NCBI RefSeq assembly: GCF_039545095.1
Contig: NZ_BAABRS010000003.1
Span: 372,001-436,000 of the forward strand
DNA length: 64,000 nucleotides
Reading direction: 5' to 3'
Source of the DNA: Fodinibius salicampi
GTDB taxonomy: Bacteria; Bacteroidota; Rhodothermia; Balneolales; Balneolaceae
Part shown: piece after piece, positions 1 to 64,000 of the stretch
Numbering within the stretch: position 1 is the first letter of the stretch
Layout: every line of letters starts with the position of its first letter
The notes under the pieces: model-generated
What the model was told of the DNA's origin: nothing
Database searches by the model: none
The model's input: only the letters and a program-made list of their open reading frames with translations
Translations under genes and position numbers: made by a program

Positions 1-1437
1 AATATACAAAGTGATTCCCTCGCGGACCATATTTATCCACTCTTGGAGCATGATTCTCCACAAGTGCGGGCAGAGGCAATAAGAACGCTTTACTTTTTGG
101 GAAGCCAGCACATGGTCGAAAAGATCAGACCTCTGATATACGACCCTTCGTATGAAGTCAAAATGGCCGCTTTTGAGTACCTTTTTGAATATTCATCGGA
201 AGAAACTATAGTTATACTGGACCGCTATTTGGATCACAATAATCTTGAAATATCGGATGCCGCACTGGCAAGCCTGGCGCTTGAAACCCGAAATAATCCA
301 ACATTGAAAAACATCTACAAGCTGGAGCAACGGATTGACGAGCGACTGGGTGCATTGGAGCTTTCGTCAGATTCAGATGCATCCCTTTCAAAGGGAGCCA
401 AACTTCGACTGCTGGATATCGTTAGTAATGCGGGCATCTCGGATTATTATTCATACATAGAAACAATGTTGGCACATGAGGACCCAGAGGTAAAGCGGAA
501 AGCAATCCTGAGCGCCGGTAGAACACTCAATCCCGATTTTATCGATCCCCTGATCTCATTCCTGGCAGATAAAAAGTATCTCGATACCGCCCGAAAAGCA
601 CTCATCAACTATAACACGCCGGCTATAGACCCTTTTATCTCTGCAATTAAAAACCGGGCCTACCCAATCAGAGCGCTGCGGAATCTGCCCTCTGTAATCG
701 AAAAGTTTGATTCCCAGCAGGCAGTAGTGGCCCTTTTCGATCTCCTTGATGACCAAGACCAGAAGCTGCGTGTGAAATCAGTTCGTGCACTGAACAATAT
801 GAAAACCTCACATCCCGAACTCGTTTTCAACAGCAAGGAAATTGCTCGCCACCTTCTGCAGCAAGGGAAGCTCTACCTAGAAACGCTCTCAGCTATGTAT
901 GCCCAGATTATCGTTAACTACCGTAGAAGCCAGAAAGAAGGATTACCAGAACAAGAGGATGGGCAGAAAAGAGCACGGCGAGAGCTGATCGATCTGCTGG
1001 AAAAAAGGCTGGATATGGATCTGGAATTAATTTTCGGGCTTCTGGAGTTGAAGTATCCCGCTGAGGAGGTTAACCTGATTTACAATGGCGTCCGCAGCAA
1101 CAAACCCGAGCAGCAGAACAACGCCATCGAGTTTTTGGATAACCTGCTGGAACCCGACCTGAAACGTGTATTGATTCCCGTAGTTGAAATGACCGTGCTG
1201 GATTCGGTTTCCGAAGAGGTATTGCGCTCGCACAGACTTAAAATTCCCAGTGAAAAAGAGTGCTTCGAGATGCTGCTGGAGGAAGGAGATCTCCAAATAA
1301 AGCTAGCGGTACTAAAATTGATATCCGAGCTGGAGGATAAAAAGTATCTCACTATTGTAAAATCCTATTCAAAAAACAACAATACCCAAGTACGCCAGAT
1401 TGCGAATAAGGCACTCAGCAAAATACTTGAAAGGTAG
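1..1437 (+). CDS. HEAT-repeat protein, C-terminal part (5' end outside window)
   Basis: The reading frame is open from base 1 to the stop at 1435-1437, so the first ATG at 43 is probably internal and the gene starts upstream of the window. The visible ~478 residues are helical HEAT-type repeats: repeated 'D..VR..A...L' style units such as SPQVRAEAIRTLYFLG, DPEVKRKAILSAGRTL and QKLRVKSVRALNNM. Repeats of this kind make a curved solenoid that binds other proteins. No signal peptide or membrane segment is visible in this part. The C-terminal stretch (LELIFGLLELKYPAEEVNLI, then FLDNLLEPDLKRVL) resembles what I remember of HEAT-repeat tails on Npt1/Npt2-type nucleotide transporters of Bacteroidota; that is a weak inference, because the transporter part would lie outside the window. 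It converges on the serine hydrolase gene that follows. Confidence 0.75.
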   Translation, partial: NIQSDSLADHIYPLLEHDSPQVRAEAIRTLYFLGSQHMVEKIRPLIYDPSYEVKMAAFEYLFEYSSEETIVILDRYLDHNNLEISDAALASLALETRNNPTLKNIYKLEQRIDERLGALELSSDSDASLSKGAKLRLLDIVSNAGISDYYSYIETMLAHEDPEVKRKAILSAGRTLNPDFIDPLISFLADKKYLDTARKALINYNTPAIDPFISAIKNRAYPIRALRNLPSVIEKFDSQQAVVALFDLLDDQDQKLRVKSVRALNNMKTSHPELVFNSKEIARHLLQQGKLYLETLSAMYAQIIVNYRRSQKEGLPEQEDGQKRARRELIDLLEKRLDMDLELIFGLLELKYPAEEVNLIYNGVRSNKPEQQNNAIEFLDNLLEPDLKRVLIPVVEMTVLDSVSEEVLRSHRLKIPSEKECFEMLLEEGDLQIKLAVLKLISELEDKKYLTIVKSYSKNNNTQVRQIANKALSKILER

Positions 1438-1544
1438 AACAATAGGATCTTTACCAAATGCTTAGCTATATAACAGGAACCTCTCCGACACTCAGTTCTT
1501 GTAGACAACTAGATTACACCGGACGCGGAAGGTACCAACAGGTA

Positions 1545-2801
1545 CTACTTAATAAGCCTGTCAATCCTGGTTGCAAGTGTGTAGTGATCTGAACTTGAAT
1601 TCTGTCTCAGCACATTTGACATCAACACAGCCAGATAGGTCCGGCCATCCGGATGCTCTACAATGGCTACCGAATTCATGTAATTATAGACGTTACCCAT
1701 ATATTTTCCGCACTTAAAACCTTCTTCCTGCTGGCATTTATACAAGCTTCCTGACTTAAAATAGACGGCGGCGTTCGTCAGCGCCGGGGAAGCCGCATAC
1801 CGGATTCGCCGATCTGTTTGGTACAGGATCCTTTTCATCTCAAGGCTGGATTTTGGATCGACAATTTCACCTTTCTCCATAGAAACCAAGAACTTCATCA
1901 TGCCCAGTGTAGTGCCGGTACTTCCACCACTCGGAGGCACAATATTCGCTGCCTCACGGGTAAAAAACCGGCCCAACCGCCATTCATTTGTTGTAATCCC
2001 AATTGTTCTCAGCGGATCATTGACGATGGAAACAGCGATCTGAGCAAGTTCTTTTTTCGGGGTCGTCTTGAAATATTCTTCCGCTTCCTCCTCCCTTAGA
2101 CTAGGATATTCTTCTCCGAACGCCCGCATCAGTATGCATTCTCTCCACATAACACTGGCGGCGGCATTGCTGCTGACCGAGATCATGTGGTCGGTCCATT
2201 CGTACAGCGAGAATCGGTCATCCTGCCTGACATATCTCCGTTCGTAGTGGCCCGTTTCCGGATTATAGATCGGCACATTATGTTGGTTGGGAATCACCCA
2301 TCGTCCGCCATACACCTCACGTTCCCTCAGCAGCTCCTGTCGTTTTGTAAAAGAATCGGGATACAGCCGCTCCAGCTCGCTGAAGAGGCCTGCAAGGACA
2401 GCCAACTTACCCACACTTCCAGGTTGATATCCCACGTTTTGCTTGCGCTGGGCATACCGGATGGGTCGACCTTCAGTAATATCAAGTATCCCGACGGAAT
2501 AACTGGGATCAAGCGTGGAGAAAATGGCATCAACTTCTTTTTGCAGCTCAGGATCAGGAGATAGAATTTCTTGCAGGCTGTCGCCGCGAGATCCGTTGAG
2601 CTTTAGTTTGATATCAGCAATCGATTTCCGGGCACCGGGCGGAGGCAGCTCACCCTTAATCTCGCCACTCATAATACGCTCCAGATAGAGTAGTCGTTCG
2701 ATGCCCGTCTTCTCATATCCATCAATAGGATACGTAGCGGCTCCAATTATGAATGCCAAACAAAAAATAAAGGCAAGGTAGAATTTTATCTGTTTCGTCA
2801 T
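1545..2801 (-). CDS. Exported serine hydrolase, class A beta-lactamase fold
   Basis: 418 residues with an N-terminal hydrophobic segment (about residues 7-23), so exported or membrane-anchored. Motifs of the penicillin-binding/beta-lactamase superfamily are in order: SxxK as S129-V-G-K132 in QPGSVGK, SxN as SSN in ISVSSNAAAS near residue 211, and a KTG-like box as KSG in YFKSGSLY near residue 352. These define the acyl-serine active site of class A-like enzymes. At 418 residues it is longer than a secreted class A beta-lactamase (~290), with an extra ~100-residue N-terminal region. It could be a beta-lactamase, but a peptidoglycan or ester hydrolase is just as likely. Its ATG is 3 bp after the stop of the upstream PEP-synthase-like gene, so the two are almost certainly co-transcribed and translationally coupled. 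Confidence 0.8.
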   Translation of the reverse strand: MTKQIKFYLAFIFCLAFIIGAATYPIDGYEKTGIERLLYLERIMSGEIKGELPPPGARKSIADIKLKLNGSRGDSLQEILSPDPELQKEVDAIFSTLDPSYSVGILDITEGRPIRYAQRKQNVGYQPGSVGKLAVLAGLFSELERLYPDSFTKRQELLREREVYGGRWVIPNQHNVPIYNPETGHYERRYVRQDDRFSLYEWTDHMISVSSNAAASVMWRECILMRAFGEEYPSLREEEAEEYFKTTPKKELAQIAVSIVNDPLRTIGITTNEWRLGRFFTREAANIVPPSGGSTGTTLGMMKFLVSMEKGEIVDPKSSLEMKRILYQTDRRIRYAASPALTNAAVYFKSGSLYKCQQEEGFKCGKYMGNVYNYMNSVAIVEHPDGRTYLAVLMSNVLRQNSSSDHYTLATRIDRLIK

Positions 2802-2804
2802 CTT

Positions 2805-5717
2805 TTATAAGGATGTGGAAAGTTTTATTTGTTTGTTCCCGGGGATGTCGGGTGTGATCGATTCCAGGTAGGCGGAGCCCTGTGCTCGTTTGTTCTCTAC
2901 AAAGGGGCGGATCTGGAACAGCCATAGCTTGTTATCCTTAAAGCCGAGCTCCACGTCATAGGGCCCTTCCGATTCAATACCCGGTGTATTAGGCATAATC
3001 TTCTTGATCGAGTCCGAAAAGGCCCGGATATCCCGGATATTCTGCTCGTTCAATATGGGCTGTTCAAAGGTAGCCGCCTGCCGGGCCGTGCCTCCGGTCA
3101 ACGGTAACCGGTTGTAATACGGCTCCCGCGCAGGTGACAACAGCACAGCCTCTCCGGATGACTTAAGCAGGTAAGACTCGGCAACCTGCCCGTCAACAGC
3201 GCCTCCTGCACCCCGACTGAAAGCCAGGGTGATCTCATCATTATTTCCGGTCCCGATGCCCTTCGTGATCAGAACACCTGAATAATCTACATCCACGCTG
3301 GGTATGATGAGCAGGGAGGGATACACATTTTCCGGGTTGAGCAGGTACTGTTGCCTCCATTTGTAACTTCGTTCCGTGTATGGAGAGGCCCATACATCCT
3401 TAATCCCCTGGATAATTTTTTGCTTGTCCACGGCATTGAATACGGTAAGATTGAGTCCTGCTCCAGTAAATTCTTTCAGGTCTTCCATGTTGGTATCACT
3501 CCGGATGAAAACGGGCAGCTCTCCCATCGGTTGCCCCAGGATTGACTGGAATTTCTCCTCCAGCTCTTTCCGAAAGTGCGGCAGTAGCTCTATCTTTTTG
3601 ATAGCCTCCCGCAGCACTTCAAGCTGATTCAATTGGTATTTTTCTATCTCTGGCGCCGGTTCTCCCCGGCTACGCATCTGCTCAGCTGTGGCATATGTAT
3701 TATTAAGGAATTGCCAGTAACTAACATTTCGACCAGGCATCTCTTGCTCCAAATGTTGGCGGAATATCCCGAATGGAACAACGAGGCCTTCCACCACCTT
3801 GTCAGGGAACATCTGTTTCAATTGACCGAGGTTAGCCGCCTTGGGTCCCGATAGTTTGCCGGAATCTCTTGCATTAATATCGCGCAGATTCAAGATAGAG
3901 GTCTGGTCGAGCCGAATACTGTCAATTGGCACCCGGATGCGCTCTTCGTTTCTGGCTGTTATAGTAAACAGCGCCCGTTCTTCTTCCGTCATTTTTTCTG
4001 CTGGTTTCATTACTACTGTGCCCCGGTTGGAAACCGCATAGAACACCATCTTCCCGGCATGTGATTTAAGTTCCTCCAGGTTTGTGTTGGAGATCACCGC
4101 ATTGGGGATGCCCAGGTTGCGGGCCAGCAGCTGAACATGAGAAACAAGGTTGCCCTCAGAGACCGTGGCGATCCCTGCAACAGGCTTCATATCCGCTGGA
4201 GGCCGTTCAAACAGATAGATTTTGTCTGGGGCAACTTCTAAATCATCCGGATTCCCCTCAACCACTACTAGTTCTCCAAATGCGAAACCGGGATTAAGCC
4301 CCCGTATATGTCCTTGGTTGGCTATACCCATCATGCTGTTGTTCAGCCCGGTTTGCTGGGCGATAAAATCTCCGAGCCGGCCCACGCTCTCTCCAAGCGG
4401 CAGCAGTACGGACGAACGGATACGGTCATCAATAAAGCCGGTTGCCAGTGGCTCAAAGCCGCTGAACAGTGAAACAACTTCATTATAGGTAGCCTTTACA
4501 GTTCCCGTACCCCATTCCACCTGACTTCTTAACGTCTGCAGGTAGTTACTCAGGTTATTCACGGTAATAGTCTCGGCTGCCGGCGGTGCTACATGATCCG
4601 AGACCTGCCGCCATTCCCACAGCTCTATGTACCCGGCAGCGGCCGCCGTCCGGCCCAGATAGTACGTTTTGTGTAGCAAGTTTTCCAAATTTTTGGGCTG
4701 CCAGCTGGTGGCTTCTTTATAGACTAGTTCCTCCAGTTTGTTTGAAAGATCAAGCAGGGCAATACGGGCACTTACTTTTTTTTCTTCAAGTAGTCCCTCC
4801 CGAATTTCAAACGCCATTGAGGACGCTGTAGTAATTCTCGGTCTTGGACTCGTAAGTTGTTCAAGCTTATCGATCTGTGATGACAGTGAAGCTTTTAACT
4901 GCGAGGGAGACAGCAAAGCCACTTCTTTCCGCAGCAGGTTGACATCCACCGGCTGGAAAAATTCCCGCATCGTAGAGATCAATTCATCAAATTGTGCTTT
5001 GAGCTTTGCAGACAGTTTGTCCGCGTGTTTTTGTTTAAAAGAAATTACATCCTGGATATCTGACGACTCTGGCTGCCCGTGAATTTTTACACGCAAATCC
5101 ATGAACGCTGGATACTGGTCGGAAATAACCTGCGACTGACTGCGCATCTGCTGTGCTACGTTACTGTCTCCCTTGTGCGGGAGGTCCTTGAGCGCCTGGC
5201 GAATCAGAAAATAATGCTGTTGGATCCTTTCGTCATCTGAGAGCAACCATGTAAAAAACTCACGTCCCCATGCCTGTTCATCCTCAGCCTGTATAGCTCC
5301 GCGATAGTACTGTGCTTTCCGGAGAATCCATCCGTTGTCGATACTGCGCAGATACTTCTCCAACTGGTATTGCTTGAGCCGGGAATGGTTGTGACCGGAA
5401 TCCCAAAACGATTGATGGTCGGTGGTCGCTAATATTTGTCCTAAAAAAATGTGATTTGATTTTTGAAGAGCAACCACTTCATCTTTATACCGGGCACGCT
5501 GCTTACCGCCCCGCTCGGGGCACCGCTCTTTCGGTGGAACAACTGATCCATCCGGGCAAAACCATCTAAGGTCCTTATAGGGACCTCGCACATCCTGTTT
5601 ATAGGCTTCAATTCGCTCCTGGATGGACCCATTCTCAACTTTTTGAGCATGGAGCTGACTAGACAAGAAAAAAACCAGGAAAAACAGTAATGCTCTTTTT
5701 AGCGTGATTGTCATCAT
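2805..5717 (-). CDS. Exported PEP/pyruvate-binding, PEP-synthase-like protein
   Basis: 970 residues starting with a clear signal peptide (KRALLFFLVFFLSSQLHAQ). The first ~450 residues are mostly helical and unassigned. A phosphohistidine swivel domain of the PEP-utilising family lies around residues 475-560; the motif GNLVSHVQLLARNLGIP contains the expected swivel His527. From about residue 620 there is a PPDK_N/ATP-grasp-type domain (GPKAANLGQLKQMFP, then FIRSDTNMEDLKEFTGAGL, and C-terminal GPYDVELGFKDNKLWLFQIR). The classic C-terminal PEP-binding barrel is absent, and the swivel precedes the ATP-grasp domain, the reverse of PpsA. In the cytoplasm such proteins move phosphate from ATP through a His. 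Here the protein appears to be exported, where ATP is not expected, so the reaction is unknown. It is the first gene of a pair with the serine hydrolase. Confidence 0.78.
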   Translation of the reverse strand: MMTITLKRALLFFLVFFLSSQLHAQKVENGSIQERIEAYKQDVRGPYKDLRWFCPDGSVVPPKERCPERGGKQRARYKDEVVALQKSNHIFLGQILATTDHQSFWDSGHNHSRLKQYQLEKYLRSIDNGWILRKAQYYRGAIQAEDEQAWGREFFTWLLSDDERIQQHYFLIRQALKDLPHKGDSNVAQQMRSQSQVISDQYPAFMDLRVKIHGQPESSDIQDVISFKQKHADKLSAKLKAQFDELISTMREFFQPVDVNLLRKEVALLSPSQLKASLSSQIDKLEQLTSPRPRITTASSMAFEIREGLLEEKKVSARIALLDLSNKLEELVYKEATSWQPKNLENLLHKTYYLGRTAAAAGYIELWEWRQVSDHVAPPAAETITVNNLSNYLQTLRSQVEWGTGTVKATYNEVVSLFSGFEPLATGFIDDRIRSSVLLPLGESVGRLGDFIAQQTGLNNSMMGIANQGHIRGLNPGFAFGELVVVEGNPDDLEVAPDKIYLFERPPADMKPVAGIATVSEGNLVSHVQLLARNLGIPNAVISNTNLEELKSHAGKMVFYAVSNRGTVVMKPAEKMTEEERALFTITARNEERIRVPIDSIRLDQTSILNLRDINARDSGKLSGPKAANLGQLKQMFPDKVVEGLVVPFGIFRQHLEQEMPGRNVSYWQFLNNTYATAEQMRSRGEPAPEIEKYQLNQLEVLREAIKKIELLPHFRKELEEKFQSILGQPMGELPVFIRSDTNMEDLKEFTGAGLNLTVFNAVDKQKIIQGIKDVWASPYTERSYKWRQQYLLNPENVYPSLLIIPSVDVDYSGVLITKGIGTGNNDEITLAFSRGAGGAVDGQVAESYLLKSSGEAVLLSPAREPYYNRLPLTGGTARQAATFEQPILNEQNIRDIRAFSDSIKKIMPNTPGIESEGPYDVELGFKDNKLWLFQIRPFVENKRAQGSAYLESITPDIPGNKQIKLSTSL

Positions 5718-6021
5718 CTAAAGATACTTTTTTATCATTGTTTAAAATACGTAACAAGCTTTATCGTCCTTTGCCTTTTGAGTGTTAACCAAGACAAGCG
5801 CTAGATTAATGCACACGGAAGAATTGCAGATTTATACAATATCATTCAAAGACCATTGATAATCAATTCTTAATAAAGAAGTAATGACCTCTCCTTATAA
5901 ATAAAGATAGGTGCTTGGCAGGGTATTATATAGGCAGAAATACTCCTTTAATAGGACTAAAGTAAATCAACCGCTATAAAAAATTTTTTGCCAATTATAT
6001 ATAAATGACTATAATTTATAT
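5718..6021. other. Intergenic region between divergent genes; lexA promoter at right end
   Basis: AT-rich 304-bp gap between the start of the exported PEP-synthase-like gene (minus) and lexA (plus), so both promoters should lie here. It contains an imperfect dyad ACTCCTTTAATAGGACT at 5942-5958 and the lexA promoter/dyad described separately. No ORF worth calling was seen. Confidence 0.6.
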
Positions 6022-6023
6022 AT
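5988..6023 (+). promoter_or_regulatory. Candidate lexA promoter with overlapping operator-like dyad
   Basis: TTGCCA at 5988-5993 and TATAAT at 6010-6015 are separated by 16 bp and read like -35/-10 boxes. A perfect 10-bp inverted repeat, ATATATAAAT (5997-6006) and ATTTATATAT (6014-6023), has a 7-bp spacer and overlaps the -10 box and the start codon at 6022. The -10 position predicts transcription starting at or next to the ATG, that is, a leaderless mRNA; no Shine-Dalgarno sequence precedes the ATG. Autorepression through this dyad is an inference. AT-only dyads also arise by chance. Confidence 0.45.
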
Positions 6024-6669
6024 GGAATATCCAAAACTGACAAACAAGCAAAACGACTTCTTTAACTTCCTTGTGCGGTATGTCAGAGAGTTTGAACAGT
6101 GGCCTTCCCATCAGGACCTCATGGATGAGTTCGGGTTTAAGTCGCCCCGAAGTATCACGCAGCTGTATGAGGCGCTGATTAAGAAAAATCACTTGGTTAA
6201 GGCGGATTGGGGAGAGTATGATTTCCATCCCGTACAGAAGTTTAACCTCAGTGAAAATGAGGAAGACGAGGAGTATGGCATACCCATTGTCGGACTTATT
6301 ACCGCCGGCGGGATGCAGGAAGCGGTGGAAGAGGATCTGGGCCGGGTAACCCTGAAGTCTATCCTTCCCAACTATGATAAGATGAAGGCGGTGGTGGTTT
6401 CCGGGCAAAGCATGCGAGGAGCCGGGATCAATAATGGTGACATTGTGCTCCTGGCCCAGACGGATATCTTCGATGGCGATATCGGGGCCGTACGATATCG
6501 CGGAGAAACCAGCCTGAAACGCATCTACAGCACCCCGAACGGGATGAGGCTCAAACCGGCAAATGAAGATTTTGAGCCCATCACCATTGAACCGGGAGAG
6601 TTTGAGGAGGTAAATATCATCGGGAAGTATGTGGGCCATATCAATGATAAGGGACTCCACAAAGTGTAG
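6022..6669 (+). CDS. lexA: LexA-family SOS repressor
   Basis: 215 residues, the usual LexA length. The N-terminus (about 1-70) is the LexA winged-helix DNA-binding domain: LTNKQNDFFNFLVRYVREFE, then SPRSITQLYEALIKK. The C-terminal S24 peptidase domain carries the self-cleavage Ala95-Gly96 bond in GLITAGG, the nucleophile Ser130 in VSGQSMRG and the general base Lys166 in TSLKRIY. The Ser-Lys spacing matches the family. RecA-stimulated self-cleavage between Ala and Gly would relieve repression of DNA-damage genes. The cleavage bond AG (not CG) and the DNA-binding domain argue against UmuD. It stands alone, without imuA/imuB/dnaE2 neighbours. The start is chosen because the protein begins at the normal position of the HTH, although no ribosome binding site is seen. 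Confidence 0.92.
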   Translation: MEYPKLTNKQNDFFNFLVRYVREFEQWPSHQDLMDEFGFKSPRSITQLYEALIKKNHLVKADWGEYDFHPVQKFNLSENEEDEEYGIPIVGLITAGGMQEAVEEDLGRVTLKSILPNYDKMKAVVVSGQSMRGAGINNGDIVLLAQTDIFDGDIGAVRYRGETSLKRIYSTPNGMRLKPANEDFEPITIEPGEFEEVNIIGKYVGHINDKGLHKV

Positions 6670-7073
6670 GGTAGCCCGGCTTCTCAATCACCATCTGATC
6701 ATCCAGCCCATATAACACCTGCCATTCCACGGATGTAAAAATAAACCAACATTTTATTTATCCCATTCTAAGCTCTGGAAAGGGAACAAGCAAAAAGAAA
6801 AGGCCAGCCGATCAAGGCTGACCTTTTCTTGTTCTCCCAAAACAAACTTATCACGGATTCTCACGGAAGTAGTGGATAGCTATTTATGGTGACACATATT
6901 TCGGCAGTGGAAACCAAGCATATATCGTCGGTGGCCCGTTTCCGGTAGTTATTTACGAAGGGTTAACTCTTATTTATTAAGATAATAATTCATCCCCTTC
7001 GAAGAGTTAAATAACACTCCAAAATTTGTATCAATATCTTCCCTCAGAATTTTCTCCGGACGGATCTACGAAA
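6670..7073. other. Intergenic region between convergent lexA and sensor kinase
   Basis: 404 bp between two convergent genes. It holds the bidirectional terminator at 6795-6830 and a near-perfect 11-bp direct repeat, CGAAGGGTTAA (6956-6966) and CGAAGAGTTAA (7000-7010), of unknown meaning. No convincing ORF. Confidence 0.5.
6795..6830. terminator. Bidirectional rho-independent terminator
   Basis: A 15-bp stem, AAGAAAAGGCCAGCC (6795-6809) and GGCTGACCTTTTCTT (6816-6830), with one G-T wobble and a 6-base loop. A-rich and T-rich ends make it usable in both directions, for lexA on the plus strand and the kinase gene on the minus strand. Confidence 0.75.
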
Positions 7074-9251
7074 TCAATTCTTTATTAACATGCTCCCACT
7101 GCCTTTCACATCAGCTTTTTCAAATTCTAACTTGAATTGTGTTCCATTGACATTCGAAAAGTGAACCTCCCCCTCCAATTGCTGCTTTAATAGATTGATC
7201 AGCGTCATCCCGATCGTTGATGCTCCCTCTTCTATGATATTATCCGGAAATCCCACACCATTATCTGTAATTTCGACCACTACATTGCTATCCTCTTCAT
7301 ATAGCTGAATGGCAATCTCTCCTTTCTTTTGATGATTAAATGCATGCTTATAGGCGTTGGTAACCACTTCGTTTACCATCAGAGCACAGGGGATTGCTTG
7401 ATTAATATTCATTGGCACTTGCTCTACTTGCAGATCTACCGTAATCTGTTTTCCGGTATTAAATATTTCCTCTAGGTTATGGAGCAGCTGTTTTACATTT
7501 TCTCCAAAGTTCAAATGCGACAGGCTTTCCGAACTATACAGTAACTCGTGGATGGTAGCTATGGTTTGAATGCGTTGCTGGGCGGACCGAAGTGCTCCCT
7601 GCAGGTCGGTATCCTCCGTTTCCATTGCCTGCAGCTGCATCATGCTGGTAACAATGGCTAAGTTATTTTTCACCCGGTGGTGAATCTCAGCCAGAAGTGT
7701 CTCCTTTTCAGTAAGGGATTCTTTTAGCTGCTTCTGGTAGGCAATCTGTTCGCTAAAATCCATGGCTTCAATAAAGATGCCATAGACCTCTCCCTCTTCA
7801 TCAAATAAAGGTGCAAATAGAAGATTAAAGATATATTGTTGTTTAGCTCCCTTTTTTCCTTTGTCAATGTGTACGGGATCTCCAAAACCTAAATAGGGCT
7901 CCCCGGTTTGGTAAACTTTTTCCAACAGATCTATATAGCCCTGCTCCTTGACCTCTGGAATGACATCGATGACGGGCTTGCCAATGATGTCTTCCTGTCC
8001 CACCACCTGGCGGTAGGCCTTATTGGCTATCACATAGCGGAGCTTCGGGCCTTCCAACAAGCACTTGGGAGAGGGGGCTTCTTCGAACATCTCCTTTAGC
8101 TTGTCCCGATCCGCTTCGGCTTTCTTTCGCTGGACCTGTTCTTCTTGCAACAAGGAATGTAGCTGCTCTTCGAGGTCTTTTTTCTTCGTGATATCTAAGC
8201 CGGTGCCAATAATATATGTGTGACCACTTTGCTCCAGTCGCTCGGCGTTAAACCGGTAGATAGCGGTGGTTCCGCCTCCTGTCTTTAAGGTTAGCTCAAA
8301 CACCCGATATCCTTCTTCAAGAACGCCTCGAATTTCTTCCGGTACTTTTTCCTGGTCGGATTCATGCACAAACTCAGCGGCTGATCGCCCGATGATTTCG
8401 TCAGCAGGAAGATCAAATACTTCCAAGGCATGGTCATTAAATCGCACCACACGGCCCTGGTGATCCAAGACGTAAAACACGCCCGGCAAACTATTCAGGA
8501 CAGCCTCGGTAAATTCCTTCTCGTCCCGGAGGGCCTGTTGCTGCGCTTTTCGGTCGCTGATATCCCGGAAAATTAAACTGGTCCGTTTCTCGCCAGCATA
8601 ATTTTGAAACACCGAAGTGGTGATCTCCACCGGTATTTTGCGCCCGGATTTGTGGATAAAGTTCAGCTCACCAGCAAATTTTCCCGTTTGGGTACGCTGC
8701 TCTAACGCTTTCTCTAACTTTTCATCCCTGGCAACAATGCCCCCTCGACCCCTCTCGGTAATTTCCTGCTCGCTCATCCCCAAAATATCACAGGCCGCCT
8801 GATTCGCCTGGAGGATCTCCCCATTGGGATTGGTCAGCATGATGCCATCCAGGCTATGCTTGAAGAGCATTTCATTATTTAGCTGGGATTCCAGCTCACT
8901 GGTAAGGTTTTTATACATGGCCAGCTGGTAGTCCCGATCCTTATTATCGAGCGATACCGGATTCCGAACCACCCGAGCATAGACAAATTCACCACCCTTC
9001 TTTTGATGCTTCCAGACGCCTTCATCGCCTACGCTCTCGTTATCTACTTGCGCGAGGTATTCTTTTAACTTTGTCACTTCGTCTTCGGGACGCAGGTCAA
9101 ATAAAGTAAAGGAGAGCATCTCCTCCCGCGAATACCCATAGGTATCAGCCATCGCCTGATTGACCTCCTGTATTGAATAATCCTCCGGGTCATACACCCA
9201 CATCGGGATGGGGCTATCATGGAAAAACTGATCAAAATTTCTAATATTCAT
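7074..9251 (-). CDS. Cytoplasmic PAS-domain sensor histidine kinase, HisKA_2 type
   Basis: 725 residues without membrane segments. Four PAS-type domains follow one another at about 1-115, 125-240, 245-365 and 385-505 (for example NGEILQANQAACDILGMSE in PAS2). A HisKA_2 dimerisation domain then carries the phospho-accepting His524 in LLAEIHHRVKNNL, followed by a HATPase_c domain with N-box NEVVTNAYKHAF and G-box EITDNGVGFPDN. HisKA_2 kinases often work with stand-alone receivers or output proteins; none lies beside this gene. The signal is unknown; soluble PAS arrays usually read redox, light or small ligands. The catalytic end closely resembles the large kinase at 45.5-49.4 kb, so the two are paralogues in their output module. 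Confidence 0.88.
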   Translation of the reverse strand: MNIRNFDQFFHDSPIPMWVYDPEDYSIQEVNQAMADTYGYSREEMLSFTLFDLRPEDEVTKLKEYLAQVDNESVGDEGVWKHQKKGGEFVYARVVRNPVSLDNKDRDYQLAMYKNLTSELESQLNNEMLFKHSLDGIMLTNPNGEILQANQAACDILGMSEQEITERGRGGIVARDEKLEKALEQRTQTGKFAGELNFIHKSGRKIPVEITTSVFQNYAGEKRTSLIFRDISDRKAQQQALRDEKEFTEAVLNSLPGVFYVLDHQGRVVRFNDHALEVFDLPADEIIGRSAAEFVHESDQEKVPEEIRGVLEEGYRVFELTLKTGGGTTAIYRFNAERLEQSGHTYIIGTGLDITKKKDLEEQLHSLLQEEQVQRKKAEADRDKLKEMFEEAPSPKCLLEGPKLRYVIANKAYRQVVGQEDIIGKPVIDVIPEVKEQGYIDLLEKVYQTGEPYLGFGDPVHIDKGKKGAKQQYIFNLLFAPLFDEEGEVYGIFIEAMDFSEQIAYQKQLKESLTEKETLLAEIHHRVKNNLAIVTSMMQLQAMETEDTDLQGALRSAQQRIQTIATIHELLYSSESLSHLNFGENVKQLLHNLEEIFNTGKQITVDLQVEQVPMNINQAIPCALMVNEVVTNAYKHAFNHQKKGEIAIQLYEEDSNVVVEITDNGVGFPDNIIEEGASTIGMTLINLLKQQLEGEVHFSNVNGTQFKLEFEKADVKGSGSMLIKN

Positions 9252-9616
9252 AAACTGCCCTCGCCCCTAATCGTAGCGATTACCCAGATTGTCAATATTC
9301 TTTAAAAAGATAAGAAATCCAAGTCATGGATTTCCTATTGCTATATTAACAATCTAAGGGTCAACATATTTACTCAATGAGATGACTTTAGAGACATTCC
9401 ACACCCTCCAACCAGTTGTATTGCAACTACTTATAGGTATATAAAAAATGTTAGATACTGGCTTGGATTAACCTCGGATCAAAAGACTGAGGATTTCCAT
9501 GACCATTGTCGTGAAAAATGTACTCAAACAAACTATAAGTTGTTAATATACAATAACTTTGGGCTTAGTTATTCCAATTGGCCAACAAATACATTTCCCT
9601 TTTAGGAGCTCTCATA
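9252..9616. other. Intergenic region upstream of the sensor kinase
   Basis: 365 bp between the end of the RND pump gene and the start of the kinase gene, both on the minus strand. It should contain the kinase promoter. I saw no ORF, repeat or strong hairpin. Confidence 0.5.
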
Positions 9617-12600
9617 TTATCCCCTTTCAAACTGTGCCAGCAAAGCCGGAATCACAATCATGTTAAGTAGGGTAGAACTAATCAGACCGCCCAGAATAAC
9701 TTGTGCCATGGGCGATTGTATTTCATTGCCGGGTTCTCCGGCGGCCAGCGCCAGCGGAATGAGAGCCAAGCCTGCAGTGAGGGCCGTCATCAGGATCGGA
9801 TTGAGCCGTTCCATCGCACCCTGTCGGATTGCCTTCATAAAGGATTTACCTTTTTCCCAACGCAGATACTGGTAGTGTGAAACGATCAATATCCCGTTTC
9901 GAGTTGCAATACCGAACAGCGTAATAAATCCAACCAGGGACGCAATGGATACGATGCCGCTGGTAAACCATACTATAAAAATGCCGCCGATCAGGGCAAA
10001 CGGTAGGTTCACCATTACCAGCAGAGCCGTTTTCAGAGAGCTGAACTCCAGGTACAACAGCAGGTAAATGAGCAGGATGGCGACGATACTCAGCAACGAG
10101 ATAGTGCGGGTGGCCTCCGCCTGACTTTCAAACTGCCCGCCATATTCCACAAAATACCCTTGTGGAAAGTTGACGTTTTCCGAGACATTGGCACTGATCG
10201 CATTCACCGTACCGCGCAGATCGCGCCCGGCTACGTTGGCCGAAACCACAATCTTACGCTGCACGTTTTCACGACTAATGGTATTGGGGCCGCTGCGCGA
10301 CTTGATACTGGCCAGCTCCGAAAGGGGAACTATTATTCCGTCTTCGAGGGTCAGTTCAGCATTGCGCACGGCCTTAATGCTGCCGCGATGCTCCTCGTCA
10401 TAACGGACCATCAAATCAAACAACTGGTCCCCTTCGATAATCTGTGAGACTGTCTCACCGGCAAAGGCTACATCTATCTTTTCCGACAGGTCGCCTATAT
10501 TCATTCCATAGCGTGCCAATGCCCGACGGTCGGGCCGAATCTGGATCTGCGGGACGTTCTGCTGCTGTTCAACCGAGAGGTCCACAACACCTTCAATCCC
10601 CTCCATCTGACCACGAACTTCCTCAGCTAAGGTTCGCAAGCGGTACAAGTCCGGGCCAAAGATCTTGACTGCAATATTGGCACGCGTTCCCGAGAGCATG
10701 TGGTCGATACGGTGGCCAAGCGGTTGCCCAATCGTGATGTTTGTTCCAGAGACTACGTTTAATTCAGACCGGAGTTCTTCAAGGACCTGCTCCTTGGTCG
10801 TGCCTTCCGGGATCTCCAAATCGACATTAATCTCTGAGGCGTTAACCCCCTGGGCGTGCTCGGACATTTCGGCGCGACCTGTCCTGCGTGCGGTACTGGT
10901 AACCGCAGGGTGGTCTAACAATATATTCTCTATCCGTTGGCCTATTTCATTGGATTCATCCAACCCGGTACCCGGTATGGTAACCGCGCTAATTACCAGC
11001 GTCCCCTCGTTGAACTCAGGAAGGAAGGAGCTGCCTAGGTACGGTACCATAATCATTGTCCCCAAAAACAGTACCAGCGTGCCGGTAAGCACACTTTTTT
11101 TATAACGGAGTACTGTATCCAACACGCGGTCGTAACCCGATTTAAGCTTTTTGGTGAACCAGCTTTCTTCCAGCTTGCCTTTTGCCGCTTGGCCTGGCAA
11201 CAAATAGTAACAGAGCACCGGCGTTACCGTCATGGCGATAACCAGGGAAGCCCCGATGGATACGATATAGGACAGCCCCAGCGGTTTCAGCATGCGTCCC
11301 TGAAGCCCACTCAAAAAGAAGAGCGGGATAAAGACGATCATGATAATCAGCGTGGCATTAATAATCGATGTCCGAATTTCTTTGGATCCTTCAAACACCA
11401 CCTGCATAGCTGATTTTTGCTCCGACTCCGGGAGCTTGGCATTCTCCCGAAGCCGCCTGAACACGTTCTCCACATCGATAATTGCATCATCTACAATCAC
11501 CCCGATAGCAATAGCCATTCCCCCTAGGGTCATGGTGTTGATGGTGATATCGAAAAATTCAAGAACAAATACCGATGTAATGAGCGCCAGCGGGATGGCC
11601 GTGAGGGAAATCATCGTCGTACGAATATTGGCCAGGAAAAGAAGCAGAATTATTACCACTAATATAGCTCCATCCCGCAGCGCTTCAATTACGTTTTCAA
11701 TGGCAAGATCGATAAAGTCTGCCTGCCGAAAAATATGACTATTGATCGTAAACCCTTCGGGCAGGTTTTGCTCAATCTGTGCCAGTGTTTCATCTACCCG
11801 TTCGGTTAGCTCCAGGGTATTTATATCTGGCTGTTTTTTAATGGATATAATCACGGCCTGATCGCCATTGACAGAGGCGTCACCTATCTTCTGGGCGGCA
11901 GCTATTTCTACATTAGCTACATCGCCAATAGTTATTGGCTGGTTATTGCGTTCGGCCACCACCGATTGCCTGATATCTTCTAACGAGTGAACTCGACCAA
12001 TACCACGAATGGTATATTGCTGGCTGTATTCCTGGAAATATCCGCCCGAAAAGTTCTCATTGGAGGATTCGGTGGCCTCTAGCACTTGGTCTAAAGTTAC
12101 ATTATATGCTTTCAGCTTGTCGGGATTTACACGGACCTGGTACTGTTTTAACCCCCCGCCAATAGGAACCACCTGGGCCACACCGGGAATAGCCAGCAGG
12201 CGTCGCCGGATCTCCCAGTCGGCTGCAGTTCGAATTTCCAGCTCTGAATGCCGGTCGCTTTCTACACTCACCAGCATAATTTCACCCATAATAGAAGTGA
12301 TGGGGGCCATCACCGGCGGAGGCACTTCTTCCGGCAGGCGATTACTCACCAGTGATAGTTTTTCATTGACGATTTGGCGGGCTTGGTATATATCAGTACC
12401 CCATTCGAATTCCACCCAAACGATGGAAAAGCCCTTTGACGTAGCTGAGCGCACTCGCCGCACGCCGCTAGCACCATTGGTAGCCGTTTCGATCGGCAGG
12501 GTGACCAGCTGCTCCACTTCCTCCGGGGCCATACCATGCGCTTCGGTCATCACGGTCACGGTCGGAGCCGTGAGATCGGGAAACACATCCACGGGCATAT

Positions 12601-12697
12601 TGACGACCACATACGCTCCGGCGATGAATAAAACTATGGAGGTAACCACGACAACGAGTCGCTGCCTCAGCGATCCTTTAATTATTGCATCTAACAT
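9617..12697 (-). CDS. CzcA/CusA-family heavy-metal efflux RND pump
   Basis: 1026 residues, the usual size of HME-RND inner-membrane pumps. The N-terminal TM1 with the following MPVDVFPDLTAPTVTV, and TM4 with AIGVIVDDAIIDVENVF, are family hallmarks; the acidic residues in TM4 form the proton relay. The large periplasmic loops and a second half with TM7-12 are present (LLYLEFSSLKTALLVMVNLP, then GFITLFGIATRNGILIVSHY). It should export a divalent or monovalent metal cation from periplasm or cytoplasm through the TolC-like channel using the proton gradient. The TM4 motif differs from the CzcA (DFGIIVDGA) and CusA signatures I know, so the metal is not predicted; the His-rich partners favour Zn, Co, Ni or Cd over Cu. 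It is the last gene of the efflux operon. Confidence 0.92.
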   Translation of the reverse strand: MLDAIIKGSLRQRLVVVVTSIVLFIAGAYVVVNMPVDVFPDLTAPTVTVMTEAHGMAPEEVEQLVTLPIETATNGASGVRRVRSATSKGFSIVWVEFEWGTDIYQARQIVNEKLSLVSNRLPEEVPPPVMAPITSIMGEIMLVSVESDRHSELEIRTAADWEIRRRLLAIPGVAQVVPIGGGLKQYQVRVNPDKLKAYNVTLDQVLEATESSNENFSGGYFQEYSQQYTIRGIGRVHSLEDIRQSVVAERNNQPITIGDVANVEIAAAQKIGDASVNGDQAVIISIKKQPDINTLELTERVDETLAQIEQNLPEGFTINSHIFRQADFIDLAIENVIEALRDGAILVVIILLLFLANIRTTMISLTAIPLALITSVFVLEFFDITINTMTLGGMAIAIGVIVDDAIIDVENVFRRLRENAKLPESEQKSAMQVVFEGSKEIRTSIINATLIIMIVFIPLFFLSGLQGRMLKPLGLSYIVSIGASLVIAMTVTPVLCYYLLPGQAAKGKLEESWFTKKLKSGYDRVLDTVLRYKKSVLTGTLVLFLGTMIMVPYLGSSFLPEFNEGTLVISAVTIPGTGLDESNEIGQRIENILLDHPAVTSTARRTGRAEMSEHAQGVNASEINVDLEIPEGTTKEQVLEELRSELNVVSGTNITIGQPLGHRIDHMLSGTRANIAVKIFGPDLYRLRTLAEEVRGQMEGIEGVVDLSVEQQQNVPQIQIRPDRRALARYGMNIGDLSEKIDVAFAGETVSQIIEGDQLFDLMVRYDEEHRGSIKAVRNAELTLEDGIIVPLSELASIKSRSGPNTISRENVQRKIVVSANVAGRDLRGTVNAISANVSENVNFPQGYFVEYGGQFESQAEATRTISLLSIVAILLIYLLLYLEFSSLKTALLVMVNLPFALIGGIFIVWFTSGIVSIASLVGFITLFGIATRNGILIVSHYQYLRWEKGKSFMKAIRQGAMERLNPILMTALTAGLALIPLALAAGEPGNEIQSPMAQVILGGLISSTLLNMIVIPALLAQFERG

Positions 12698-12735
12698 ATC
12701 AGTACGATTTAACGAATTTGAATTTCAGAGCGTAT

Positions 12736-14391
12736 TTAGTGCGTATGCCCGTGGGAAGGTGCCTCAGACGAAAGTGAAGCCAGCTTCACCTGGTAAGCAT
12801 TCTCGGTCACCACATGCTCTCCACCATCCAGCCCAGAGGTTATTTCCACCCATCCCCGGTGCTCAATACCGGTCGTAACTCGCTGCTTTCTAAAGGATTC
12901 ACCGGAGACATGTACATAAACGTTATAGTTGCCTTCCTCCTCAATTAACGCCGACTGAGGAATCGCCAAGACATTCTCTTTGGTATCGGTATTGATATGC
13001 ACTGTGGAAAACATGCCCAGGGGAAGCCCGTTTTGGGTGTTATCAAGCTCGTAAATCAGGGAAAGCGTTCGGTTCTGCGGATCAACACTGTTGGCACGAC
13101 TGATTAATCGACCTCCCAGTTCACTGACTTCATACAAGCGGTCATCCCCCTGCACCCGAAAGGCCGCCTGGCCGGCATTGGCAATACGACTTTGCTGGGC
13201 AGCGGGAACATGGGCTTTGAGCCACACCTTGGAAGCATCCGCTATGCGGTACAATGGCTGTCCGGCCTCGACCTGCATGCCTGGCGTAACGTACGACTCA
13301 ACGAGGGTGCCTGTAATCGGAGCTTTCAATTCAAAGCGATATGATTGTGGTGATTCTCCATAGCTATCAACATTCGTTGTATCTATCTGGATCACTTCGC
13401 TGATGGTTTGGTAGCGCGTTAATGCCTGCCGGTACTCAATACGGGCTTTTTGAAGTTCGGTCTGCGGGATGGCCTCTTTTGTGTACAACCGCTTGGATCG
13501 CTCCAGGTTGGCCTCGGCCAGTTCCAGCTCCGATTGGGCATTAATAAACTGCTGGGCGTAATTGTCGCCGCCTCCTGACTGAATCGCGGGATTCAGTACC
13601 ACCATCGATGTTCCTTTTTGCAACTGCTGACCTACCACCGGTAAGTTCCCATTTTGGCTGGACAGGATAATACCAGAAAAGGGAGCTGAGACGACCGCCT
13701 GGCTGTTTTGGGCCGCCATAATTTCCCCGGTAGCGTCAACTGTTTGCGTAAGCGTTCGCTGTTGCACCTCTTGGGTAGCAAAAGGGATATCCCATTGCTG
13801 TTCTTTTAAAAAGGTAATCAAGTTGGGATCTTCCTCGGTATGAGTTTGCGGGATGTCACCGGCTGAGTTATAGACCGGAATGCCATTCACCTGCAGCGTA
13901 TCATTCACCATTCCCAGAATGATGATCATAAGGTCGTACCGTCCTGCTCGATCAAAAATCACATCAGGACCATAAATACCGGGAACTTGGACTTCTGTTT
14001 CGGTGAGGGAACCTTCGTTGCCTCGTTCTGAGCTAAACACGAATTTCACTTCTGATTCAGAAATGGGTTTGAAATCCGACAGTCGGGTCAGATGAACGGC
14101 GAAGGTAGCTTCCTGTCCTACAATTAATTCAGGGTATTCCATGAACAGCTCTGTCTTATCTGTCCATTGCGTAATGACACCGGCCCCCTCCAGTTGAGGT
14201 TCTCCTTCCTCTTGACCGTGATCTGATTCTCCATCATGGGAATGGCCCTGATCTCCCTGGGCTTGCTGTGCGGGCTGCTCATGAGTATGATCTCCTTCTT
14301 CACCATGCACATGACCTTCGTCACTGGCACCTCCGCACCCCGTCATCGCCAGAGCAATACTAAGTATGATTAACGTTATAAGTTGTTTCAT
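12736..14391 (-). CDS. RND periplasmic adaptor lipoprotein (CzcB/CusB type) with His-rich N-terminus
   Basis: 551 residues. The lipobox LAMTGC puts the lipidated residue at Cys19. It is followed by a His/Glu-rich stretch (GHVHGEEGDHTHEQPAQQ, then GHSHDGESDHG), then an Ig-like domain at roughly 70-190 that resembles YtkA/FixH-type modules, then the membrane-fusion core (~210-540). The core has the split barrel-sandwich hybrid (GEIMAAQNSQAVVSAPFSGI and FELKAPITGTLVESYVTPGM), a helical hairpin and a beta-barrel. It links the RND pump to the outer-membrane channel and, in CusB-like proteins, passes metal to the pump. The His-rich segment is a likely metal-collecting region. It sits 38 bp upstream of the pump gene in the same operon. 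Confidence 0.9.
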   Translation of the reverse strand: MKQLITLIILSIALAMTGCGGASDEGHVHGEEGDHTHEQPAQQAQGDQGHSHDGESDHGQEEGEPQLEGAGVITQWTDKTELFMEYPELIVGQEATFAVHLTRLSDFKPISESEVKFVFSSERGNEGSLTETEVQVPGIYGPDVIFDRAGRYDLMIIILGMVNDTLQVNGIPVYNSAGDIPQTHTEEDPNLITFLKEQQWDIPFATQEVQQRTLTQTVDATGEIMAAQNSQAVVSAPFSGIILSSQNGNLPVVGQQLQKGTSMVVLNPAIQSGGGDNYAQQFINAQSELELAEANLERSKRLYTKEAIPQTELQKARIEYRQALTRYQTISEVIQIDTTNVDSYGESPQSYRFELKAPITGTLVESYVTPGMQVEAGQPLYRIADASKVWLKAHVPAAQQSRIANAGQAAFRVQGDDRLYEVSELGGRLISRANSVDPQNRTLSLIYELDNTQNGLPLGMFSTVHINTDTKENVLAIPQSALIEEEGNYNVYVHVSGESFRKQRVTTGIEHRGWVEITSGLDGGEHVVTENAYQVKLASLSSEAPSHGHTH

Positions 14392-14435
14392 TGCATCAAA
14401 ATTTGTTCGTGATAAGTTTATTAGATGGGTAGGAA

Positions 14436-14732
14436 TTAATGACTGTGTTCCTCATCTCCATGTGAATGAGTATCCTCTTCGTGGGTATGATCCCCATCTT
14501 CTCCATGACTGTGGTCGCCTTCTTTATCATGGGTATGAGTGGAATCATGGTCTGCGGAATGGTCACCCCCAATACGGACGGCGTCACTGTCATCTGTGGT
14601 TGATTGTTGAGCAGGGGCTTCATGAGTATGATCCCCATCTTCACCGTGGCTGTGCCCGGAATCATCCGAGCCACTGCATCCTGTTATCGTTAATCCTGCT
14701 GCGATTGATAGAATAAGAAGTAAGCGTTTCAT
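14436..14732 (-). CDS. Small His-rich metal-binding lipoprotein
   Basis: 98 residues from the ATG at 14732, which is 4 bp after the stop of the TolC-like gene. An upstream extension in the same frame exists, but only this Met gives a proper signal, MKRLLLILSIAAGLTITGC, with lipidated Cys19. The mature protein is almost wholly His/Asp/Glu/Gly, with the unit HSHGEDGDHTHE occurring twice and a closing DTHSHGDEEHSH. Such sequences bind Zn, Ni, Co or Cu. Its N-terminal region matches the adaptor encoded just downstream nearly residue for residue (GHSHGEDGDHTHEAPAQQ against GHVHGEEGDHTHEQPAQQ), suggesting it arose by duplication of that end. It is probably a periplasmic metal buffer or feeder for the efflux complex. 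Confidence 0.78.
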   Translation of the reverse strand: MKRLLLILSIAAGLTITGCSGSDDSGHSHGEDGDHTHEAPAQQSTTDDSDAVRIGGDHSADHDSTHTHDKEGDHSHGEDGDHTHEEDTHSHGDEEHSH

Positions 14733-14736
14733 GGTA

Positions 14737-15975
14737 TTAGTTGTTTTGAGAATTAGAAATTCGTCCTGCGGATTGTACATCCAGTTTAAAAAGTGCCTGG
14801 TTGTATTCGGCTATCGTTTCATAGATCATGATCTGTCCATCAACGTAGGCTTCGGTGGCATCAAGCAGCTCAACCAGGGAATACCGTCCCTGCTGATAGG
14901 CTGCGCGGGCTGCTTCCAGCATTGATACGTCTATCCCGTCCTGCTGCATTGACTTCCACTGTTCAAACACAAGTCCAACTCGCTGATAGGCCGTTTCCAC
15001 CTGGTTGTGGACCGACTGCTGCTTTAAGGTTAGTTCGGTTTGCCGCGAACGGGTTTGGGCCCGGGTAATCGTCACATTTCCCCGATTCTGGTTAAAGATG
15101 GGAAGCTTGATGGATCCCCCGATGACAAACCCCTCAGCGCCACCTGACTGCTCTTTGTATCCAACATTGAGGTTCAGGTCGGGCAGGCGATTTCGTTTTT
15201 CAACCTTGTATTGCAGCTCGGAGGCATCAACTATTTCCTCTAATGCAATCAGATCAGCCCGATTGGCAAGGGCATATTGTATCAGCGTCTGCTCCTGTAC
15301 ATTGATGGGCTCGACCGTCAGGCTATCTGAAGGTTGGATTTCGGTATCCAGCTCCTGTCCCGAAAACAAATAGCTGGCCAGCCGGTCACCAGTTTCTTTG
15401 AGATTCAGCTGAATCTGGTCGCTTAGTTTTTTGTATCGGCTGAGTTCCACGTTGAAGCGTTGCACCTGCAGGCCGGAAAATGAGCCCTCGGCTTGGCGGG
15501 CCTTGGCAGATTCCCGGGCTTTCTGGATAACCTGGAGCGCATCATTATACACATCCAGCTTTTCTGAAAGTTGCCAGTACTCAGCATACAAGGATTTCAC
15601 CTGTCGGATCAACTGAAGCCGGTCATATTCAAATTGTAGTTCGGCTGCCTTTTGGGATTTGGAAGCACTTTTACTGCGCAGAAAGGGTTGCCCCAATAGC
15701 TCAATAGGTTGAGAAACCATATAGGTCGTTTCATGGTAATCGACCGTTCCGGCATTTAGTTGCTCCCGGTTGATACTGATTTCAGGATTGGGATATGCCT
15801 TATATTCTATGGCTTCCCCTTGTTTGCGGAGCTGATCATAGCGAGCCAGCTCTTGCTGCAGGCTATTTTCTTTGAACAGCTCTACGGCTTCTTCTAGGGT
15901 TATGGATGTTGATTGGGCATGGACAAATACTGGAAATAAAACCAGCAATAGCATCCACCGAATTAACCTGTTCAT
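14737..15975 (-). CDS. TolC-family outer-membrane efflux channel (CzcC/CusC type)
   Basis: 412 residues with a signal peptide (LLLVLFPVFVHAQ) and the two-fold repeated helical architecture of outer-membrane efflux proteins: ITLEEAVELFKENSLQQELA opens the first repeat, ALANRADLIALEEIVDASE the second, and a closing segment YSLVELLDATEAYVDGQI carries the typical LLDA-like motif. The protein should form the outer-membrane exit duct of the tripartite RND complex with the adaptor and pump downstream. It follows the small His-containing exported protein by 62 bp and precedes the His-rich lipoprotein by 4 bp. Confidence 0.9.
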   Translation of the reverse strand: MNRLIRWMLLLVLFPVFVHAQSTSITLEEAVELFKENSLQQELARYDQLRKQGEAIEYKAYPNPEISINREQLNAGTVDYHETTYMVSQPIELLGQPFLRSKSASKSQKAAELQFEYDRLQLIRQVKSLYAEYWQLSEKLDVYNDALQVIQKARESAKARQAEGSFSGLQVQRFNVELSRYKKLSDQIQLNLKETGDRLASYLFSGQELDTEIQPSDSLTVEPINVQEQTLIQYALANRADLIALEEIVDASELQYKVEKRNRLPDLNLNVGYKEQSGGAEGFVIGGSIKLPIFNQNRGNVTITRAQTRSRQTELTLKQQSVHNQVETAYQRVGLVFEQWKSMQQDGIDVSMLEAARAAYQQGRYSLVELLDATEAYVDGQIMIYETIAEYNQALFKLDVQSAGRISNSQNN

Positions 15976-16037
15976 GGTGGTTGAATTGTTATTTGAATGA
16001 TACAGTTAGGAAATGGAAGTCCCTTAATAAGGGAAAA

Positions 16038-16478
16038 TTAGGCCATAGGAGGGCCGCGGAGGGAAAAAGAGGAGAGGTGATATTGACTGGCTACCGGTCT
16101 TGGTGGCGGCAGGTCGAAAAGCGTGGGAGTATCATCAAGCTCTATATGATGTATTGCACCAACTACAGCATCCAGTGAAAACACGAAAAAACTTTCTATA
16201 TCAGGCTTTACCTGGGTAGGGCTCGTTAGCGTGCCAATGATATCAGAGGTAGTACTAACCTGGTGCTTATGATCGTCTTGATCAGCATTCTGCTGAAATG
16301 GTTCATCTTCATGACTTTCATGGGCGTGTACATGGGCATGAAGATCAAAATGATTCCCGATATGAATATCGAAATCATGGAAGTGAGTTCCCTGCCCGAA
16401 TAGTACGCAAAAAAAACACGCTGCCACTATCAGTGAGGCGCCAATCGATTGGACGATATGTATTTTTCTTTTAAACAC
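16038..16478 (-). CDS. Small exported His-containing protein, first gene of the efflux operon
   Basis: 146 residues from a GTG start; no in-frame ATG exists before the upstream stop. The N-terminus is hydrophobic (IVQSIGASLIVAACFFCVLF), so the protein is exported or anchored. A His-rich stretch follows (HFHDFDIHIGNHFDLHAHVH, then HESHEDEPF and DDHKHQ). The C-terminus ends with PPPRPVASQYHLSSFSLRGPP, a Pro/Arg-rich ending reminiscent of DUF2946-like proteins found beside copper and cobalt-zinc-cadmium efflux genes; this resemblance is from memory. Its position as first gene of the operon fits a metal-sensing or metal-binding accessory role. Confidence 0.68.
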   Translation of the reverse strand: MFKRKIHIVQSIGASLIVAACFFCVLFGQGTHFHDFDIHIGNHFDLHAHVHAHESHEDEPFQQNADQDDHKHQVSTTSDIIGTLTSPTQVKPDIESFFVFSLDAVVGAIHHIELDDTPTLFDLPPPRPVASQYHLSSFSLRGPPMA

Positions 16479-16816
16479 CTGCCATTAGGATAGTCAGAAA
16501 GGGTATTAATATCAATGTGGAATTTTAACCAATATCTGACCGGCTTATTTTGCCAAAAGGTGGTTCAGGGAGAACTAAGTAAAGGTTCCTGGAAGATCCT
16601 GGCGCCCATCCATGCATTTAATATTCAAATCCTTTAAAAGATCAAGAGATTTCCATTATTATCCTTTGTGAATGGAAACAAACAAAAAAATTTCTTGGTG
16701 GGAATTAACAGAAAATCATTAGGGGTACCCCCGCATGCTGTGTGTAATAACAGTGACAGACGATAAATCACTATCCAAACTTTCACTAATCACCAACCAA
16801 AAAGAGGTACCCTTTT
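16479..16816. other. Divergent intergenic region between efflux operon and acidic-lipoprotein gene
   Basis: 338 bp that must hold the promoter of the minus-strand efflux operon and of the plus-strand DUF4382-like gene. The latter is well marked by the GGGGTACC element at 16722. A near-palindrome AAAAGAGGTACCCTTTT (16800-16816) abuts the ATG and includes the likely ribosome binding site AGAGG. I could not pick out the efflux promoter. Confidence 0.5.
16722..16747 (+). promoter_or_regulatory. Candidate ECF-sigma promoter, copy 1
   Basis: GGGGTACC (16722-16729), then exactly 12 bp, then GTGTAA (16742-16747), 70 bp before the ATG of the acidic lipoprotein. The same arrangement (GGGGTACC, 12 bp, GTGTAC) occurs at 18375-18400, after the ECF sigma gene and 60 bp before the second lipoprotein. 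Identical upstream box, identical spacing and similar distance to ATG suggest -35/-10-like elements read by the local ECF sigma factor; that assignment is inference. Confidence 0.65.
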
Positions 16817-17596
16817 ATGTATTATTTAGATAAAACACTTGGACTTACGTTTTTAGCAACACTGCTATTGCTCTTCACCGGCTGTAATATTTCCGACCCG
16901 GGCTCCAGCAACGACCGGAAGGTTTCCGTAAAAATGAAGGTTCAGTCATCAGCCACTTCCCAAAAAACAAGCCAAACGCCCTCCACACAAGCCATTGACT
17001 CTTTAACGGAGATCAAATTATTGGTTGAGGAGCTGGAATTGGAAAGTACTTTTGATGAGGACTCCCTGGATTTTGAAGTCGATGATCTGATCGTAAATCT
17101 CCCACTGGATGGAAGCGAGTTTGAGCTCACCTCTGCTACGGTCCCCGACGGTGTCTACGACGAGTTTGAAATGGAGATGGAAGGTCCGGATGAGGACTCC
17201 AATGTACAGGATCCCGACTTTTATAACGATTCGGGCGATGATGACGATGACGGTTATTCCATCGTAATCAAAGGTGTGTATAATGGAGAAGACTTTATCT
17301 ATCGCTCAAAAGAAGATTTTGAACTCGAATTGGAATTTAATCCGCCGCTTGAAATATCCAACAACACATCACCATCCATTGCTATCAATGTGGATCCTTC
17401 TTCCTGGTTCAAGGATTCCTCCGGAAATGATCTGGATCCCAATAATCCCGATAACAGAGAAAAAATCGAAGAAAACATCGAAAACTCCTTTGAGGTTGAG
17501 GAAGATGAAGATGAAGAAGATGAAGACGATGAAGATGATGATGACGACAGCGACGAGGACGATGATAATGACGACGACGATGACAGTGACGACTAA
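16817..17596 (+). CDS. Acidic DUF4382-like lipoprotein with Asp/Glu tail
   Basis: 259 residues. The signal ends in a lipobox, LLFTGC, with Cys23 as the lipidated residue. Residues ~35-195 look like a DUF4382-type beta-sandwich (SLTEIKLLVEELEL, then LTSATVPDGVYDEFEMEMEG). The last ~40 residues are almost only Asp and Glu, encoded by an irregular GAW-type triplet tract at about 17495-17594. A strongly acidic, surface-exposed tail could bind Ca2+ or other cations, or suit a high-salt environment. A likely Shine-Dalgarno (AGAGG) lies 10 bp before the ATG. The gene has its own promoter-like element and its own terminator, and precedes the ECF sigma gene. DUF4382 proteins are lipoproteins of unknown function. 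Confidence 0.75.
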   Translation: MYYLDKTLGLTFLATLLLLFTGCNISDPGSSNDRKVSVKMKVQSSATSQKTSQTPSTQAIDSLTEIKLLVEELELESTFDEDSLDFEVDDLIVNLPLDGSEFELTSATVPDGVYDEFEMEMEGPDEDSNVQDPDFYNDSGDDDDDGYSIVIKGVYNGEDFIYRSKEDFELELEFNPPLEISNNTSPSIAINVDPSSWFKDSSGNDLDPNNPDNREKIEENIENSFEVEEDEDEEDEDDEDDDDDSDEDDDNDDDDDSDD

Positions 17597-17637
17597 CATC
17601 TAGTTGTACTAATACAAACAGTCTCCTCTTCCCATCC

Positions 17638-17671
17638 ATGGGCAGTCCAATGATCGGGCTGCCCATTTTTT
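17638..17671 (+). terminator. Rho-independent terminator after the acidic lipoprotein gene
   Basis: Stem ATGGGCAGTCC (17638-17648) and GGGCTGCCCAT (17656-17666) with one wobble pair, a 7-base loop and an immediate T run. Confidence 0.85.
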
Positions 17672-17830
17672 ATGGTGAGAAAATATATATTCTCTGGGAA
17701 ACTGTTTAGCACCTTTGGCATTTAGAACTTATTATTTAAGCACAACTTCATTTATATAAAATTGTCGATGGTCGATCCCGTTGCACTACAGTTTGTACTC
17801 ATTGCCCTCGCCACTTCTTCTGAAGAGGAA

Positions 17831-18358
17831 ATGGACAGTAAGGTACTGGCGCAGAAAATTAAAGCGGGTAATCACAAGGCCTTCGAAACTTTTTTTGATA
17901 CTCATTACGATTCACTGCTCCGTTTCCTCATCAGTAAGAATACCAGCCGGGAGGCCGCTAAGGACCTTATCCAAAAAGCTTTTATTTATATCTGGGAACA
18001 CCGCCACAGGATAAATCCCGAAAAATCACTTCGGGCCTATATTTTTCAAATTGCCTACACCCGCATGCTCAATCATCACCGGGATCACAAGAAATTCAAC
18101 ACGGATGAATCGGTACCAAATCGACAAACGAACCATACGCCAGAGGATACAGCTCGGGCTAAAGATCTCGAACAGGCCATCGAACGCGCTATCGAGCAGA
18201 TGCCTGAAAAACGGGGAACCGTTTTCCAGCTCTGCTTTATGGAGGACTTCACCTACAGGGAAGCGGCAGAAACCCTCGAGGTAACGAAAAAGACCATAGA
18301 AAACCATATGGGACTGGCACTCAAAGATATGCGAAAGGCTCTGAAACAATTTCAATAA
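17831..18358 (+). CDS. ECF-type RNA polymerase sigma-70 factor
   Basis: 175 residues from the ATG at 17831, preceded by GAAGAGGAA. The frame is open upstream to a TTG at 17762, but this start gives the normal ECF N-terminus (KVLAQKIKAGNHKAFETFFD). Region 2 is visible in DSLLRFLISKNTSREAAKDL followed by IQKAFIYIWEHR, and region 4 in QMPEKRGTVFQLCFMEDFTY with the helix-turn-helix REAAETLEVTKKTIENHM. The family is the Bacteroidota FecI-like ECF group paired with FecR anti-sigma factors. The FecR and TonB-dependent receptor genes two and three places downstream are the obvious partners. The GGGGTACC elements on both sides of this gene are candidate targets. Confidence 0.92.
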   Translation: MDSKVLAQKIKAGNHKAFETFFDTHYDSLLRFLISKNTSREAAKDLIQKAFIYIWEHRHRINPEKSLRAYIFQIAYTRMLNHHRDHKKFNTDESVPNRQTNHTPEDTARAKDLEQAIERAIEQMPEKRGTVFQLCFMEDFTYREAAETLEVTKKTIENHMGLALKDMRKALKQFQ

Positions 18359-18374
18359 ATGGACATTTCTATTG

Positions 18375-18400
18375 GGGGTACCTCCCCCTCTCAGGTGTAC
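18375..18400 (+). promoter_or_regulatory. Candidate ECF-sigma promoter, copy 2
   Basis: GGGGTACC (18375-18382), 12 bp, GTGTAC (18395-18400). It begins 17 bp after the sigma gene stop and lies 60 bp before the ATG of the DUF5666-type lipoprotein, so it would drive lipoprotein-fecR-receptor independently of the sigma gene. It matches copy 1 at 16722. Confidence 0.65.
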
Positions 18401-18459
18401 CATTAACAGAGCGGGACAATGATTTTACCGCCTGCAATAGGTAAACCAACTAAAGAATT

Positions 18460-19932
18460 ATGAACAAGACCGGAAAATTAAATTCAAAAATTGGGATCAG
18501 CCTGCTTATACTGACATTCACTGCCTGTACCCTGGATGGTATAAGCGGCAGTAACAGTGATACCATCACAAAAGAGGACTTACAGGCGGCCGGACAAATT
18601 CTGGGTGAATCGTTATCCAGTAATAACAGCGGCGTACTTTTGAGCCTCAATGATGCACTGACTAATTTTTCAAGCACTGATTTTGCCGAAACGGCCTCAA
18701 AAAGCACCCCTTCTTCTCCTGTTATCCAAAACGGCCACAGCGGAAGAGGGAACGAGACAAACTATCAGCATTCCTATGACTCCGAAACGGGTACTCATAC
18801 CATCTCTTTTCGACGGGAGGTACAGCGCAGCTTATTTGAAAAAACAGTAACCGATACGCTGTACTATACTTTCCGGGATAACGGCGGAAGCTTTATTGAG
18901 TTTCCCAGGCAGGAAAGTGACCGTATTGAATCCATAACCTATAACGGAAAGCGGGAGGGAGAAATATCAACCTTAAAAAAAGAATCCTTTTTCGTTCGCA
19001 CGGATACCTTCTTGATAGACGGGCTTTCTGATGGCTCCTCCACACTGTCCATCGACGGCGTACACAACGGCGAGGGAACTATTACTATAGATGAAACCGG
19101 CAACGGTTCACTGGAACGTTCCTACGAACTGGAAATCAACTTTCTGAATATAGAGATCGAAAAATCGCCTGCCGGAGATATCAACATCCAGCGAGGCGTC
19201 ACGGGAACACTGAGCTGGGAAATGAAGATCGAAAGAGGAAGTGACTCTAAAACGATGCGAGGCACCATCGAACTCAGCGGAGATGGGACCGCCCTGCTCC
19301 ATTTTAAAAACATTTTAGACCTTTTTCAGATCAATACCAATGACGGAGACCTCAAGGACCTGGAGCATGAATTTGAGGGTGGAGTACAATCGATGGACAT
19401 TGACGGCAAAGGAGTAACCCTTGTAAATGGTCGAACGGTTTATCTCACTAATGACACGGAATTTGATAATGATGCGTATCCCGATCTGAAATCGGTACAA
19501 CAGGCCCTGAACAACGGAACCCTCATTTGGACCGAAGGCGAAGGGCTGGTTCAAAACGGGCGATTCAATGTATCTGAAATTGAATTTGAAGAGGGCTATG
19601 AGGCAGATGATGATGACGACGAAGACCGGGAAGAAGAAATTGATTTTGAGGAACTAATCACTTCCGTTAATATTGAAGCTGGCACCTTTACTCTGGGCAA
19701 TCAGGTTATCGTTGAAATGAACGACCAAACTGTTATTGAGAATTCCAGTGAATACCGCTCCCTCCAGGAGGTTGCCGATGCCCTGGACCAGGGCCATACC
19801 GTAGAAGCAGACGGATCTGCCGTACAGGCCGGGGAGGGCTCCAATGCCGATTTAATAGCGACATCCGTAGACTTTGACAGAGAAGAGAGTGGCGACAGTG
19901 AGGACAGCAATGATAGTGATGAAGAAGATTAA
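18460..19932 (+). CDS. Acidic lipoprotein with two DUF5666-like repeats
   Basis: 490 residues, exported; the signal ends ILTFTAC, so Cys23 is probably lipidated. Residues ~25-300 have no family I recognise and are rich in beta-type sequence (SDGSSTLSIDGVHNGEGTIT). Two DUF5666-like beta-barrel repeats follow, about 306-376 (SMDIDGKGVTLVNGRTVYL) and 395-473 (VNIEAGTFTLGNQVIVEMND). They are joined by an acidic linker (EADDDDDEDREEEIDFEE), and the protein ends in a Ser/Asp/Glu tail. DUF5666 and DUF4382 proteins often occur together; their function is unknown. It is the first gene after promoter copy 2, and fecR starts 13 bp after its stop, so it is probably part of the receptor operon. Confidence 0.75.
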   Translation: MNKTGKLNSKIGISLLILTFTACTLDGISGSNSDTITKEDLQAAGQILGESLSSNNSGVLLSLNDALTNFSSTDFAETASKSTPSSPVIQNGHSGRGNETNYQHSYDSETGTHTISFRREVQRSLFEKTVTDTLYYTFRDNGGSFIEFPRQESDRIESITYNGKREGEISTLKKESFFVRTDTFLIDGLSDGSSTLSIDGVHNGEGTITIDETGNGSLERSYELEINFLNIEIEKSPAGDINIQRGVTGTLSWEMKIERGSDSKTMRGTIELSGDGTALLHFKNILDLFQINTNDGDLKDLEHEFEGGVQSMDIDGKGVTLVNGRTVYLTNDTEFDNDAYPDLKSVQQALNNGTLIWTEGEGLVQNGRFNVSEIEFEEGYEADDDDDEDREEEIDFEELITSVNIEAGTFTLGNQVIVEMNDQTVIENSSEYRSLQEVADALDQGHTVEADGSAVQAGEGSNADLIATSVDFDREESGDSEDSNDSDEED

Positions 19933-19945
19933 TCCCAATTAGACC

Positions 19946-20911
19946 ATGGCTGATCAGCTTCCACATAACGACAAGGATTTACAGCTGGCCCAATCCATTG
20001 GAAGAGCCCGCAACAAGGAGACTTCGCTGGATAGCATCAGCAGTGATGATCCACTGGTTACAAACCTGCTTTCGTACCGGAAACAAAAAATACAATCCGC
20101 CGAAATCGATGATGGGGAAAAAAGACAGGTTTGGGATGACATTGCATCCGCAACCCAATCCTCTTCCGAATCGAATATTACCAAACTCTTCCATACAGCC
20201 ACTCTGCGATGGGCAGCCGCCGCTGTACTCTTGATCGGTGCTTTGATCAGCTTTATATACCTGGAATTCTATCAGCAGCCGGAACTGCTGGCCGAATCTC
20301 AAACGACTATTACAACGGTTAATCTCAGCGACGGCAGTACAGTAACGCTTCGCCCACACTCCCAACTTTTTTTACTAAAACAGGACCGTTCTGTCCAACG
20401 CTATAAACTGGACGGAGAAGGATTCTTCGAAGTAACCACGAATGCGGAACGCACCTTTTCGGTTGAAACCGAAATCGGGCGTGTCAGCGTGCTGGGCACA
20501 TCTTTTACGGTTAGCTCCTGGGGCAGACAGACGCAGGTATACCTGCAAGAAGGCGCGGTTAAAATAGAGGCCCTCCAACAGGACAGCAGTATTGTGCTGG
20601 AACCCGGGCAGTCTGCTTCTGTTACCAATATAAACAGCGTCCCCACCCTTCAATCGATCTCCAAAGAAGAATTTCTGGATTGGCTTGACCGGCAGCTGGT
20701 GTTTGAAAACAGACCGGCGAATCTTATTATCGGTGAACTGGAACAAGAGTTTAATATTTCGATTACCATTCCCGAAGAGACTGGTAATAAGAAACTCACC
20801 GGCCAACTGTCGCTGCAAAACCTGGAAACCGCACTTCAAGATCTGGAAATCGTATTAGGCGGTACCTTTACTCAAACGGGCGACCAAAGCTATACTTTCG
20901 AAACGCAATAG
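19946..20911 (+). CDS. FecR-type anti-sigma factor
   Basis: 321 residues. The N-terminal ~85 residues are cytoplasmic, one membrane segment lies at about 90-110 (WAAAAVLLIGALISFIYLEF), and the rest is periplasmic. The FecR domain is clear: TTVNLSDGSTVTLRPHSQLF, then FSVETEIGRVSVLGTSFTVS, VYLQEGAVKI and LEPGQSASV. The C-terminal part (ANLIIGELEQEFNISITIPE) has the DUF4974 form usual in Bacteroidota. It should hold the ECF sigma factor at the membrane and release it when the receptor's signalling domain contacts it. Spacing is 13 bp from the lipoprotein gene and 9 bp to the receptor gene. Confidence 0.93.
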   Translation: MADQLPHNDKDLQLAQSIGRARNKETSLDSISSDDPLVTNLLSYRKQKIQSAEIDDGEKRQVWDDIASATQSSSESNITKLFHTATLRWAAAAVLLIGALISFIYLEFYQQPELLAESQTTITTVNLSDGSTVTLRPHSQLFLLKQDRSVQRYKLDGEGFFEVTTNAERTFSVETEIGRVSVLGTSFTVSSWGRQTQVYLQEGAVKIEALQQDSSIVLEPGQSASVTNINSVPTLQSISKEEFLDWLDRQLVFENRPANLIIGELEQEFNISITIPEETGNKKLTGQLSLQNLETALQDLEIVLGGTFTQTGDQSYTFETQ

Positions 20912-20920
20912 CGAATATCT

Positions 20921-23566
20921 ATGCAAACAGGAATCACTTTCAGCAGGAGAGCCCTTATTATTGCCATCATTCTCTTTGGGCTAACGGAATTAGCATCGGC
21001 CCAGTTTCAGTATAGTAATACCCCGCTATTACAAATAATTGAGGATATCGAACAAAAAACCGATTTCCGATTTCTCTATCGCGAAGCCCTTGTTTCGGAT
21101 ATCAATCTGAGCTTTTCGGCCCGTTCGGATAACCTGTTCCCCCGATTCCGCGATCTATTGCATCCGCAACGGTTAAACCTGCAAATCGACAGTACTCGCA
21201 ACCAGGCTATTATTTTCCAGCTGAAAAATGCAGGAATAACCTCAAAAAAAGTATCGGTGCAGGGACAGGTAGTAAATGCTTCCTCCGGCGAACGACTACC
21301 TTTCGGCGTCGTAACCTGGCAGGAAGGGCAGATAACCAGGGGAGTAAGTGCCAACGAAAGCGGATCATTTACATTCAGCCGAAGCTTGGAAAGGGATTCA
21401 CTTGAAATCCGCTGCTCGTATGTTGGATATACTTCCAAAACCCTGACACTGGATTTTTCGCAAAGCAGTGCTATTAATGAGTTAACATGCCGCCTGCAGC
21501 CCACTCGTATTGAGGGCAACGAACTCATTGTTACCGGTACAAACGTTTACAGTAATATCGACCGGCAAGTTTCAGACCTTCTCGATATGGGTACATTCAG
21601 CCCCATGGGCGAAAGCAACACCCTCCGGGCGTTACAAACGCTGCCTTCGGTGTCGCTGGCCCCGGCCCTGGGTAGCGGACTCAATGTAAGGGGAAGTCCG
21701 GCCGATGGTTTCCAAGTATTGGTGGACGATATCACCATCTACAATCAAAGTCATCTCTTTGGGTTAATTGACAGCTTTAATTCAGATGTACTGCAGCGCA
21801 GCAGCTTTTTCTATGATATTGCCCCTGCCCAGTTCCAGGCGCCGCCCGGCGGTACGCTTTCCCTGTATACCAAATCAGGTTCCACCAAAGAATTTTCGGG
21901 CTCTGCCGGTATCAGCAATTCCGCTGCTCGCATTTCGCTTGAAGGGCCCATAAATAAAGGAAACAGCAGCTGGCTTATATCAGGCCGCACCTCCTACATG
22001 AATACCTTAAACTGGCTCAATAACGATGACCTGATCGAATGGGGACTGAATGTAGACAGAAACAAAGAAGTGTTGGGGGATGATCTCGTTAATTTTGAAT
22101 CCAGTCTCGTCCGTGCCGGTGAGACGGATGCCTCGTTCTTCGACCTGCATGGAAAAATTCATTTTGAAGGAACTGACGGCAGCCGATTTATCATAAGCGG
22201 GTATTTCGGGGGAGACAACACTCGCCAGGAAGCAACCCGCCTGTACCGATCATTTTCATCCTCGGACGGAACCGATATCGAAAACCGGCCCGTATCAACG
22301 ACTAACGACTGGCAAAACGGCGCCGGAAGCATTCAGTATCAGCAGTGGCTGGGCGAAAATGTATACGCAAGCTCTACGATTGGAGCAAGCATCTATCAGA
22401 CATCTTTCAATAAAGAGGATTTTACCTATATCACTCTCAACCAGAGCAGCGGAGCCCTGCAGGCCTTTGTTTTTCCCTATGAAAGCCAGAGCGTACTTAA
22501 TGAATTAAAAGCCGACCAGCAGTTCGAATTTACCTATGATCCCTGGCTCATAACCGGCGGAGGCTCCTACCACTACTATATGGGAGAATATTTTGAAGAT
22601 TCCTTCGAACGACCCGGCTATTTTACCTCCCAGGAAGCGCATCAGGCCGATGCCTATGCCCAGCTGGATTACAGTGGAGTACGCTGGCTGGATATTTTTG
22701 GCGGTGCGCGGTTGCATTACTATTCGAACGGGGAGTACTTGCGATGGTCGCCCCGTACCAAACTAACACTATTCCCGGATTCTGATCTCTCCGTCTCAGG
22801 TGGATTTAGCCGCAATCACCAATTCCTCAACAAAATTTCGCTCAGCAATACCGTAACATCCGATGTTTGGACCCTGGTTGATGCTGATCATCCCCCGACC
22901 TCAGTCAACTATTATTCCGGCGGAATCTATTACACCCCATCCGACCACTTCTTTGTAAGGGCCGAAGCTTATCACAAAAAGTTTGATAACATTCGCCTTC
23001 ACGAAATCAATACATTTTCACTCAGCAATACCTTTAACGACAATCCCTGGTATAACAATAACAACGGAGCGGGAAAAGGGATTGAGTTTCTGCTGCAAAA
23101 CCGGTACCGGCTCATCAAGCTTACCCAAACGTTTACGATCTCAGAGATGACCTTATCGAATCCCCAAATTAATGAAGGAGAACCATTTTTTGCTGACTGG
23201 GACCGTACCTACCGGTACAACGCTACCCTCAGTTTTGAACCTTCAAGGAATATTTCACTGTTTTTGTCGTGGATGTATGCCACCGGGACCCCTAACAAAC
23301 TCGCTACTTTTGGACCCCAGAATGATCAGCGCCTCGGCGATTACCAGCGTGCCGATATATCAGCCGAATACACTCATTCATTCGGAGAAAGGCATTTAAA
23401 CCTGTCGTTTTCTGTTTTTAACATTCTGGACAGACAGAATCCCTGGTACCGCGAACTTTCATTTGTGATCGACCAGAACACCTCACAAAACCGGTTTCGA
23501 AGTGTTCCCGTAGACGTCTATGACATTGGCTTCCAGCCTTCGTTTAACATCAGCGTGGACTTTTGA
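20921..23566 (+). CDS. TonB-dependent receptor with STN signalling domain
   Basis: 881 residues with a signal peptide (to about residue 28, LASAQ). An STN (secretin/TonB short N-terminal) domain at ~33-85 (LLQIIEDIEQKTDFRFLYRE) is the part that talks to FecR. A carboxypeptidase-regulatory-like domain follows at ~110-190 (VQGQVVNASSGERLPFGVVT), then the plug (~205-320; LRALQTLPSVSLAP, GSGLNVRGSPADGFQVLVDD) and a 22-strand-type barrel to the end. It is an outer-membrane, TonB-energised importer that also signals. No SusD-like lipoprotein lies beside it, which argues against a classic polysaccharide-uptake pair. The substrate is not readable; a chelated metal is possible from context. Confidence 0.92.
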   Translation: MQTGITFSRRALIIAIILFGLTELASAQFQYSNTPLLQIIEDIEQKTDFRFLYREALVSDINLSFSARSDNLFPRFRDLLHPQRLNLQIDSTRNQAIIFQLKNAGITSKKVSVQGQVVNASSGERLPFGVVTWQEGQITRGVSANESGSFTFSRSLERDSLEIRCSYVGYTSKTLTLDFSQSSAINELTCRLQPTRIEGNELIVTGTNVYSNIDRQVSDLLDMGTFSPMGESNTLRALQTLPSVSLAPALGSGLNVRGSPADGFQVLVDDITIYNQSHLFGLIDSFNSDVLQRSSFFYDIAPAQFQAPPGGTLSLYTKSGSTKEFSGSAGISNSAARISLEGPINKGNSSWLISGRTSYMNTLNWLNNDDLIEWGLNVDRNKEVLGDDLVNFESSLVRAGETDASFFDLHGKIHFEGTDGSRFIISGYFGGDNTRQEATRLYRSFSSSDGTDIENRPVSTTNDWQNGAGSIQYQQWLGENVYASSTIGASIYQTSFNKEDFTYITLNQSSGALQAFVFPYESQSVLNELKADQQFEFTYDPWLITGGGSYHYYMGEYFEDSFERPGYFTSQEAHQADAYAQLDYSGVRWLDIFGGARLHYYSNGEYLRWSPRTKLTLFPDSDLSVSGGFSRNHQFLNKISLSNTVTSDVWTLVDADHPPTSVNYYSGGIYYTPSDHFFVRAEAYHKKFDNIRLHEINTFSLSNTFNDNPWYNNNNGAGKGIEFLLQNRYRLIKLTQTFTISEMTLSNPQINEGEPFFADWDRTYRYNATLSFEPSRNISLFLSWMYATGTPNKLATFGPQNDQRLGDYQRADISAEYTHSFGERHLNLSFSVFNILDRQNPWYRELSFVIDQNTSQNRFRSVPVDVYDIGFQPSFNISVDF

Positions 23567-23675
23567 AAAGTAGCAGGATTCTCCCCCGTCCAATTGCAAC
23601 CCCAAACAACTATCCCTGATATCCTTTCCGGCGGTTTCACTGTGGATGGTCGCCTCGTCTGGGAAGCACGCTACT

Positions 23676-25049
23676 TCACAAAGAAAACCGGATTATGCTA
23701 TACACGGCCGCCAATAAAATAGCTATGATGCTCAACCAAAAGGCAATGTCATATAGCCTTCCGGGTTTAAGGCGAGCATCGAGCTGTACATATCTGAAAT
23801 GAACCGCCGCAAAAATCACAATTAAAAGGAGTACAGAAGTGAAGAATCCGCCGATGATCACCATCAACACAGGAAGTTGCACAAAGAGAAACATGATGGC
23901 CCAAAGCATCGGGAAAACCCAGGCAAAGATTGCAATTGCTTTTCTCCGCTGTTCAATGTCGTGAAAATCCAGGAAGCCAAGTTTTCCGAATGCATCTGAA
24001 AAAATTCTCGTCCAGCTTGCAAGGGCAGTAAAAAGTGTTGAAAACAAAACCACGATCGCACAGATCAAAAAGACATTCCTTGCCCCGGGACCCAGCGTTT
24101 CAGTGTACATCCCGGAAAGCGTTTCGATCATCTGGAATCCTTCGGGAATGCGATCCTGTACATGCAGTACGGAGGCTCCTAAAATATAAAAAGCCGCCGT
24201 TACAAGTGTATACACGATCATCGACAAAAACGCATCCCAATACATCACTTTAATCCATCCTTTTGCACGATTTGTCCACGCTTCTGTTTTTTCTACGGGT
24301 CCGGTATATGAGGCATACCCTTTTTCGATACACCAGTAATGGTAGTACATAATTTCATCCCCGCCCACTCCCGTAAGACCAAACGCCCCGATGGCTACCC
24401 CCACCATCGCTGTGGGGAGATTAAGCTCAAGTCCGTACTGAATATCTGTCCAGGAGATGGCAAATTCGGTGAATTGCATAAAATACACAGACAAAAAGGT
24501 GAGAACTGTGAAGAAGGCAATCATCACAAGAGAAAAACGCTCTACAAAAATATAATAGCCCCTGAAAACAAGCAGCGAAGCCAGAATAGCCGTTATAAAT
24601 GTCCAGAGAGTGACATTTACCGATGGAAAAAAGATATTCATTGTGATAGCTACGCCCCCAACAATCCCACCGACCTGTAACAGTTTGAAAAGCTGAATGA
24701 AAAGCCATGTCCAGATCGTCCAGTTAATATCTCTGAATTTCCATCCCGGCAGCTTGTTAAAGGCGCTCATTATCGTCTCGCCGTTACTGATCGCATGCTT
24801 CCCAAACTCCAGTTGAAGGGCTACTTTAACCAGGCAGCTTAGGATAATCACCCAGAATGTTACAAAACCAGCTCTTGCCCCAAGTGTGGTGGTTGCAATT
24901 AACTCGCCGGAGCCGACAATGGCCGCTGAAAGTACAAACCCTGGCCCCAGGTACCGAACGGTTCCCAATAAAGTCTTCGGAGGCTCTTTGATATCCTCCC
25001 TTTTCAGCACATAGGGATCTTTTGGACGACCTTTTGTTAGCTCACTCAT
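23676..25049 (-). CDS. Divergent Nramp-family transporter
   Basis: 457 residues with about 11 membrane helices. The overall Nramp layout is clear (YLGPGFVLSAAIVGSGELIA at TM1, GAFGLTGVGGDEIMYYHYW at TM6), but both metal-site motifs are altered. In TM1 the canonical DPGN is G46-S-G-E49. In TM6 the canonical MPH is D231-E-I. Canonical Nramp proteins bind Mn2+/Fe2+ with the TM1 Asp and Asn and the TM6 Met. Loss of all three suggests a different ion, possibly Mg2+ as in Nramp-related magnesium transporters, or an organic substrate. It is downstream of and co-directional with the esterase-like gene, 139 bp away, and converges on the TonB receptor gene. Confidence 0.85.
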   Translation of the reverse strand: MSELTKGRPKDPYVLKREDIKEPPKTLLGTVRYLGPGFVLSAAIVGSGELIATTTLGARAGFVTFWVIILSCLVKVALQLEFGKHAISNGETIMSAFNKLPGWKFRDINWTIWTWLFIQLFKLLQVGGIVGGVAITMNIFFPSVNVTLWTFITAILASLLVFRGYYIFVERFSLVMIAFFTVLTFLSVYFMQFTEFAISWTDIQYGLELNLPTAMVGVAIGAFGLTGVGGDEIMYYHYWCIEKGYASYTGPVEKTEAWTNRAKGWIKVMYWDAFLSMIVYTLVTAAFYILGASVLHVQDRIPEGFQMIETLSGMYTETLGPGARNVFLICAIVVLFSTLFTALASWTRIFSDAFGKLGFLDFHDIEQRRKAIAIFAWVFPMLWAIMFLFVQLPVLMVIIGGFFTSVLLLIVIFAAVHFRYVQLDARLKPGRLYDIAFWLSIIAILLAAVYSIIRFSL

Positions 25050-25188
25050 ATAGGATTCAATTGGATTATTGTTGCACTTTGGGTGGAACCTGAGGGTGAT
25101 TAATTACAGCCTACACATAGGCAGACTTCGAATTCCATACACATAGCAGCTTTTTTACCGACAAGACAAGTCGTGCCGTTATTTTAAT

Positions 25189-27468
25189 TTATTTCTCAAT
25201 CCAATACTCAAATAGTTCCTCTATATTGTTCATCTGAGTTGTTATGGTCAGCTGGTCGCGGGCCTTTGCCTCTTCATATGCTGTCTTTATTACCTCTAAA
25301 TCTTTTCCGGCCGTTTTACTATTTATATCGACCATTTCTCCGGCTCCATTGGTCATTCCAGCTATCAGGAGCTTTCCCGGCGCCAGTGCAGCGGCAAGAT
25401 CCGTCAAATCATAGGCTTTAAGCGCGCCGGCCACTGCACTCTTATGTAAACCGGGATCATAAAAGCGATTCATTATCAGAGATCGATAGGAAGAATAGGG
25501 TTCCAGCAGGGCTACTCTGCTGATGGACGGCTCAAATGCAGCGGCATGCAGCAGAACCGGCGACATGTCCTGGCGGGCCAGTCCATAGATTTCTTCCGAC
25601 TTATGTTCTCTTTTCAACAGCCGGGTGAGCCGGACTACATCTCCCGCCCGTATTCCGGTAATGCTTCGGCCGATGAGTACGGAATTGGTCCATACATCGA
25701 AAGAGGTGGAATTAAAGTCCTTGACCTGGGTCGTATAATTAGCCAAATCGCCGGGACCCGTTTCTCCGGTTCCAATTAAATCCGGGGCCAGTACGGTGTA
25801 TCCATTCCGGACAAACCATCCCATCTCGCCACCTTCCACAGCTTCCGCAGACTTGCCTTCAGGATGTAAATATAGCAGCGCCTTGCCATTGGGCCGATCC
25901 GGAATCATAAGCAGGTAAGGAATCGGATAATCTCCTTCGCCTTTCACAAAGTACTTCTCAATTGCATAGCCCTCCCGCTGGATGCGTCCGGTAAAGACCG
26001 GTTTCTCAATTTCTTTGGGCTCCTGGTAGCCGGACAGCTCTTTAGCAGATTTCAATACTTCAGGAAGATGCTCCTCAAGATTTTCTCTGGACGAGCGTAA
26101 CTTGTCAATGTTCTGTTTCGCCTCCCTGCGATTTAAACTAAAGACGGTTTCTCCTTCTCCGTCAAATTCTGTAGCCAGCTGACCCGTACGGGTTACCTGA
26201 ATCTCTTCATCACTCAGGATATTCACCTCCTGGTCGGTGTTGTTTCCGGGATTATCCAGATGTTGCTGAAAAAAAGCATACATAGCCTTTCGGTTTTGTG
26301 GAGTGGATGTATGTCCTCCGCTATCTTCCACTGCCGTAAAAAGATCTGGCTGATCATATAATTCATAGATTTCCGATACTTCTGAAGCCGTCTCCCTCGC
26401 TCCGTGAATACTAAAAAAGTCCTCGGTGGTATTGATCATCAAGGCAGGCTTGGGAGCCCGAACCTCAAGCAAGTCAGCATGGTCAATGCCCGCAGCAATG
26501 CCATGATAAAAGTTTTGCTCGGCATCCTGCGGACCGATGGACTGCAGCAGGCGCCTGAAGTTCGTTATAAAAGCTCCCGGCGCAGCGGCATGTATGCGCT
26601 GGTCAAAAGCCGCTATATAAGCTGCCTGGGTTCCCCCGCCTGAGCGGCCGGTTATCCCAATCCTATCGGAGTCCACCTCATCCCTGGAATGCAAATAATC
26701 CACTGCCCGGATGCCATCCCAAATCATATATCGCGCCAGGGAGCTGCCATTGATAAAAGCCTGTGCCCCGGTATAGGAATGCTCTCTTGTTGCACTGCCG
26801 ACGATTGAGCTTCCGCTTTCAGGATCGTAATACTCCACCCGCTCCCCCTGTCCGACCGGATCGATAGCAAATACCACAAACCCTTTCTTCACTAAATTCA
26901 AGATGGTATCCTGATAGGTGGAGCTTCTGTATGCATCCTGGGTATGTCCGCTCAGGTAGAGTATGGCCGGGGCTTGCTCCTGCAGATCCCTGGGAATAAA
27001 AAGGGAAGAAGTGACATGAAATCCCGGCTGTGACTCATAAATGATATGCTCCACTTTATAATTATCCTTCTCAATCGTCCGCATCACCTCTGCATTTAAA
27101 GGCGTTTTCTCAGGAAAGGGTCCCACAATTCTTGTGAGCGTTTGGCGTACTTCCTCCTGTCTTTTCTGCCAATCGGACAACGTATTTAACTCGGATATGG
27201 TGGCAGATCGTTTGTCCAACAGATCATACGCCTGGCCGGCAAGGTGATGGTACAGCGCGTTGTGTGCATCGCTGAAGTGAATCCAATTGCTATTGCTGCT
27301 TTCCCCCTGTATGACTTTCAGATCATCCTGTGCCCTGGCACTATTGCTTGTAAACAAAAAAACCAGAGACAAACAACAGAGAAGCTTAAGAATTCCGGAA
27401 TATCGTTCTGACCATCCCATCTGCTGCCGTCGGCGTCTAGGCTTTGCCGGTAATTGTATTTGCATCAT
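25189..27468 (-). CDS. Exported two-domain alpha/beta hydrolase (acetylxylan-esterase-like)
   Basis: 759 residues. The start at 27468 gives an Arg-rich head (KPRRRRQQ); the ATG at 27420 (MGWSERYSG) is an alternative, and both lead into a signal segment ending NSARAQ. The N-terminal hydrolase domain (~70-400) has the nucleophile elbow GRSGG with Ser276, a likely acid in MINTTEDFF and His in SGGHTS. The sequence resembles acetylxylan esterase/dienelactone-hydrolase families. A second hydrolase-like domain (~470-759) has the early strands (KALLYLHPEG, YTVLAPDLIGTGETG), but its nucleophile elbow reads YGLARQDMSP, with no GxSxG, so it is probably non-catalytic. Removal of acetyl or other ester groups from plant polysaccharide would fit the GH115 gene nearby. 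Confidence 0.8.
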   Translation of the reverse strand: MMQIQLPAKPRRRRQQMGWSERYSGILKLLCCLSLVFLFTSNSARAQDDLKVIQGESSNSNWIHFSDAHNALYHHLAGQAYDLLDKRSATISELNTLSDWQKRQEEVRQTLTRIVGPFPEKTPLNAEVMRTIEKDNYKVEHIIYESQPGFHVTSSLFIPRDLQEQAPAILYLSGHTQDAYRSSTYQDTILNLVKKGFVVFAIDPVGQGERVEYYDPESGSSIVGSATREHSYTGAQAFINGSSLARYMIWDGIRAVDYLHSRDEVDSDRIGITGRSGGGTQAAYIAAFDQRIHAAAPGAFITNFRRLLQSIGPQDAEQNFYHGIAAGIDHADLLEVRAPKPALMINTTEDFFSIHGARETASEVSEIYELYDQPDLFTAVEDSGGHTSTPQNRKAMYAFFQQHLDNPGNNTDQEVNILSDEEIQVTRTGQLATEFDGEGETVFSLNRREAKQNIDKLRSSRENLEEHLPEVLKSAKELSGYQEPKEIEKPVFTGRIQREGYAIEKYFVKGEGDYPIPYLLMIPDRPNGKALLYLHPEGKSAEAVEGGEMGWFVRNGYTVLAPDLIGTGETGPGDLANYTTQVKDFNSTSFDVWTNSVLIGRSITGIRAGDVVRLTRLLKREHKSEEIYGLARQDMSPVLLHAAAFEPSISRVALLEPYSSYRSLIMNRFYDPGLHKSAVAGALKAYDLTDLAAALAPGKLLIAGMTNGAGEMVDINSKTAGKDLEVIKTAYEEAKARDQLTITTQMNNIEELFEYWIEK

Positions 27469-27928
27469 ATTTTTGCTTTAAAATTTGGGTATCCCTTTTA
27501 TAATATTCTTTTCCAATATGCGAAAGAGATATTAAAAATGCATAAAGTTTGGTTAAGTGGTTTGCCGCCTAAATTCTTTTCGCCAGGGGCATGGTCCTTT
27601 TTTATATCCGATAAAAATCACAAAATAATTATTTAGAAAAATCGGCCTTATAGTAATCTTAACGTCTATTTTGGGGCCAATATCTGAGAAGAAATATACC
27701 GGACGGAACATTTTTTTGTAACAAATCGCTCTGTTTTTACTCTTGTATAGTAGGGGCAGGGGTATAAATCATTACGAGAAACCTTATTAAAAAAACGTAA
27801 ATCAAGAACCTGGACGTAGCTTCGGTTGCGTCTATCCTAAACAAATAAAACCCGACGCGGATCCGGGCTGCCTGTCTCAAAAGCCCGCCATTTCTGCTGC
27901 CGGCAACCCTAAATAAAATCATAAAACT
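27469..27928. other. Divergent intergenic region, esterase-like and HU-like genes
   Basis: 460 bp between divergent genes. It should contain both promoters. The last ~100 bp before the HU-like ATG is GC-richer than its surroundings (CCCGACGCGGATCCGGG and nearby). No ribosome binding site precedes the ATG at 27929. No ORF that I trust. Confidence 0.5.
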
Positions 27929-28633
27929 ATGAGTCTTGAATATCACCTGGTGCCTACCCATATCACAGATAACCCGAATGATTACCGGGCGGTAAGCCGA
28001 AACAGCAAAAGCTATACGCTTGAGGATGTATTTAAAAATATGACCCGCGAGGGATCCACCATTACCACCGCCGAGGCCATGGCAGTGTTCGAGGAGATTA
28101 CACGGGGGATCACAGAATTCCTGAAAGAAGGATATACGGTTATTACGCCCTTAGTTAACCTGTCATCAAGTGTAACAGGGGTTTTTAAAGGAAAAGATGA
28201 GCTGTTCGATCCAAACCAGCACGGTGTTCGGTTAAATATCAATTCCGGGATACGCCTTCGAGACATTCCGGCTTCCATCCGTCCCACCCTGGTACAGAGA
28301 GTAAAAGCAGCCCCTTCTATCAACTACCTTTTTGATAATATCTCAGATACACGAAACGAGATCATTACCCCCGGTGGCGGCGCCCGTATCAAAGGGGATC
28401 TGCTGAAATATGACGACGAAGATCCCAAGCAGGGCATCTTTTTTATCAATACCGGGGATCAAAGCGAGCACCGGGTGGAGCGGTCCCCACTTCGCAATAT
28501 GCCGAAAGAACTTATCTTTATGCTTCCGGATCTGCCCGAAGGGGAATACCGACTGGAAGTGCGCAGTATTCCATACGGCGCCTCAACCCTGCGGTCAGGC
28601 CGCCTTGCCGATCCAGTAACCGTAGCACCGTAA
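27929..28633 (+). CDS. HU-like DNA-binding protein with DUF4469 domain
   Basis: 234 residues, no signal peptide. Residues ~1-125 form an HU/IHF-like DNA-binding module of the Bacteroidota type (YHLVPTHITDNPNDYRAV, then EGSTITTAEAMAVFEEITRG and FLKEGYTVITPLVNLSSSVT). Residues ~135-234 are the Ig-like DUF4469 domain (TPGGGARIKGDLLKYDDEDP, then MLPDLPEGEYRLEVRSIPYG). Proteins of this architecture are presumed nucleoid or DNA-bending proteins; their targets are unknown. The gene is a single-gene unit, and a 22-bp tandem repeat array begins 55 bp after its stop. Confidence 0.88.
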   Translation: MSLEYHLVPTHITDNPNDYRAVSRNSKSYTLEDVFKNMTREGSTITTAEAMAVFEEITRGITEFLKEGYTVITPLVNLSSSVTGVFKGKDELFDPNQHGVRLNINSGIRLRDIPASIRPTLVQRVKAAPSINYLFDNISDTRNEIITPGGGARIKGDLLKYDDEDPKQGIFFINTGDQSEHRVERSPLRNMPKELIFMLPDLPEGEYRLEVRSIPYGASTLRSGRLADPVTVAP

Positions 28634-28688
28634 CGACTCCCCGATGGTCGGAACCGTACCTTATCATGATAATGGCCCTGTCATCCGG

Positions 28689-28842
28689 ACTTAGTACCAC
28701 TAACACTGGGTGCCAGTGTCGTTAACACCAGGAGTTAGTGATACTAATACTGGGAGTCATTGGCGCTAACATTACCAGTCAGTGTCACTGACACCGAGGC
28801 TCAGCGTCACTGGCACCGGGACTCAGTATTACAACTACTACC
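28689..28842. repeat. Seven-unit degenerate 22-bp tandem repeat array
   Basis: Seven head-to-tail units of exactly 22 bp (28689, 28711, 28733, 28755, 28777, 28799, 28821; total 154 bp, no indel). Consensus: first half AGTCAGTGTCA, second half CTAACACYGGG. Positions 5 and 17 (both A) are invariant, and most differences are transitions. The middle has a near-dyad, AGTG-T-CACT. Twenty-two bp is about two helical turns, so the units would present the same DNA face. It is not a CRISPR (no spacers) and not coding (stops occur in the frames I read). It lies just downstream of the HU/DUF4469 gene. Confidence 0.85.
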
Positions 28843-29040
28843 GGGAACGGGATAAGTTTAGTAGGCAAGAAATACAGAACAAGCCATTATATCAATAAGG
28901 AAGTACGGGGACGAAACATTTCATAGTACCGGTTGGGTTTAATAGCTCAACCGGTATTTAACAGCATCCCAACCATTAACAAATAAGATAATCTCTATTC
29001 AGGTCCGGAACAGGTGGGTCGGGAGTGGGAAGATCGCATA
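28843..29040. other. Intergenic region after the repeat array
   Basis: This stretch lies between the array and a very small candidate ORF. Its only clear structure is the perfect hairpin at 28927-28956. The whole 28634-29281 interval lacks a normal-size gene. Confidence 0.5.
28927..28956 (+). terminator. Hairpin, possible terminator downstream of HU-like gene and array
   Basis: Perfect 9-bp stem, TACCGGTTG (28927-28935) and CAACCGGTA (28948-28956), loop of 12, followed by TTTA only. It could end a transcript covering the HU-like gene plus the array, but the T tract is short. Confidence 0.4.
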
Positions 29041-29175
29041 ATGTGCATGTATCAGCACTATATCGACAGCTGTAACGGGGGGCAGATATTCCTGGGTCAA
29101 GCCTTGATCACCAGCATTATCATCGGCTTATGGATATACAGCAATCACCGCGCCTCTTTGCAGCAAGCCAACTAA
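29041..29175 (+). CDS. Very small hydrophobic ORF, unrecognised
   Basis: 44 residues from the ATG at 29041 (an in-frame GTG at 29014 would add nine). The central part, IFLGQALITSIIIGLWIYS, would make a single membrane helix; the tail is polar (NHRASLQQAN). No ribosome binding site stands out. I do not recognise a family. It may be a genuine small membrane protein or a chance ORF or gene remnant in this otherwise gene-free stretch. Confidence 0.3.
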   Translation: MCMYQHYIDSCNGGQIFLGQALITSIIIGLWIYSNHRASLQQAN

Positions 29176-29212
29176 GATTAAAAGCCGGTATCCGCATATC
29201 CAGTGAAAAATA

Positions 29213-29275
29213 GAGCGGTTTTACCTGCTATTGTGCCAACAACTATTTTGCTATCGTAAACAGATAAAACCGCTC
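29213..29275. terminator. Long hairpin downstream of the 36-residue ORF
   Basis: Perfect 11-bp arms GAGCGGTTTTA (29213-29223) and TAAAACCGCTC (29265-29275), extended by CTG/CAG after one mismatch, with a ~40-base loop. It starts 6 bp beyond the stop of the minus-strand 36-residue gene and may be its terminator or a structured RNA. Confidence 0.4.
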
Positions 29276-29281
29276 CGGATA

Positions 29282-29392
29282 TTACTGTTTATTATCTTTC
29301 TTTTTTTTGTTCCATTGATCAAGGACAATAGGAATAATGAAGAATAGAGACACTACAATAGTGATAATTAAAGTAGTTAAACTAATATCCAT
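29282..29392 (-). CDS. 36-residue single-pass membrane protein
   Basis: ATG at 29390-29392, TAA at 29282-29284. The protein has a short polar start (MDIS), one hydrophobic helix (LTTLIITIVVSLFFIIPIVL) and a Lys-rich cytoplasmic tail (DQWNKKKKDNKQ). This is the shape of real small membrane proteins: positive-inside tail, one clean helix, proper termination and a hairpin just downstream. It is too short to assign. It may be co-expressed with the 126-residue exported protein upstream on the same strand, although a strong hairpin (29421-29438) lies between them. Confidence 0.55.
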   Translation of the reverse strand: MDISLTTLIITIVVSLFFIIPIVLDQWNKKKKDNKQ

Positions 29393-29420
29393 CTTGCAAT
29401 AATTTTATTTAAGGTGTATT

Positions 29421-29438
29421 CCATCCCCGTGGGGATGG
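29421..29438. terminator. GC-rich hairpin between two small minus-strand genes
   Basis: Perfect stem CCATCCCC (29421-29428) and GGGGATGG (29431-29438) with a 2-base loop; the plus-strand side is followed by GGTTATTT. It could stop transcription from the 126-residue gene or act as an RNA processing stem. Confidence 0.5.
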
Positions 29439-29494
29439 GGTTATTTAAGAGAATGGATTACGACGTGATAGTCGCATATATCTAAGCAAGATGG

Positions 29495-29875
29495 TTACAA
29501 GAAAAAATGAAAGGGAAAAAGAAGGGTTCTGATTGTTGGATGAATGGCTATAGAAGCAGCTCTTAGCAGAAGGATAGCTGCATGTCGCTGTACATACGCT
29601 TCGACTACAGTATTCTCATAAGTGTCTTCCTGGGAATTATAAATCGTGTTACAGCAGGAAAGTGAGTTAAATATATAGACTTCTCCTTCCGCACTATTAT
29701 GAGCTACAAGCGATCTTGCCTTTCCATAAGGATGGGTAGATGAAGCACTCTTGGTTTTTGTCGCTTCAATTGTAGCAACATCATGACTGCCGTACGCCAA
29801 TGCAGTTTCGCCCAGCGTATGCCAGGAAAACACGACTGCAAGAAATACAAGGAAGATATTTATATATCTCTTCAT
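29495..29875 (-). CDS. Small exported protein, unrecognised
   Basis: 126 residues with a signal peptide (MKRYINIFLVFLAVVFSWHT). The mature part is short and mixed, with one Cys-Cys pair (NSLSCCNTIYNS) and a hydrophobic C-terminal end (HAAILLLRAASIAIHPTIRT, then LLFPFHFFL). I do not recognise a family. Its outline, a small exported protein with a hydrophobic tail, is loosely like the first gene of the metal efflux operon, but it lacks the His-rich part. It is 76 bp downstream of nothing obvious on its strand: the next minus-strand gene (GH115) ends upstream of it at 29952, so both could share a transcript. Confidence 0.6.
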   Translation of the reverse strand: MKRYINIFLVFLAVVFSWHTLGETALAYGSHDVATIEATKTKSASSTHPYGKARSLVAHNSAEGEVYIFNSLSCCNTIYNSQEDTYENTVVEAYVQRHAAILLLRAASIAIHPTIRTLLFPFHFFL

Positions 29876-29951
29876 TTAGGCGGTAAAATACAAAAACAAG
29901 GTAACATTATTTACGAAAAACAGAGAATTCTAAGTATATGATGTCAGTCCA

Positions 29952-32900
29952 TTACTTTTTCTCACGACTTATCTTTGTGGAGGGCGGTCCCCCATACGAT
30001 GGCTCCAGGCCTCCAAAGTCAATCATGATTTGATCAACATTGACGGAAGGATCTGTTCCCCACAGCTTAAAGCGGTACGTACCGGGTTCAAGGTCCAGTT
30101 GCCCCGTTCCGACCATACGGCTTTCCAGCACATTATCTATCCATGGTTGCCCGCCCGGGTTTCCCATCTCAAAGGTAATCCACTGTGGCTCTCCGTCGCC
30201 AATGCTTATCGCACATCGCATCGGTTGGGATTCTTTCAATGGAAAGGCCGGTACCCCTTCGACGATTACATTGCCCGGCCCGCCCTCAGTAACCACCATA
30301 TCATATTCAAGCACGGGAGAAACCTCCCGGACCTGAGACAGATCCTCAATGTACCATCCCTTCATCGGCTCCAGCAACATGGCCGAACCGCTTCGTCCTA
30401 ATCCGGTTACGGAACGCCAAGAAGCCGTATTCGCCGCCTTTTTTTGATGGTACTGACTGGCCGGCATGGAAATCACGCCGTTGGCCTCGATGAAGGCGTT
30501 TGATGGCACCTGCAGATTTTGGTTGAACACCGGGATGGCTACCCGGTAGCGTTGCTCCCCGCTCGTAATGTCGATGTTGCCACTAATATCCTGTCCAGCT
30601 GGCGCTTCCTCATAATTGACTGTTACCCAGATGCGTTCGGAGCCGCCGCTGAGTAATCCCTTGTCATCACTCAGCTGAATCCAGGGAGCACTGCTTTCGG
30701 CCGACCACTCCTCGGCTTCCTGCCCGCGGCTAAAAATGTCGATAAAATGACGCTGCTGGGTATAGCGATTAAATGTCGGGAGACTATTTTCTTCTGTGAA
30801 ACTGGGCGACAGTTGACGCGATTCTTGGACGAACTCTACTCCGTACAGCTTTCCTCCACTTTCATGGGGATGAATTGTCAATGTGTTCCGGCCAGGCTGC
30901 AATACAATATCGTCAACTTCCAACTGTTGGATGCAACCAACAGAGCCTTCAACTTTTATAGGTGCATGATCATTGACGGTTACCCACCAGGAGTCGCTGC
31001 CTTCATCAGGGTGATCGACCGACAAGTTGAGTCTGTGGGTACCACCAGCCTCCTTAACATTAAATTCAAACACAGCTTTCATGGGATTATTCACCTCATA
31101 GGGAATCACATCATAGTATTCAGGGCCAGATACAGTTCTGCCGGTCCCGTCTTCCGGCCACCTCAGAAACATCCCGGACGAATCTTTTCCGGTCGTAAGC
31201 TCCCCGGATATATTGGCTTCTATAGCGCTCATTGTTATGGTTGATTCCCTGGTGGTGATATCGGGCAGATTACCTTTTAACGGTTGCAGCGGATCCTGCT
31301 GGCCTTCAATAGCCACGCCTACACCCCGAACGTCTTCCGTTTCAATGCGGGTGGTGATCGGTTCAAAAAATACCGACGATCCTTTTTCATACCCGGGACT
31401 ATAATCAACCATATGCTCCCATTTACCGCCAGCCACCTCTTGGTTATAATGTCGGGTCAGCTGTTTGATCTCCTCAAAAGCCGCAAATGCCGAATCGCTC
31501 AACTGATTTGCAACCGCCCGACCCTGCTTGGCGTATTCCCTGCTTTTATACCCGTACAGCCACTTCTCATTCATGGCCGTGGCCCCGGCAATGGGATAAT
31601 AGACCAGCTCAAAGTAAGTATCCGCGGCTTCGGCGGGAATCTCTTCCGAAAGTTTCTTTGCCCGCGTTTGCAAATCCTGGTAGCTTTGTATTCGCTGCTG
31701 GACCTCATCATTATAATTCCATAGGCTGTAGAAAGGATCCTGAACGGGCGGCCACCCGGCCCATTGCGATTTATTGAATCCCATAAATTCCGGTTTACGC
31801 TCGGTAGCAAGCCGGTAGTATTCCCACATCAGCTCGGAGATCTGGTTCGCATACTTTTCAGAAATGTCGCGTGAGGCGACGGTCGAAAAATAGTCTTGGA
31901 TGTTCTCCGGCGCCCAGGAGTCTATATCCCAGGCCAGAACCATGAAAAATTCGGTCTCCCATTCGCGGCGTTTTATGTCCCCCACGTTGGCAATCCATAT
32001 TTCACTCATGTTCTGTAGTTGGGCGCGCCTCATCTCCCGCCAAACCAGGGCAGGTGTGGTCGGGGAAAGCCAGATATAGGGATGGGGCGCCCCAAGATAC
32101 GACAAGTGGTAATACACCCCAGCACCACCGGGGCGTTGCTGCTCAGCCTGGTCAGAAAACCGTCGAATATACCCGTGATTGTCGTCGGGCCAGGTGATGG
32201 TGATATCTTCGGGCACGTCCATCCCGGCCTCGTATATATCGAGCACTTCCTTATAGGGAGTAAACGACTGGGGGACTTCGGACACATCTTTATTAATATA
32301 TTTGCTTAGCAGTTCCCGCTGATCGGAAATCACCTGCTCGAGGGCATTGACTGCCTCATCCATAGAGTCTACACCTTCCATACCACTGTCATGAACACCG
32401 CGCATGCCAACCGTGTAGATAGCATCCATCCCCTGGCTCTGTTTGACCCGCTGCTCCCAGTAATCGTATACCGAAGAAGCATTGGTTTGATAGTTGAAAT
32501 CCCCCATCGCCTCGTGATTCCATTCGCCCACGTTGTTGCGAAGCATCGGCTCGGCGTGGGAAGTGCCCACCACTATTTCCCATTTCTCAGCAATCTCTGC
32601 GTTGCCGGGCACCTGGAAGAAGGGTTCGGTATTCGGATGCATCGCCGGCCAAACCATGTTGGCTTTCAGGCGCAGCAACAGTTCAAAGATTTTGGCGTAG
32701 GTTTTGGGACCCATATTACGGACGGAGGGCTCAAATGTCTTGGAGGCCCAGGGCTCCAGGCCCCAACCCTCATCATTGAGAAAAATGCCCCGGTATTTAA
32801 CCGAGGGAGAAGTTGAAAAGGTGCCTTTGTTGCTTACGGTCAGGGAATTATTCTTTTTAACCGGAACGTCTGCCCACCAGTACCAGGGCGAAACGCCTAT

Positions 32901-33323
32901 TTCTTTTGACAAATCAAAGACCCCGTAGGCAGTACCCCGGGGATCGCTGCCAGCTATGAACATCGCCTGATTGATGGAAGCTGTAGGGTCGGCTTTAAAT
33001 ACTCGTCCATAGGTTTCCCATTGGCCCGAAAGGCGAGAAGTATCGAGATGGCTGCTAATCAGATTGGAGCTGATATCGCCAAGAATAATCACATTCCCCT
33101 GTACATCCTCAAAGCTGGTATAAATCCCAGGACGCTGGCCGGTTACGGCTTCAATATCTCGGGCCAACAGGTGTGCTGCAATAGAGTCCAAAGCTGAACT
33201 TTCAATATCATAGACGATGGAGGTGGCACCATCCTGGTCTGCAATGGTAAATTGGGCAAAGGCGTTCTGACAGCCTAATACGGTCAGCATCAAAAGTACC
33301 AGTGAAATTATTTTATAATTCAT
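29952..33323 (-). CDS. GH115 family xylan alpha-glucuronidase
   Basis: 1123 residues, exported; the N-terminus (SLVLLMLTVLGCQNAFAQ) could be read as a lipobox at Cys18 or as a type I signal ending AFAQ. The catalytic GH115 region covers ~30-640 with hallmark stretches LRLKANMVWPAMHPNTEPFF, MDEAVNALEQVISDQRELLS, WLSPTTPALVWREMRRAQL and ENIQDYFSTVASRDISEKYA. A C-terminal beta-rich GH115_C part follows (~700-1120). GH115 enzymes remove 4-O-methyl-glucuronic acid from glucuronoxylan. The nearby acetylxylan-esterase-like gene would fit the same substrate, but no xylanase or SusC/SusD pair is in the window, so this is an isolated accessory enzyme here. Confidence 0.9.
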   Translation of the reverse strand: MNYKIISLVLLMLTVLGCQNAFAQFTIADQDGATSIVYDIESSALDSIAAHLLARDIEAVTGQRPGIYTSFEDVQGNVIILGDISSNLISSHLDTSRLSGQWETYGRVFKADPTASINQAMFIAGSDPRGTAYGVFDLSKEIGVSPWYWWADVPVKKNNSLTVSNKGTFSTSPSVKYRGIFLNDEGWGLEPWASKTFEPSVRNMGPKTYAKIFELLLRLKANMVWPAMHPNTEPFFQVPGNAEIAEKWEIVVGTSHAEPMLRNNVGEWNHEAMGDFNYQTNASSVYDYWEQRVKQSQGMDAIYTVGMRGVHDSGMEGVDSMDEAVNALEQVISDQRELLSKYINKDVSEVPQSFTPYKEVLDIYEAGMDVPEDITITWPDDNHGYIRRFSDQAEQQRPGGAGVYYHLSYLGAPHPYIWLSPTTPALVWREMRRAQLQNMSEIWIANVGDIKRREWETEFFMVLAWDIDSWAPENIQDYFSTVASRDISEKYANQISELMWEYYRLATERKPEFMGFNKSQWAGWPPVQDPFYSLWNYNDEVQQRIQSYQDLQTRAKKLSEEIPAEAADTYFELVYYPIAGATAMNEKWLYGYKSREYAKQGRAVANQLSDSAFAAFEEIKQLTRHYNQEVAGGKWEHMVDYSPGYEKGSSVFFEPITTRIETEDVRGVGVAIEGQQDPLQPLKGNLPDITTRESTITMSAIEANISGELTTGKDSSGMFLRWPEDGTGRTVSGPEYYDVIPYEVNNPMKAVFEFNVKEAGGTHRLNLSVDHPDEGSDSWWVTVNDHAPIKVEGSVGCIQQLEVDDIVLQPGRNTLTIHPHESGGKLYGVEFVQESRQLSPSFTEENSLPTFNRYTQQRHFIDIFSRGQEAEEWSAESSAPWIQLSDDKGLLSGGSERIWVTVNYEEAPAGQDISGNIDITSGEQRYRVAIPVFNQNLQVPSNAFIEANGVISMPASQYHQKKAANTASWRSVTGLGRSGSAMLLEPMKGWYIEDLSQVREVSPVLEYDMVVTEGGPGNVIVEGVPAFPLKESQPMRCAISIGDGEPQWITFEMGNPGGQPWIDNVLESRMVGTGQLDLEPGTYRFKLWGTDPSVNVDQIMIDFGGLEPSYGGPPSTKISREKK

Positions 33324-33655
33324 AGAGGATTACATTAGAGAATCTACTACTAAAATTATGTATTGATTTTACAGTATACCGGTTGTTACAACGGATGTAA
33401 TACAGGGATCAAAAGTTATTCTTTAAATTACATAATACAATATACTGTCATATCTCCGAAGTATACCCTCAAACAATCTGGACTCAATTGGAAGAAGCGT
33501 CAAACTGTAGACGAGAAGACTGAAGGGGAAATGCCTGATGGTTGGTAGATCTGCTTGGTTTTAAAGTAGCGGTTTATCAAACAACATACACAATCCCTCA
33601 AATCAACAATAAAACGGAAGCTATGAGGTATCCCGTAGTACTATCGTTTAAATCA
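33324..33655. other. Intergenic region upstream of the GH115 gene
   Basis: 332 bp containing the presumed GH115 promoter on the minus strand. A short plus-strand reading frame exists, but it has no recognisable content. No repeat or terminator was found. Confidence 0.45.
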
Positions 33656-33937
33656 TTACCTCAACACATCCTGAAGTGAGGGATCCCGTTCAATAACCGA
33701 TTTCGCATAGGGACAGAGCGGAATCACTTTCAAATTATTATTACGGGCATAGGCTATCGCAGTTTTTACCAGCTTTTTTCCAACATTCTTTCCTCTTAAC
33801 TCATCGGATACCTCGGTATGATCGATAATTATCCCCGTATTTCCCATTTTGGAATAGGTTATTTCCGCTTTAACCTTTCCATCTTTTTCCAGAAAAAACT
33901 TTCCTTTGCTTTCACCGTACTCATGCTGGATATCCAT
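33656..33937 (-). CDS. Small GNAT-like N-acetyltransferase (YjdJ/NATD1 type)
   Basis: 93 residues, the usual size for the short Gcn5-related group (N-acetyltransf_CG). The acetyl-CoA-binding region reads HTEVSDELRGKNVGKKLVKT followed by AIAYARNNNLKVIPLCPYAK, which holds the RGxNVGxxL loop and the typical 'IPLCPYAKSVI' segment with the conserved Cys-Pro. Members are single-domain; substrates are unknown. It stands alone. Confidence 0.88.
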   Translation of the reverse strand: MDIQHEYGESKGKFFLEKDGKVKAEITYSKMGNTGIIIDHTEVSDELRGKNVGKKLVKTAIAYARNNNLKVIPLCPYAKSVIERDPSLQDVLR

Positions 33938-34302
33938 AATGTCTACCTGCCAAAAAGTTTAATAATTAAGTGAAGTTGAGAAGTACCGGGTGATTGCTTT
34001 CCATACATTATACTGTCCTTTACCTTTTTACTTCCTGGCTAGCCTCCTGGAAGGAATCGGTATAAATATAATATTTTTTCTCCAGTTCATATACTCGGTG
34101 TACACAGACTTTGATTGATGCTACAAGCTTTTGACTATCGGTTTATTAATTAATGCGCATCGGTGATGAAAACCATAGGCATCAACCAGATGGTTGATGC
34201 CTATAACTTCGGGCAGAGAACGTTATGGGTTGCGAAAGAATAGCTTCAATATGACTATACTCATCTTTCGATCAAATCCTGATCCTGTATTTTACCAACA
34301 GA
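33938..34302. other. Intergenic region between two minus-strand genes
   Basis: 365 bp between the GNAT gene and the oxidoreductase gene. It contains the strong hairpin at 34175-34204 and otherwise no ORF that I would call. Confidence 0.5.
34175..34204 (-). terminator. Terminator-like hairpin after the oxidoreductase gene
   Basis: Perfect 13-bp stem, ATAGGCATCAACC (34175-34187) and GGTTGATGCCTAT (34192-34204), with loop AGAT. On the minus strand it is followed by GGTTTTCAT. It lies ~100 bp beyond the oxidoreductase stop. Confidence 0.6.
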
Positions 34303-35253
34303 TCAGGGCGTAATAACGGTTTTACCCTGCGTATGGAGGGATTCAATCTCCTGAAGCACAGCCTGCACTTTATCTAAATCAAACGTTTTGGAAATTGGAA
34401 CCGTAATTTCACCCTCATCCGCCAGTTCCTGAATATGTTTCAACTGACTGGCATTCGGCTCAACAAACACATACTGGAAGCTAATATCATCAGGCACATC
34501 CGGCTGACTGTTTGTAATGGAAATAAGTTGTCCACCTCTTTTTAGCGTATCAATGCTTTGATCCAGCGAGTTGCCCCGGGAACAGTGAAAGATAAAGTCT
34601 ACTCCCTCCGGAACTATTGAACTGACGGCTTCTCCCACATCTCCGGCCTTATAGTCGATGGTGTGGTCCGCTCCGAGATCTTTCATATAGTCCTTGTTCT
34701 CATCGCTGGCTACGCCAATAACGGTTGCACCAGCCGATTTAGCCAGCTGAATAGCCAAGGTACCCACTCCACCCGAGGCTCCGAGTATTAGCAGAGTATG
34801 ATCTTCCTGCAGGTCTCCATACTGGAAAAGTGCCTGGTATGCCGTAAGTCCAACAAGGGGAATTCCACCGGCTTCTTCCACCGTAATTTCCCGGGGCCGG
34901 TGGGCAAGGTAACACTCTGGCAATACTACATATTCCGCAAAGGTCCCGTGCTGTACAGTAGGCCGACGGGCATAGGCGTATACTTCATCTCCTATATCGA
35001 ATCTGCGGGCTGCATGGCCTCGTTCCTTCACTTCGCCGGCAACGTCCCAACCCGGAACAGCCGGGAATTGGGCAGGAATCATCTCATCAAGCATGCCCCT
35101 TGCCACGGCAGCGTCCACGGGATTTACCCCAGCCGCTTGCACGCGGACAAGTACTTCTCCCTCACCGGGTTCGGGTTTTTCGAGCATTCCGGTTTTTACC
35201 TGGTTCAAATCTCCATACTCATCAAAATAAGATGCCTTCATTTTTTTACTCAT
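34303..35253 (-). CDS. NADP-dependent quinone-oxidoreductase-like (zinc-independent MDR) enzyme
   Basis: 316 residues of the medium-chain dehydrogenase/reductase superfamily. The N-terminal GroES-like domain is visible in GEVLVRVQAAGVNPVDAAVA. The nucleotide-binding Rossmann motif is GASGGVGTLAIQLAKSAGAT near residues 155-175, followed by the acidic/basic selector region GVASDENKDYMKDLGADHTI. The catalytic and structural zinc cysteines of alcohol dehydrogenases are missing, as in quinone oxidoreductases. It should reduce quinones or activated double bonds with NADPH in the cytoplasm. It is a single gene. Confidence 0.87.
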   Translation of the reverse strand: MSKKMKASYFDEYGDLNQVKTGMLEKPEPGEGEVLVRVQAAGVNPVDAAVARGMLDEMIPAQFPAVPGWDVAGEVKERGHAARRFDIGDEVYAYARRPTVQHGTFAEYVVLPECYLAHRPREITVEEAGGIPLVGLTAYQALFQYGDLQEDHTLLILGASGGVGTLAIQLAKSAGATVIGVASDENKDYMKDLGADHTIDYKAGDVGEAVSSIVPEGVDFIFHCSRGNSLDQSIDTLKRGGQLISITNSQPDVPDDISFQYVFVEPNASQLKHIQELADEGEITVPISKTFDLDKVQAVLQEIESLHTQGKTVITP

Positions 35254-35423
35254 AAATAATATTTTTTTCCAATGACTTTAAAATGATTTCATAAAAGAGA
35301 ACGTCTTATAGACAGGATGCGTTTCGAGGTGCACCCACTGACGACAAACAAGACAAGAACAGAGATAGCATCCGGGAAAATAAGTATGAGAAATAAAATA
35401 CAACTTATGGTATCTATCCCTTT

Positions 35424-37238
35424 CTACCGACTGTAAAAGATAAGCCCTCCGCCCTCTCCACCGGACAGAAATTCGGCTGTACCGTCTCCATCAAAATCGG
35501 CGAAGCGGGGTGTTCCCAGAGAGGGTACATTAAGAGCAACGGGAAGAGCTTCTTGTTCAAAGGTTGGCTTACCTGCAGATCCTGTGTTGCGGAAGAAGAG
35601 CAGTCCCTCCGTCTTTGTGCCGAGAAAAAGATCAAGGTCTCCATCCCCGTCGATATCGTGGAGCTCCGGGGTACTTCGGGAGTCGGCCCGAACATCGGAA
35701 AAAGCATCTTTCTCCAGGACAAATTCCGGCTCATTCCCCGTACCTTCATTCCGATAGATGTGGATATCTCCGCCCGATGAACCGACAAAGAGATCCAAAT
35801 CCCCGTCATCATCAATATCGGCAAGCGCCGGCGCGCTGTTACTTCCCCGTTCCAGCTCTATAAGCGATTTACTGACCAGCTCAAATCCGTCGGCCGTATT
35901 TTGGTAATAGGCAACCCTTCCTTTCCATGTCCCGAGCAACAGGTCCGCCCGGCCGTTGCCGTTAAGGTCACCCAGAGACGGGGCATAGTGATACGTATCG
36001 GGTAGATCCAGCGCTCCTGTGTTATGGAGAGACGGCTTTTCCGCTGACCCGCGGTTTTCAAACTGATATACAATCGAGGTATTGTCATCGACCGGGTCGA
36101 TCTTGTTGGCCAAAAGCAGGTCAGAGTCGCCGTCTCCGTCAATATCGCCCACCGCGGGTATGCTTTCATTTCCGATATCTATGGTATTCAGGAATCGTTT
36201 CGACTGCAGGCTAAAGGTGCCATTATTCTCCTGCTTGTAAAAGTAGAAATTATCCGCGAGTGTCTGGGTTGCATTGTAGGCACCACCGAGAACGCCCAAA
36301 AAAAGATCGATATTACCGTCCTGATCCCAATCTGTAAAAGTGGGAGCGTTGTATCCGCTTGATTCAACGGGATTGGATGGGGGGAATGGCTGTGGTTCGC
36401 CCTGCAGGTCGGGATTGCTGCAGGAGCCCTTATTCTCGATAAGCAGGAGGCTGGGCTCGAAAAAATCGCCCCAAAAAAGATCCTGGTCGCCATCCTTATC
36501 GATATCAACAAAAGCCATGGTGTTTGCCCCGTGCATGGTACCGAACTGCTTGACGATCTCGATACCCTCAAAGCGTTTATTTACCAGCTCAAATTGCGGA
36601 ATGTCCCGGCTGTCGCGTCCCGTTGATTCGTAGCGCATTAGGGTGCCGTCCAGCCGACCGATGAAAAGATCGAGCTTCCCGTCGCAATCGATATCCGTGA
36701 CGTTTGGGATATTTTGACGGTCGGAAAAGATCGGTTTCCCATTCGCATCCTTCAGCGTATCAGCCGCCAGGCTAAAATCCGGATTTTCTGCAGAGCCCTC
36801 ATTGCGATAGTAACGGATATAGCTGTATGGCTGCTCGGTAAGCAGATCCAGATCGCCATCCTGATCCAGATCGGCAAAGCGGAACCACTCGCCAATATCA
36901 AGATTCTGAAACTTATCGGTCTGCCAGGCCAGGGGAGAATCGGAGTCCGTATTCGTATGTTCAAAAAACATGAGCTCGTCCGTATTTTCCTGGACAAAGA
37001 GATCTGGATCGGCGTCACCATCAATATTAACAAACTGGGGACGCGGGGCGTTAAAACCGCCGAGAAAGGGGTGACCAATTTGCGCGCCGGTGGTATCGTG
37101 TACCGGGAAGGGATTCACTTGTCGCTCAAAATCAGTGGATCCCAATTCATTTTCACTGCTTGTGGATTGCATGCCACTGCAGGCCGTGAACAGGATTACA
37201 GTGATAATGAGCAAGTTATTAAGCGGACGGTCAGGCAT
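35424..37238 (-). CDS. Exported FG-GAP/VCBS-repeat lipoprotein
   Basis: 604 residues with a lipoprotein signal (NLLIITVILFTAC, lipidated Cys20). The rest is a run of FG-GAP/VCBS-type repeats, each containing a DxDxDG calcium-binding loop, for example ADPDLFV, DLDQDGDLDLL, DIDCDGKLDLF, DIDGDGDSDLLLA, DLNGNGRADLL and DIDGDGDLDLFLG. Such repeats build a beta-propeller stabilised by Ca2+ and found on cell surfaces. No enzymatic domain is present, so a binding or scaffold role is more likely. It is the last gene of a three-gene apparent operon with two other propeller-type proteins; the gap upstream is about 60 bp. Confidence 0.85.
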   Translation of the reverse strand: MPDRPLNNLLIITVILFTACSGMQSTSSENELGSTDFERQVNPFPVHDTTGAQIGHPFLGGFNAPRPQFVNIDGDADPDLFVQENTDELMFFEHTNTDSDSPLAWQTDKFQNLDIGEWFRFADLDQDGDLDLLTEQPYSYIRYYRNEGSAENPDFSLAADTLKDANGKPIFSDRQNIPNVTDIDCDGKLDLFIGRLDGTLMRYESTGRDSRDIPQFELVNKRFEGIEIVKQFGTMHGANTMAFVDIDKDGDQDLFWGDFFEPSLLLIENKGSCSNPDLQGEPQPFPPSNPVESSGYNAPTFTDWDQDGNIDLFLGVLGGAYNATQTLADNFYFYKQENNGTFSLQSKRFLNTIDIGNESIPAVGDIDGDGDSDLLLANKIDPVDDNTSIVYQFENRGSAEKPSLHNTGALDLPDTYHYAPSLGDLNGNGRADLLLGTWKGRVAYYQNTADGFELVSKSLIELERGSNSAPALADIDDDGDLDLFVGSSGGDIHIYRNEGTGNEPEFVLEKDAFSDVRADSRSTPELHDIDGDGDLDLFLGTKTEGLLFFRNTGSAGKPTFEQEALPVALNVPSLGTPRFADFDGDGTAEFLSGGEGGGLIFYSR

Positions 37239-37298
37239 CTTTAGAAAAATCCAAATTGAAAAAGTACTGCAACAGGTGAATCATTTCTTTTGTTGGTT

Positions 37299-38423
37299 TT
37301 ACCGGGCCCGCGTGCCGATTCCCGAAGGATAGGCATCGACCTCAATAATCTTCTCAATTTCCCGCGTTTCGGTATTAATGACCGTGATCGTACCGGGCGG
37401 ATCTCCGGTAGAGGAGGTAGTGCTCGCCTGGTACGTTCCTTTTCGGTTATTATTGGAAATATAGAGATACTTGCCATCTGCGGAAAGGGCGCTGCCATGC
37501 GGCTGGGCAAGACCTTTGCCCTCGATCACCGTATCCACGGATCGGCTTTGCATATTCACTACAGTAACGGTATGTGCTTCTTTGTTTCCGAAATAGACAA
37601 ACCGTCCATCCGGTGAAAAGATCGGATGCCAGGGCTGGGCATTAACGTCAATACTATCGGTCACGGTTGGTGAGGCCGGATCACTAATATCGAAGACGAG
37701 CAGCTTCCCCGATACCTGCCCCGTAACGACCAAAGTGTTCCCATCGGGCGATATGGCAAAGTCAACAAAGACATGAGTATCACCACCAATTCTTGTCAGA
37801 TTTGTTTCTTCGGTTTCGGTATTGAGCGAAAGAATTTGATTTTCTGCCAGGCTTGCGATAAATGTCCATTTACCGTCTGGAGTGGTTGAAATGGCGTGGG
37901 GACGAGCGAAAAAGGTATCGATTTCTTTTTGCAACGTCATATCTGATCGGTTAATAACCCCGATACTCTGGGGCGGATTAACCGCACTCATTGACCGCCC
38001 GACCAGCAGCAGATCGCGCGTGGGATGCAGCTCCAGAAGTCCGGGGACCTCCATTTCGGCCTGACCGACGAGCTCGTTCTTCCTGTTGAATTTGAGCACG
38101 CGATTTTCTCCAATAAGAGTAACGTACCAGTGAGAACCATCCGGTTCGGCTACTGTGTGGTGCGGCTTGGCATTTTCAGAAAATCCAAGTTCCTGTAAAT
38201 CAATATTATCTACGATTTCATTCGTCTCCGCATCAATAACGGTTAGCGTTGCTGCCCCTTGATTACAGACGTAGATACGCTGGCCTTCAGCGGTACTATT
38301 TTTTTTATCCGGCTGATGCTGAGCAGAAATAGTCCCGGCAGACAGCGTGAACACCGCAAACGTAACAAATACTATTCGTGAAAAAGCATTCATCAGGCTT
38401 TGCATAATAAAATCTTTATTCAT
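37299..38423 (-). CDS. Exported YncE-like (YVTN-repeat) beta-propeller protein
   Basis: 374 residues from the ATG at 38423; the frame also extends to a GTG at 38438. A signal peptide follows (FSRIVFVTFAVFTLSAGTIS). The body is a seven-bladed YVTN/YncE-type propeller: IYVCNQGAATLTVIDAETNE, then WYVTLIGENRVLKFNRKNEL, KLLVFDISDPASPTVTDSID, VYFGNKEAHTVTVVNMQSRS and YISNNNRKGTYQ. No CxxCH heme motif or quinohemoprotein feature was seen. YncE-like proteins are periplasmic and bind DNA or other ligands; the function here is unknown. It is the middle gene of the propeller cluster, 57 bp after the anchor-B gene's stop and 60 bp before the VCBS gene. Confidence 0.83.
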   Translation of the reverse strand: MNKDFIMQSLMNAFSRIVFVTFAVFTLSAGTISAQHQPDKKNSTAEGQRIYVCNQGAATLTVIDAETNEIVDNIDLQELGFSENAKPHHTVAEPDGSHWYVTLIGENRVLKFNRKNELVGQAEMEVPGLLELHPTRDLLLVGRSMSAVNPPQSIGVINRSDMTLQKEIDTFFARPHAISTTPDGKWTFIASLAENQILSLNTETEETNLTRIGGDTHVFVDFAISPDGNTLVVTGQVSGKLLVFDISDPASPTVTDSIDVNAQPWHPIFSPDGRFVYFGNKEAHTVTVVNMQSRSVDTVIEGKGLAQPHGSALSADGKYLYISNNNRKGTYQASTTSSTGDPPGTITVINTETREIEKIIEVDAYPSGIGTRAR

Positions 38424-38495
38424 TGATGTTGCTAACACATTGAATGATTCAACCTCAAATGAGCCGTTATATTGTGGTCTTATGTTATTACTGGC

Positions 38496-40886
38496 TTATT
38501 CCTGCTTTTCCAGGATAAACAAGCCCTCGCGGGAGCTGGTCATAACTACAATACCGCTGTCGAAGTACGGGTAGTTACTCCATGTTCCGGCAAAGCCCGG
38601 CTGATCTTCGGTAAACGGATGAGTATCAAAATAACCAATCTTCTCTGGGTTTTCCGGATCGCTAATATCGACCACCTGCAGCCCGCTCACATAATTCGAC
38701 TGATACATCGTATCGCCTTTGATATAGAGGTTATGGTCGGAAGACGGATTGCCGAGATAGAATTCGCGTACGAATTGCGGATCGTCAAGGTCCGTCACAT
38801 CCCATACGAGAGTACGGGTTTCCTCCACATTGCCGGTAAGCTCATCAAGCTCATCGTTCTGGAAGAAATACCGGTGATCTTCGGTGAGCCAGCCTTGGTG
38901 GACATATGCATAATCTGGATAGGAAGCCGTAGAAACGGCTTTGGGATTTTCCTTATCCGTAACATCAGCTATGCTGATAGCGGTCTCATTGGCGCCAATA
39001 CAGATTTCCTGTCCCTGGTACTCCTTATCCGGTCCTTCATAGACCACGCATTGCGCGTCATGGGTATAACCGGTTCCACTGCGACCTGTTGAGGGATCGG
39101 AGAAGCAGCCGGCGAAAGTTGGATTTGTAGGATCCTGTATATTCACCATATGCAGGCCGCCCCCGCACGTCTGTCCGCCGCCGCTGCTTCCGACGACATA
39201 GGCAAAACCGGTGTCTTTGTTGATAACCACATTATGGGCGCTGTGAATCTCATTATAGTGTGCTACCTCCTCTAATGTAATTGGTGTTCCTTCAAATTCA
39301 CGGAGGTCAGTAAGATCGACTACCTGCATTCCATGCGTACCGGCATTATCGGCGACGATAAAGGCATGATTACCGTAGACTTTAATATCGCGCCAGACAC
39401 TTGCCTGTGCCCCCTCTGTCATAGGTAATGTACCAACATAAACAGGATTATTGGGATCACTGACATCTACAAAGGATGTGCCTTCATTTCGTCCGATGAG
39501 TGCATACTCTTTACCCGTCCTGGGATCGGTCCATCCCCACATGTCGTTGAGCCGAACACCGCGGTCGCCGCCAATTTCATCAATAGGGAGAAAGGAAAGC
39601 AGATCTACATTATTACAGCCATACCGATCTGCATTGCCATCGGTGCATTCGACCTTATTTCCGGTGATGGGCTCAAGAACAGAACTGCCTTTACCCAGTA
39701 CAGTGGTCTGCACAGACCACGCACCGCTATCCTCGGTGCGCTCCAGGATTGCTGCCGTTCCGGCCCCATAGTCGGCACCGATAAGTCCGGTTACGGCAAC
39801 ATTTTCATCCACGGCAATAGTACCAGCGAACTGAGCATTTTGCTCGGAATCGGGTCCACTCAGCTTTTGCACTCCTGCCCATCCATCGCCGGTTTGATTC
39901 TGCTCAAACTGGTAGATTGCCCCTTTTCTGCCATCGGCATTCGGAGCTCCAATCCAGGCTTCAGTCCCGGCAAACGTCAGTGACGTACCAAATTGGTATC
40001 TCGGCTCACTGTCATAGGCAACGAGACGGCCGCTTTCATTCCACTTTTGAGTATCTGCATCGCGCCGGAAAACAAATACAGCTCCCGAGGCAGATGCGTG
40101 ATCCGGGGCTCCAACAAGAACCTGATCGCCATTCATACCAATAGATGAGCCAAAGGCTCCATCTTCGTCCACTCCGTCACTTGTGAGCGTAGCCTCCCGG
40201 GTCCAGCTTCCGTCATTGCTACCCTGGAAAACATAAACTGCTCCTCCCTGATCTTCGGGTGCTCCAACGAGCAAACGATTACCATCCAGGGCGAGGGCCG
40301 AACCAAAGTTCATGCCATTCGAAGTATCCGGGTTCGCAATCCGCGCCTGTTGAGACCATGATCCGGCATCCGTATGTCGATACACGTAAACGGCACCATG
40401 GCCATCCTGTTCACCGGGTGCACCGATAAAGGCAAGATCTCCTTGTATTCCCACGCTTTCACCAAAGCCACTTTCAGCAATGGAATCAGCCAGGGCAATC
40501 CGGGAAGCTTCGGTCCACGACCCGTCACCGGCCCGCTCAAAGATATAGGCTGCACCTTGATTGTCATCCCGTTCTGGCGCGCCTATTAGTACATAGTTGC
40601 CATTGGCAGCCAATGACGATCCGAAACCATCGCCGATCTTCCCATCCGAGGCGGTCAGCTGGACTTGCTCCGTCCATCCCGTATCGGAACGGTCGTACAC
40701 ATACACTATTCCGGGCTGGTGTACATTTGCAGGCTCACCGATAAATACCAATCCATCGGCAACATCCACCGCACGGGCGAATCCCATCATCGCTTCAGAT
40801 TCACCGGATGGAGTTGTTTGTGCCTGTACAGAGAAAAGAGTGAGAGGAAAAAAGAGTAGAAAACAGAGTATCGATATACGTTTCAT
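38496..40886 (-). CDS. Exported choice-of-anchor B protein with N-terminal FG-GAP repeats
   Basis: 796 residues with a signal peptide (ISILCFLLFFPLTLFSVQAQ). Residues ~30-370 are FG-GAP-like units with the phrase 'GxxFGxSLxxxGxxxLIGAP' repeated about seven times (FGSSLAANGNYVLIGAP, FGSALALDGNRLLVGAP). Residues ~400-796 are LVIVD-type repeats of the choice-of-anchor B family (ALIGRNEGTSFVDVSDPNNP, HSAHNVVINKDTGFAYVVGS, VVDISDPENPEKIGYFDTHP, ending SGIVVMTSSREGLFILEKQE). The C-terminal layout is that of proteins anchored through a variable tail in other species; here no extra sorting tail follows. It is the first gene of the three-gene propeller cluster. Likely cell-surface or secreted. Confidence 0.85.
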   Translation of the reverse strand: MKRISILCFLLFFPLTLFSVQAQTTPSGESEAMMGFARAVDVADGLVFIGEPANVHQPGIVYVYDRSDTGWTEQVQLTASDGKIGDGFGSSLAANGNYVLIGAPERDDNQGAAYIFERAGDGSWTEASRIALADSIAESGFGESVGIQGDLAFIGAPGEQDGHGAVYVYRHTDAGSWSQQARIANPDTSNGMNFGSALALDGNRLLVGAPEDQGGAVYVFQGSNDGSWTREATLTSDGVDEDGAFGSSIGMNGDQVLVGAPDHASASGAVFVFRRDADTQKWNESGRLVAYDSEPRYQFGTSLTFAGTEAWIGAPNADGRKGAIYQFEQNQTGDGWAGVQKLSGPDSEQNAQFAGTIAVDENVAVTGLIGADYGAGTAAILERTEDSGAWSVQTTVLGKGSSVLEPITGNKVECTDGNADRYGCNNVDLLSFLPIDEIGGDRGVRLNDMWGWTDPRTGKEYALIGRNEGTSFVDVSDPNNPVYVGTLPMTEGAQASVWRDIKVYGNHAFIVADNAGTHGMQVVDLTDLREFEGTPITLEEVAHYNEIHSAHNVVINKDTGFAYVVGSSGGGQTCGGGLHMVNIQDPTNPTFAGCFSDPSTGRSGTGYTHDAQCVVYEGPDKEYQGQEICIGANETAISIADVTDKENPKAVSTASYPDYAYVHQGWLTEDHRYFFQNDELDELTGNVEETRTLVWDVTDLDDPQFVREFYLGNPSSDHNLYIKGDTMYQSNYVSGLQVVDISDPENPEKIGYFDTHPFTEDQPGFAGTWSNYPYFDSGIVVMTSSREGLFILEKQE

Positions 40887-41328
40887 GGGAAGAGTAATAT
40901 TTTGGAGAATTATTTCCTATTCAAAAATACTATGGCTGATAGTATAAAATATAGATGCTAAACAGAAACAATATAAGTTTTCTGACTGATTATGATAAAT
41001 TTTAACAAATTTACGGAGTCTAATATTGTGTGATATTTAAATAAAATCATTCAGTACTGAACCAGATCAGCTTATTCAATTAATATTGACCAATAGAATA
41101 TTTATAAAAACATATGCTCACATATTGCTTGCACATGCAATTTTAAATTGGATTGAGATCAAAATCGGTTTTCTGCATGCTGAAGTATCTTTGGGATTAT
41201 TTTTTTGACTTTATCCTAAATTTCGAATGCAGTCGCTATACCAAGTTATTCCTGATAACACTGCTTTGTTCTCATTTAAAATCTTCATTTATTAATACTC
41301 GATTTGTCAAAAACCACCTGATTCGCCT
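40887..41328. other. Divergent AT-rich intergenic region
   Basis: 442 bp between the propeller cluster and the cation exchanger gene, presumably holding both promoters. I looked for riboswitch-like paired stems ahead of the exchanger and saw none that I would defend. Confidence 0.4.
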
Positions 41329-42360
41329 ATGATTCTCTCACTGCTTTTTTGGACGTTTATAGCCCTGATTGCTACGGGCATTCTCTGGAAAGGGAGCGAC
41401 TGGCTGGAACATGCTAGTGAGGGATTATCCATCTATTATGAGCTGCCGGATATCGTACAAGGTGCACTGGTAGTAGCGATAGGATCAAGCTTTCCTGAGC
41501 TGTCCACCGTGGTGATCTCCAGCCTCCTCCATGGGGAGTTTGAGTTGGGAGTAGCGGCCATAGTTGGGTCGGCCATTTTCAATATTCTGATAATTCCGGC
41601 CGTTGCGGGCTTGGTTACCAAGGATCCACTGGAATCGAATCGAGACCTGGTCTATAAGGAAGCCCAGTTTTATATCATTTCGGTGGCGGTATTGATTATC
41701 ACCTTTGCTTTTGCGGCTATTTTCAACCCCATTTCTTCCGAAAATGGAGTTATTCTGGGCGAAATGGATCGACTGTTGGCCCTTATGCCTATCGTTCTAT
41801 ACGCTTTCTATATCTTTATCCAGTACCAGGATACGATGGACTACGAATCAGACATTGATGCCAGTGCAATTAATCCGCTGAAGCAGTGGGGCATGCTTGC
41901 CTTAAGCCTGGTTGTTATTTTGATTGGGGTGGAAATGCTGGTTAGGTCTGCCATCGAGTTTGGTAACCTGTTGGGAACGCCTTCTTTTCTCTGGGGAATT
42001 TCGGTAGTAGCTGCAGGCACCAGCATCCCCGATGCTTTTGTGAGCATTCAAAAGGCGCGCAAAGGCGACGCCGTAACCTCACTGGCTAATGTTCTGGGCA
42101 GCAATATTTTTGACCTGCTGGTTTGCATTCCGGTGGGCGTACTTATCGTCGGGACTACGGTCATTAATTTTACGGTTGCGGCACCACTAATGGGAGCGCT
42201 TACCCTGGGCACGCTGCTCCTTTTTAGCTTTATGCGCACTGACATGGTGCTCAGCCGGATAGAGTCAATAACGCTTATCGTACTCTATTTTTTATTTTTG
42301 CTGTGGATGGGGCTGGAGAATTTTGATGTCATTGATTCGATCCCGTCTCTACCGGCCTAA
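41329..42360 (+). CDS. CaCA-superfamily Na+(K+)/Ca2+ exchanger
   Basis: 343 residues with about ten membrane helices in two homologous halves. Alpha-repeat 1 is VVAIGSSFPELSTVVISSLL followed by GVAAIVGSAIFNIL; alpha-repeat 2 is GTSIPDAFVSIQKARKGDAV followed by ANVLGSNIFDLL. These carry the ion-binding Glu/Asp and Asn residues of the family. The 'GTSIPD' and 'GSAIFNIL' forms look more like K+-dependent (NCKX) exchangers than like YrbG, a weak inference. It exports Ca2+ against Na+ entry, useful in Na+-rich habitats. It is a single gene. Confidence 0.88.
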   Translation: MILSLLFWTFIALIATGILWKGSDWLEHASEGLSIYYELPDIVQGALVVAIGSSFPELSTVVISSLLHGEFELGVAAIVGSAIFNILIIPAVAGLVTKDPLESNRDLVYKEAQFYIISVAVLIITFAFAAIFNPISSENGVILGEMDRLLALMPIVLYAFYIFIQYQDTMDYESDIDASAINPLKQWGMLALSLVVILIGVEMLVRSAIEFGNLLGTPSFLWGISVVAAGTSIPDAFVSIQKARKGDAVTSLANVLGSNIFDLLVCIPVGVLIVGTTVINFTVAAPLMGALTLGTLLLFSFMRTDMVLSRIESITLIVLYFLFLLWMGLENFDVIDSIPSLPA

Positions 42361-42437
42361 GTTAGAAAAACTGCCTGATAATCGGTGGATTTAAGCTCTA
42401 CATAGTTAATATCGAAGCTACAACTGCACTTTTTATT

Positions 42438-43760
42438 TTAAAGTGTCCACGGCTCTCGGTGAGATCCTCTTACCAATTGGTTTGCAGCCTCACTACCTTT
42501 TACTTTTTCCGTTTCGCTATCCCATTCAATACGCTCTTTAGTCCGGTAAGCAATATTCCCCAAATTTGCTGTGGTCGTAGATCGATGACCAATTTCCACG
42601 TCCGCAATAGGTTTATTTCTGGATTTTATACAGTCAAGAAAGTTGCGGATATGATTATGGACCGAATTCTCTTCTACCTGCATGCTCAGTGGCTCCAGCT
42701 TACTACCCGGTTCCGGGGTTAACTTCAGCGATCCCCGGTCGACAAATAAGCTTCCTTCCGTTCCATGGAATTCGATACCATAACCGTTGCCATCAAGGGT
42801 TTTACTGTTACAGACCCGGTTTTCGTATGTGCAGACAAAATCGGGATACTGATAAGTAGCAGTAAGGGTGTCCGGTGTTTCCCGGTCATCCTGGATATGA
42901 AACTTGCCACCCACTGCTGATACTGATTGCGGGGCATCTACCTCCATCGCCCACTGTACAATATCAAGCAGATGTACGCCCCAGTCCGTCATCATTCCTC
43001 CTGCATAGTCCCAAAACCAACGGAAACTGGCCCAGCGCTGGTACTGCATTTCCTCATTCAATATTACTCCAAACCGGTTCATATTATAGGGACGCTCTTG
43101 AGCAGGGCCCAGCCACATATCCCAGTCGAGCCCTTCGGGTGGATTGCTATTTTCAGGATTTCCAATTCCATCAGGGTAGGAGTTGCCATAATTCCAAGTC
43201 CTCACAAAACTGATTGGTCCGAGATCACCGGACTGAACTATTTCTACAGCCTCCTGAAAAACTTTACCGGAACGCTGCATGGTGCCCGTCTGCACAACCC
43301 GGTTATGGTTCCGAGCGGCTTCTACCATTTTACGTCCTTCGTCTATATACCGGGATAGCGGTTTTTCCACGTATACATCTTTTCCAGCCTGGCAGGCCAT
43401 AATCGTATTCAGGGCGTGCCAGTGATCGGGCGTAGCAATAACAACCGCATCAATATCATCGCGATCCAGTACTTTTCTAAAATCAGTGTAAGTATCGGCA
43501 CTGGATGCTTCTGCGGAAGCGTATTCCAGATTGGGTTTATAAACATCACTCAGGGCTACCACTTCAGCATCCGACTGATTCATCACTTGCCCCATAAGTC
43601 CGCGCCCTTGTCGACCTATGCCGATCATTCCCACCCGAATCCCATCATTGGCACCCAGTATATTTCCATAACTACTTGCACTAAGTCCGAGTGTCAGTCC
43701 GGCCGTACCGGCTGCTAATGTTTTGATGAAGTTTCTTCGGGAGGTAGTTTGATCTGACAT
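42438..43760 (-). CDS. Tat-exported Gfo/Idh/MocA-family oxidoreductase
   Basis: 440 residues. The N-terminus is a twin-arginine signal (TSRRNFIKTLAAGTAGLTLG), so the protein is exported folded with its cofactor. A Rossmann domain follows (IRVGMIGIGRQGRGLMGQVM), then the family's EKP motif (VYVEKPLSRYIDEGRKMVEA) and a C-terminal alpha/beta domain (GLDWDMWLGPAQERPYN, then YAGGMMTDWGVHLLDIVQWA). Exported relatives are common in Bacteroidota and Planctomycetota, where some oxidise or rearrange sugars or inositols with a tightly bound NAD(P). The substrate is unknown. Confidence 0.9.
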   Translation of the reverse strand: MSDQTTSRRNFIKTLAAGTAGLTLGLSASSYGNILGANDGIRVGMIGIGRQGRGLMGQVMNQSDAEVVALSDVYKPNLEYASAEASSADTYTDFRKVLDRDDIDAVVIATPDHWHALNTIMACQAGKDVYVEKPLSRYIDEGRKMVEAARNHNRVVQTGTMQRSGKVFQEAVEIVQSGDLGPISFVRTWNYGNSYPDGIGNPENSNPPEGLDWDMWLGPAQERPYNMNRFGVILNEEMQYQRWASFRWFWDYAGGMMTDWGVHLLDIVQWAMEVDAPQSVSAVGGKFHIQDDRETPDTLTATYQYPDFVCTYENRVCNSKTLDGNGYGIEFHGTEGSLFVDRGSLKLTPEPGSKLEPLSMQVEENSVHNHIRNFLDCIKSRNKPIADVEIGHRSTTTANLGNIAYRTKERIEWDSETEKVKGSEAANQLVRGSHREPWTL

Positions 43761-44066
43761 ATTAAATCCCCATTTATATTAGATTATTATTGAGAGTCTT
43801 ATGGCACAGATATTTAAGACGATATAATCACTCCGTACCCATCACAGCTACGGAATCCTGAGAGAAATATTTATGATACTCGCAGAATTCATGTATCAAA
43901 GTAATTAATCCTCCGACTCTAAAAAAGTAACCTGGGCCCACTTTTATCCTCATTAGTCCTGATGAACAACTCATTGACTATGTAAGTAACCCCGATCCTT
44001 CAGAAATAACTGTGCTGATCGTCGATTAAAAATAGCTCCTTTTTTTTGCTTTATATATAAAACAGC
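43761..44066. other. Intergenic region upstream of the Gfo/Idh gene
   Basis: 306 bp, AT-rich, carrying the presumed Gfo/Idh promoter on the minus strand. No ORF or clear structure. Confidence 0.4.
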
Positions 44067-45038
44067 TCACCTGATCACTGCTTCATCCGAATGCTCCTCG
44101 TTATAAGGCAGGGCTTCTTCTCCTTCCAGGTTGAGCCGCTCATTAATGGCTCTCAAATGATGGTCCACCCCAATTTCACTACCCGGAATAAATCCAGGTA
44201 CGGTAATTACCTGGGCCAACACGCCATCAAGTCCTCGATGCATTACGCCCCGTGGCAGATAGACCAAGTCACCGACTTCCAGCTCATACTCCCTGACCAG
44301 CTTATCAACCTCAGACTTCTTTACTTCTCCCGGCCGGGTTATCTTTTCAACCCTTTCACTCGTGATAATTTTAGCTCCGGGTTTAACCATCTGGACAAGA
44401 TAAAATTCATCAAAGCCCCCTTCTTTCGGATGATAATGACTGAAGGAATCGTAGATTCTCACCCTATGCGCATTTAATGCATGATAAATATATTCCCCCA
44501 CATCTTTCTGCCAGGTTAATAAAATGCGCCTGTAGGCATCGATATCCGTTGCGCAGCCCCCCGGCACATCTGTTATATTAGGGTCCCAATCGGGACGTAT
44601 GAAGGAGGGAAGATCGCTGCCCGGCTCTTCGGGAACTTTAAATACAAGCAATCCCATCTCAACGTCCGACTGCATCATTTCTCCTCCGTTAAGAATAAAG
44701 ATATCACCGACGATGGCTTCAGATTCTTCCTGGGAATCTGAATTCCCAATAACGGTAGCCTGTGCTTCCACATCCTGATTGGTTATCCCTTCAATTTCCT
44801 GGACAAACACTACCTGGGTATAATCCTGAGCTTCCACCTGTTGTACGCCGGATAAGTACGTCATATCATATCCCGGATTCTGCTCTTTAAATACCCGCCG
44901 TATGGAGTAAAAATTTTCTTCGGCCTCGCCATTGCTTAAATTAACGATCTGAACCTTGTTTTGCTGTGCCTGGGCGTCGTGTTCTATACCGGATATTAAA
45001 AATAGTGCCATAAACAGTATTATTACTATATATTTCAT
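44067..45038 (-). CDS. Exported cupin-like protein
   Basis: 323 residues with a signal peptide (IVIILFMALFLISGIEHDAQ, cleavage after AQA). The C-terminal half has a cupin metal site: HYHPKEGGFDEFYLVQMV gives the H-x-H and Glu ligands near residues 200-213, and LPRGVMHRG near residue 270 gives the second-motif His. The N-terminal half (QVVFVQEIEG, then GDIFILNGGEM) may be a second, degenerate barrel. Cupins bind Fe, Mn, Zn or Ni for dioxygenase, isomerase or storage roles; the exported form here is unassigned. It is a single gene next to the Gfo/Idh gene on the same strand, ~300 bp apart. Confidence 0.65.
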   Translation of the reverse strand: MKYIVIILFMALFLISGIEHDAQAQQNKVQIVNLSNGEAEENFYSIRRVFKEQNPGYDMTYLSGVQQVEAQDYTQVVFVQEIEGITNQDVEAQATVIGNSDSQEESEAIVGDIFILNGGEMMQSDVEMGLLVFKVPEEPGSDLPSFIRPDWDPNITDVPGGCATDIDAYRRILLTWQKDVGEYIYHALNAHRVRIYDSFSHYHPKEGGFDEFYLVQMVKPGAKIITSERVEKITRPGEVKKSEVDKLVREYELEVGDLVYLPRGVMHRGLDGVLAQVITVPGFIPGSEIGVDHHLRAINERLNLEGEEALPYNEEHSDEAVIR

Positions 45039-45520
45039 GCCCTCAACTCTTTGTGATACCTAATTAACTATCTCCGAATGTACAGCATTTTCGATTAGAA
45101 TTCTGACGTACATAACTCAGATATACCAAATTGCAATATTTTAAAAAATATTTAAAATAGTTTTAGTCCGTTCTTTCATTCTTACCGCATTATATAATCA
45201 TAAGGACAAGTTCATATAAATATGATACTCTTATTTCTCCAAAATCTGTAAAATATTATACGAACAACAACTTACTGTCGATATACTACCCGAATGCTAC
45301 CATATCTGTTGTATAAATATATTTAACTGTTTATCCCCCTTGATAGAGAAAGAAAAAAGTTGAACATTACAGTCAAATAAGAGGGATTTTATTTAAATGG
45401 AACAGATATTCCACTTCAAATATATAATTTGATATACCTTGAAAAATAATAAAATAAGTCCATTCAACTTTTTATCCCTTAGCACGTTTTATCCTATCGC
45501 ACTTAAGAATATGGTTATAT
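45039..45520. other. AT-rich divergent intergenic region
   Basis: 482 bp with very low GC between the cupin gene and the giant kinase gene. It presumably contains both promoters. No ORF or strong hairpin. Confidence 0.4.
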
Positions 45521-48500
45521 ATGGATGAAGGAGACTATAAATATAAAATATTGCTGACCGAAGATGATCAAAAAGATCGATCACTGATAGAGAGTCAGCT
45601 AAGTAAATGGGAAATTGATGCTCAACTTCAATGTTTAGAGCAAGAGTCTGCATTAATTCAGGCACTTCAGGAGGATCTACCGGATCTTATCTTGTGTAAT
45701 TACGACCTTTCTTCTTTTCCTGCGATAAAAGCGTTATCCCTTGTAAGAAAAAATCACCCTGATCTGCCATTTATTTTTATCTCAAACGGAACCCCTGAAG
45801 AGAAAGTGGCCGAAGCAATCCGGCAGGGTGCATCAGATTTTGCTATCAAAAGCCGACCTAAACAATTATTACGGGCGATCAGGAAAGCTCTCACAGAGCA
45901 AGAGAATGGGCAGCCACTTCACTCCATCCACTTTAAAACCCTGGTAAAATCGATAGACGGAATCGTATGGGAAGCAGACGCCGAAAGTTTTGAATTTACC
46001 TATATAAGTCCACAGGTAGAAGAAATTTTGGGCTATACACCCGCTGAATGGCTTTCTGAGGAGAATTTTTGGCAAAACCATATTCACCACGAAGACCGGG
46101 AACAAGCCGTTAATTATTGTCATCATAAGTCTAAGCAGGGCGAAAATCACCAGTTTGAATACCGCATGATAACGGCAGAAGGGGATGTGGTATGGATACG
46201 GGATCTGGTTACTGTAATTACGGATGAAGAGGGGGAGTCTACGCTCCTCCGGGGCTTCATGTCCGACATTACCATGATTCAACATGCGGCCAAGCTACAA
46301 GAACTTGAAAATGAGGTACTTGCACTTAATTCTACGCCCAACAATGAGTTAATAGATATTTTATCCTATTATATCAATGGAATAGAAGAGCTCCATCCCC
46401 ATATGATTCCCTCCATATTGAAGGTAGAGGAGGGTAAAGTATATCATTGGATGGCATCGGACCGGCTCCCTGATCGGTATATTGAAGCTATTGACGGAGA
46501 GGCTATTGGTCCGCAGGCCGGTTCGTGTGGAGCGGCAGCATATACCAAAGAAAAAGTAACGACCTCCGACATTAAAACGGATCCCCGGTGGGAGAAATAT
46601 AAACATATAGCATTGCGGGATGGTTTGAGGGCTTGTTGGTCTCAACCTATACTGGATAATTCCGACAAAGTAATCGCTACCTTTGCTTTATACTACAAAG
46701 AACCGAAAGAACCTTCTGAGCTTGAAGAAAAGCTTATTGAAAGAGCCCGGAGCATTTTAGAGATCATTATTACACACAAAAAGAATGAAGAAGCGCTCCG
46801 TAAGCTTAGCCGTAAAAATGAACTTATCCTCGAATCCGCTGGAGAAGGTATTTATGGGATAGATTCTGAAGGCAACTGCACTTTTATCAACAAGGCAGCG
46901 TCACAGATGCTCGGTTACGAACAGCAGGCATGCATGGGAGAAAACATGCATGAGCTGATCCACAGCCGGCATGAAGATGGCTCTCCCTATCCCAAATCGG
47001 AATGTCCCATTTTCATTTCTAAAAACGAACAGAAAAGCTGTGAGGTTGATGATGAAGTCTTTTGGAGATCTGATGATTCCTGTTTTAATGTTCGGTATTC
47101 TTCCTACCCTATGATAGAAGAAAGAGAGATCAGGGGTGCTGTCGTTACCTTCACTGATATTAGTGAAGAAATCCAGCAGAAACAGAAACTACAAGAGAGT
47201 CTGGAACGTTATCATTATGTGACAAAAGCAACCGACGATACTATCTATGACTGGGATATTCTCACTGATGAGTTGTATTGGGACCCCGGATTTAAGTCCA
47301 CTTTTATTTACGATGAGGACAAAGGGAGATATACGATTGATGACTGGGCTGAAAATGTTCATCCGGATGATTTAGATGAAACACGGCAAGATTTGAATGA
47401 GAATTTAAACGATCCGGCTCAATCCCAATGGGAGGCCGAATATCGATTTGCCCGGAAGGACGGAACCTATGCCACCGTGTACGAACGCGGCTTTATTATC
47501 AGGAATGAGGAGGGAGAAGCTATACGCATGATCGGGTCTCTCCAGGATATTACCGAACGAAAAAAAGCAGAAAAAAAACTGCGCAAAACCGAACAGCGCC
47601 TGCGAGAAATTGTAGAACACAGTACAAACATGTTCTACAAACACGATACAGACCATGTCCTCTCGTACGTAAGCCCTCAAAGTAAAGAATTTCTCGGGTA
47701 CTCTCCTGATGAGGCCAAAAAAAGATGGACCCATTTTCTTACGGATCATCCGATAAATAAAGAGGGAGTTAAAAGTACACAAAAAGCTATTGATACAGGC
47801 AGGGCCCAGCCTCCTTTTGAGCTGCAGCTTCAAAAGAAAAATGGTGAGAGAATTTGGGTGCAGGTTAATGAAGCTCCTATTGTAGAAAATGGGGAAACTA
47901 CCGCTATTGTCGGTTCGCTTACGGATATCACCGAACGCAAACAGTATGAAGAAAAACTGGAGGAACTCTCGCTGGTCGCGTCCAAAACAACGGACATCAT
48001 TATCATGACAGATCCGAACGACCGTATTACCTGGACAAACAGTGCTTTTGAGGAGCTAACCGGTTATACAAAAAATGAGGTTATAGGTAAAAATCCGGGT
48101 TCGTTGCTTCAAGGACCCGAAACTGATTCTAAAACAGCTCGTCGTCTGAGTAAGGCTATCAAAAACAGAAAACATATACAGGAAACCATCCTGAATTACT
48201 CAAAAGATGGAAATAAATACTGGCTTGATATGACGATCGATCCCATCTTTGATGATGATGGCAATTGTACAGGATTTATTGCCATCGAAAAAGATGTAAC
48301 CGAACAAATTAAGCGCCAGCGGAAGTTACGGGAAAGTGTGGACCGCTATGAAAAAGTCTCCAAGGCCACCAGTGACACCATATGGGATTGGGATCTGAAA
48401 AAAGATATCAACAGATATAATAGCAATATTTATAACATGTTCGGTTATGAAAAGCGGGAGGTCGAAAAGGTGAGTGAGTGGTGGCGTGATAAGATCCATC

Positions 48501-49390
48501 CCGAGGATCGGACTGAGGTATTCAAACAAATAGATGATGCATTGGCAGGAAATACTGAGCGTCTGCAAATGGAATATCGTTTCCAATGCGCTGACGGTAG
48601 CTATAAATATATTTACGACCGTGCTTTCGTGGTTATGGATGAGGAGGGAAATCCCTCCCGGATCATTGGGGCCATGCAGGATGTGACAGGACGCATAGAA
48701 CGGGAACAGGCCGTCCGGGAGTCACTTAAGGAAAAGGAAACGCTCCTGGCAGAAATCCATCACCGCGTAAAGAATAACCTGGCGGTAGTTTCCAGCATGA
48801 TGCAGCTGCAGGCATTCGAATCTCAAAGTGAAGACCTCCAGCAAAGGCTCTATGACAGTGTAGGGCGTATCAAAACAATGGCTAATATTCATGAGCTGCT
48901 ATATAAGTCTCAAAGTTTTTCCGAACTTAAACTCGATGAAAATATCAAAAGCCTGGTTTCAGGTATTATTGAAACCTTCCAGGCTAACACAGATATCACC
49001 ATCAATTACAACCTAGAGCCCCTGGTGCTTAATATTAATCAGGCAATTCCCTGCTCTCTTATTATAAATGAGGTGATGACGAACATCCTTAAACACGCCT
49101 TTGATAATGGCCAGAAGGGGGAAGTTAGCGTTTCTATTTCCGAAAAAGAGAAAACCGTTCAAATGATTATTAAAGATAATGGCAAGGGGCTTCCCGATAA
49201 CTTTGACTCGCTAGCTGAAAATAGCGGTTCCCTGGGCATGAAGCTTATCCATACCCTTTCCGATCAGCTCGAAGGAGAGTATACTTATCAATCCTCAAAG
49301 GATGGAACAGCCTTTCGGCTTACATTTAAGAAAGCAGAAATTGAAGGAATCGGTGGAACCCAAAATGTGATGAATACATTTACCCTGTAG
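45521..49390 (+). CDS. Large receiver-PAS-GAF histidine kinase, HisKA_2 type
   Basis: 1289 residues, no membrane segment. Order: receiver-like domain (~8-125), PAS (~140-260), GAF (~275-425; YIEAIDGEAIGPQAGSCGAA), then five further PAS/PAC units (~435-555, 560-690, 695-810, 815-940, 945-1070), HisKA_2 with His1080 in LLAEIHHRVKNNLAVV, and HATPase_c (NEVMTNILKHAF, IKDNGKGLPDN). The receiver keeps the acidic pair (LLTEDDQ) and Lys110, but the phospho-acceptor position is Asn60 (DLILCNYDLSSF), so it probably cannot be phosphorylated in the normal way. Such kinases integrate several signals and pass phosphate to separate receivers; none is adjacent. Its output end is very like that of the kinase at 7.1-9.3 kb. 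Confidence 0.9.
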   Translation: MDEGDYKYKILLTEDDQKDRSLIESQLSKWEIDAQLQCLEQESALIQALQEDLPDLILCNYDLSSFPAIKALSLVRKNHPDLPFIFISNGTPEEKVAEAIRQGASDFAIKSRPKQLLRAIRKALTEQENGQPLHSIHFKTLVKSIDGIVWEADAESFEFTYISPQVEEILGYTPAEWLSEENFWQNHIHHEDREQAVNYCHHKSKQGENHQFEYRMITAEGDVVWIRDLVTVITDEEGESTLLRGFMSDITMIQHAAKLQELENEVLALNSTPNNELIDILSYYINGIEELHPHMIPSILKVEEGKVYHWMASDRLPDRYIEAIDGEAIGPQAGSCGAAAYTKEKVTTSDIKTDPRWEKYKHIALRDGLRACWSQPILDNSDKVIATFALYYKEPKEPSELEEKLIERARSILEIIITHKKNEEALRKLSRKNELILESAGEGIYGIDSEGNCTFINKAASQMLGYEQQACMGENMHELIHSRHEDGSPYPKSECPIFISKNEQKSCEVDDEVFWRSDDSCFNVRYSSYPMIEEREIRGAVVTFTDISEEIQQKQKLQESLERYHYVTKATDDTIYDWDILTDELYWDPGFKSTFIYDEDKGRYTIDDWAENVHPDDLDETRQDLNENLNDPAQSQWEAEYRFARKDGTYATVYERGFIIRNEEGEAIRMIGSLQDITERKKAEKKLRKTEQRLREIVEHSTNMFYKHDTDHVLSYVSPQSKEFLGYSPDEAKKRWTHFLTDHPINKEGVKSTQKAIDTGRAQPPFELQLQKKNGERIWVQVNEAPIVENGETTAIVGSLTDITERKQYEEKLEELSLVASKTTDIIIMTDPNDRITWTNSAFEELTGYTKNEVIGKNPGSLLQGPETDSKTARRLSKAIKNRKHIQETILNYSKDGNKYWLDMTIDPIFDDDGNCTGFIAIEKDVTEQIKRQRKLRESVDRYEKVSKATSDTIWDWDLKKDINRYNSNIYNMFGYEKREVEKVSEWWRDKIHPEDRTEVFKQIDDALAGNTERLQMEYRFQCADGSYKYIYDRAFVVMDEEGNPSRIIGAMQDVTGRIEREQAVRESLKEKETLLAEIHHRVKNNLAVVSSMMQLQAFESQSEDLQQRLYDSVGRIKTMANIHELLYKSQSFSELKLDENIKSLVSGIIETFQANTDITINYNLEPLVLNINQAIPCSLIINEVMTNILKHAFDNGQKGEVSVSISEKEKTVQMIIKDNGKGLPDNFDSLAENSGSLGMKLIHTLSDQLEGEYTYQSSKDGTAFRLTFKKAEIEGIGGTQNVMNTFTL

Positions 49391-49467
49391 TAAATTCTTT
49401 GCCTCTCGTAATAACGATATCAATGGCTGAAACCAATGTGTTTTTACGGTAAAAGAGCTTATATTTC

Positions 49468-50043
49468 ATGGTTATGGCACAACAACAGCATTTTCATATC
49501 AAAAACATGGTGTGCAGCCACTGTGCCGAGGTGTTGGAGACCAAGCTCCGGGAAGCCGGATTTGATATCCAGCATATTGAACTCGGTGAGCTGACACTGG
49601 ATCAACCGATTTCCGCTGAGGAATATGAGCAGCTCGTTACCGTCGTTCGCGATAATGGCTTTGATCTTATCAATGATGAAGCCGGACAAACGGTAGAACA
49701 GATCAAGCAGCTTATCATCCAGCTGGTGCGGGGCGAACAGCAGCTGGATGGCAATCTTTCTGAGTTTCTTTCCCAACACATCCACAAAGATTACCAACAG
49801 CTGAGCCGACTATTTTCCAGCGTAGAGGGAAAGTCTATAGAACGCTATTATATTCTTCAGAAAATTGAACGAGCCAAAGAACTCATTGTCTACGGAGAAC
49901 AATCACTCAGTGAGATCGCCTTCAATCTGGATTATAGTAGTCAGCAGCACTTTTCACGCCAATTTAAGAAAGAAACCGGACTCGCTCCCTCTCATTTTAA
50001 GGAGATCAAGGAAAATAAACGCACTCCTATCGATCAGCTGTAA
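49468..50043 (+). CDS. AraC-type regulator with N-terminal HMA-like metal-binding domain
   Basis: 191 residues. Residues ~8-75 resemble a heavy-metal-associated domain with a CxxC metal site (HFHIKNMVCSHCAEVLETKL). Residues ~95-185 are an AraC-family DNA-binding domain with two helix-turn-helix motifs (YILQKIERAKELIVYGEQSL followed by SEIAFNLDYSSQQHFSRQFK). The likely role is metal-responsive control of the P1B ATPase gene that follows. A second ATG at 49474 is equally possible as start. Metal binding to a soft-metal CxxC fits Zn, Cd or Pb. The fusion of an HMA-like module to a regulator, while the pump lacks one, is discussed in the findings. Confidence 0.85.
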   Translation: MVMAQQQHFHIKNMVCSHCAEVLETKLREAGFDIQHIELGELTLDQPISAEEYEQLVTVVRDNGFDLINDEAGQTVEQIKQLIIQLVRGEQQLDGNLSEFLSQHIHKDYQQLSRLFSSVEGKSIERYYILQKIERAKELIVYGEQSLSEIAFNLDYSSQQHFSRQFKKETGLAPSHFKEIKENKRTPIDQL

Positions 50044-50132
50044 CACAATTCTGCACAAGATATACATAATGATATAAGATCGCTGTCATAACTGTGCCTA
50101 TCTTTAGTACAGACACTCAACAAACTGATCTT

Positions 50133-52079
50133 ATGTTTTCCTTTATCAATAAATATAAAGAAGCTGTTATCAGTGCGGTGCTTCTGGCAGGAGCACTGAT
50201 CACTGAATACGGCTTTTCTTTCGATGGACGCGCTTACCTCTATCTTCCACTATATGGACTTTCATATTTATCGGTTGGGGGACCCGTCTGGATAAAAGCC
50301 TTTAAATCTATTCAAAATGGCACCATATTCAGTGAATTTATGCTGATGGGAATTGCAACTGTTGGGGCCTTTGCCATTGGTGAATATGCAGAAGGCGTGG
50401 CTGTAATGTTATTCTATATGATCGGGGAATATGCCCAGCATGGGGCGGTTCAGCGTGCCCGAGGGTCGGTTGAAGCGTTAATTGATCAACAGCCAGAAAT
50501 TGCTACCGTTGAACGCGATGGTTCCACCGAACAAATCTCGCCTTCTGAAGTGGAAATTGGAGAAATTATTCGGGTTAAACCCGGCGAAAAGGTACCGCTT
50601 GATGGAGAACTCCTGACCGGGGAAGCCTCTTTTAATACGGCTGCGCTGACAGGCGAATCCAAGCCTATAAGTCGTCATGAAGGAGAAGAAGTATGGGCCG
50701 GATCCATTAACAGGGATCGGCCGGTACGTATTCGCGTAACGGAAGCCTACGAAAATACCCAGCTTTCCAAAATTCTAACGATGGTCCGGGAAGCCTCGCA
50801 ACGCAAGGCTCCGACTCAGCGTTTTATGACAAGATTTGCTAAAGTGTACACGCCTGCCGTAGTATGGCTGGCGGTCGCGCTGACTTTTGTACCCTGGCTG
50901 ATAGTGGAAAACTATATTTTCGAAGAATGGCTCTATCGGGCTCTCATCTTCCTGGTGGTTTCCTGCCCCTGCGGATTGGTTATCTCCATACCGCTGGGTT
51001 ATTTTGGAGGTATCGGTGCGGCATCCAGAAACGGGATTCTCTTTAAAGGATCAGACTTTATGGACCGGCTCCGAAACCTCGATGCCCTCTTTTTTGATAA
51101 AACCGGCACCCTGACCGAAGGTAAATTTAAAGTACAGGATATACATTCCTTCAATGGAATATCGAATGAAGGGTTATTGCAACTGGCTGCAGCCCTGGAA
51201 CAGCAATCTACCCATCCCATCGGGAAAGCTATTGTAGAACAGGCCAATGGAAATACCCTACCTAAGGTTTCCGATCAACAGGAAGTATCGGGAATGGGCA
51301 TAACAGGACTTGTTAATAATCAGCGACTTGCCGTGGGAAACAAAAAATTAATGCAAAAGGAAGGAATTGCGCTCCCGTCTTCCCAGCATTTCAACGAATC
51401 ATATAGTCTTGTGCATATCGGCATAGATGGCAAGTATGCAGGAAGCATATCAATAGCAGATCAATTAAAAGAGGATACACAAGAAGCCGTTCATCAACTT
51501 CGCGAGCTTGGAATTGAAAATCTTGTAATGCTTTCCGGGGATAAACAATCTGTCGTAGATGATATCGCAAATCAGTTAAATTTGAAGGAGGCATTCGGTG
51601 AGCTTCTCCCAGATGATAAATATAGATATCTTGAACAACGATTGGACCCTCAAAAAGTCATTGGATATGTGGGTGATGGCATCAATGATGCACCGGTCAT
51701 TACACTGGCTGACATAGGAATAGCCATGGGCGGAATGGGATCGGACGCAACGATTGAAACCGCAGATGTCGTTATTCAAACAGATCAGCTTTCGAAAATT
51801 CCCACTGCTATTAATATTGCTAATTTTACGCACCGGGTAATATGGCAAAATATTGGCTTTGCGTTAGGTATTAAGATCCTTGTGATGACACTTGCTTTCT
51901 TTGGTCTGGCTACCATGTGGGAGGCTATATTCGCTGATGTAGGCGTTGCTCTCATCGCCATTGCCAATGCAATCCGTATTCAGCATCATTTTACGGATGA
52001 AAAAATCACCTATCGTACATCTGTTTCTGCCAATCAGAATAAAGAAAGTGAAGAACTTAGCTGCTGCCAGAATTGCTAG
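50133..52079 (+). CDS. P1B-type heavy-metal ATPase, ZntA/CadA-like, without HMA domain
   Basis: 648 residues from the ATG at 50133 (a GTG at 50094 would add 13). Eight membrane helices are expected. The intramembrane metal site CPC is at 278-280 (VVSCPCGLVISIPLG), the phosphorylated Asp is in FFDKTGTLTEG (~322), the actuator loop is LTGESKP, the hinge is VGDGINDAP, and helix 8 carries FADVGVALIAIANAIRI with the Asp typical of Zn2+/Cd2+/Pb2+ pumps. No N-terminal HMA domain precedes the first helices; instead the C-terminus ends in a Cys-rich tag (LSCCQNC). It exports metal from the cytoplasm. The regulator gene is 89 bp upstream in the same direction. Confidence 0.92.
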   Translation: MFSFINKYKEAVISAVLLAGALITEYGFSFDGRAYLYLPLYGLSYLSVGGPVWIKAFKSIQNGTIFSEFMLMGIATVGAFAIGEYAEGVAVMLFYMIGEYAQHGAVQRARGSVEALIDQQPEIATVERDGSTEQISPSEVEIGEIIRVKPGEKVPLDGELLTGEASFNTAALTGESKPISRHEGEEVWAGSINRDRPVRIRVTEAYENTQLSKILTMVREASQRKAPTQRFMTRFAKVYTPAVVWLAVALTFVPWLIVENYIFEEWLYRALIFLVVSCPCGLVISIPLGYFGGIGAASRNGILFKGSDFMDRLRNLDALFFDKTGTLTEGKFKVQDIHSFNGISNEGLLQLAAALEQQSTHPIGKAIVEQANGNTLPKVSDQQEVSGMGITGLVNNQRLAVGNKKLMQKEGIALPSSQHFNESYSLVHIGIDGKYAGSISIADQLKEDTQEAVHQLRELGIENLVMLSGDKQSVVDDIANQLNLKEAFGELLPDDKYRYLEQRLDPQKVIGYVGDGINDAPVITLADIGIAMGGMGSDATIETADVVIQTDQLSKIPTAINIANFTHRVIWQNIGFALGIKILVMTLAFFGLATMWEAIFADVGVALIAIANAIRIQHHFTDEKITYRTSVSANQNKESEELSCCQNC

Positions 52080-52185
52080 GATGAGAATGTCGGGATATCC
52101 ATTTTAATAACCCGGCTTTCTACTTTACATCTATAAACCCGCATCTTCCGACCTTATAATATTTTAAAAGTGCTTTTTTGTAAAA

Positions 52186-52210
52186 AAATGTATTAATTAA
52201 TAATACATTT
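52186..52210. repeat. Perfect inverted repeat upstream of the duplicated-domain protein
   Basis: AAATGTATTA (52186-52195), spacer ATTAA, TAATACATTT (52201-52210). It ends 14 bp before the GGAGG ribosome binding site. It could be an operator, or a hairpin that on the minus strand is followed by a T run and so looks like a terminator. AT-only composition lowers confidence. Confidence 0.4.
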
Positions 52211-52235
52211 CCACAAAATTTACCGGAGGATGTTT

Positions 52236-53024
52236 ATGAAGAAGCTAACCTTTTTTCTCGTCCTGTTTACACTAACCTTAACCGGAACGCTGTTCTCACA
52301 AAATTTAAATGATGGCTATAAGAAGATCGACTATATTAGCGTTAGTCAAAGCGAGGTATCTTCTTTTATGAATCTGGCCGTTAATGATTTAACTAATGCT
52401 TATCAGCAGTTGATAGCAGAAAGTGACCTCATCGATTGGCGACTTTATTACGTAGAATATCCCGGGGGTGAAAAAAGCGGCTATAACTTTGTGAGTATAG
52501 CTTCAGCTCCCGACCTTGCTACTTTTGAAGATATATTTTCGGACATATCAGCTAACCGTTATGTCCCGCCTGAAGCACAAATATCTTCGCTTTCTAATAA
52601 AATTGTGAAAACAGAGCTCTGGAAGGTAGAAGATGCAATAGGAGATTCTTCTCGCAATCAAAATAATCCCAGCAAGTATATGACCATGGATTATATGGAA
52701 GTATCGCAAGGAAAGTATCCAGACTACTTAATGCTGGAGGACGAAGTGGCCAAGCCTATACACAGCGAACGTATTAATGAGGATATCATGGCGGGCTGGG
52801 AAGTTTATTCACTGATCACCCCCGGTGGCGTTGAATATGGCTATAACTTTGCTACCGGCAATTACTATGATGAACTCAGTAACATCGAATATGGCTTTAC
52901 AGATGAGATTATTAACCAGGCTATGGGCGAAAATGCAAATATCCCGGAACTTTTTAATACTATTTATGAGACCAGAGATCTGGTTAAAATAGAGCTCTGG
53001 AAACTTGCCGCACATACAGAGTAG
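52236..53024 (+). CDS. Exported protein with two copies of an unassigned domain
   Basis: 262 residues from the ATG at 52236, six bases after GGAGG (52225-52229); the ATG at 52230 sits directly against that site and is less likely. The signal peptide is KKLTFFLVLFTLTLTGTLFS. The mature protein has two similar halves: DYISVSQSEVSSFM, then WRLYYVEYPGGEKSGYNFVS and KTELWKVED in the first; DYMEVSQGKYPDYL, then WEVYSLITPGGVEYGYNFAT and KIELWKLAA in the second. This is an internal duplication of a domain I do not recognise. It is one of the few genes here with a strong Shine-Dalgarno sequence, suggesting high expression. Confidence 0.75.
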   Translation: MKKLTFFLVLFTLTLTGTLFSQNLNDGYKKIDYISVSQSEVSSFMNLAVNDLTNAYQQLIAESDLIDWRLYYVEYPGGEKSGYNFVSIASAPDLATFEDIFSDISANRYVPPEAQISSLSNKIVKTELWKVEDAIGDSSRNQNNPSKYMTMDYMEVSQGKYPDYLMLEDEVAKPIHSERINEDIMAGWEVYSLITPGGVEYGYNFATGNYYDELSNIEYGFTDEIINQAMGENANIPELFNTIYETRDLVKIELWKLAAHTE

Positions 53025-53029
53025 CAACA

Positions 53030-53066
53030 AATAAATAAAAAACCCTCAGGATTAAATTCCTGAGGG
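53030..53066 (-). terminator. Rho-independent terminator of the DoxX gene
   Basis: Perfect stem CCCTCAGGA (53043-53051) and TCCTGAGGG (53058-53066). On the minus strand it is followed by a T-rich run (53030-53042), 26 bp beyond the DoxX stop. It also lies just after the stop of the plus-strand duplicated-domain gene and may serve both. Confidence 0.85.
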
Positions 53067-53091
53067 CACTAATAATGCTCAAAAATATTTT

Positions 53092-53508
53092 TTAACTCCC
53101 TTTATCGACGGAAAACTTTCCGGGTCCCAAAAGAAAGATTACCCCGAATAATACAAGATAAAGAACAGCGGTTTCCATATCTCCGAAACCGTCTCCACCT
53201 GCAACGTGGACCAAAAAGACTGCTACGGCCATATTTATCGTCACGATAAGAGATGACAGGCGGGTCCAAAAGCCAATAAGTACAAAAAAGGCACAAATCC
53301 CTTCGGCAAAAGCTGCTAACACAAGGGAAACTTCAGGCCCCAGGCCAATGGGATCCAAAAATTGGAAATTACCACTCAGCACATTCATTACTTTTCCAAA
53401 ACCGTGCCCGTAAATCATAAAGAAGGCAACGAAAACTCGCAGAATCATTGCTGAAGTTTTTGCATCAACAAATTCGCTCAACGTGGACGACTTAAGACGA
53501 TTTATCAT
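53092..53508 (-). CDS. DoxX-family membrane protein
   Basis: 138 residues from the ATG at 53508 (the frame extends two codons further to a TTG). Four membrane helices: ILRVFVAFFMIYGHGFGKV, then VSLVLAAFAEGICAFFVLIG, LIVTINMAVAVFLVHVAGG and TAVLYLVLFGVIFLLGPGKF. The pattern is that of the DoxX family (FMIYGHGFGKV; FAEGICAFFVLIGFWTRL). DoxX proteins are small membrane proteins linked in some bacteria to sulfur or thiosulfate oxidation and to redox homeostasis; the function here is unknown. A second, broken DoxX-type gene lies at 60.6 kb. Confidence 0.88.
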   Translation of the reverse strand: MINRLKSSTLSEFVDAKTSAMILRVFVAFFMIYGHGFGKVMNVLSGNFQFLDPIGLGPEVSLVLAAFAEGICAFFVLIGFWTRLSSLIVTINMAVAVFLVHVAGGDGFGDMETAVLYLVLFGVIFLLGPGKFSVDKGS

Positions 53509-53654
53509 AATCAATTGCTATTTATTTTAGGGTGAACTATAATAAAACAACTTTTCTGCTAATAATTCCACATTATATCTAATTGTCGAAAGCTGTTTCT
53601 TTAAGAAATTAAAAAAAGAGACTTTTTTTCGGATTTCCTAATCATCATGACTCC

Positions 53655-54848
53655 ATGAGTCCCTCCCAAACAACTGATTTTTACAAAACACTCCCTGTCC
53701 TCGAAACTTTCTTTGATGCATCCAATGCTGTCAACCATCATCCAATACCTAAAGACTGGTATGTCGCCATTTCCGACATTTCAAATTCAACCCAGGCAAT
53801 TGAAGAAGGAAGATACAAAGCAGTTAACATTGTGGGAGTATCTTCTATTGTAGCCATACTTAATACCACTGATCGGTCGGCTATTCCCTATATTTTCGGA
53901 GGCGACGGCGCGGCCTTTTGCTTCCCTCCAAACATGCTTTCCGATGCCCGAAGGGTCCTTGCCACCTGTCGGAAAATCGGGCGAGAAGCATACGGACTAG
54001 ATCTAAGGGCTTCTATCATCCCAGTTTCTTATATCCAAAAAAATGGATCTACCATCAGGGTGGCTCGTTATCGCGTATCGAATGTCTATGTGCAGGCCGT
54101 TTTTTCCGGCGGGGGACTCCAATACGCCGAGCAACTTTTAAAAGATACGACAAAAAATGATTTCAGTATTTCTTCAGCCTCGGCGAATGCTTCTTCTATT
54201 GATTTTTCCGGCCTGGAATGCCGCTGGCAAAAAGTACAGCCTTCGCAACAGAAAAAAGTTATCACCCTTTTGATACAAGCCAATGAGTCTCATCCTCATC
54301 CTGAAAAGATTTATAATGAGGTTTTACACAAAATGCGTGCCATCTTTGACTTTGACGAACAAACGTACCCTATCTCTGCTTCCTCCCTGAATATGACGAT
54401 GTCGGTTTCAGAACTCATGGGAGAAACCCGAATTCGAACCTTTGGGAAGAGTTGGTTTCAGCGCATCTTTTACCTTCTGCGCGCGGAACTCCAAATAGTG
54501 ATTGGGAAACTGCTTATGAAATTCAACTATAAAACCTCAGCCACCGACTGGTCACTCTACAAAAAAGATCTTACACTCAATACCGATCATCGAAAATTTG
54601 ACGATATGCTTCGGTTAGTTATCAGCGGAACGGATAAACAGCTAGAAAGAATGCAATTCTTTTTGGAAAAACAGTTTAAGGATTCGAATCTTGCTTATGG
54701 CATACATGTTAGTGATGCAGCTATCGTTACCTGCATGGTCAACCGTTACCACCGCGATCATATTCATTTTGTTGACGGTAGTGATGGAGGATATGTCGCG
54801 GCCTCCAAAGAACTAAAAACACGTTTAGGTTCTTTAAGGAAAGGTTAA
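53655..54848 (+). CDS. DUF3095 protein with nucleotide-cyclase-like N-terminus
   Basis: 397 residues, no signal or membrane segment. The family is DUF3095, recognised from overall sequence layout. The N-terminal half resembles a class III nucleotide cyclase: Asp41 in VAISDISNSTQAIEEGRYK sits where a metal-binding Asp would be, and Asp84 in YIFGGDGAAFCF matches the second metal-binding loop. It also carries the AVNIVG segment between them. Whether it makes a cyclic nucleotide is not known. The C-terminal half (~200-397; ends HIHFVDGSDGGYVAASKELK) is specific to the family. It is a single gene, divergent from DoxX. Confidence 0.83.
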   Translation: MSPSQTTDFYKTLPVLETFFDASNAVNHHPIPKDWYVAISDISNSTQAIEEGRYKAVNIVGVSSIVAILNTTDRSAIPYIFGGDGAAFCFPPNMLSDARRVLATCRKIGREAYGLDLRASIIPVSYIQKNGSTIRVARYRVSNVYVQAVFSGGGLQYAEQLLKDTTKNDFSISSASANASSIDFSGLECRWQKVQPSQQKKVITLLIQANESHPHPEKIYNEVLHKMRAIFDFDEQTYPISASSLNMTMSVSELMGETRIRTFGKSWFQRIFYLLRAELQIVIGKLLMKFNYKTSATDWSLYKKDLTLNTDHRKFDDMLRLVISGTDKQLERMQFFLEKQFKDSNLAYGIHVSDAAIVTCMVNRYHRDHIHFVDGSDGGYVAASKELKTRLGSLRKG

Positions 54849-54898
54849 CTGTGACCTACATTTAATGCAATATATTCATCGAAGTATAATCAAAATAA

Positions 54899-55489
54899 TT
54901 ATGGATGAACTTTGATCTCCTGGGCATATATAAAATCCCCAAACTCCGATTGATCGCCATTTGCCGCATTTGCTGCAATATTAAAAAAAACAGGCCCTGA
55001 AACAGATTCCGGCGCTACCCAAGTGAGCGTCCAGCTACCTGAGTTCTCTTCAGTTGGATCGGTAGCCACCTCAGAATGCTGTACATATTCCAGCGAATCC
55101 GGAACGGTCCTGCTATACATCATTCTGTCTTTTCCCGCTATATCAAAACTCCCCGCTTGTTGTCCATTCGGATACCGGGCCGAAAGCTGAAATCCCGCTG
55201 CTCCCAATGCTTCCCGTTCTACGGTAATCTCAATATGTATTCGCTCTTTCCCGGAGATCTTTGCAGGGATTCCGGTAATTTCCAATGAGCCACCGCCAGG
55301 ATTCAAATCGTAATCAAAGTGACAACTACGACATGTTTCCTCCCCAAATCCCCCGGTAAATGCCCCGGTCAAATGCTCTGGATATGGAATCTCTGCGCCA
55401 TTACCATGAGAACCCATAAATACAGGTTCCTCGGATAAAGTTAGGCCCATCAACAGCGTTAGCAATGGAAACACAAACAATCGAGTCAT
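54899..55489 (-). CDS. Exported choice-of-anchor V protein with one CxxCH heme-type motif
   Basis: 196 residues from the ATG at 55489 (the frame reaches a TTG at 55525). Signal peptide TRLFVFPLLTLLMGLTLSEE. Then TGAFTGGFGEETCRSCHFDY gives a single CxxCH, followed by a Reelin-like beta-domain (LEITGIPAKISGKERIHIEI, GAAGFQLSARYPNGQQAGSF) that ends VFFNIAANAANGDQS. The order 'TGxxGExTCxxCH ... GFQL ... AANAANG' is the choice-of-anchor V pattern. The CxxCH may bind one heme c, or only look like it, because no second motif is present. Its neighbours are the DUF3095 gene and a propeller protein on the same strand. Confidence 0.78.
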   Translation of the reverse strand: MTRLFVFPLLTLLMGLTLSEEPVFMGSHGNGAEIPYPEHLTGAFTGGFGEETCRSCHFDYDLNPGGGSLEITGIPAKISGKERIHIEITVEREALGAAGFQLSARYPNGQQAGSFDIAGKDRMMYSRTVPDSLEYVQHSEVATDPTEENSGSWTLTWVAPESVSGPVFFNIAANAANGDQSEFGDFIYAQEIKVHP

Positions 55490-55564
55490 AAATGAAAATC
55501 TAATCCACCTTACTGTGGGCAGCAAAACCTGCCACCTATAAGGCTGTAATTTATCTCTCTATAA

Positions 55565-56575
55565 TTACTGTATTTGTGCACGGCCCAAATAGTTGGTATC
55601 TGTCCCGAACCAAATAGCATTGGTTGGCTCGTGAAATACCATGTGGCGTACGGTACCTCCTCCGCTTTCAATAGGGGTGGAACCTATAAATTCTTCTGTA
55701 CTGGTATCGAAGCCCACAAATTGATTGGGACTTACTCCCGTTTCTACCAGCCATATCCGATCTTCACTGTCAACCGTGACGGCATAGGGGCGCGACTGCT
55801 CCCCTGAGGGCATCGACCACTCTTCAAATGATTCGTCTTTCGGGTTATAACGTCCTATATAACCGCGGCTATAATCTCCATACCAAATATTACCATCTGA
55901 GGTCTGGGCTAATCGCCGTGGACGCGCACCCTCATTAGGCAATTCGATCTCTGTCAACTCCATTGTTGCCGGATCTACTGTAGCCAGTTTGTTGGTTCCA
56001 AAGAGGCAAATCCAGGGACGCTGCATATCGTTATCCATAATAATTCCATAGGGACGCGCACGCTGAGTCTGGACTTCAATAATCTCAGGTTCTCCGGTTT
56101 CCACATCCAGTTTGCCTACCGAGTTAGCTCCCTGGGAGGTAAACCAGATATCGCCATTAGCATTAAATGCCATGGTATGAGGATCGCGGGCGCTGTTATC
56201 ATCGGGCATCATATATTTGTTGATCTCTCCCGTTTCCGGGTTGACCGTTCCAATATGATTGGCGCGGTTACCGGCATACCAGGGAGTACCCTCATCATCA
56301 ACAATTACGGTATGGGGTCCGGCCCCGTCTTCCAGATCAAATTTCTGAAACTCCTCTGCATCAGGATCAAATTCTGCCACATAATGGGCGCGCTGACCTA
56401 CAAACCAGATATCACCATCGGGAGCTACATAGGGATCGCGGGGACGGCTTTCTTCCCACGGGACCTCCCACTCTGTAATCGAAACATCGGCCTTCGATTC
56501 CACGGATTTATCAGTAAACACAAAAGCCGAAACAACAAACAAAACAGCTGTAAGCGTTGAAATAAGTTTAGTCAT
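55565..56575 (-). CDS. Exported Vgb-like (virginiamycin B lyase family) beta-propeller
   Basis: 336 residues from the ATG at 56575 (the frame extends to a TTG at 56638). Signal peptide LISTLTAVLFVVSAFVFTDK. Six to seven propeller blades with the repeated 'PYG/PHT...GxxWF' phrase: DPYVAPDGDIWFVGQRAHYV, GPHTVIVDDEGTPWYAGNRA, DPHTMAFNANGDIWFTSQGA, RPRRLAQTSDGNIWYGDYSR, RPYAVTVDSEDRIWLVETGV. This is the Vgb-like fold. Antibiotic lyase activity should not be assumed; most exported members have other or unknown roles. It starts ~75 bp upstream of the anchor V gene and may be in one transcript with it. Confidence 0.82.
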   Translation of the reverse strand: MTKLISTLTAVLFVVSAFVFTDKSVESKADVSITEWEVPWEESRPRDPYVAPDGDIWFVGQRAHYVAEFDPDAEEFQKFDLEDGAGPHTVIVDDEGTPWYAGNRANHIGTVNPETGEINKYMMPDDNSARDPHTMAFNANGDIWFTSQGANSVGKLDVETGEPEIIEVQTQRARPYGIIMDNDMQRPWICLFGTNKLATVDPATMELTEIELPNEGARPRRLAQTSDGNIWYGDYSRGYIGRYNPKDESFEEWSMPSGEQSRPYAVTVDSEDRIWLVETGVSPNQFVGFDTSTEEFIGSTPIESGGGTVRHMVFHEPTNAIWFGTDTNYLGRAQIQ

Positions 56576-56816
56576 AGCGATAGAATTAATTAACCGTTGA
56601 ATTTTAAATGTACGAGATAACCGGTTAAAAACAAGCAATCCTAAAACATTTTACATACTCATTCAACAAAATTTTGTAGATCTAAACCGTATAAATGACG
56701 ATTTTACATATCTGTTTGCCAAAAATATAGATATCTCACCCTCTATTTTGTCAATTTTTCAAACAGGAACTTCAAATATACGTCTGGCATACCCTTTGCT
56801 TCTATCAATACCTGAA

Positions 56817-56836
56817 TGTGATAAACGTTCATCACA
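56817..56836. promoter_or_regulatory. 20-bp palindrome upstream of hsp20
   Basis: TGTGATAAACGTTCATCACA is palindromic except for one base pair and is centred on AACGTT, ~60 bp before the hsp20 ATG. An ACTCATGAGT palindrome abuts it (56836-56845). It is a candidate operator of unknown regulator. It is not CIRCE, and the half-site spacing (10 bp) does not fit CRP. Confidence 0.5.
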
Positions 56837-56885
56837 CTCATGAGTAACTATGAACTGCTAATGAAAAGTTTTAGGAGGTATAGCT

Positions 56886-57326
56886 ATGCTGATGAGACAA
56901 AATGGATTTCCAAGCGTAATGGATTCATCCAACACTGCAACTAAAAATCGATTTTCCGATATACTCGATGAATTCATGGAAGATGCTTTTTCCATGGGTA
57001 GGGGCAGGTTTGTGCCTGAACTCAATGTCTATGAAACAGAAAAAGAGTTCGAGCTGACTCTGGCCCTACCGGGCATGAGCAAAGACGACATTGAGCTCAG
57101 TGTGGAAAATCATACACTTACCATAAACGGTGAGCGTATATTTGAAAAAGAAAGTGGGCGTAAGTATCATCGCGTTGAAAGTCGCTTTGGTAAGTTTGAA
57201 CGCTCTCTGCCCCTTCCTGATATTATTGATGTAGATAATATCAATGCTACCTACGAGAATGGGGTTCTTACAGTAACCGTGCCTAAGCTGAAAGAAAAAG
57301 CTGGTCGTAAAATTAAAGTGTCATAA
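56886..57326 (+). CDS. Hsp20/alpha-crystallin small heat-shock protein
   Basis: 146 residues. The alpha-crystallin domain (~45-135) reads FVPELNVYETEKEFELTLAL, then PGMSKDDIELSVENHTLTIN and ends ATYENGVLTVTVPKLKEKAG with the family's 'GVLTVTVPK' motif; an I-x-I-type tail (RKIKVS) follows. It binds unfolding proteins in the cytoplasm. A strong Shine-Dalgarno, AGGAGG (56873-56878), lies 7 bp before the ATG, unlike most genes here, so strong translation is expected. A 20-bp palindrome lies upstream. Confidence 0.95.
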   Translation: MLMRQNGFPSVMDSSNTATKNRFSDILDEFMEDAFSMGRGRFVPELNVYETEKEFELTLALPGMSKDDIELSVENHTLTINGERIFEKESGRKYHRVESRFGKFERSLPLPDIIDVDNINATYENGVLTVTVPKLKEKAGRKIKVS

Positions 57327-57350
57327 ATAAAACATACGGCTCTCAAAGAT

Positions 57351-57387
57351 AAAGCCGCGGAATTTCCGTGGCTTTATTTATTTTATT
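57351..57387 (+). terminator. Rho-independent terminator of hsp20
   Basis: Stem AAAGCCGCGG (57351-57360) and CCGTGGCTTT (57366-57375) with one wobble, extended by A-T pairs into the loop, followed by a T-rich tail. Confidence 0.85.
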
Positions 57388-57511
57388 CATGTATTTAAAA
57401 TCCCTTTCGTACTTATCTTCGTTATACATAACATAATTACAGAACTTTTTACCTTAATCCACCCAGACATAAGCAAACTTATTGGATCTTAAGCAAAAAG
57501 CACGGCTCTTA

Positions 57512-58063
57512 TTAAAGCTTATTCAAAAACTTTGGCGGCACTTCTTTAGTAAGCCAGATACCAGGCTCACTTTCAGATTGATAAAAGACATACCCATCAC
57601 GGTGCATAATGCCTGATTCCACAGCCAAAATAGCCACAGAGCCATGGCGTGATCCGACTTCGTGTGCATCGTATTCAATAACCGACAGATGAACAAAATT
57701 TCGGGATTGGGCGTTAAGGCCTTTTTCTATTATAGAAGACAGATTCTTTTCAGCCGTTCCGTGATACAATACTTTAGGGGGCGTTTTGGGATTAAGTTGC
57801 AAGTCTACCTTAATTGAATGCCCATATGTTGCCCGTACATACTGCTGATCTTCACTAAAAGTAAAGCGCTTCTTGCCTCCTCCCTCTTCAATCAGCTTTT
57901 CCAGCAGCTTTCGGTCAATGTTCTTGCCATACTTCCGAGCTTTGTCCAGCAATTCATCAACTGAGGCCCATCCGTTTTCATTTACTGTCAACCCAATTTC
58001 TTCGGGATGATGGCGGAGTACATAACTCAAAAACTTGCTGGTGCTTTTAAGATTCGTTTCCAA
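57512..58063 (-). CDS. kptA: RNA 2'-phosphotransferase KptA/Tpt1
   Basis: 183 residues from a TTG start; no ATG exists upstream before the stop, and this start gives the normal N-terminus (KSTSKFLSYVLRHHPEEIGL). Family motifs are visible: R-H-H near the N-terminus, ATYGHSIKVDLQ, VLYHGTAEKNLSSIIEKGLN and FVHLSVIEYDAHEVGSRHGS, which form the NAD+ site of Tpt1. The enzyme moves the internal RNA 2'-phosphate left by some RNA ligases to NAD+, making ADP-ribose 1''-2''-cyclic phosphate. Eukaryotes use it in tRNA splicing; the bacterial purpose is unclear. No RNA ligase (RtcB, T4-type) lies in this window. It is a single gene facing the hsp20 terminator. Confidence 0.9.
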   Translation of the reverse strand: METNLKSTSKFLSYVLRHHPEEIGLTVNENGWASVDELLDKARKYGKNIDRKLLEKLIEEGGGKKRFTFSEDQQYVRATYGHSIKVDLQLNPKTPPKVLYHGTAEKNLSSIIEKGLNAQSRNFVHLSVIEYDAHEVGSRHGSVAILAVESGIMHRDGYVFYQSESEPGIWLTKEVPPKFLNKL

Positions 58064-58144
58064 GTTAAAAAGGTACTTTTGAACAATTATAAAATCTGTT
58101 GGGAGAATCGATCTTCACCCGACGAAAAAGGCTTTAGAATTTAT

Positions 58145-60205
58145 TCAGTTATTGGTTATGGTATCCTGAAGTTGTAATTGATCATCAGGTTTTTCTTCGC
58201 CCTCGCCTTTCAGATAGGTATTAAACCAACGCATCATACGAAGATTGTAATCATAGCGGGCTGTTGCATTCACATTTCCATGTCCCTCGCCGGGATACAA
58301 TACTAATCGGACCGGCGTATTAGTACGGGTTTTTATATGTCGATACATTTCGTACGACTGACTTGGGCTTACCCTTGTATCGTTCTTTCCATGCATAATG
58401 AGTAAAGGGGTGTCCGCCTGTCCCGTATAGTATATCGGGCTCCGCTCCAAAAAGTCCTGATAGTCATTCCAAATACGTTCACGTGCATGAACCAAATATA
58501 ATTCTTCCGGGATATCACTCGTACCCCATTTGGATATGTTATTACTGATACCCACAAACATTACGCCCGCGGCAAACTTGTCGGTATAACGAGTGGACAT
58601 CCAGCCGGTAGCATAGCCACCGTATGATCCTCCGGTGACTCCTATTTTCGTCTCATCCACTAGTCCAACACTAACCAATTCATCTACACCCGCTACAATA
58701 TCATCGAACTCAGCACCGGCCAGATCGCCCTGGCTGCTTTTGGCAAAATCTTCACCGCGTCCGGTACTTCCTCTGTAATTAGGATAAAATACAAAATATC
58801 CCTGCGCTGCTGCTACCTGACCCGGGTCTGAATAGCTGGTTACCCAGCCATGATCATAATGGGCTTCGGGACCTCCATGTACCGTTGTAATCATCGGATA
58901 TTTCGTTCCCTTTTCATAATTAAGTGGATATACGAGCACTCCCTGCAGTTCTGTCCCATCATTCGCAGTCCATTTCACTACCTTTTGCTGTCCAAGTGCA
59001 ACTTCATCTAACCAAGGATTACTATTGGTTAAGCGCTGTGTTTCGCCAGACTTAAGGCTAAACAATTCGCGTGGATGCTTGGAAGAGCTTGCCGAGAATA
59101 CCACCGTTCCATCTTCTGCACGGTCAAAAGAAGTAATATTAGGCTCTTCCACATCAACGATGGTTTCCATACCAGTACCATCCACATTGATACTTCCATA
59201 GTTCGACCACACCCCTTCGCTTGTTAGATATTGAATCGTATTATTATCAATCCATTCAAACTGTTCAAATTTTTGTTCAAGTTGTGGCTGAAGCTGTGTA
59301 ACAGATCCATCTTCTGCTGAAACCACAAACAGACGTCCGTCAATGGGATCGTGAATATCGGCTCCGGCAATCATTGCCAATCGGCTGCCATCCGGACTCC
59401 ATGCGATATCTCCCAACTTTCCTTCGTGGTCTACCTCTGTATATACTTCGCTGCCACGAAGATTCACAATCTTTACCTGCTGACTCATATAATAATCATC
59501 CACCAATGGAGTTGGAGCAACTGCAATGGCCAGCCTTTTTCCATTGGGACTCCAATGCATTTGATAAACAGAACCATTAACCTGGAGCTGATGTGGTTGG
59601 TGGCCTTCTTTAGCTATATTGGTAACAAATCCACGCCGCTGCGTAAGATTTTCTTCATATATTTCCGGTTGGTAGGGCAAGTCAGATTCCGGCTCTTTAG
59701 CTGTATCCGGTGCCATAAAGGCTAAATGATTCCCATCCGGTCCCCATGAATAAGAGGCTATATCCTGTTTAAATGAAAATATTTTCTGTGCTTCCCCTCC
59801 GGAAATTGATATTTCAAAAATTCCATTCCGTTCATCACCCGAACGTTTTCCTAAGAAAGTAATACTTTCTTCATTCGGTCGGAAAGCAATTTCACTCACG
59901 CTCATTGTAGTAACGTAGGGCAGAGATTCTTCAGAGGATAAGTCCCGTACATAGAGATGATTCTGCGCAGGCTTGTTCTTTTCATAGGGATCAGCCTGTT
60001 TACTTAGTGTATAAGCGACCAGCTCTCCCGAGTCAGAAAGCTCAACCTCTCCAACCTGCTCAATTTTTGTAAGCTCTTCTGGCGTTAATCCTTCTGATTG
60101 CTCCTGGCCAACAACCATAATTGGCATTAGCAGTGCAATCAGAATAAGGGATACCCACTGTAATCGATAAGACGTCATATGGCTAATATTTTTATTAATA
60201 GTCAT
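58145..60205 (-). CDS. Exported S9 (prolyl oligopeptidase) family peptidase
   Basis: 686 residues from the ATG at 60205 (preceded by GGATC); the frame extends to a TTG at 60229, and an ATG at 60178 is also possible. A signal or anchor segment follows (WVSLILIALLMPIMVVGQ). The N-terminal propeller (~50-420) has WD40-like/TolB-like blades (GPDGNHLAFMAP, SPNGKRLAIAVAP). The C-terminal hydrolase domain has the catalytic Ser527 in GVTGGSYGGYATGWMS, Asp in MHGKNDTRVSPSQS and His in YPGEGHGN. It should cleave short peptides in the periplasm, like dipeptidyl- or acylaminoacyl-peptidases. It is a single gene. Confidence 0.93.
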   Translation of the reverse strand: MTINKNISHMTSYRLQWVSLILIALLMPIMVVGQEQSEGLTPEELTKIEQVGEVELSDSGELVAYTLSKQADPYEKNKPAQNHLYVRDLSSEESLPYVTTMSVSEIAFRPNEESITFLGKRSGDERNGIFEISISGGEAQKIFSFKQDIASYSWGPDGNHLAFMAPDTAKEPESDLPYQPEIYEENLTQRRGFVTNIAKEGHQPHQLQVNGSVYQMHWSPNGKRLAIAVAPTPLVDDYYMSQQVKIVNLRGSEVYTEVDHEGKLGDIAWSPDGSRLAMIAGADIHDPIDGRLFVVSAEDGSVTQLQPQLEQKFEQFEWIDNNTIQYLTSEGVWSNYGSINVDGTGMETIVDVEEPNITSFDRAEDGTVVFSASSSKHPRELFSLKSGETQRLTNSNPWLDEVALGQQKVVKWTANDGTELQGVLVYPLNYEKGTKYPMITTVHGGPEAHYDHGWVTSYSDPGQVAAAQGYFVFYPNYRGSTGRGEDFAKSSQGDLAGAEFDDIVAGVDELVSVGLVDETKIGVTGGSYGGYATGWMSTRYTDKFAAGVMFVGISNNISKWGTSDIPEELYLVHARERIWNDYQDFLERSPIYYTGQADTPLLIMHGKNDTRVSPSQSYEMYRHIKTRTNTPVRLVLYPGEGHGNVNATARYDYNLRMMRWFNTYLKGEGEEKPDDQLQLQDTITNN

Positions 60206-60229
60206 TCTTGATCCGTATTTATTTACCAA

Positions 60230-60630
60230 CTAAAATTACCATTTTTATACCTTTTACACTAATTACTACCATTCCTTACATTTTTCTATACCCTTCCAAT
60301 TAAAAGATTAAACAAGTATTTAATTTAAGATGATACAATTCCCAGTATTGATGACTCTAATGAAATTAATATTTAACTAATCAGTTAGTTTGTTTATAAA
60401 AGTACTGAATTAGCATTTAAACCTTAATTTTATTATTTCTGCCATACCTAACTATTTAATTAAATTCTCAATATCGACGGCGCAAATGTTTATCGACATT
60501 TTGAATGTTAATCTTTTTGAAGTGGACAATACCCTATAAATCCGTTACTATCGAAACAGAGAAAGAAGAATATAGCTCTAACAATTAAGAAGAAATATCG
60601 GCCATACTAATGTGTTCATTTTGAATGAGT
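60230..60630. other. AT-rich intergenic region with a palindromic site
   Basis: 401 bp between the S9 peptidase start and a DoxX pseudogene. It contains the 16-bp site at 60375 and otherwise no clear ORF. Confidence 0.5.
60375..60390. promoter_or_regulatory. TetR-type palindrome, copy 1
   Basis: AACTAATCAGTTAGTT: 7-bp half-sites AACTAAT/GTTAGTT around 2 bp. It matches AACTAATTGGTTAGTT at 62544-62559. The half-site is like those of many TetR-family operators (ACTAAC/GTTAGT). No TetR gene is in the window. Confidence 0.5.
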
Positions 60631-61083
60631 ATGAACTCTGTGTTCTTAAAATTACTTCGTACTGATGGTTCAATAAACGATTTTATTAGAATAATAGTCG
60701 GCATGGTATTCTTAACAGAGGGGACACAGAAGTATCTCTATCCCGTTGCCAGAGGTTACGGACGTTTGTGAGTGTATGAGGATTCCCTGCACCGGAATTC
60801 TTGGCCGTTTGTCGGAGGATTTGAAGTGTTTGCCGAATTACTCATTCTTTTGGGCATTGCAACTCGATTGGGTGCTTTCACGATTTCTATTATTATGCTT
60901 GTAGCCATTATCATCACTAAAATACCGATCGCTTTCGGAGAAGGTTTTGGACGTTTTGCGCTTCACCAACTTAACTCTTATTGATTTTGGTCAATGTTTC
61001 ACAACATGCGTACCGACTTTACCATGTTTCTGGGAAGTACCTTTTTGAAGATTGAAGGAAGTGGACGATGGTCGATAGATTGA
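60631..61083 (+). pseudogene. DoxX-family gene broken by frameshifts
   Basis: Three consecutive pieces in different frames add up to one DoxX-type protein. Piece 1 (60631-60771): FIRIIVGMVFLTEGTQKYLY, stop after YGRL. Piece 2 (to 60984): WPFVGGFEVFAELLILLGIA then ATRLGAFTISIIMLVAIIIT and PIAFGEGFGRFALHQ. Piece 3 (61006-61083): RTDFTMFLGSTFL, GSGRWSID and stop. All three appear in the right order for the DoxX subfamily with 'EGxQKFLFP', 'GFFEI...LLLLGLxTRL', 'KIPI' and 'RTDFSMLLGS'. At least two shifts are needed to join them. The gene is decayed or, less likely, made by frameshifting. It precedes the FetAB-type genes by 28 bp. Confidence 0.75.
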
Positions 61084-61111
61084 AAAATTCAGAATCAAAA
61101 AGATAACAGGC

Positions 61112-61738
61112 ATGAATGATAAATTCCTTTTATCCTGTACGGATCTGACTATTCGGTTCGGAGATGAGACCGTGCTTAATGAGTTCAGCTTTGATATCCC
61201 AAAAAACAAACATACAGTGCTTAGAGGTGAATCCGGATCAGGCAAAAGCACTTTGCTAAAGCTCTTACTGGGATTTCTGAAACTCACAGATGGCGCAATC
61301 AAGTACAACAACGGCAAGACAGCACATGAAATACGGCAGGATACCGCCTGGCTTCCCCAGGATTTAGATCTGGGTGACGGAACGGTTAAAGAGGTTATAA
61401 ATTATCCCTTTCGGTTTTCCACTAATAATATGCAGCGTCCCGATCTACAGACCAGTCAATCAGTTTTATCAAAACTTGGGCTTCAAACAGGTACCATAAC
61501 AAAAATGTTTAGAGACTTATCCACTGGTCAGCGCCAGCGAGTTGGACTTGCGGTCTGCCACCTGCTTAACAAACCGATTCTTTTGCTGGATGAACCCACT
61601 TCAGCCCTCGATAACGTCTCAAAACAACATGTTTTCGATCTATTGCTTGAACATACAAATAAAACGATTATTTCTACTTCCCATGATCCTTTCTGGATTG
61701 AACGCGCCGATAACGTTATACCTCTACCTCTGAACTAA
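61112..61738 (+). CDS. fetA: ABC exporter ATP-binding protein, FetA/YbbL-like
   Basis: 208 residues, a lone ABC ATPase. Walker A is GESGSGKST, the Q-loop LPQDLDLGDG, the signature LSTGQRQRVGLA, Walker B ILLLDEPTSALD and the H-loop STSHD. The short size and pairing with a FetB-like permease, whose ATG overlaps this gene's TAA (TAATG), identify a FetAB-type transporter, which in E. coli exports iron and gives oxidative stress resistance. The specificity here is inferred from the family only. Neither a substrate-binding protein nor an HMA-type partner lies nearby. Confidence 0.85.
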   Translation: MNDKFLLSCTDLTIRFGDETVLNEFSFDIPKNKHTVLRGESGSGKSTLLKLLLGFLKLTDGAIKYNNGKTAHEIRQDTAWLPQDLDLGDGTVKEVINYPFRFSTNNMQRPDLQTSQSVLSKLGLQTGTITKMFRDLSTGQRQRVGLAVCHLLNKPILLLDEPTSALDNVSKQHVFDLLLEHTNKTIISTSHDPFWIERADNVIPLPLN

Positions 61739-62529
61739 TGGATATCATAGATCTCTCCTGGACCCAACTTGCAATTGCCTTTGTCATCTTATTGCTGCCG
61801 GCTTGGATTCTCTGGAAATACCGTACCGGACTTAATAAAAAATTGCTTACTGCTTCCCTCCGAATGGTATTGCAGCTACTATTTGTGGGATATTATCTGG
61901 AATATCTTTTTGAGTATGACAATCCCTGGATTAATGCCGCTTGGATTATGATTATGGTTATTGTCGCAGATTTTGCAACTATCGATCGGAGCGGGCTAAA
62001 ACGAAAAATGTCGCTACTGATCCCCATTTTTGCAGCCACCTTTTTGGGAATTATTGTGATCGACCTCTTCTTTTTAGAGGCCGTTATTCAGCTTCCAAAA
62101 TTCTTGGCAGCACAGTATGCCATTCCTATTACAGGTATGGTTTTAGGCAACTGTCTTCGCAGCAACGTCATTGGTATTAACGCCTTTTACTACAGTCTTA
62201 GCAACCACAAGGAGCGCTACCAATTTTATCTTGCTTGCGGGGCCAGTCGTACCGAAGCACTGGAATCATTTATCAGCGAAGCTCTTAAAAAATCTGCAAA
62301 TCCTACATTGGCTTCAATGGCAACAATTGGTCTTGTTTCTCTTCCGGGAATGATGACCGGTCAAATTCTGAGTGGTAGCTCTCCACTGATCGCTATTAAA
62401 TATCAAATTATGATTATGGTAGCGATCTTCTCAGGAACCATCTTATCGGTATTTCTGAGTATTCGTCTTACAAATTTCTTTGTATTTGAGGATACCGATA
62501 TGCTTGACGAATCCATCCTCAAGAAATAG
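61738..62529 (+). CDS. fetB: ABC exporter permease, FetB/YbbM-like (UPF0014)
   Basis: 263 residues with about seven membrane helices. UPF0014 hallmarks are present: PITGMVLGNCLRSNVIGINA, the helix with 'GASRTEALESFISEALKKS', and the characteristic LVSLPGMMTGQILSGSSPLI followed by AIKYQIMIMVAIFSGTILSV. It is translationally coupled to the ATPase gene (start overlaps the stop). Together they should move a metal ion, iron in the E. coli case, out of the cytoplasm. It follows a dead DoxX gene and ends 15 bp before the second TetR-type palindrome. Confidence 0.87.
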   Translation: MDIIDLSWTQLAIAFVILLLPAWILWKYRTGLNKKLLTASLRMVLQLLFVGYYLEYLFEYDNPWINAAWIMIMVIVADFATIDRSGLKRKMSLLIPIFAATFLGIIVIDLFFLEAVIQLPKFLAAQYAIPITGMVLGNCLRSNVIGINAFYYSLSNHKERYQFYLACGASRTEALESFISEALKKSANPTLASMATIGLVSLPGMMTGQILSGSSPLIAIKYQIMIMVAIFSGTILSVFLSIRLTNFFVFEDTDMLDESILKK

Positions 62530-62543
62530 CCCTGAAAGCATAA

Positions 62544-62559
62544 AACTAATTGGTTAGTT
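62544..62559. promoter_or_regulatory. TetR-type palindrome, copy 2
   Basis: AACTAATTGGTTAGTT, 14 of 16 bases identical to the site at 60375; only the central two bases differ. It lies 15 bp after the fetB stop, between convergent genes, so it is not placed as a simple promoter operator. Possible second operator (looping) or a trace of an insertion event. Confidence 0.5.
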
Positions 62560-62644
62560 AACTGCTAAAATGCTCCTTGTATAAACATAAGCTCAATTTT
62601 TCATCCTACTCCATCACACAGAAAGCAAATAAAGCAATGGGTAT

Positions 62645-64000
62645 TTACGAAGCTCGAAATATGTCAGCACAGTTAACAAATTGATCAGCATTTCCAACCA
62701 TTACCAAGCGGTCATCGGGCTGTAGCTTAAAATCTCCGGATGGATTACCAATAGTTTGATCTCCTCGTTTAATAGCCAATACGGTAAGCTGATGCTTATT
62801 GCGGAGCTCGAGTTCTTCCAATGTTTTATGGGCGGCTTTCGAGCCTTTCCGAACGGCCACAGCACGTGTATGCAGCCCTTCCTCGTCCAATCCCTGAAGA
62901 ACCATTAAATGAGCTTCCTGAATGCTGCCTCGAACAATACCGTAGTCGTGGGCGCGCAATTCCTTCACGTGTTCCTGAATTTCCTGCTGTGGAATCATAT
63001 AGGCCCCCAGAACGTGAGAAAAAAGACGAACGGTTGTTTCCATCTCTTCGGGTACGACAATATCGGCACCGAGTTCTTCAAAACGTTCAATCTCTGTCAG
63101 GTAACGGGTACGAACCACAATTTGAAGAATTGGATTCAAAAGCCGTGCCTGCTGTACTATGCGGGGACTCGAGTCGGGATCATTAGTTGCTATTACGCAG
63201 AGTTTGGCTTTTTTGACAGAAGCTAGCTCCAAAATATGGCGCCGGCTAGCATCTCCGAAAATGGCCGGTATATCCTTTTTATGCATTTCTTCTACCGAGT
63301 CGGGATTCATTTCAATGACCACAAACGGAATGCCCGTATCGCGCATAACCTGCACCAAATGTCGGCCGGCCGGACCATATCCAATAATAATGACGTGATC
63401 TTCAAGTGCCGTTTTTTGGCTTTCATCCGTATTTTTTTTGTTTGCACTTCCTAAATGGCGAAGGGGTGTTTTCGCCAGAAACTTTCCTACTCCGGTACTC
63501 TGATGAATCATAAACGGGGTGCTGATCATCAGGAGTACCGCCACCGCAATAAACGTTTGGGTCCCCGGCTCTCCGAGTCCCGCGGGAGATATCCCTGCAG
63601 CGCGCCCCGCCCGTTCAAGTACAAATGAAAATTCTCCAATTTGAGCTAATGTAAATCCCGAAGCAGCTATAATGCGAATGGGATATTTTAACGTCATTAA
63701 GCTGACGGTGGAAATAACAAACTTCAGGAGAACCACGGCTACTGCAATACCGAGAATCTGTAAAGGGTTTTCGACCACATAAGTGAGATCCAGAAGCATA
63801 CCCACCGAGACAAAGAAGACCGCATTAAAGATCGTCCGGAGAGGCAAAATTTCACTAATAGCCTGTTCGCTAAATTGACTTTCACTCACTACCAGTCCCG
63901 CTAAAAAGGCTCCCAGAGCCAAGCTTACGCCTACCATATTCGTGAGGGCTGCCGTGCCAAAACAGATAGCAACCACGCTTAATAAGAAAAGTTCTTGCCT
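62645..64000 (-). CDS. KefB/CPA2-type cation:proton antiporter with TrkA domains (5' end outside window)
   Basis: The frame is open to the right edge; the GTG at 63976 is only the first start-like codon, and the preceding residues (RQELFLLS) continue the protein, so the N-terminus lies beyond the window. About 450 residues are visible. Membrane part: LTNMVGVSLALGAFLAGLVV, FFVSVGMLLDLTYV and TLAQIGEFSFVLERAGRA. Then a TrkA_N (RCK) domain with GYGPAGRHLVQVMRDTG and the acidic end of the Rossmann strand in VVIEMNPDS. A TrkA_C domain completes the protein (~RGSKAAHKTLEELELRNKHQ). It should be a K+/H+ or Na+/H+ antiporter gated by nucleotide or glutathione-type ligands. It converges on fetB. Confidence 0.9.
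   Translation of the reverse strand, partial: RQELFLLSVVAICFGTAALTNMVGVSLALGAFLAGLVVSESQFSEQAISEILPLRTIFNAVFFVSVGMLLDLTYVVENPLQILGIAVAVVLLKFVISTVSLMTLKYPIRIIAASGFTLAQIGEFSFVLERAGRAAGISPAGLGEPGTQTFIAVAVLLMISTPFMIHQSTGVGKFLAKTPLRHLGSANKKNTDESQKTALEDHVIIIGYGPAGRHLVQVMRDTGIPFVVIEMNPDSVEEMHKKDIPAIFGDASRRHILELASVKKAKLCVIATNDPDSSPRIVQQARLLNPILQIVVRTRYLTEIERFEELGADIVVPEEMETTVRLFSHVLGAYMIPQQEIQEHVKELRAHDYGIVRGSIQEAHLMVLQGLDEEGLHTRAVAVRKGSKAAHKTLEELELRNKHQLTVLAIKRGDQTIGNPSGDFKLQPDDRLVMVGNADQFVNCADIFRAS

Follow-up and report, generated by a model that had tools for sequence, protein, structure and literature searches.

An array of dyads behind an HU-DUF4469 gene

Downstream of a gene for an HU-like protein, in the 64,000-nucleotide stretch of Fodinibius salicampi DNA analysed here (the window), seven repeats of 22 bp have kept their length while their sequences diverged. 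Such an array could be a DNA platform for the protein encoded upstream or a structured RNA tail of its mRNA, the two roles suggested in a sequence-only reading of the locus. To decide between these and further possibilities, we compared the locus with related genes, their proteins and their flanking DNA. The features considered are as follows.

27929..28633, plus strand: HU-DUF4469 gene, 234 aa (Pfam, AF2 model, match to 4FMR)
27929..28300, plus strand: HU-like domain, residues 1-124 (Pfam residues 3-112)
28316..28630, plus strand: DUF4469 domain (residues 130-234), Ig-like and similar to IPT/TIG folds (Pfam, AF2 model, fold match)
28559..28606, plus strand: C-terminal hairpin of DUF4469, codons 211-226, proposed sequence-reading loop (sliding-window covariation peak)
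28689..28842, no strand assigned: seven tandem dyad units of 22 bp each, proposed as the platform bound by the upstream protein (period scan, shuffle z, dyad test)
28927..28956, plus strand: possible weak terminator 3' of the array, inverted repeat TACCGGTTG...CAACCGGTA then TTT (read from the sequence; not called by the scan)

The array consists of seven contiguous units without indels and has the consensus AGTCAGTGTCACTAACACYGGG, which individual units match at 13-19 of 22 positions; the mean pairwise identity of the units is 0.58. Its borders are right, because the flanking 22-mers match the consensus at only 4-11 positions. As had been noticed from the letters alone, columns 5 and 17 never change (A in 7/7 units) and most substitutions are transitions (26 of the 39 minor letters, hand count). 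Among all seven-copy stretches of the window, the period-22 score reaches its maximum, 0.61, at 28689-28842 (window-wide mean 0.255, SD 0.025), making this the best period-22 stretch present. TRF detected only the best 2.2 copies, and a four-copy scan of the 500 bp after the stop codon against dinucleotide shuffles gave z 10.8 at period 22. The near-dyad AGTG-T-CACT recognized earlier extends to TTAGTG-T-CACTAA, is significant (column-shuffle p 0.017) and has an odd centre. The unit length is approximately two helical turns, as had been proposed, but the corollary that all units face the same side of straight B-DNA does not hold, since 22 bp is ~2.1 turns at 10.5 bp per turn and the units drift by ~34 degrees each. 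No DNA similarity to plasmids was found, and the GH115 gene neighbouring the locus is absent in congeners.

The identification of the upstream product as an HU-like protein with a DUF4469 domain was likewise confirmed: the protein matches HU-DNA_bdg PF14848 (E 5e-24, 85.1 bits against a curated cut-off of 30) and DUF4469 PF14734 (E 6e-19, 68.3 bits against 22.6). It also matches BVU_2165 (hmmsearch 1e-26), whose structure, 4FMR, is the one that exists for the HU-DUF4469/HU-HIG family (PF14848, PF14734, PF18291). HU proteins are dimers that bend DNA. The AF2 model of the window protein has a pLDDT of 88.8; the two domains are placed relative to each other with low joint confidence (pTM 0.52), and for this reason any geometry of the protein on DNA is only a guess. 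The genome carries eight PF14848 genes.

Arrays accompany most HU-DUF4469 genes

We surveyed 77 HU-DUF4469 genes from Balneolota, Bacteroidota, TM6 and Verrucomicrobiota, calling an array at z of at least 5 within 500 bp after the stop codon. A scan of genome contigs had contributed 52 loci, which belong to Fodinibius/Aliifodinibius, Marinilabiliales-type Bacteroidota, Cytophagales, one TM6 bacterium and one Opitutales bacterium; 6 of the 77 loci came from species sampled already, and 64 non-duplicate arrays were left for anatomy counts. A functional array had been predicted to persist behind related genes with a conserved period and divergent sequence, and this is the pattern found: a tandem array lies 3' of 69 of the 77 genes, with period 22 in 22 cases, 23 in 46 and 25 in 1. 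In the 500 bp upstream of the same genes, only 3 of 76 regions score, at periods 14, 16 and 34. The 3' regions of other genes in these loci yielded 0/95 at period 22 or 23 and 3/95 at any period, and behind the ordinary HU genes (PF00216) L097 and L098 of the window's genome, the best z values (3.8 and 3.2, at period 21) stayed below the threshold of 5. Neutral tandem repeats, there by chance, could be entertained for the window on account of its degenerate units; however, a period and position constant across several phyla, with none in control regions, contradict this explanation and render it vanishingly improbable.

Arrays contain about four to seven units (4-6 in 60 of the 64) and start a median 80 bp after the stop codon. 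Dyad symmetry exceeds that of column shuffles in 41 of the 64 arrays, and dyad centres are predominantly odd in period-22 arrays (17:2) and even in period-23 arrays (31:13); we infer that the contact between neighbouring units is fixed and that the extra base is absorbed at the dyad centre. The units are short DNA dyads of gene-specific sequence, and dyads such as TATCCCTATAGGGATA have no loop, which fits the expectation for DNA sites of a dimer. Paralogs within the window's genome are followed by different arrays of like period, for example TAACACGTCGTGTTA per 22 bp, CCCATTACTATGGG per 23 and GTTATTAGTATAAC per 23. Because the sequence of these palindromes changes together with one loop of the protein (see below), the DNA target of each protein seems to be written beside its own gene.

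The family is present in 6 of the 12 genomes of the genus and in few genomes of the remaining phylum, and the same pattern recurs in further relatives (Parabacteroides and other Bacteroidota). Three loci in which the scan detected no array (L027, L036 and L037) have degenerate arrays visible by eye, and in Treponema saccharophilum a period-23 array is visible 3' of the gene at z 4.4-4.5, below the threshold. Some relatives have no detectable array, among them L033, L084, L138, L140, L148 and phage L123, an unannotated record with a distant relative; viral contigs yielded none.

The genes L005, L027 and L029 are orthologous and have the same patatin-like gene downstream, and their arrays differ (CCCATTACTATGGG vs CCTTATAAGG). 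The array thus appears to change fast at a conserved locus.

The array as a probable DNA element

One rival reading takes the array for the 3' untranslated region of the HU-DUF4469 mRNA, acting as a stem or stability element. The folding check proposed in the sequence-only reading gave a strong fold for the window array (z -3.8), and 49 of the 64 arrays fold well, but tandem dyads must fold as RNA whatever their role. A simple, uncalibrated home-made terminator scan found no clear terminator between gene and array in the window, as an RNA tail would have it; across the 64 loci, however, the same scan placed a terminator-like hairpin after the stop codon and ahead of the array in 37 and only 3' of the array in 13. 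Selected RNA pairing would give more G-U than A-C mismatches in the dyads, and there is no such excess (78 vs 82), with 18 arrays leaning each way and no sense-strand bias. Rfam gave no match above threshold for the array, and orphan arrays exist without any gene (see below). The structured RNA tail is therefore very unlikely.

Somewhat less improbable, although still unlikely, is an operator that the protein would bind to control its own gene or the next one. The arrangement in Parabacteroides L120, where a fimbrillin gene on the same strand follows the HU-DUF4469 gene and the array occupies the gap, would suit this role. Against it, the gene's own array motif reached a rank <0.05 upstream of the gene in only 1 of 63 cases, with no promoter enrichment, and the next gene is oriented either way equally (19:19). 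Taken together, terminators before arrays, random next-gene orientation, the lack of a G-U excess and the lack of promoter motifs favour a DNA binding platform, and the array is best seen, on this comparative evidence, as a DNA element, neither an mRNA tail nor an ordinary operator.

A separate hairpin, CCGCCGGCTGGTCATCAACC...GGCCGGCGG, lies in the leader of Bacteroidota HU-DUF4469 genes (L057, L064, L061, L054, L085 and others) ~105 bp before the start codon. It shows compensatory changes at 3 of 7 pairs, has no Rfam match and is a candidate cis-regulatory RNA.

The C-terminal hairpin of DUF4469 varies with the array

Array similarity correlates with DUF4469 identity when HU is held constant (partial Mantel r 0.23, p 0.0005) and not with HU identity when DUF4469 is held constant (r 0.03, p 0.31); these partial correlations are modest (0.2), and, the sequences being related by descent, the permutation tests leave common descent partly in. 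The HU domain is thus probably not the sequence-reading part. When nine-residue windows were scanned with the rest of the protein held constant, the correlation peaked at residues 211-226 in window-protein numbering (r 0.20, familywise p 0.002; 95% point of the null maximum, 0.148), the best window in the HU domain reaching 0.08. The peak persists after dropping 9 or 15 related proteins. A second, weaker region covers residues 187-196, and, judging from the strand order of the structural model, the two regions are loops or turns that would lie at the same end of the Ig sandwich.

Pairs of genes illustrate the relationship. In one strain of Labilibaculum manganireducens, the HU domains of L068 and L071 are identical, the protein differences are concentrated in the hairpin (VIFKNYKSMRSG vs AAKKNRKNIKAG) and the arrays are unrelated (GTCGTAGTACCACGAC vs GTACAAGTACTTGTCC); DNA identity between the two loci is ~0.93-1.00 and drops to background across hairpin and array. 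Of the natural experiments on the proposed sequence reading, this pair is the clearest. Conversely, where proteins are less than 50% identical elsewhere and have hairpins at least 70% identical, the arrays are similar in 3 of 3 pairs, one of which crosses phyla (L028 from Fodinibius vs L054 from Marinifilum, whose units resemble TATAGTTATAACTATA). Any code relating loop to array does not appear to be simple, because L057 and L096 are near-identical (HU 95%, DUF4469 96%) yet have different arrays.

A universal loop-to-DNA code was also considered. Close families agree (CCCA..TGGG, TGACAT..ATGTCA, TATAGTTATAACTATA), but the agreement does not carry over to held-out loci, L134 and L144 among them, so we propose no such code. 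The raw associations seen for the alignment columns of residues 190 and 195 have few mismatches behind them and were given no weight.

Orphan arrays and duplicated gene-array units

Gene-free arrays of the window's family occur elsewhere in the genome, at C2:121971, C1:1240631, C4:38089 and C1:1597406, and those of the L005 family at C2:216538, C3:137739, C1:1598846, C5:27448 and C1:623406, the latter all intergenic. In 11 congeners there are essentially none, with one weak 28-bp match for the window array and zero for L005. In the orphans L018 and L019, the borders of BLAST homology place its start at window positions 28565-28571, that is, at codons 213-215, the start of the proposed hairpin, from where it runs through the array; both orphans retain the last 50-60 bp of the gene together with the array. 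In one Ancylomarina strain, the paralogs L064 and L096 share a single block extending from 121 bp before the start codon to ~20 bp past the array, in otherwise unrelated surroundings, and Ancylomarina L057 has the same gene block with a different array. These borders suggest that the unit duplicated or exchanged is either gene plus array or hairpin plus array.

One interpretation, which we hold to be possible but doubtful, is that promoter, HU-DUF4469 gene and array form a mobile or selfish cassette that duplicates itself, the array serving as its 3' end or copying signal and the orphans being copies that have decayed or lack autonomy, in loose analogy to REP elements and RAYT transposases. 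The single gene-plus-array block of L064 and L096, the gene ends kept in L018 and L019, and the truncated RAYT-like gene abutting one orphan speak for it. However, the unit contains no transposase or nuclease, and the tight period and the hairpin covariation need a binding explanation anyway, so that the cassette overlaps the binding platform rather than replacing it.

Several further observations concern the surroundings of these arrays. In the Ancylomarina loci L057, L058, L064, L066 and L096, the HU-DUF4469 gene lies between the two copies of an inverted repeat, TTTATTCAGAATC ... GATTCTGAATAAAT; the 5' copy of the repeat is the left border of the duplicated block and the 3' copy lies between the stop codon and the terminator, on the inside of the array. 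RAYT-like (REP-associated) transposase genes are found at L019:4626-5030 and 917-1594, the truncated one next to the orphan array at ~5057-5400. In the window's genome, the orphan arrays L020, L021, L111, L112 and L114 lie in long intergenic islands that have other dispersed repeats in common (for example, L020:3308-3735 vs L021:5230-5670, 86% identity). The orphan array at L112:4009-4300 has many period-23 units, the core of which passes from CCCATATATATGGG via TGTAATA..TATTACA to TGTCCTTACTA..., as though the specificity had moved within a single array.

Proposed mechanism

The binding platform suggested by the sequence-only reading is strongly supported by comparison: position and period are conserved, the sequence is divergent, and it covaries with the protein. 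Given the position, period, dyads, gene-family specificity, hairpin covariation and orphans, the array is probably a platform of several DNA sites, cognate to the protein whose gene lies directly upstream. Binding, dimer stoichiometry, bending and any cellular role are what we infer, in the following form. An HU-fold dimer would present two DUF4469 Ig-like domains, each reading one dyad half-site through its C-terminal hairpin (residues about 211-226). One dimer would occupy each 22-23 bp unit, and 4-7 dimers, with neighbours in contact, would cover the array from end to end, bending or compacting it. Specificity would diversify quickly, each paralog having its own hairpin and its own array; since the hairpin codons adjoin the array at the gene's 3' end, the two can be passed on or exchanged as a pair. 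Further array copies in the genome would serve as additional binding sites or be what is left of duplicated gene-array units. The likeliest role would be local chromosome structuring or the upkeep of a selfish gene-array unit.

More tentatively, these proteins may be a family of fast-diversifying sequence-specific binders: DNA would be read by an Ig-like hairpin carried on an HU dimer, and the codons for this hairpin would make up, together with the array, a single exchangeable module at the 3' end. Orphans of the kind of L018 and L019 might then be satellites or donors that change target and array together.

Comparison with known systems

In the open-licence literature, we found nothing relevant on DUF4469, HU-HIG, repeats and Fodinibius, no paper that names DUF4469 and none with arrays of this kind, although such arrays may have been described elsewhere. 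HU-DUF4469/HU-HIG is a known family to which the window protein belongs, and no source found describes an array next to its genes; a role against mobile elements was reportedly proposed by Burroughs et al. in 2017. For the 3' array that is specific to each gene, and for the way it covaries with an Ig-like hairpin, we could find no described counterpart.

REP/REPIN repeats are similar in being short palindromes that sit at a gene and are also scattered through its genome, and they are tied to a RAYT transposase; in the parts of the two sources available, REPs are not reported as fixed 22-23 bp tandem arrays behind a gene (PMC3116915, PMC3733652). HU-DUF4469 differs further in having no catalytic domain, and among the ORFs of at least 50 aa at 24000-34000 there is no Y1/HuH transposase gene, the array's neighbour being HU-DUF4469.

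Iterons and parS-type partition arrays are tandem sites adjoining the gene of their binding protein, and an iteron period near two helical turns is common. The HU-DUF4469 arrays resemble them in both respects, with the binding protein here a proposed one. Next to the window's gene there is, however, no replication initiator and no ParA/ParB, and the arrays are 3' of the gene rather than origin-linked, with several unlinked gene-array pairs per chromosome, which raises the question of why chromosomes keep several private protein-array pairs.

Proteins that bind DNA through an Ig fold include NF-kB/Rel and EBF. In fold, DUF4469 is similar to the TIG domains of RelB, p65 and EBF1 (Z 8-9), and loops at one end of its sandwich could touch DNA; the Ig domains of sugar enzymes match equally well or better (Z 10-11), and the fold by itself says nothing on function. 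What the arrays offer in addition is a concrete candidate DNA target, readable behind each gene, for nearly every member of this widespread domain of unknown function, and the matched natural pairs (same HU domain, other loop, other array) can be used for working out a recognition code. HU-type proteins are usually seen as weakly specific architectural proteins, and our data suggest a branch with many distinct specificities conferred by an Ig-like loop.
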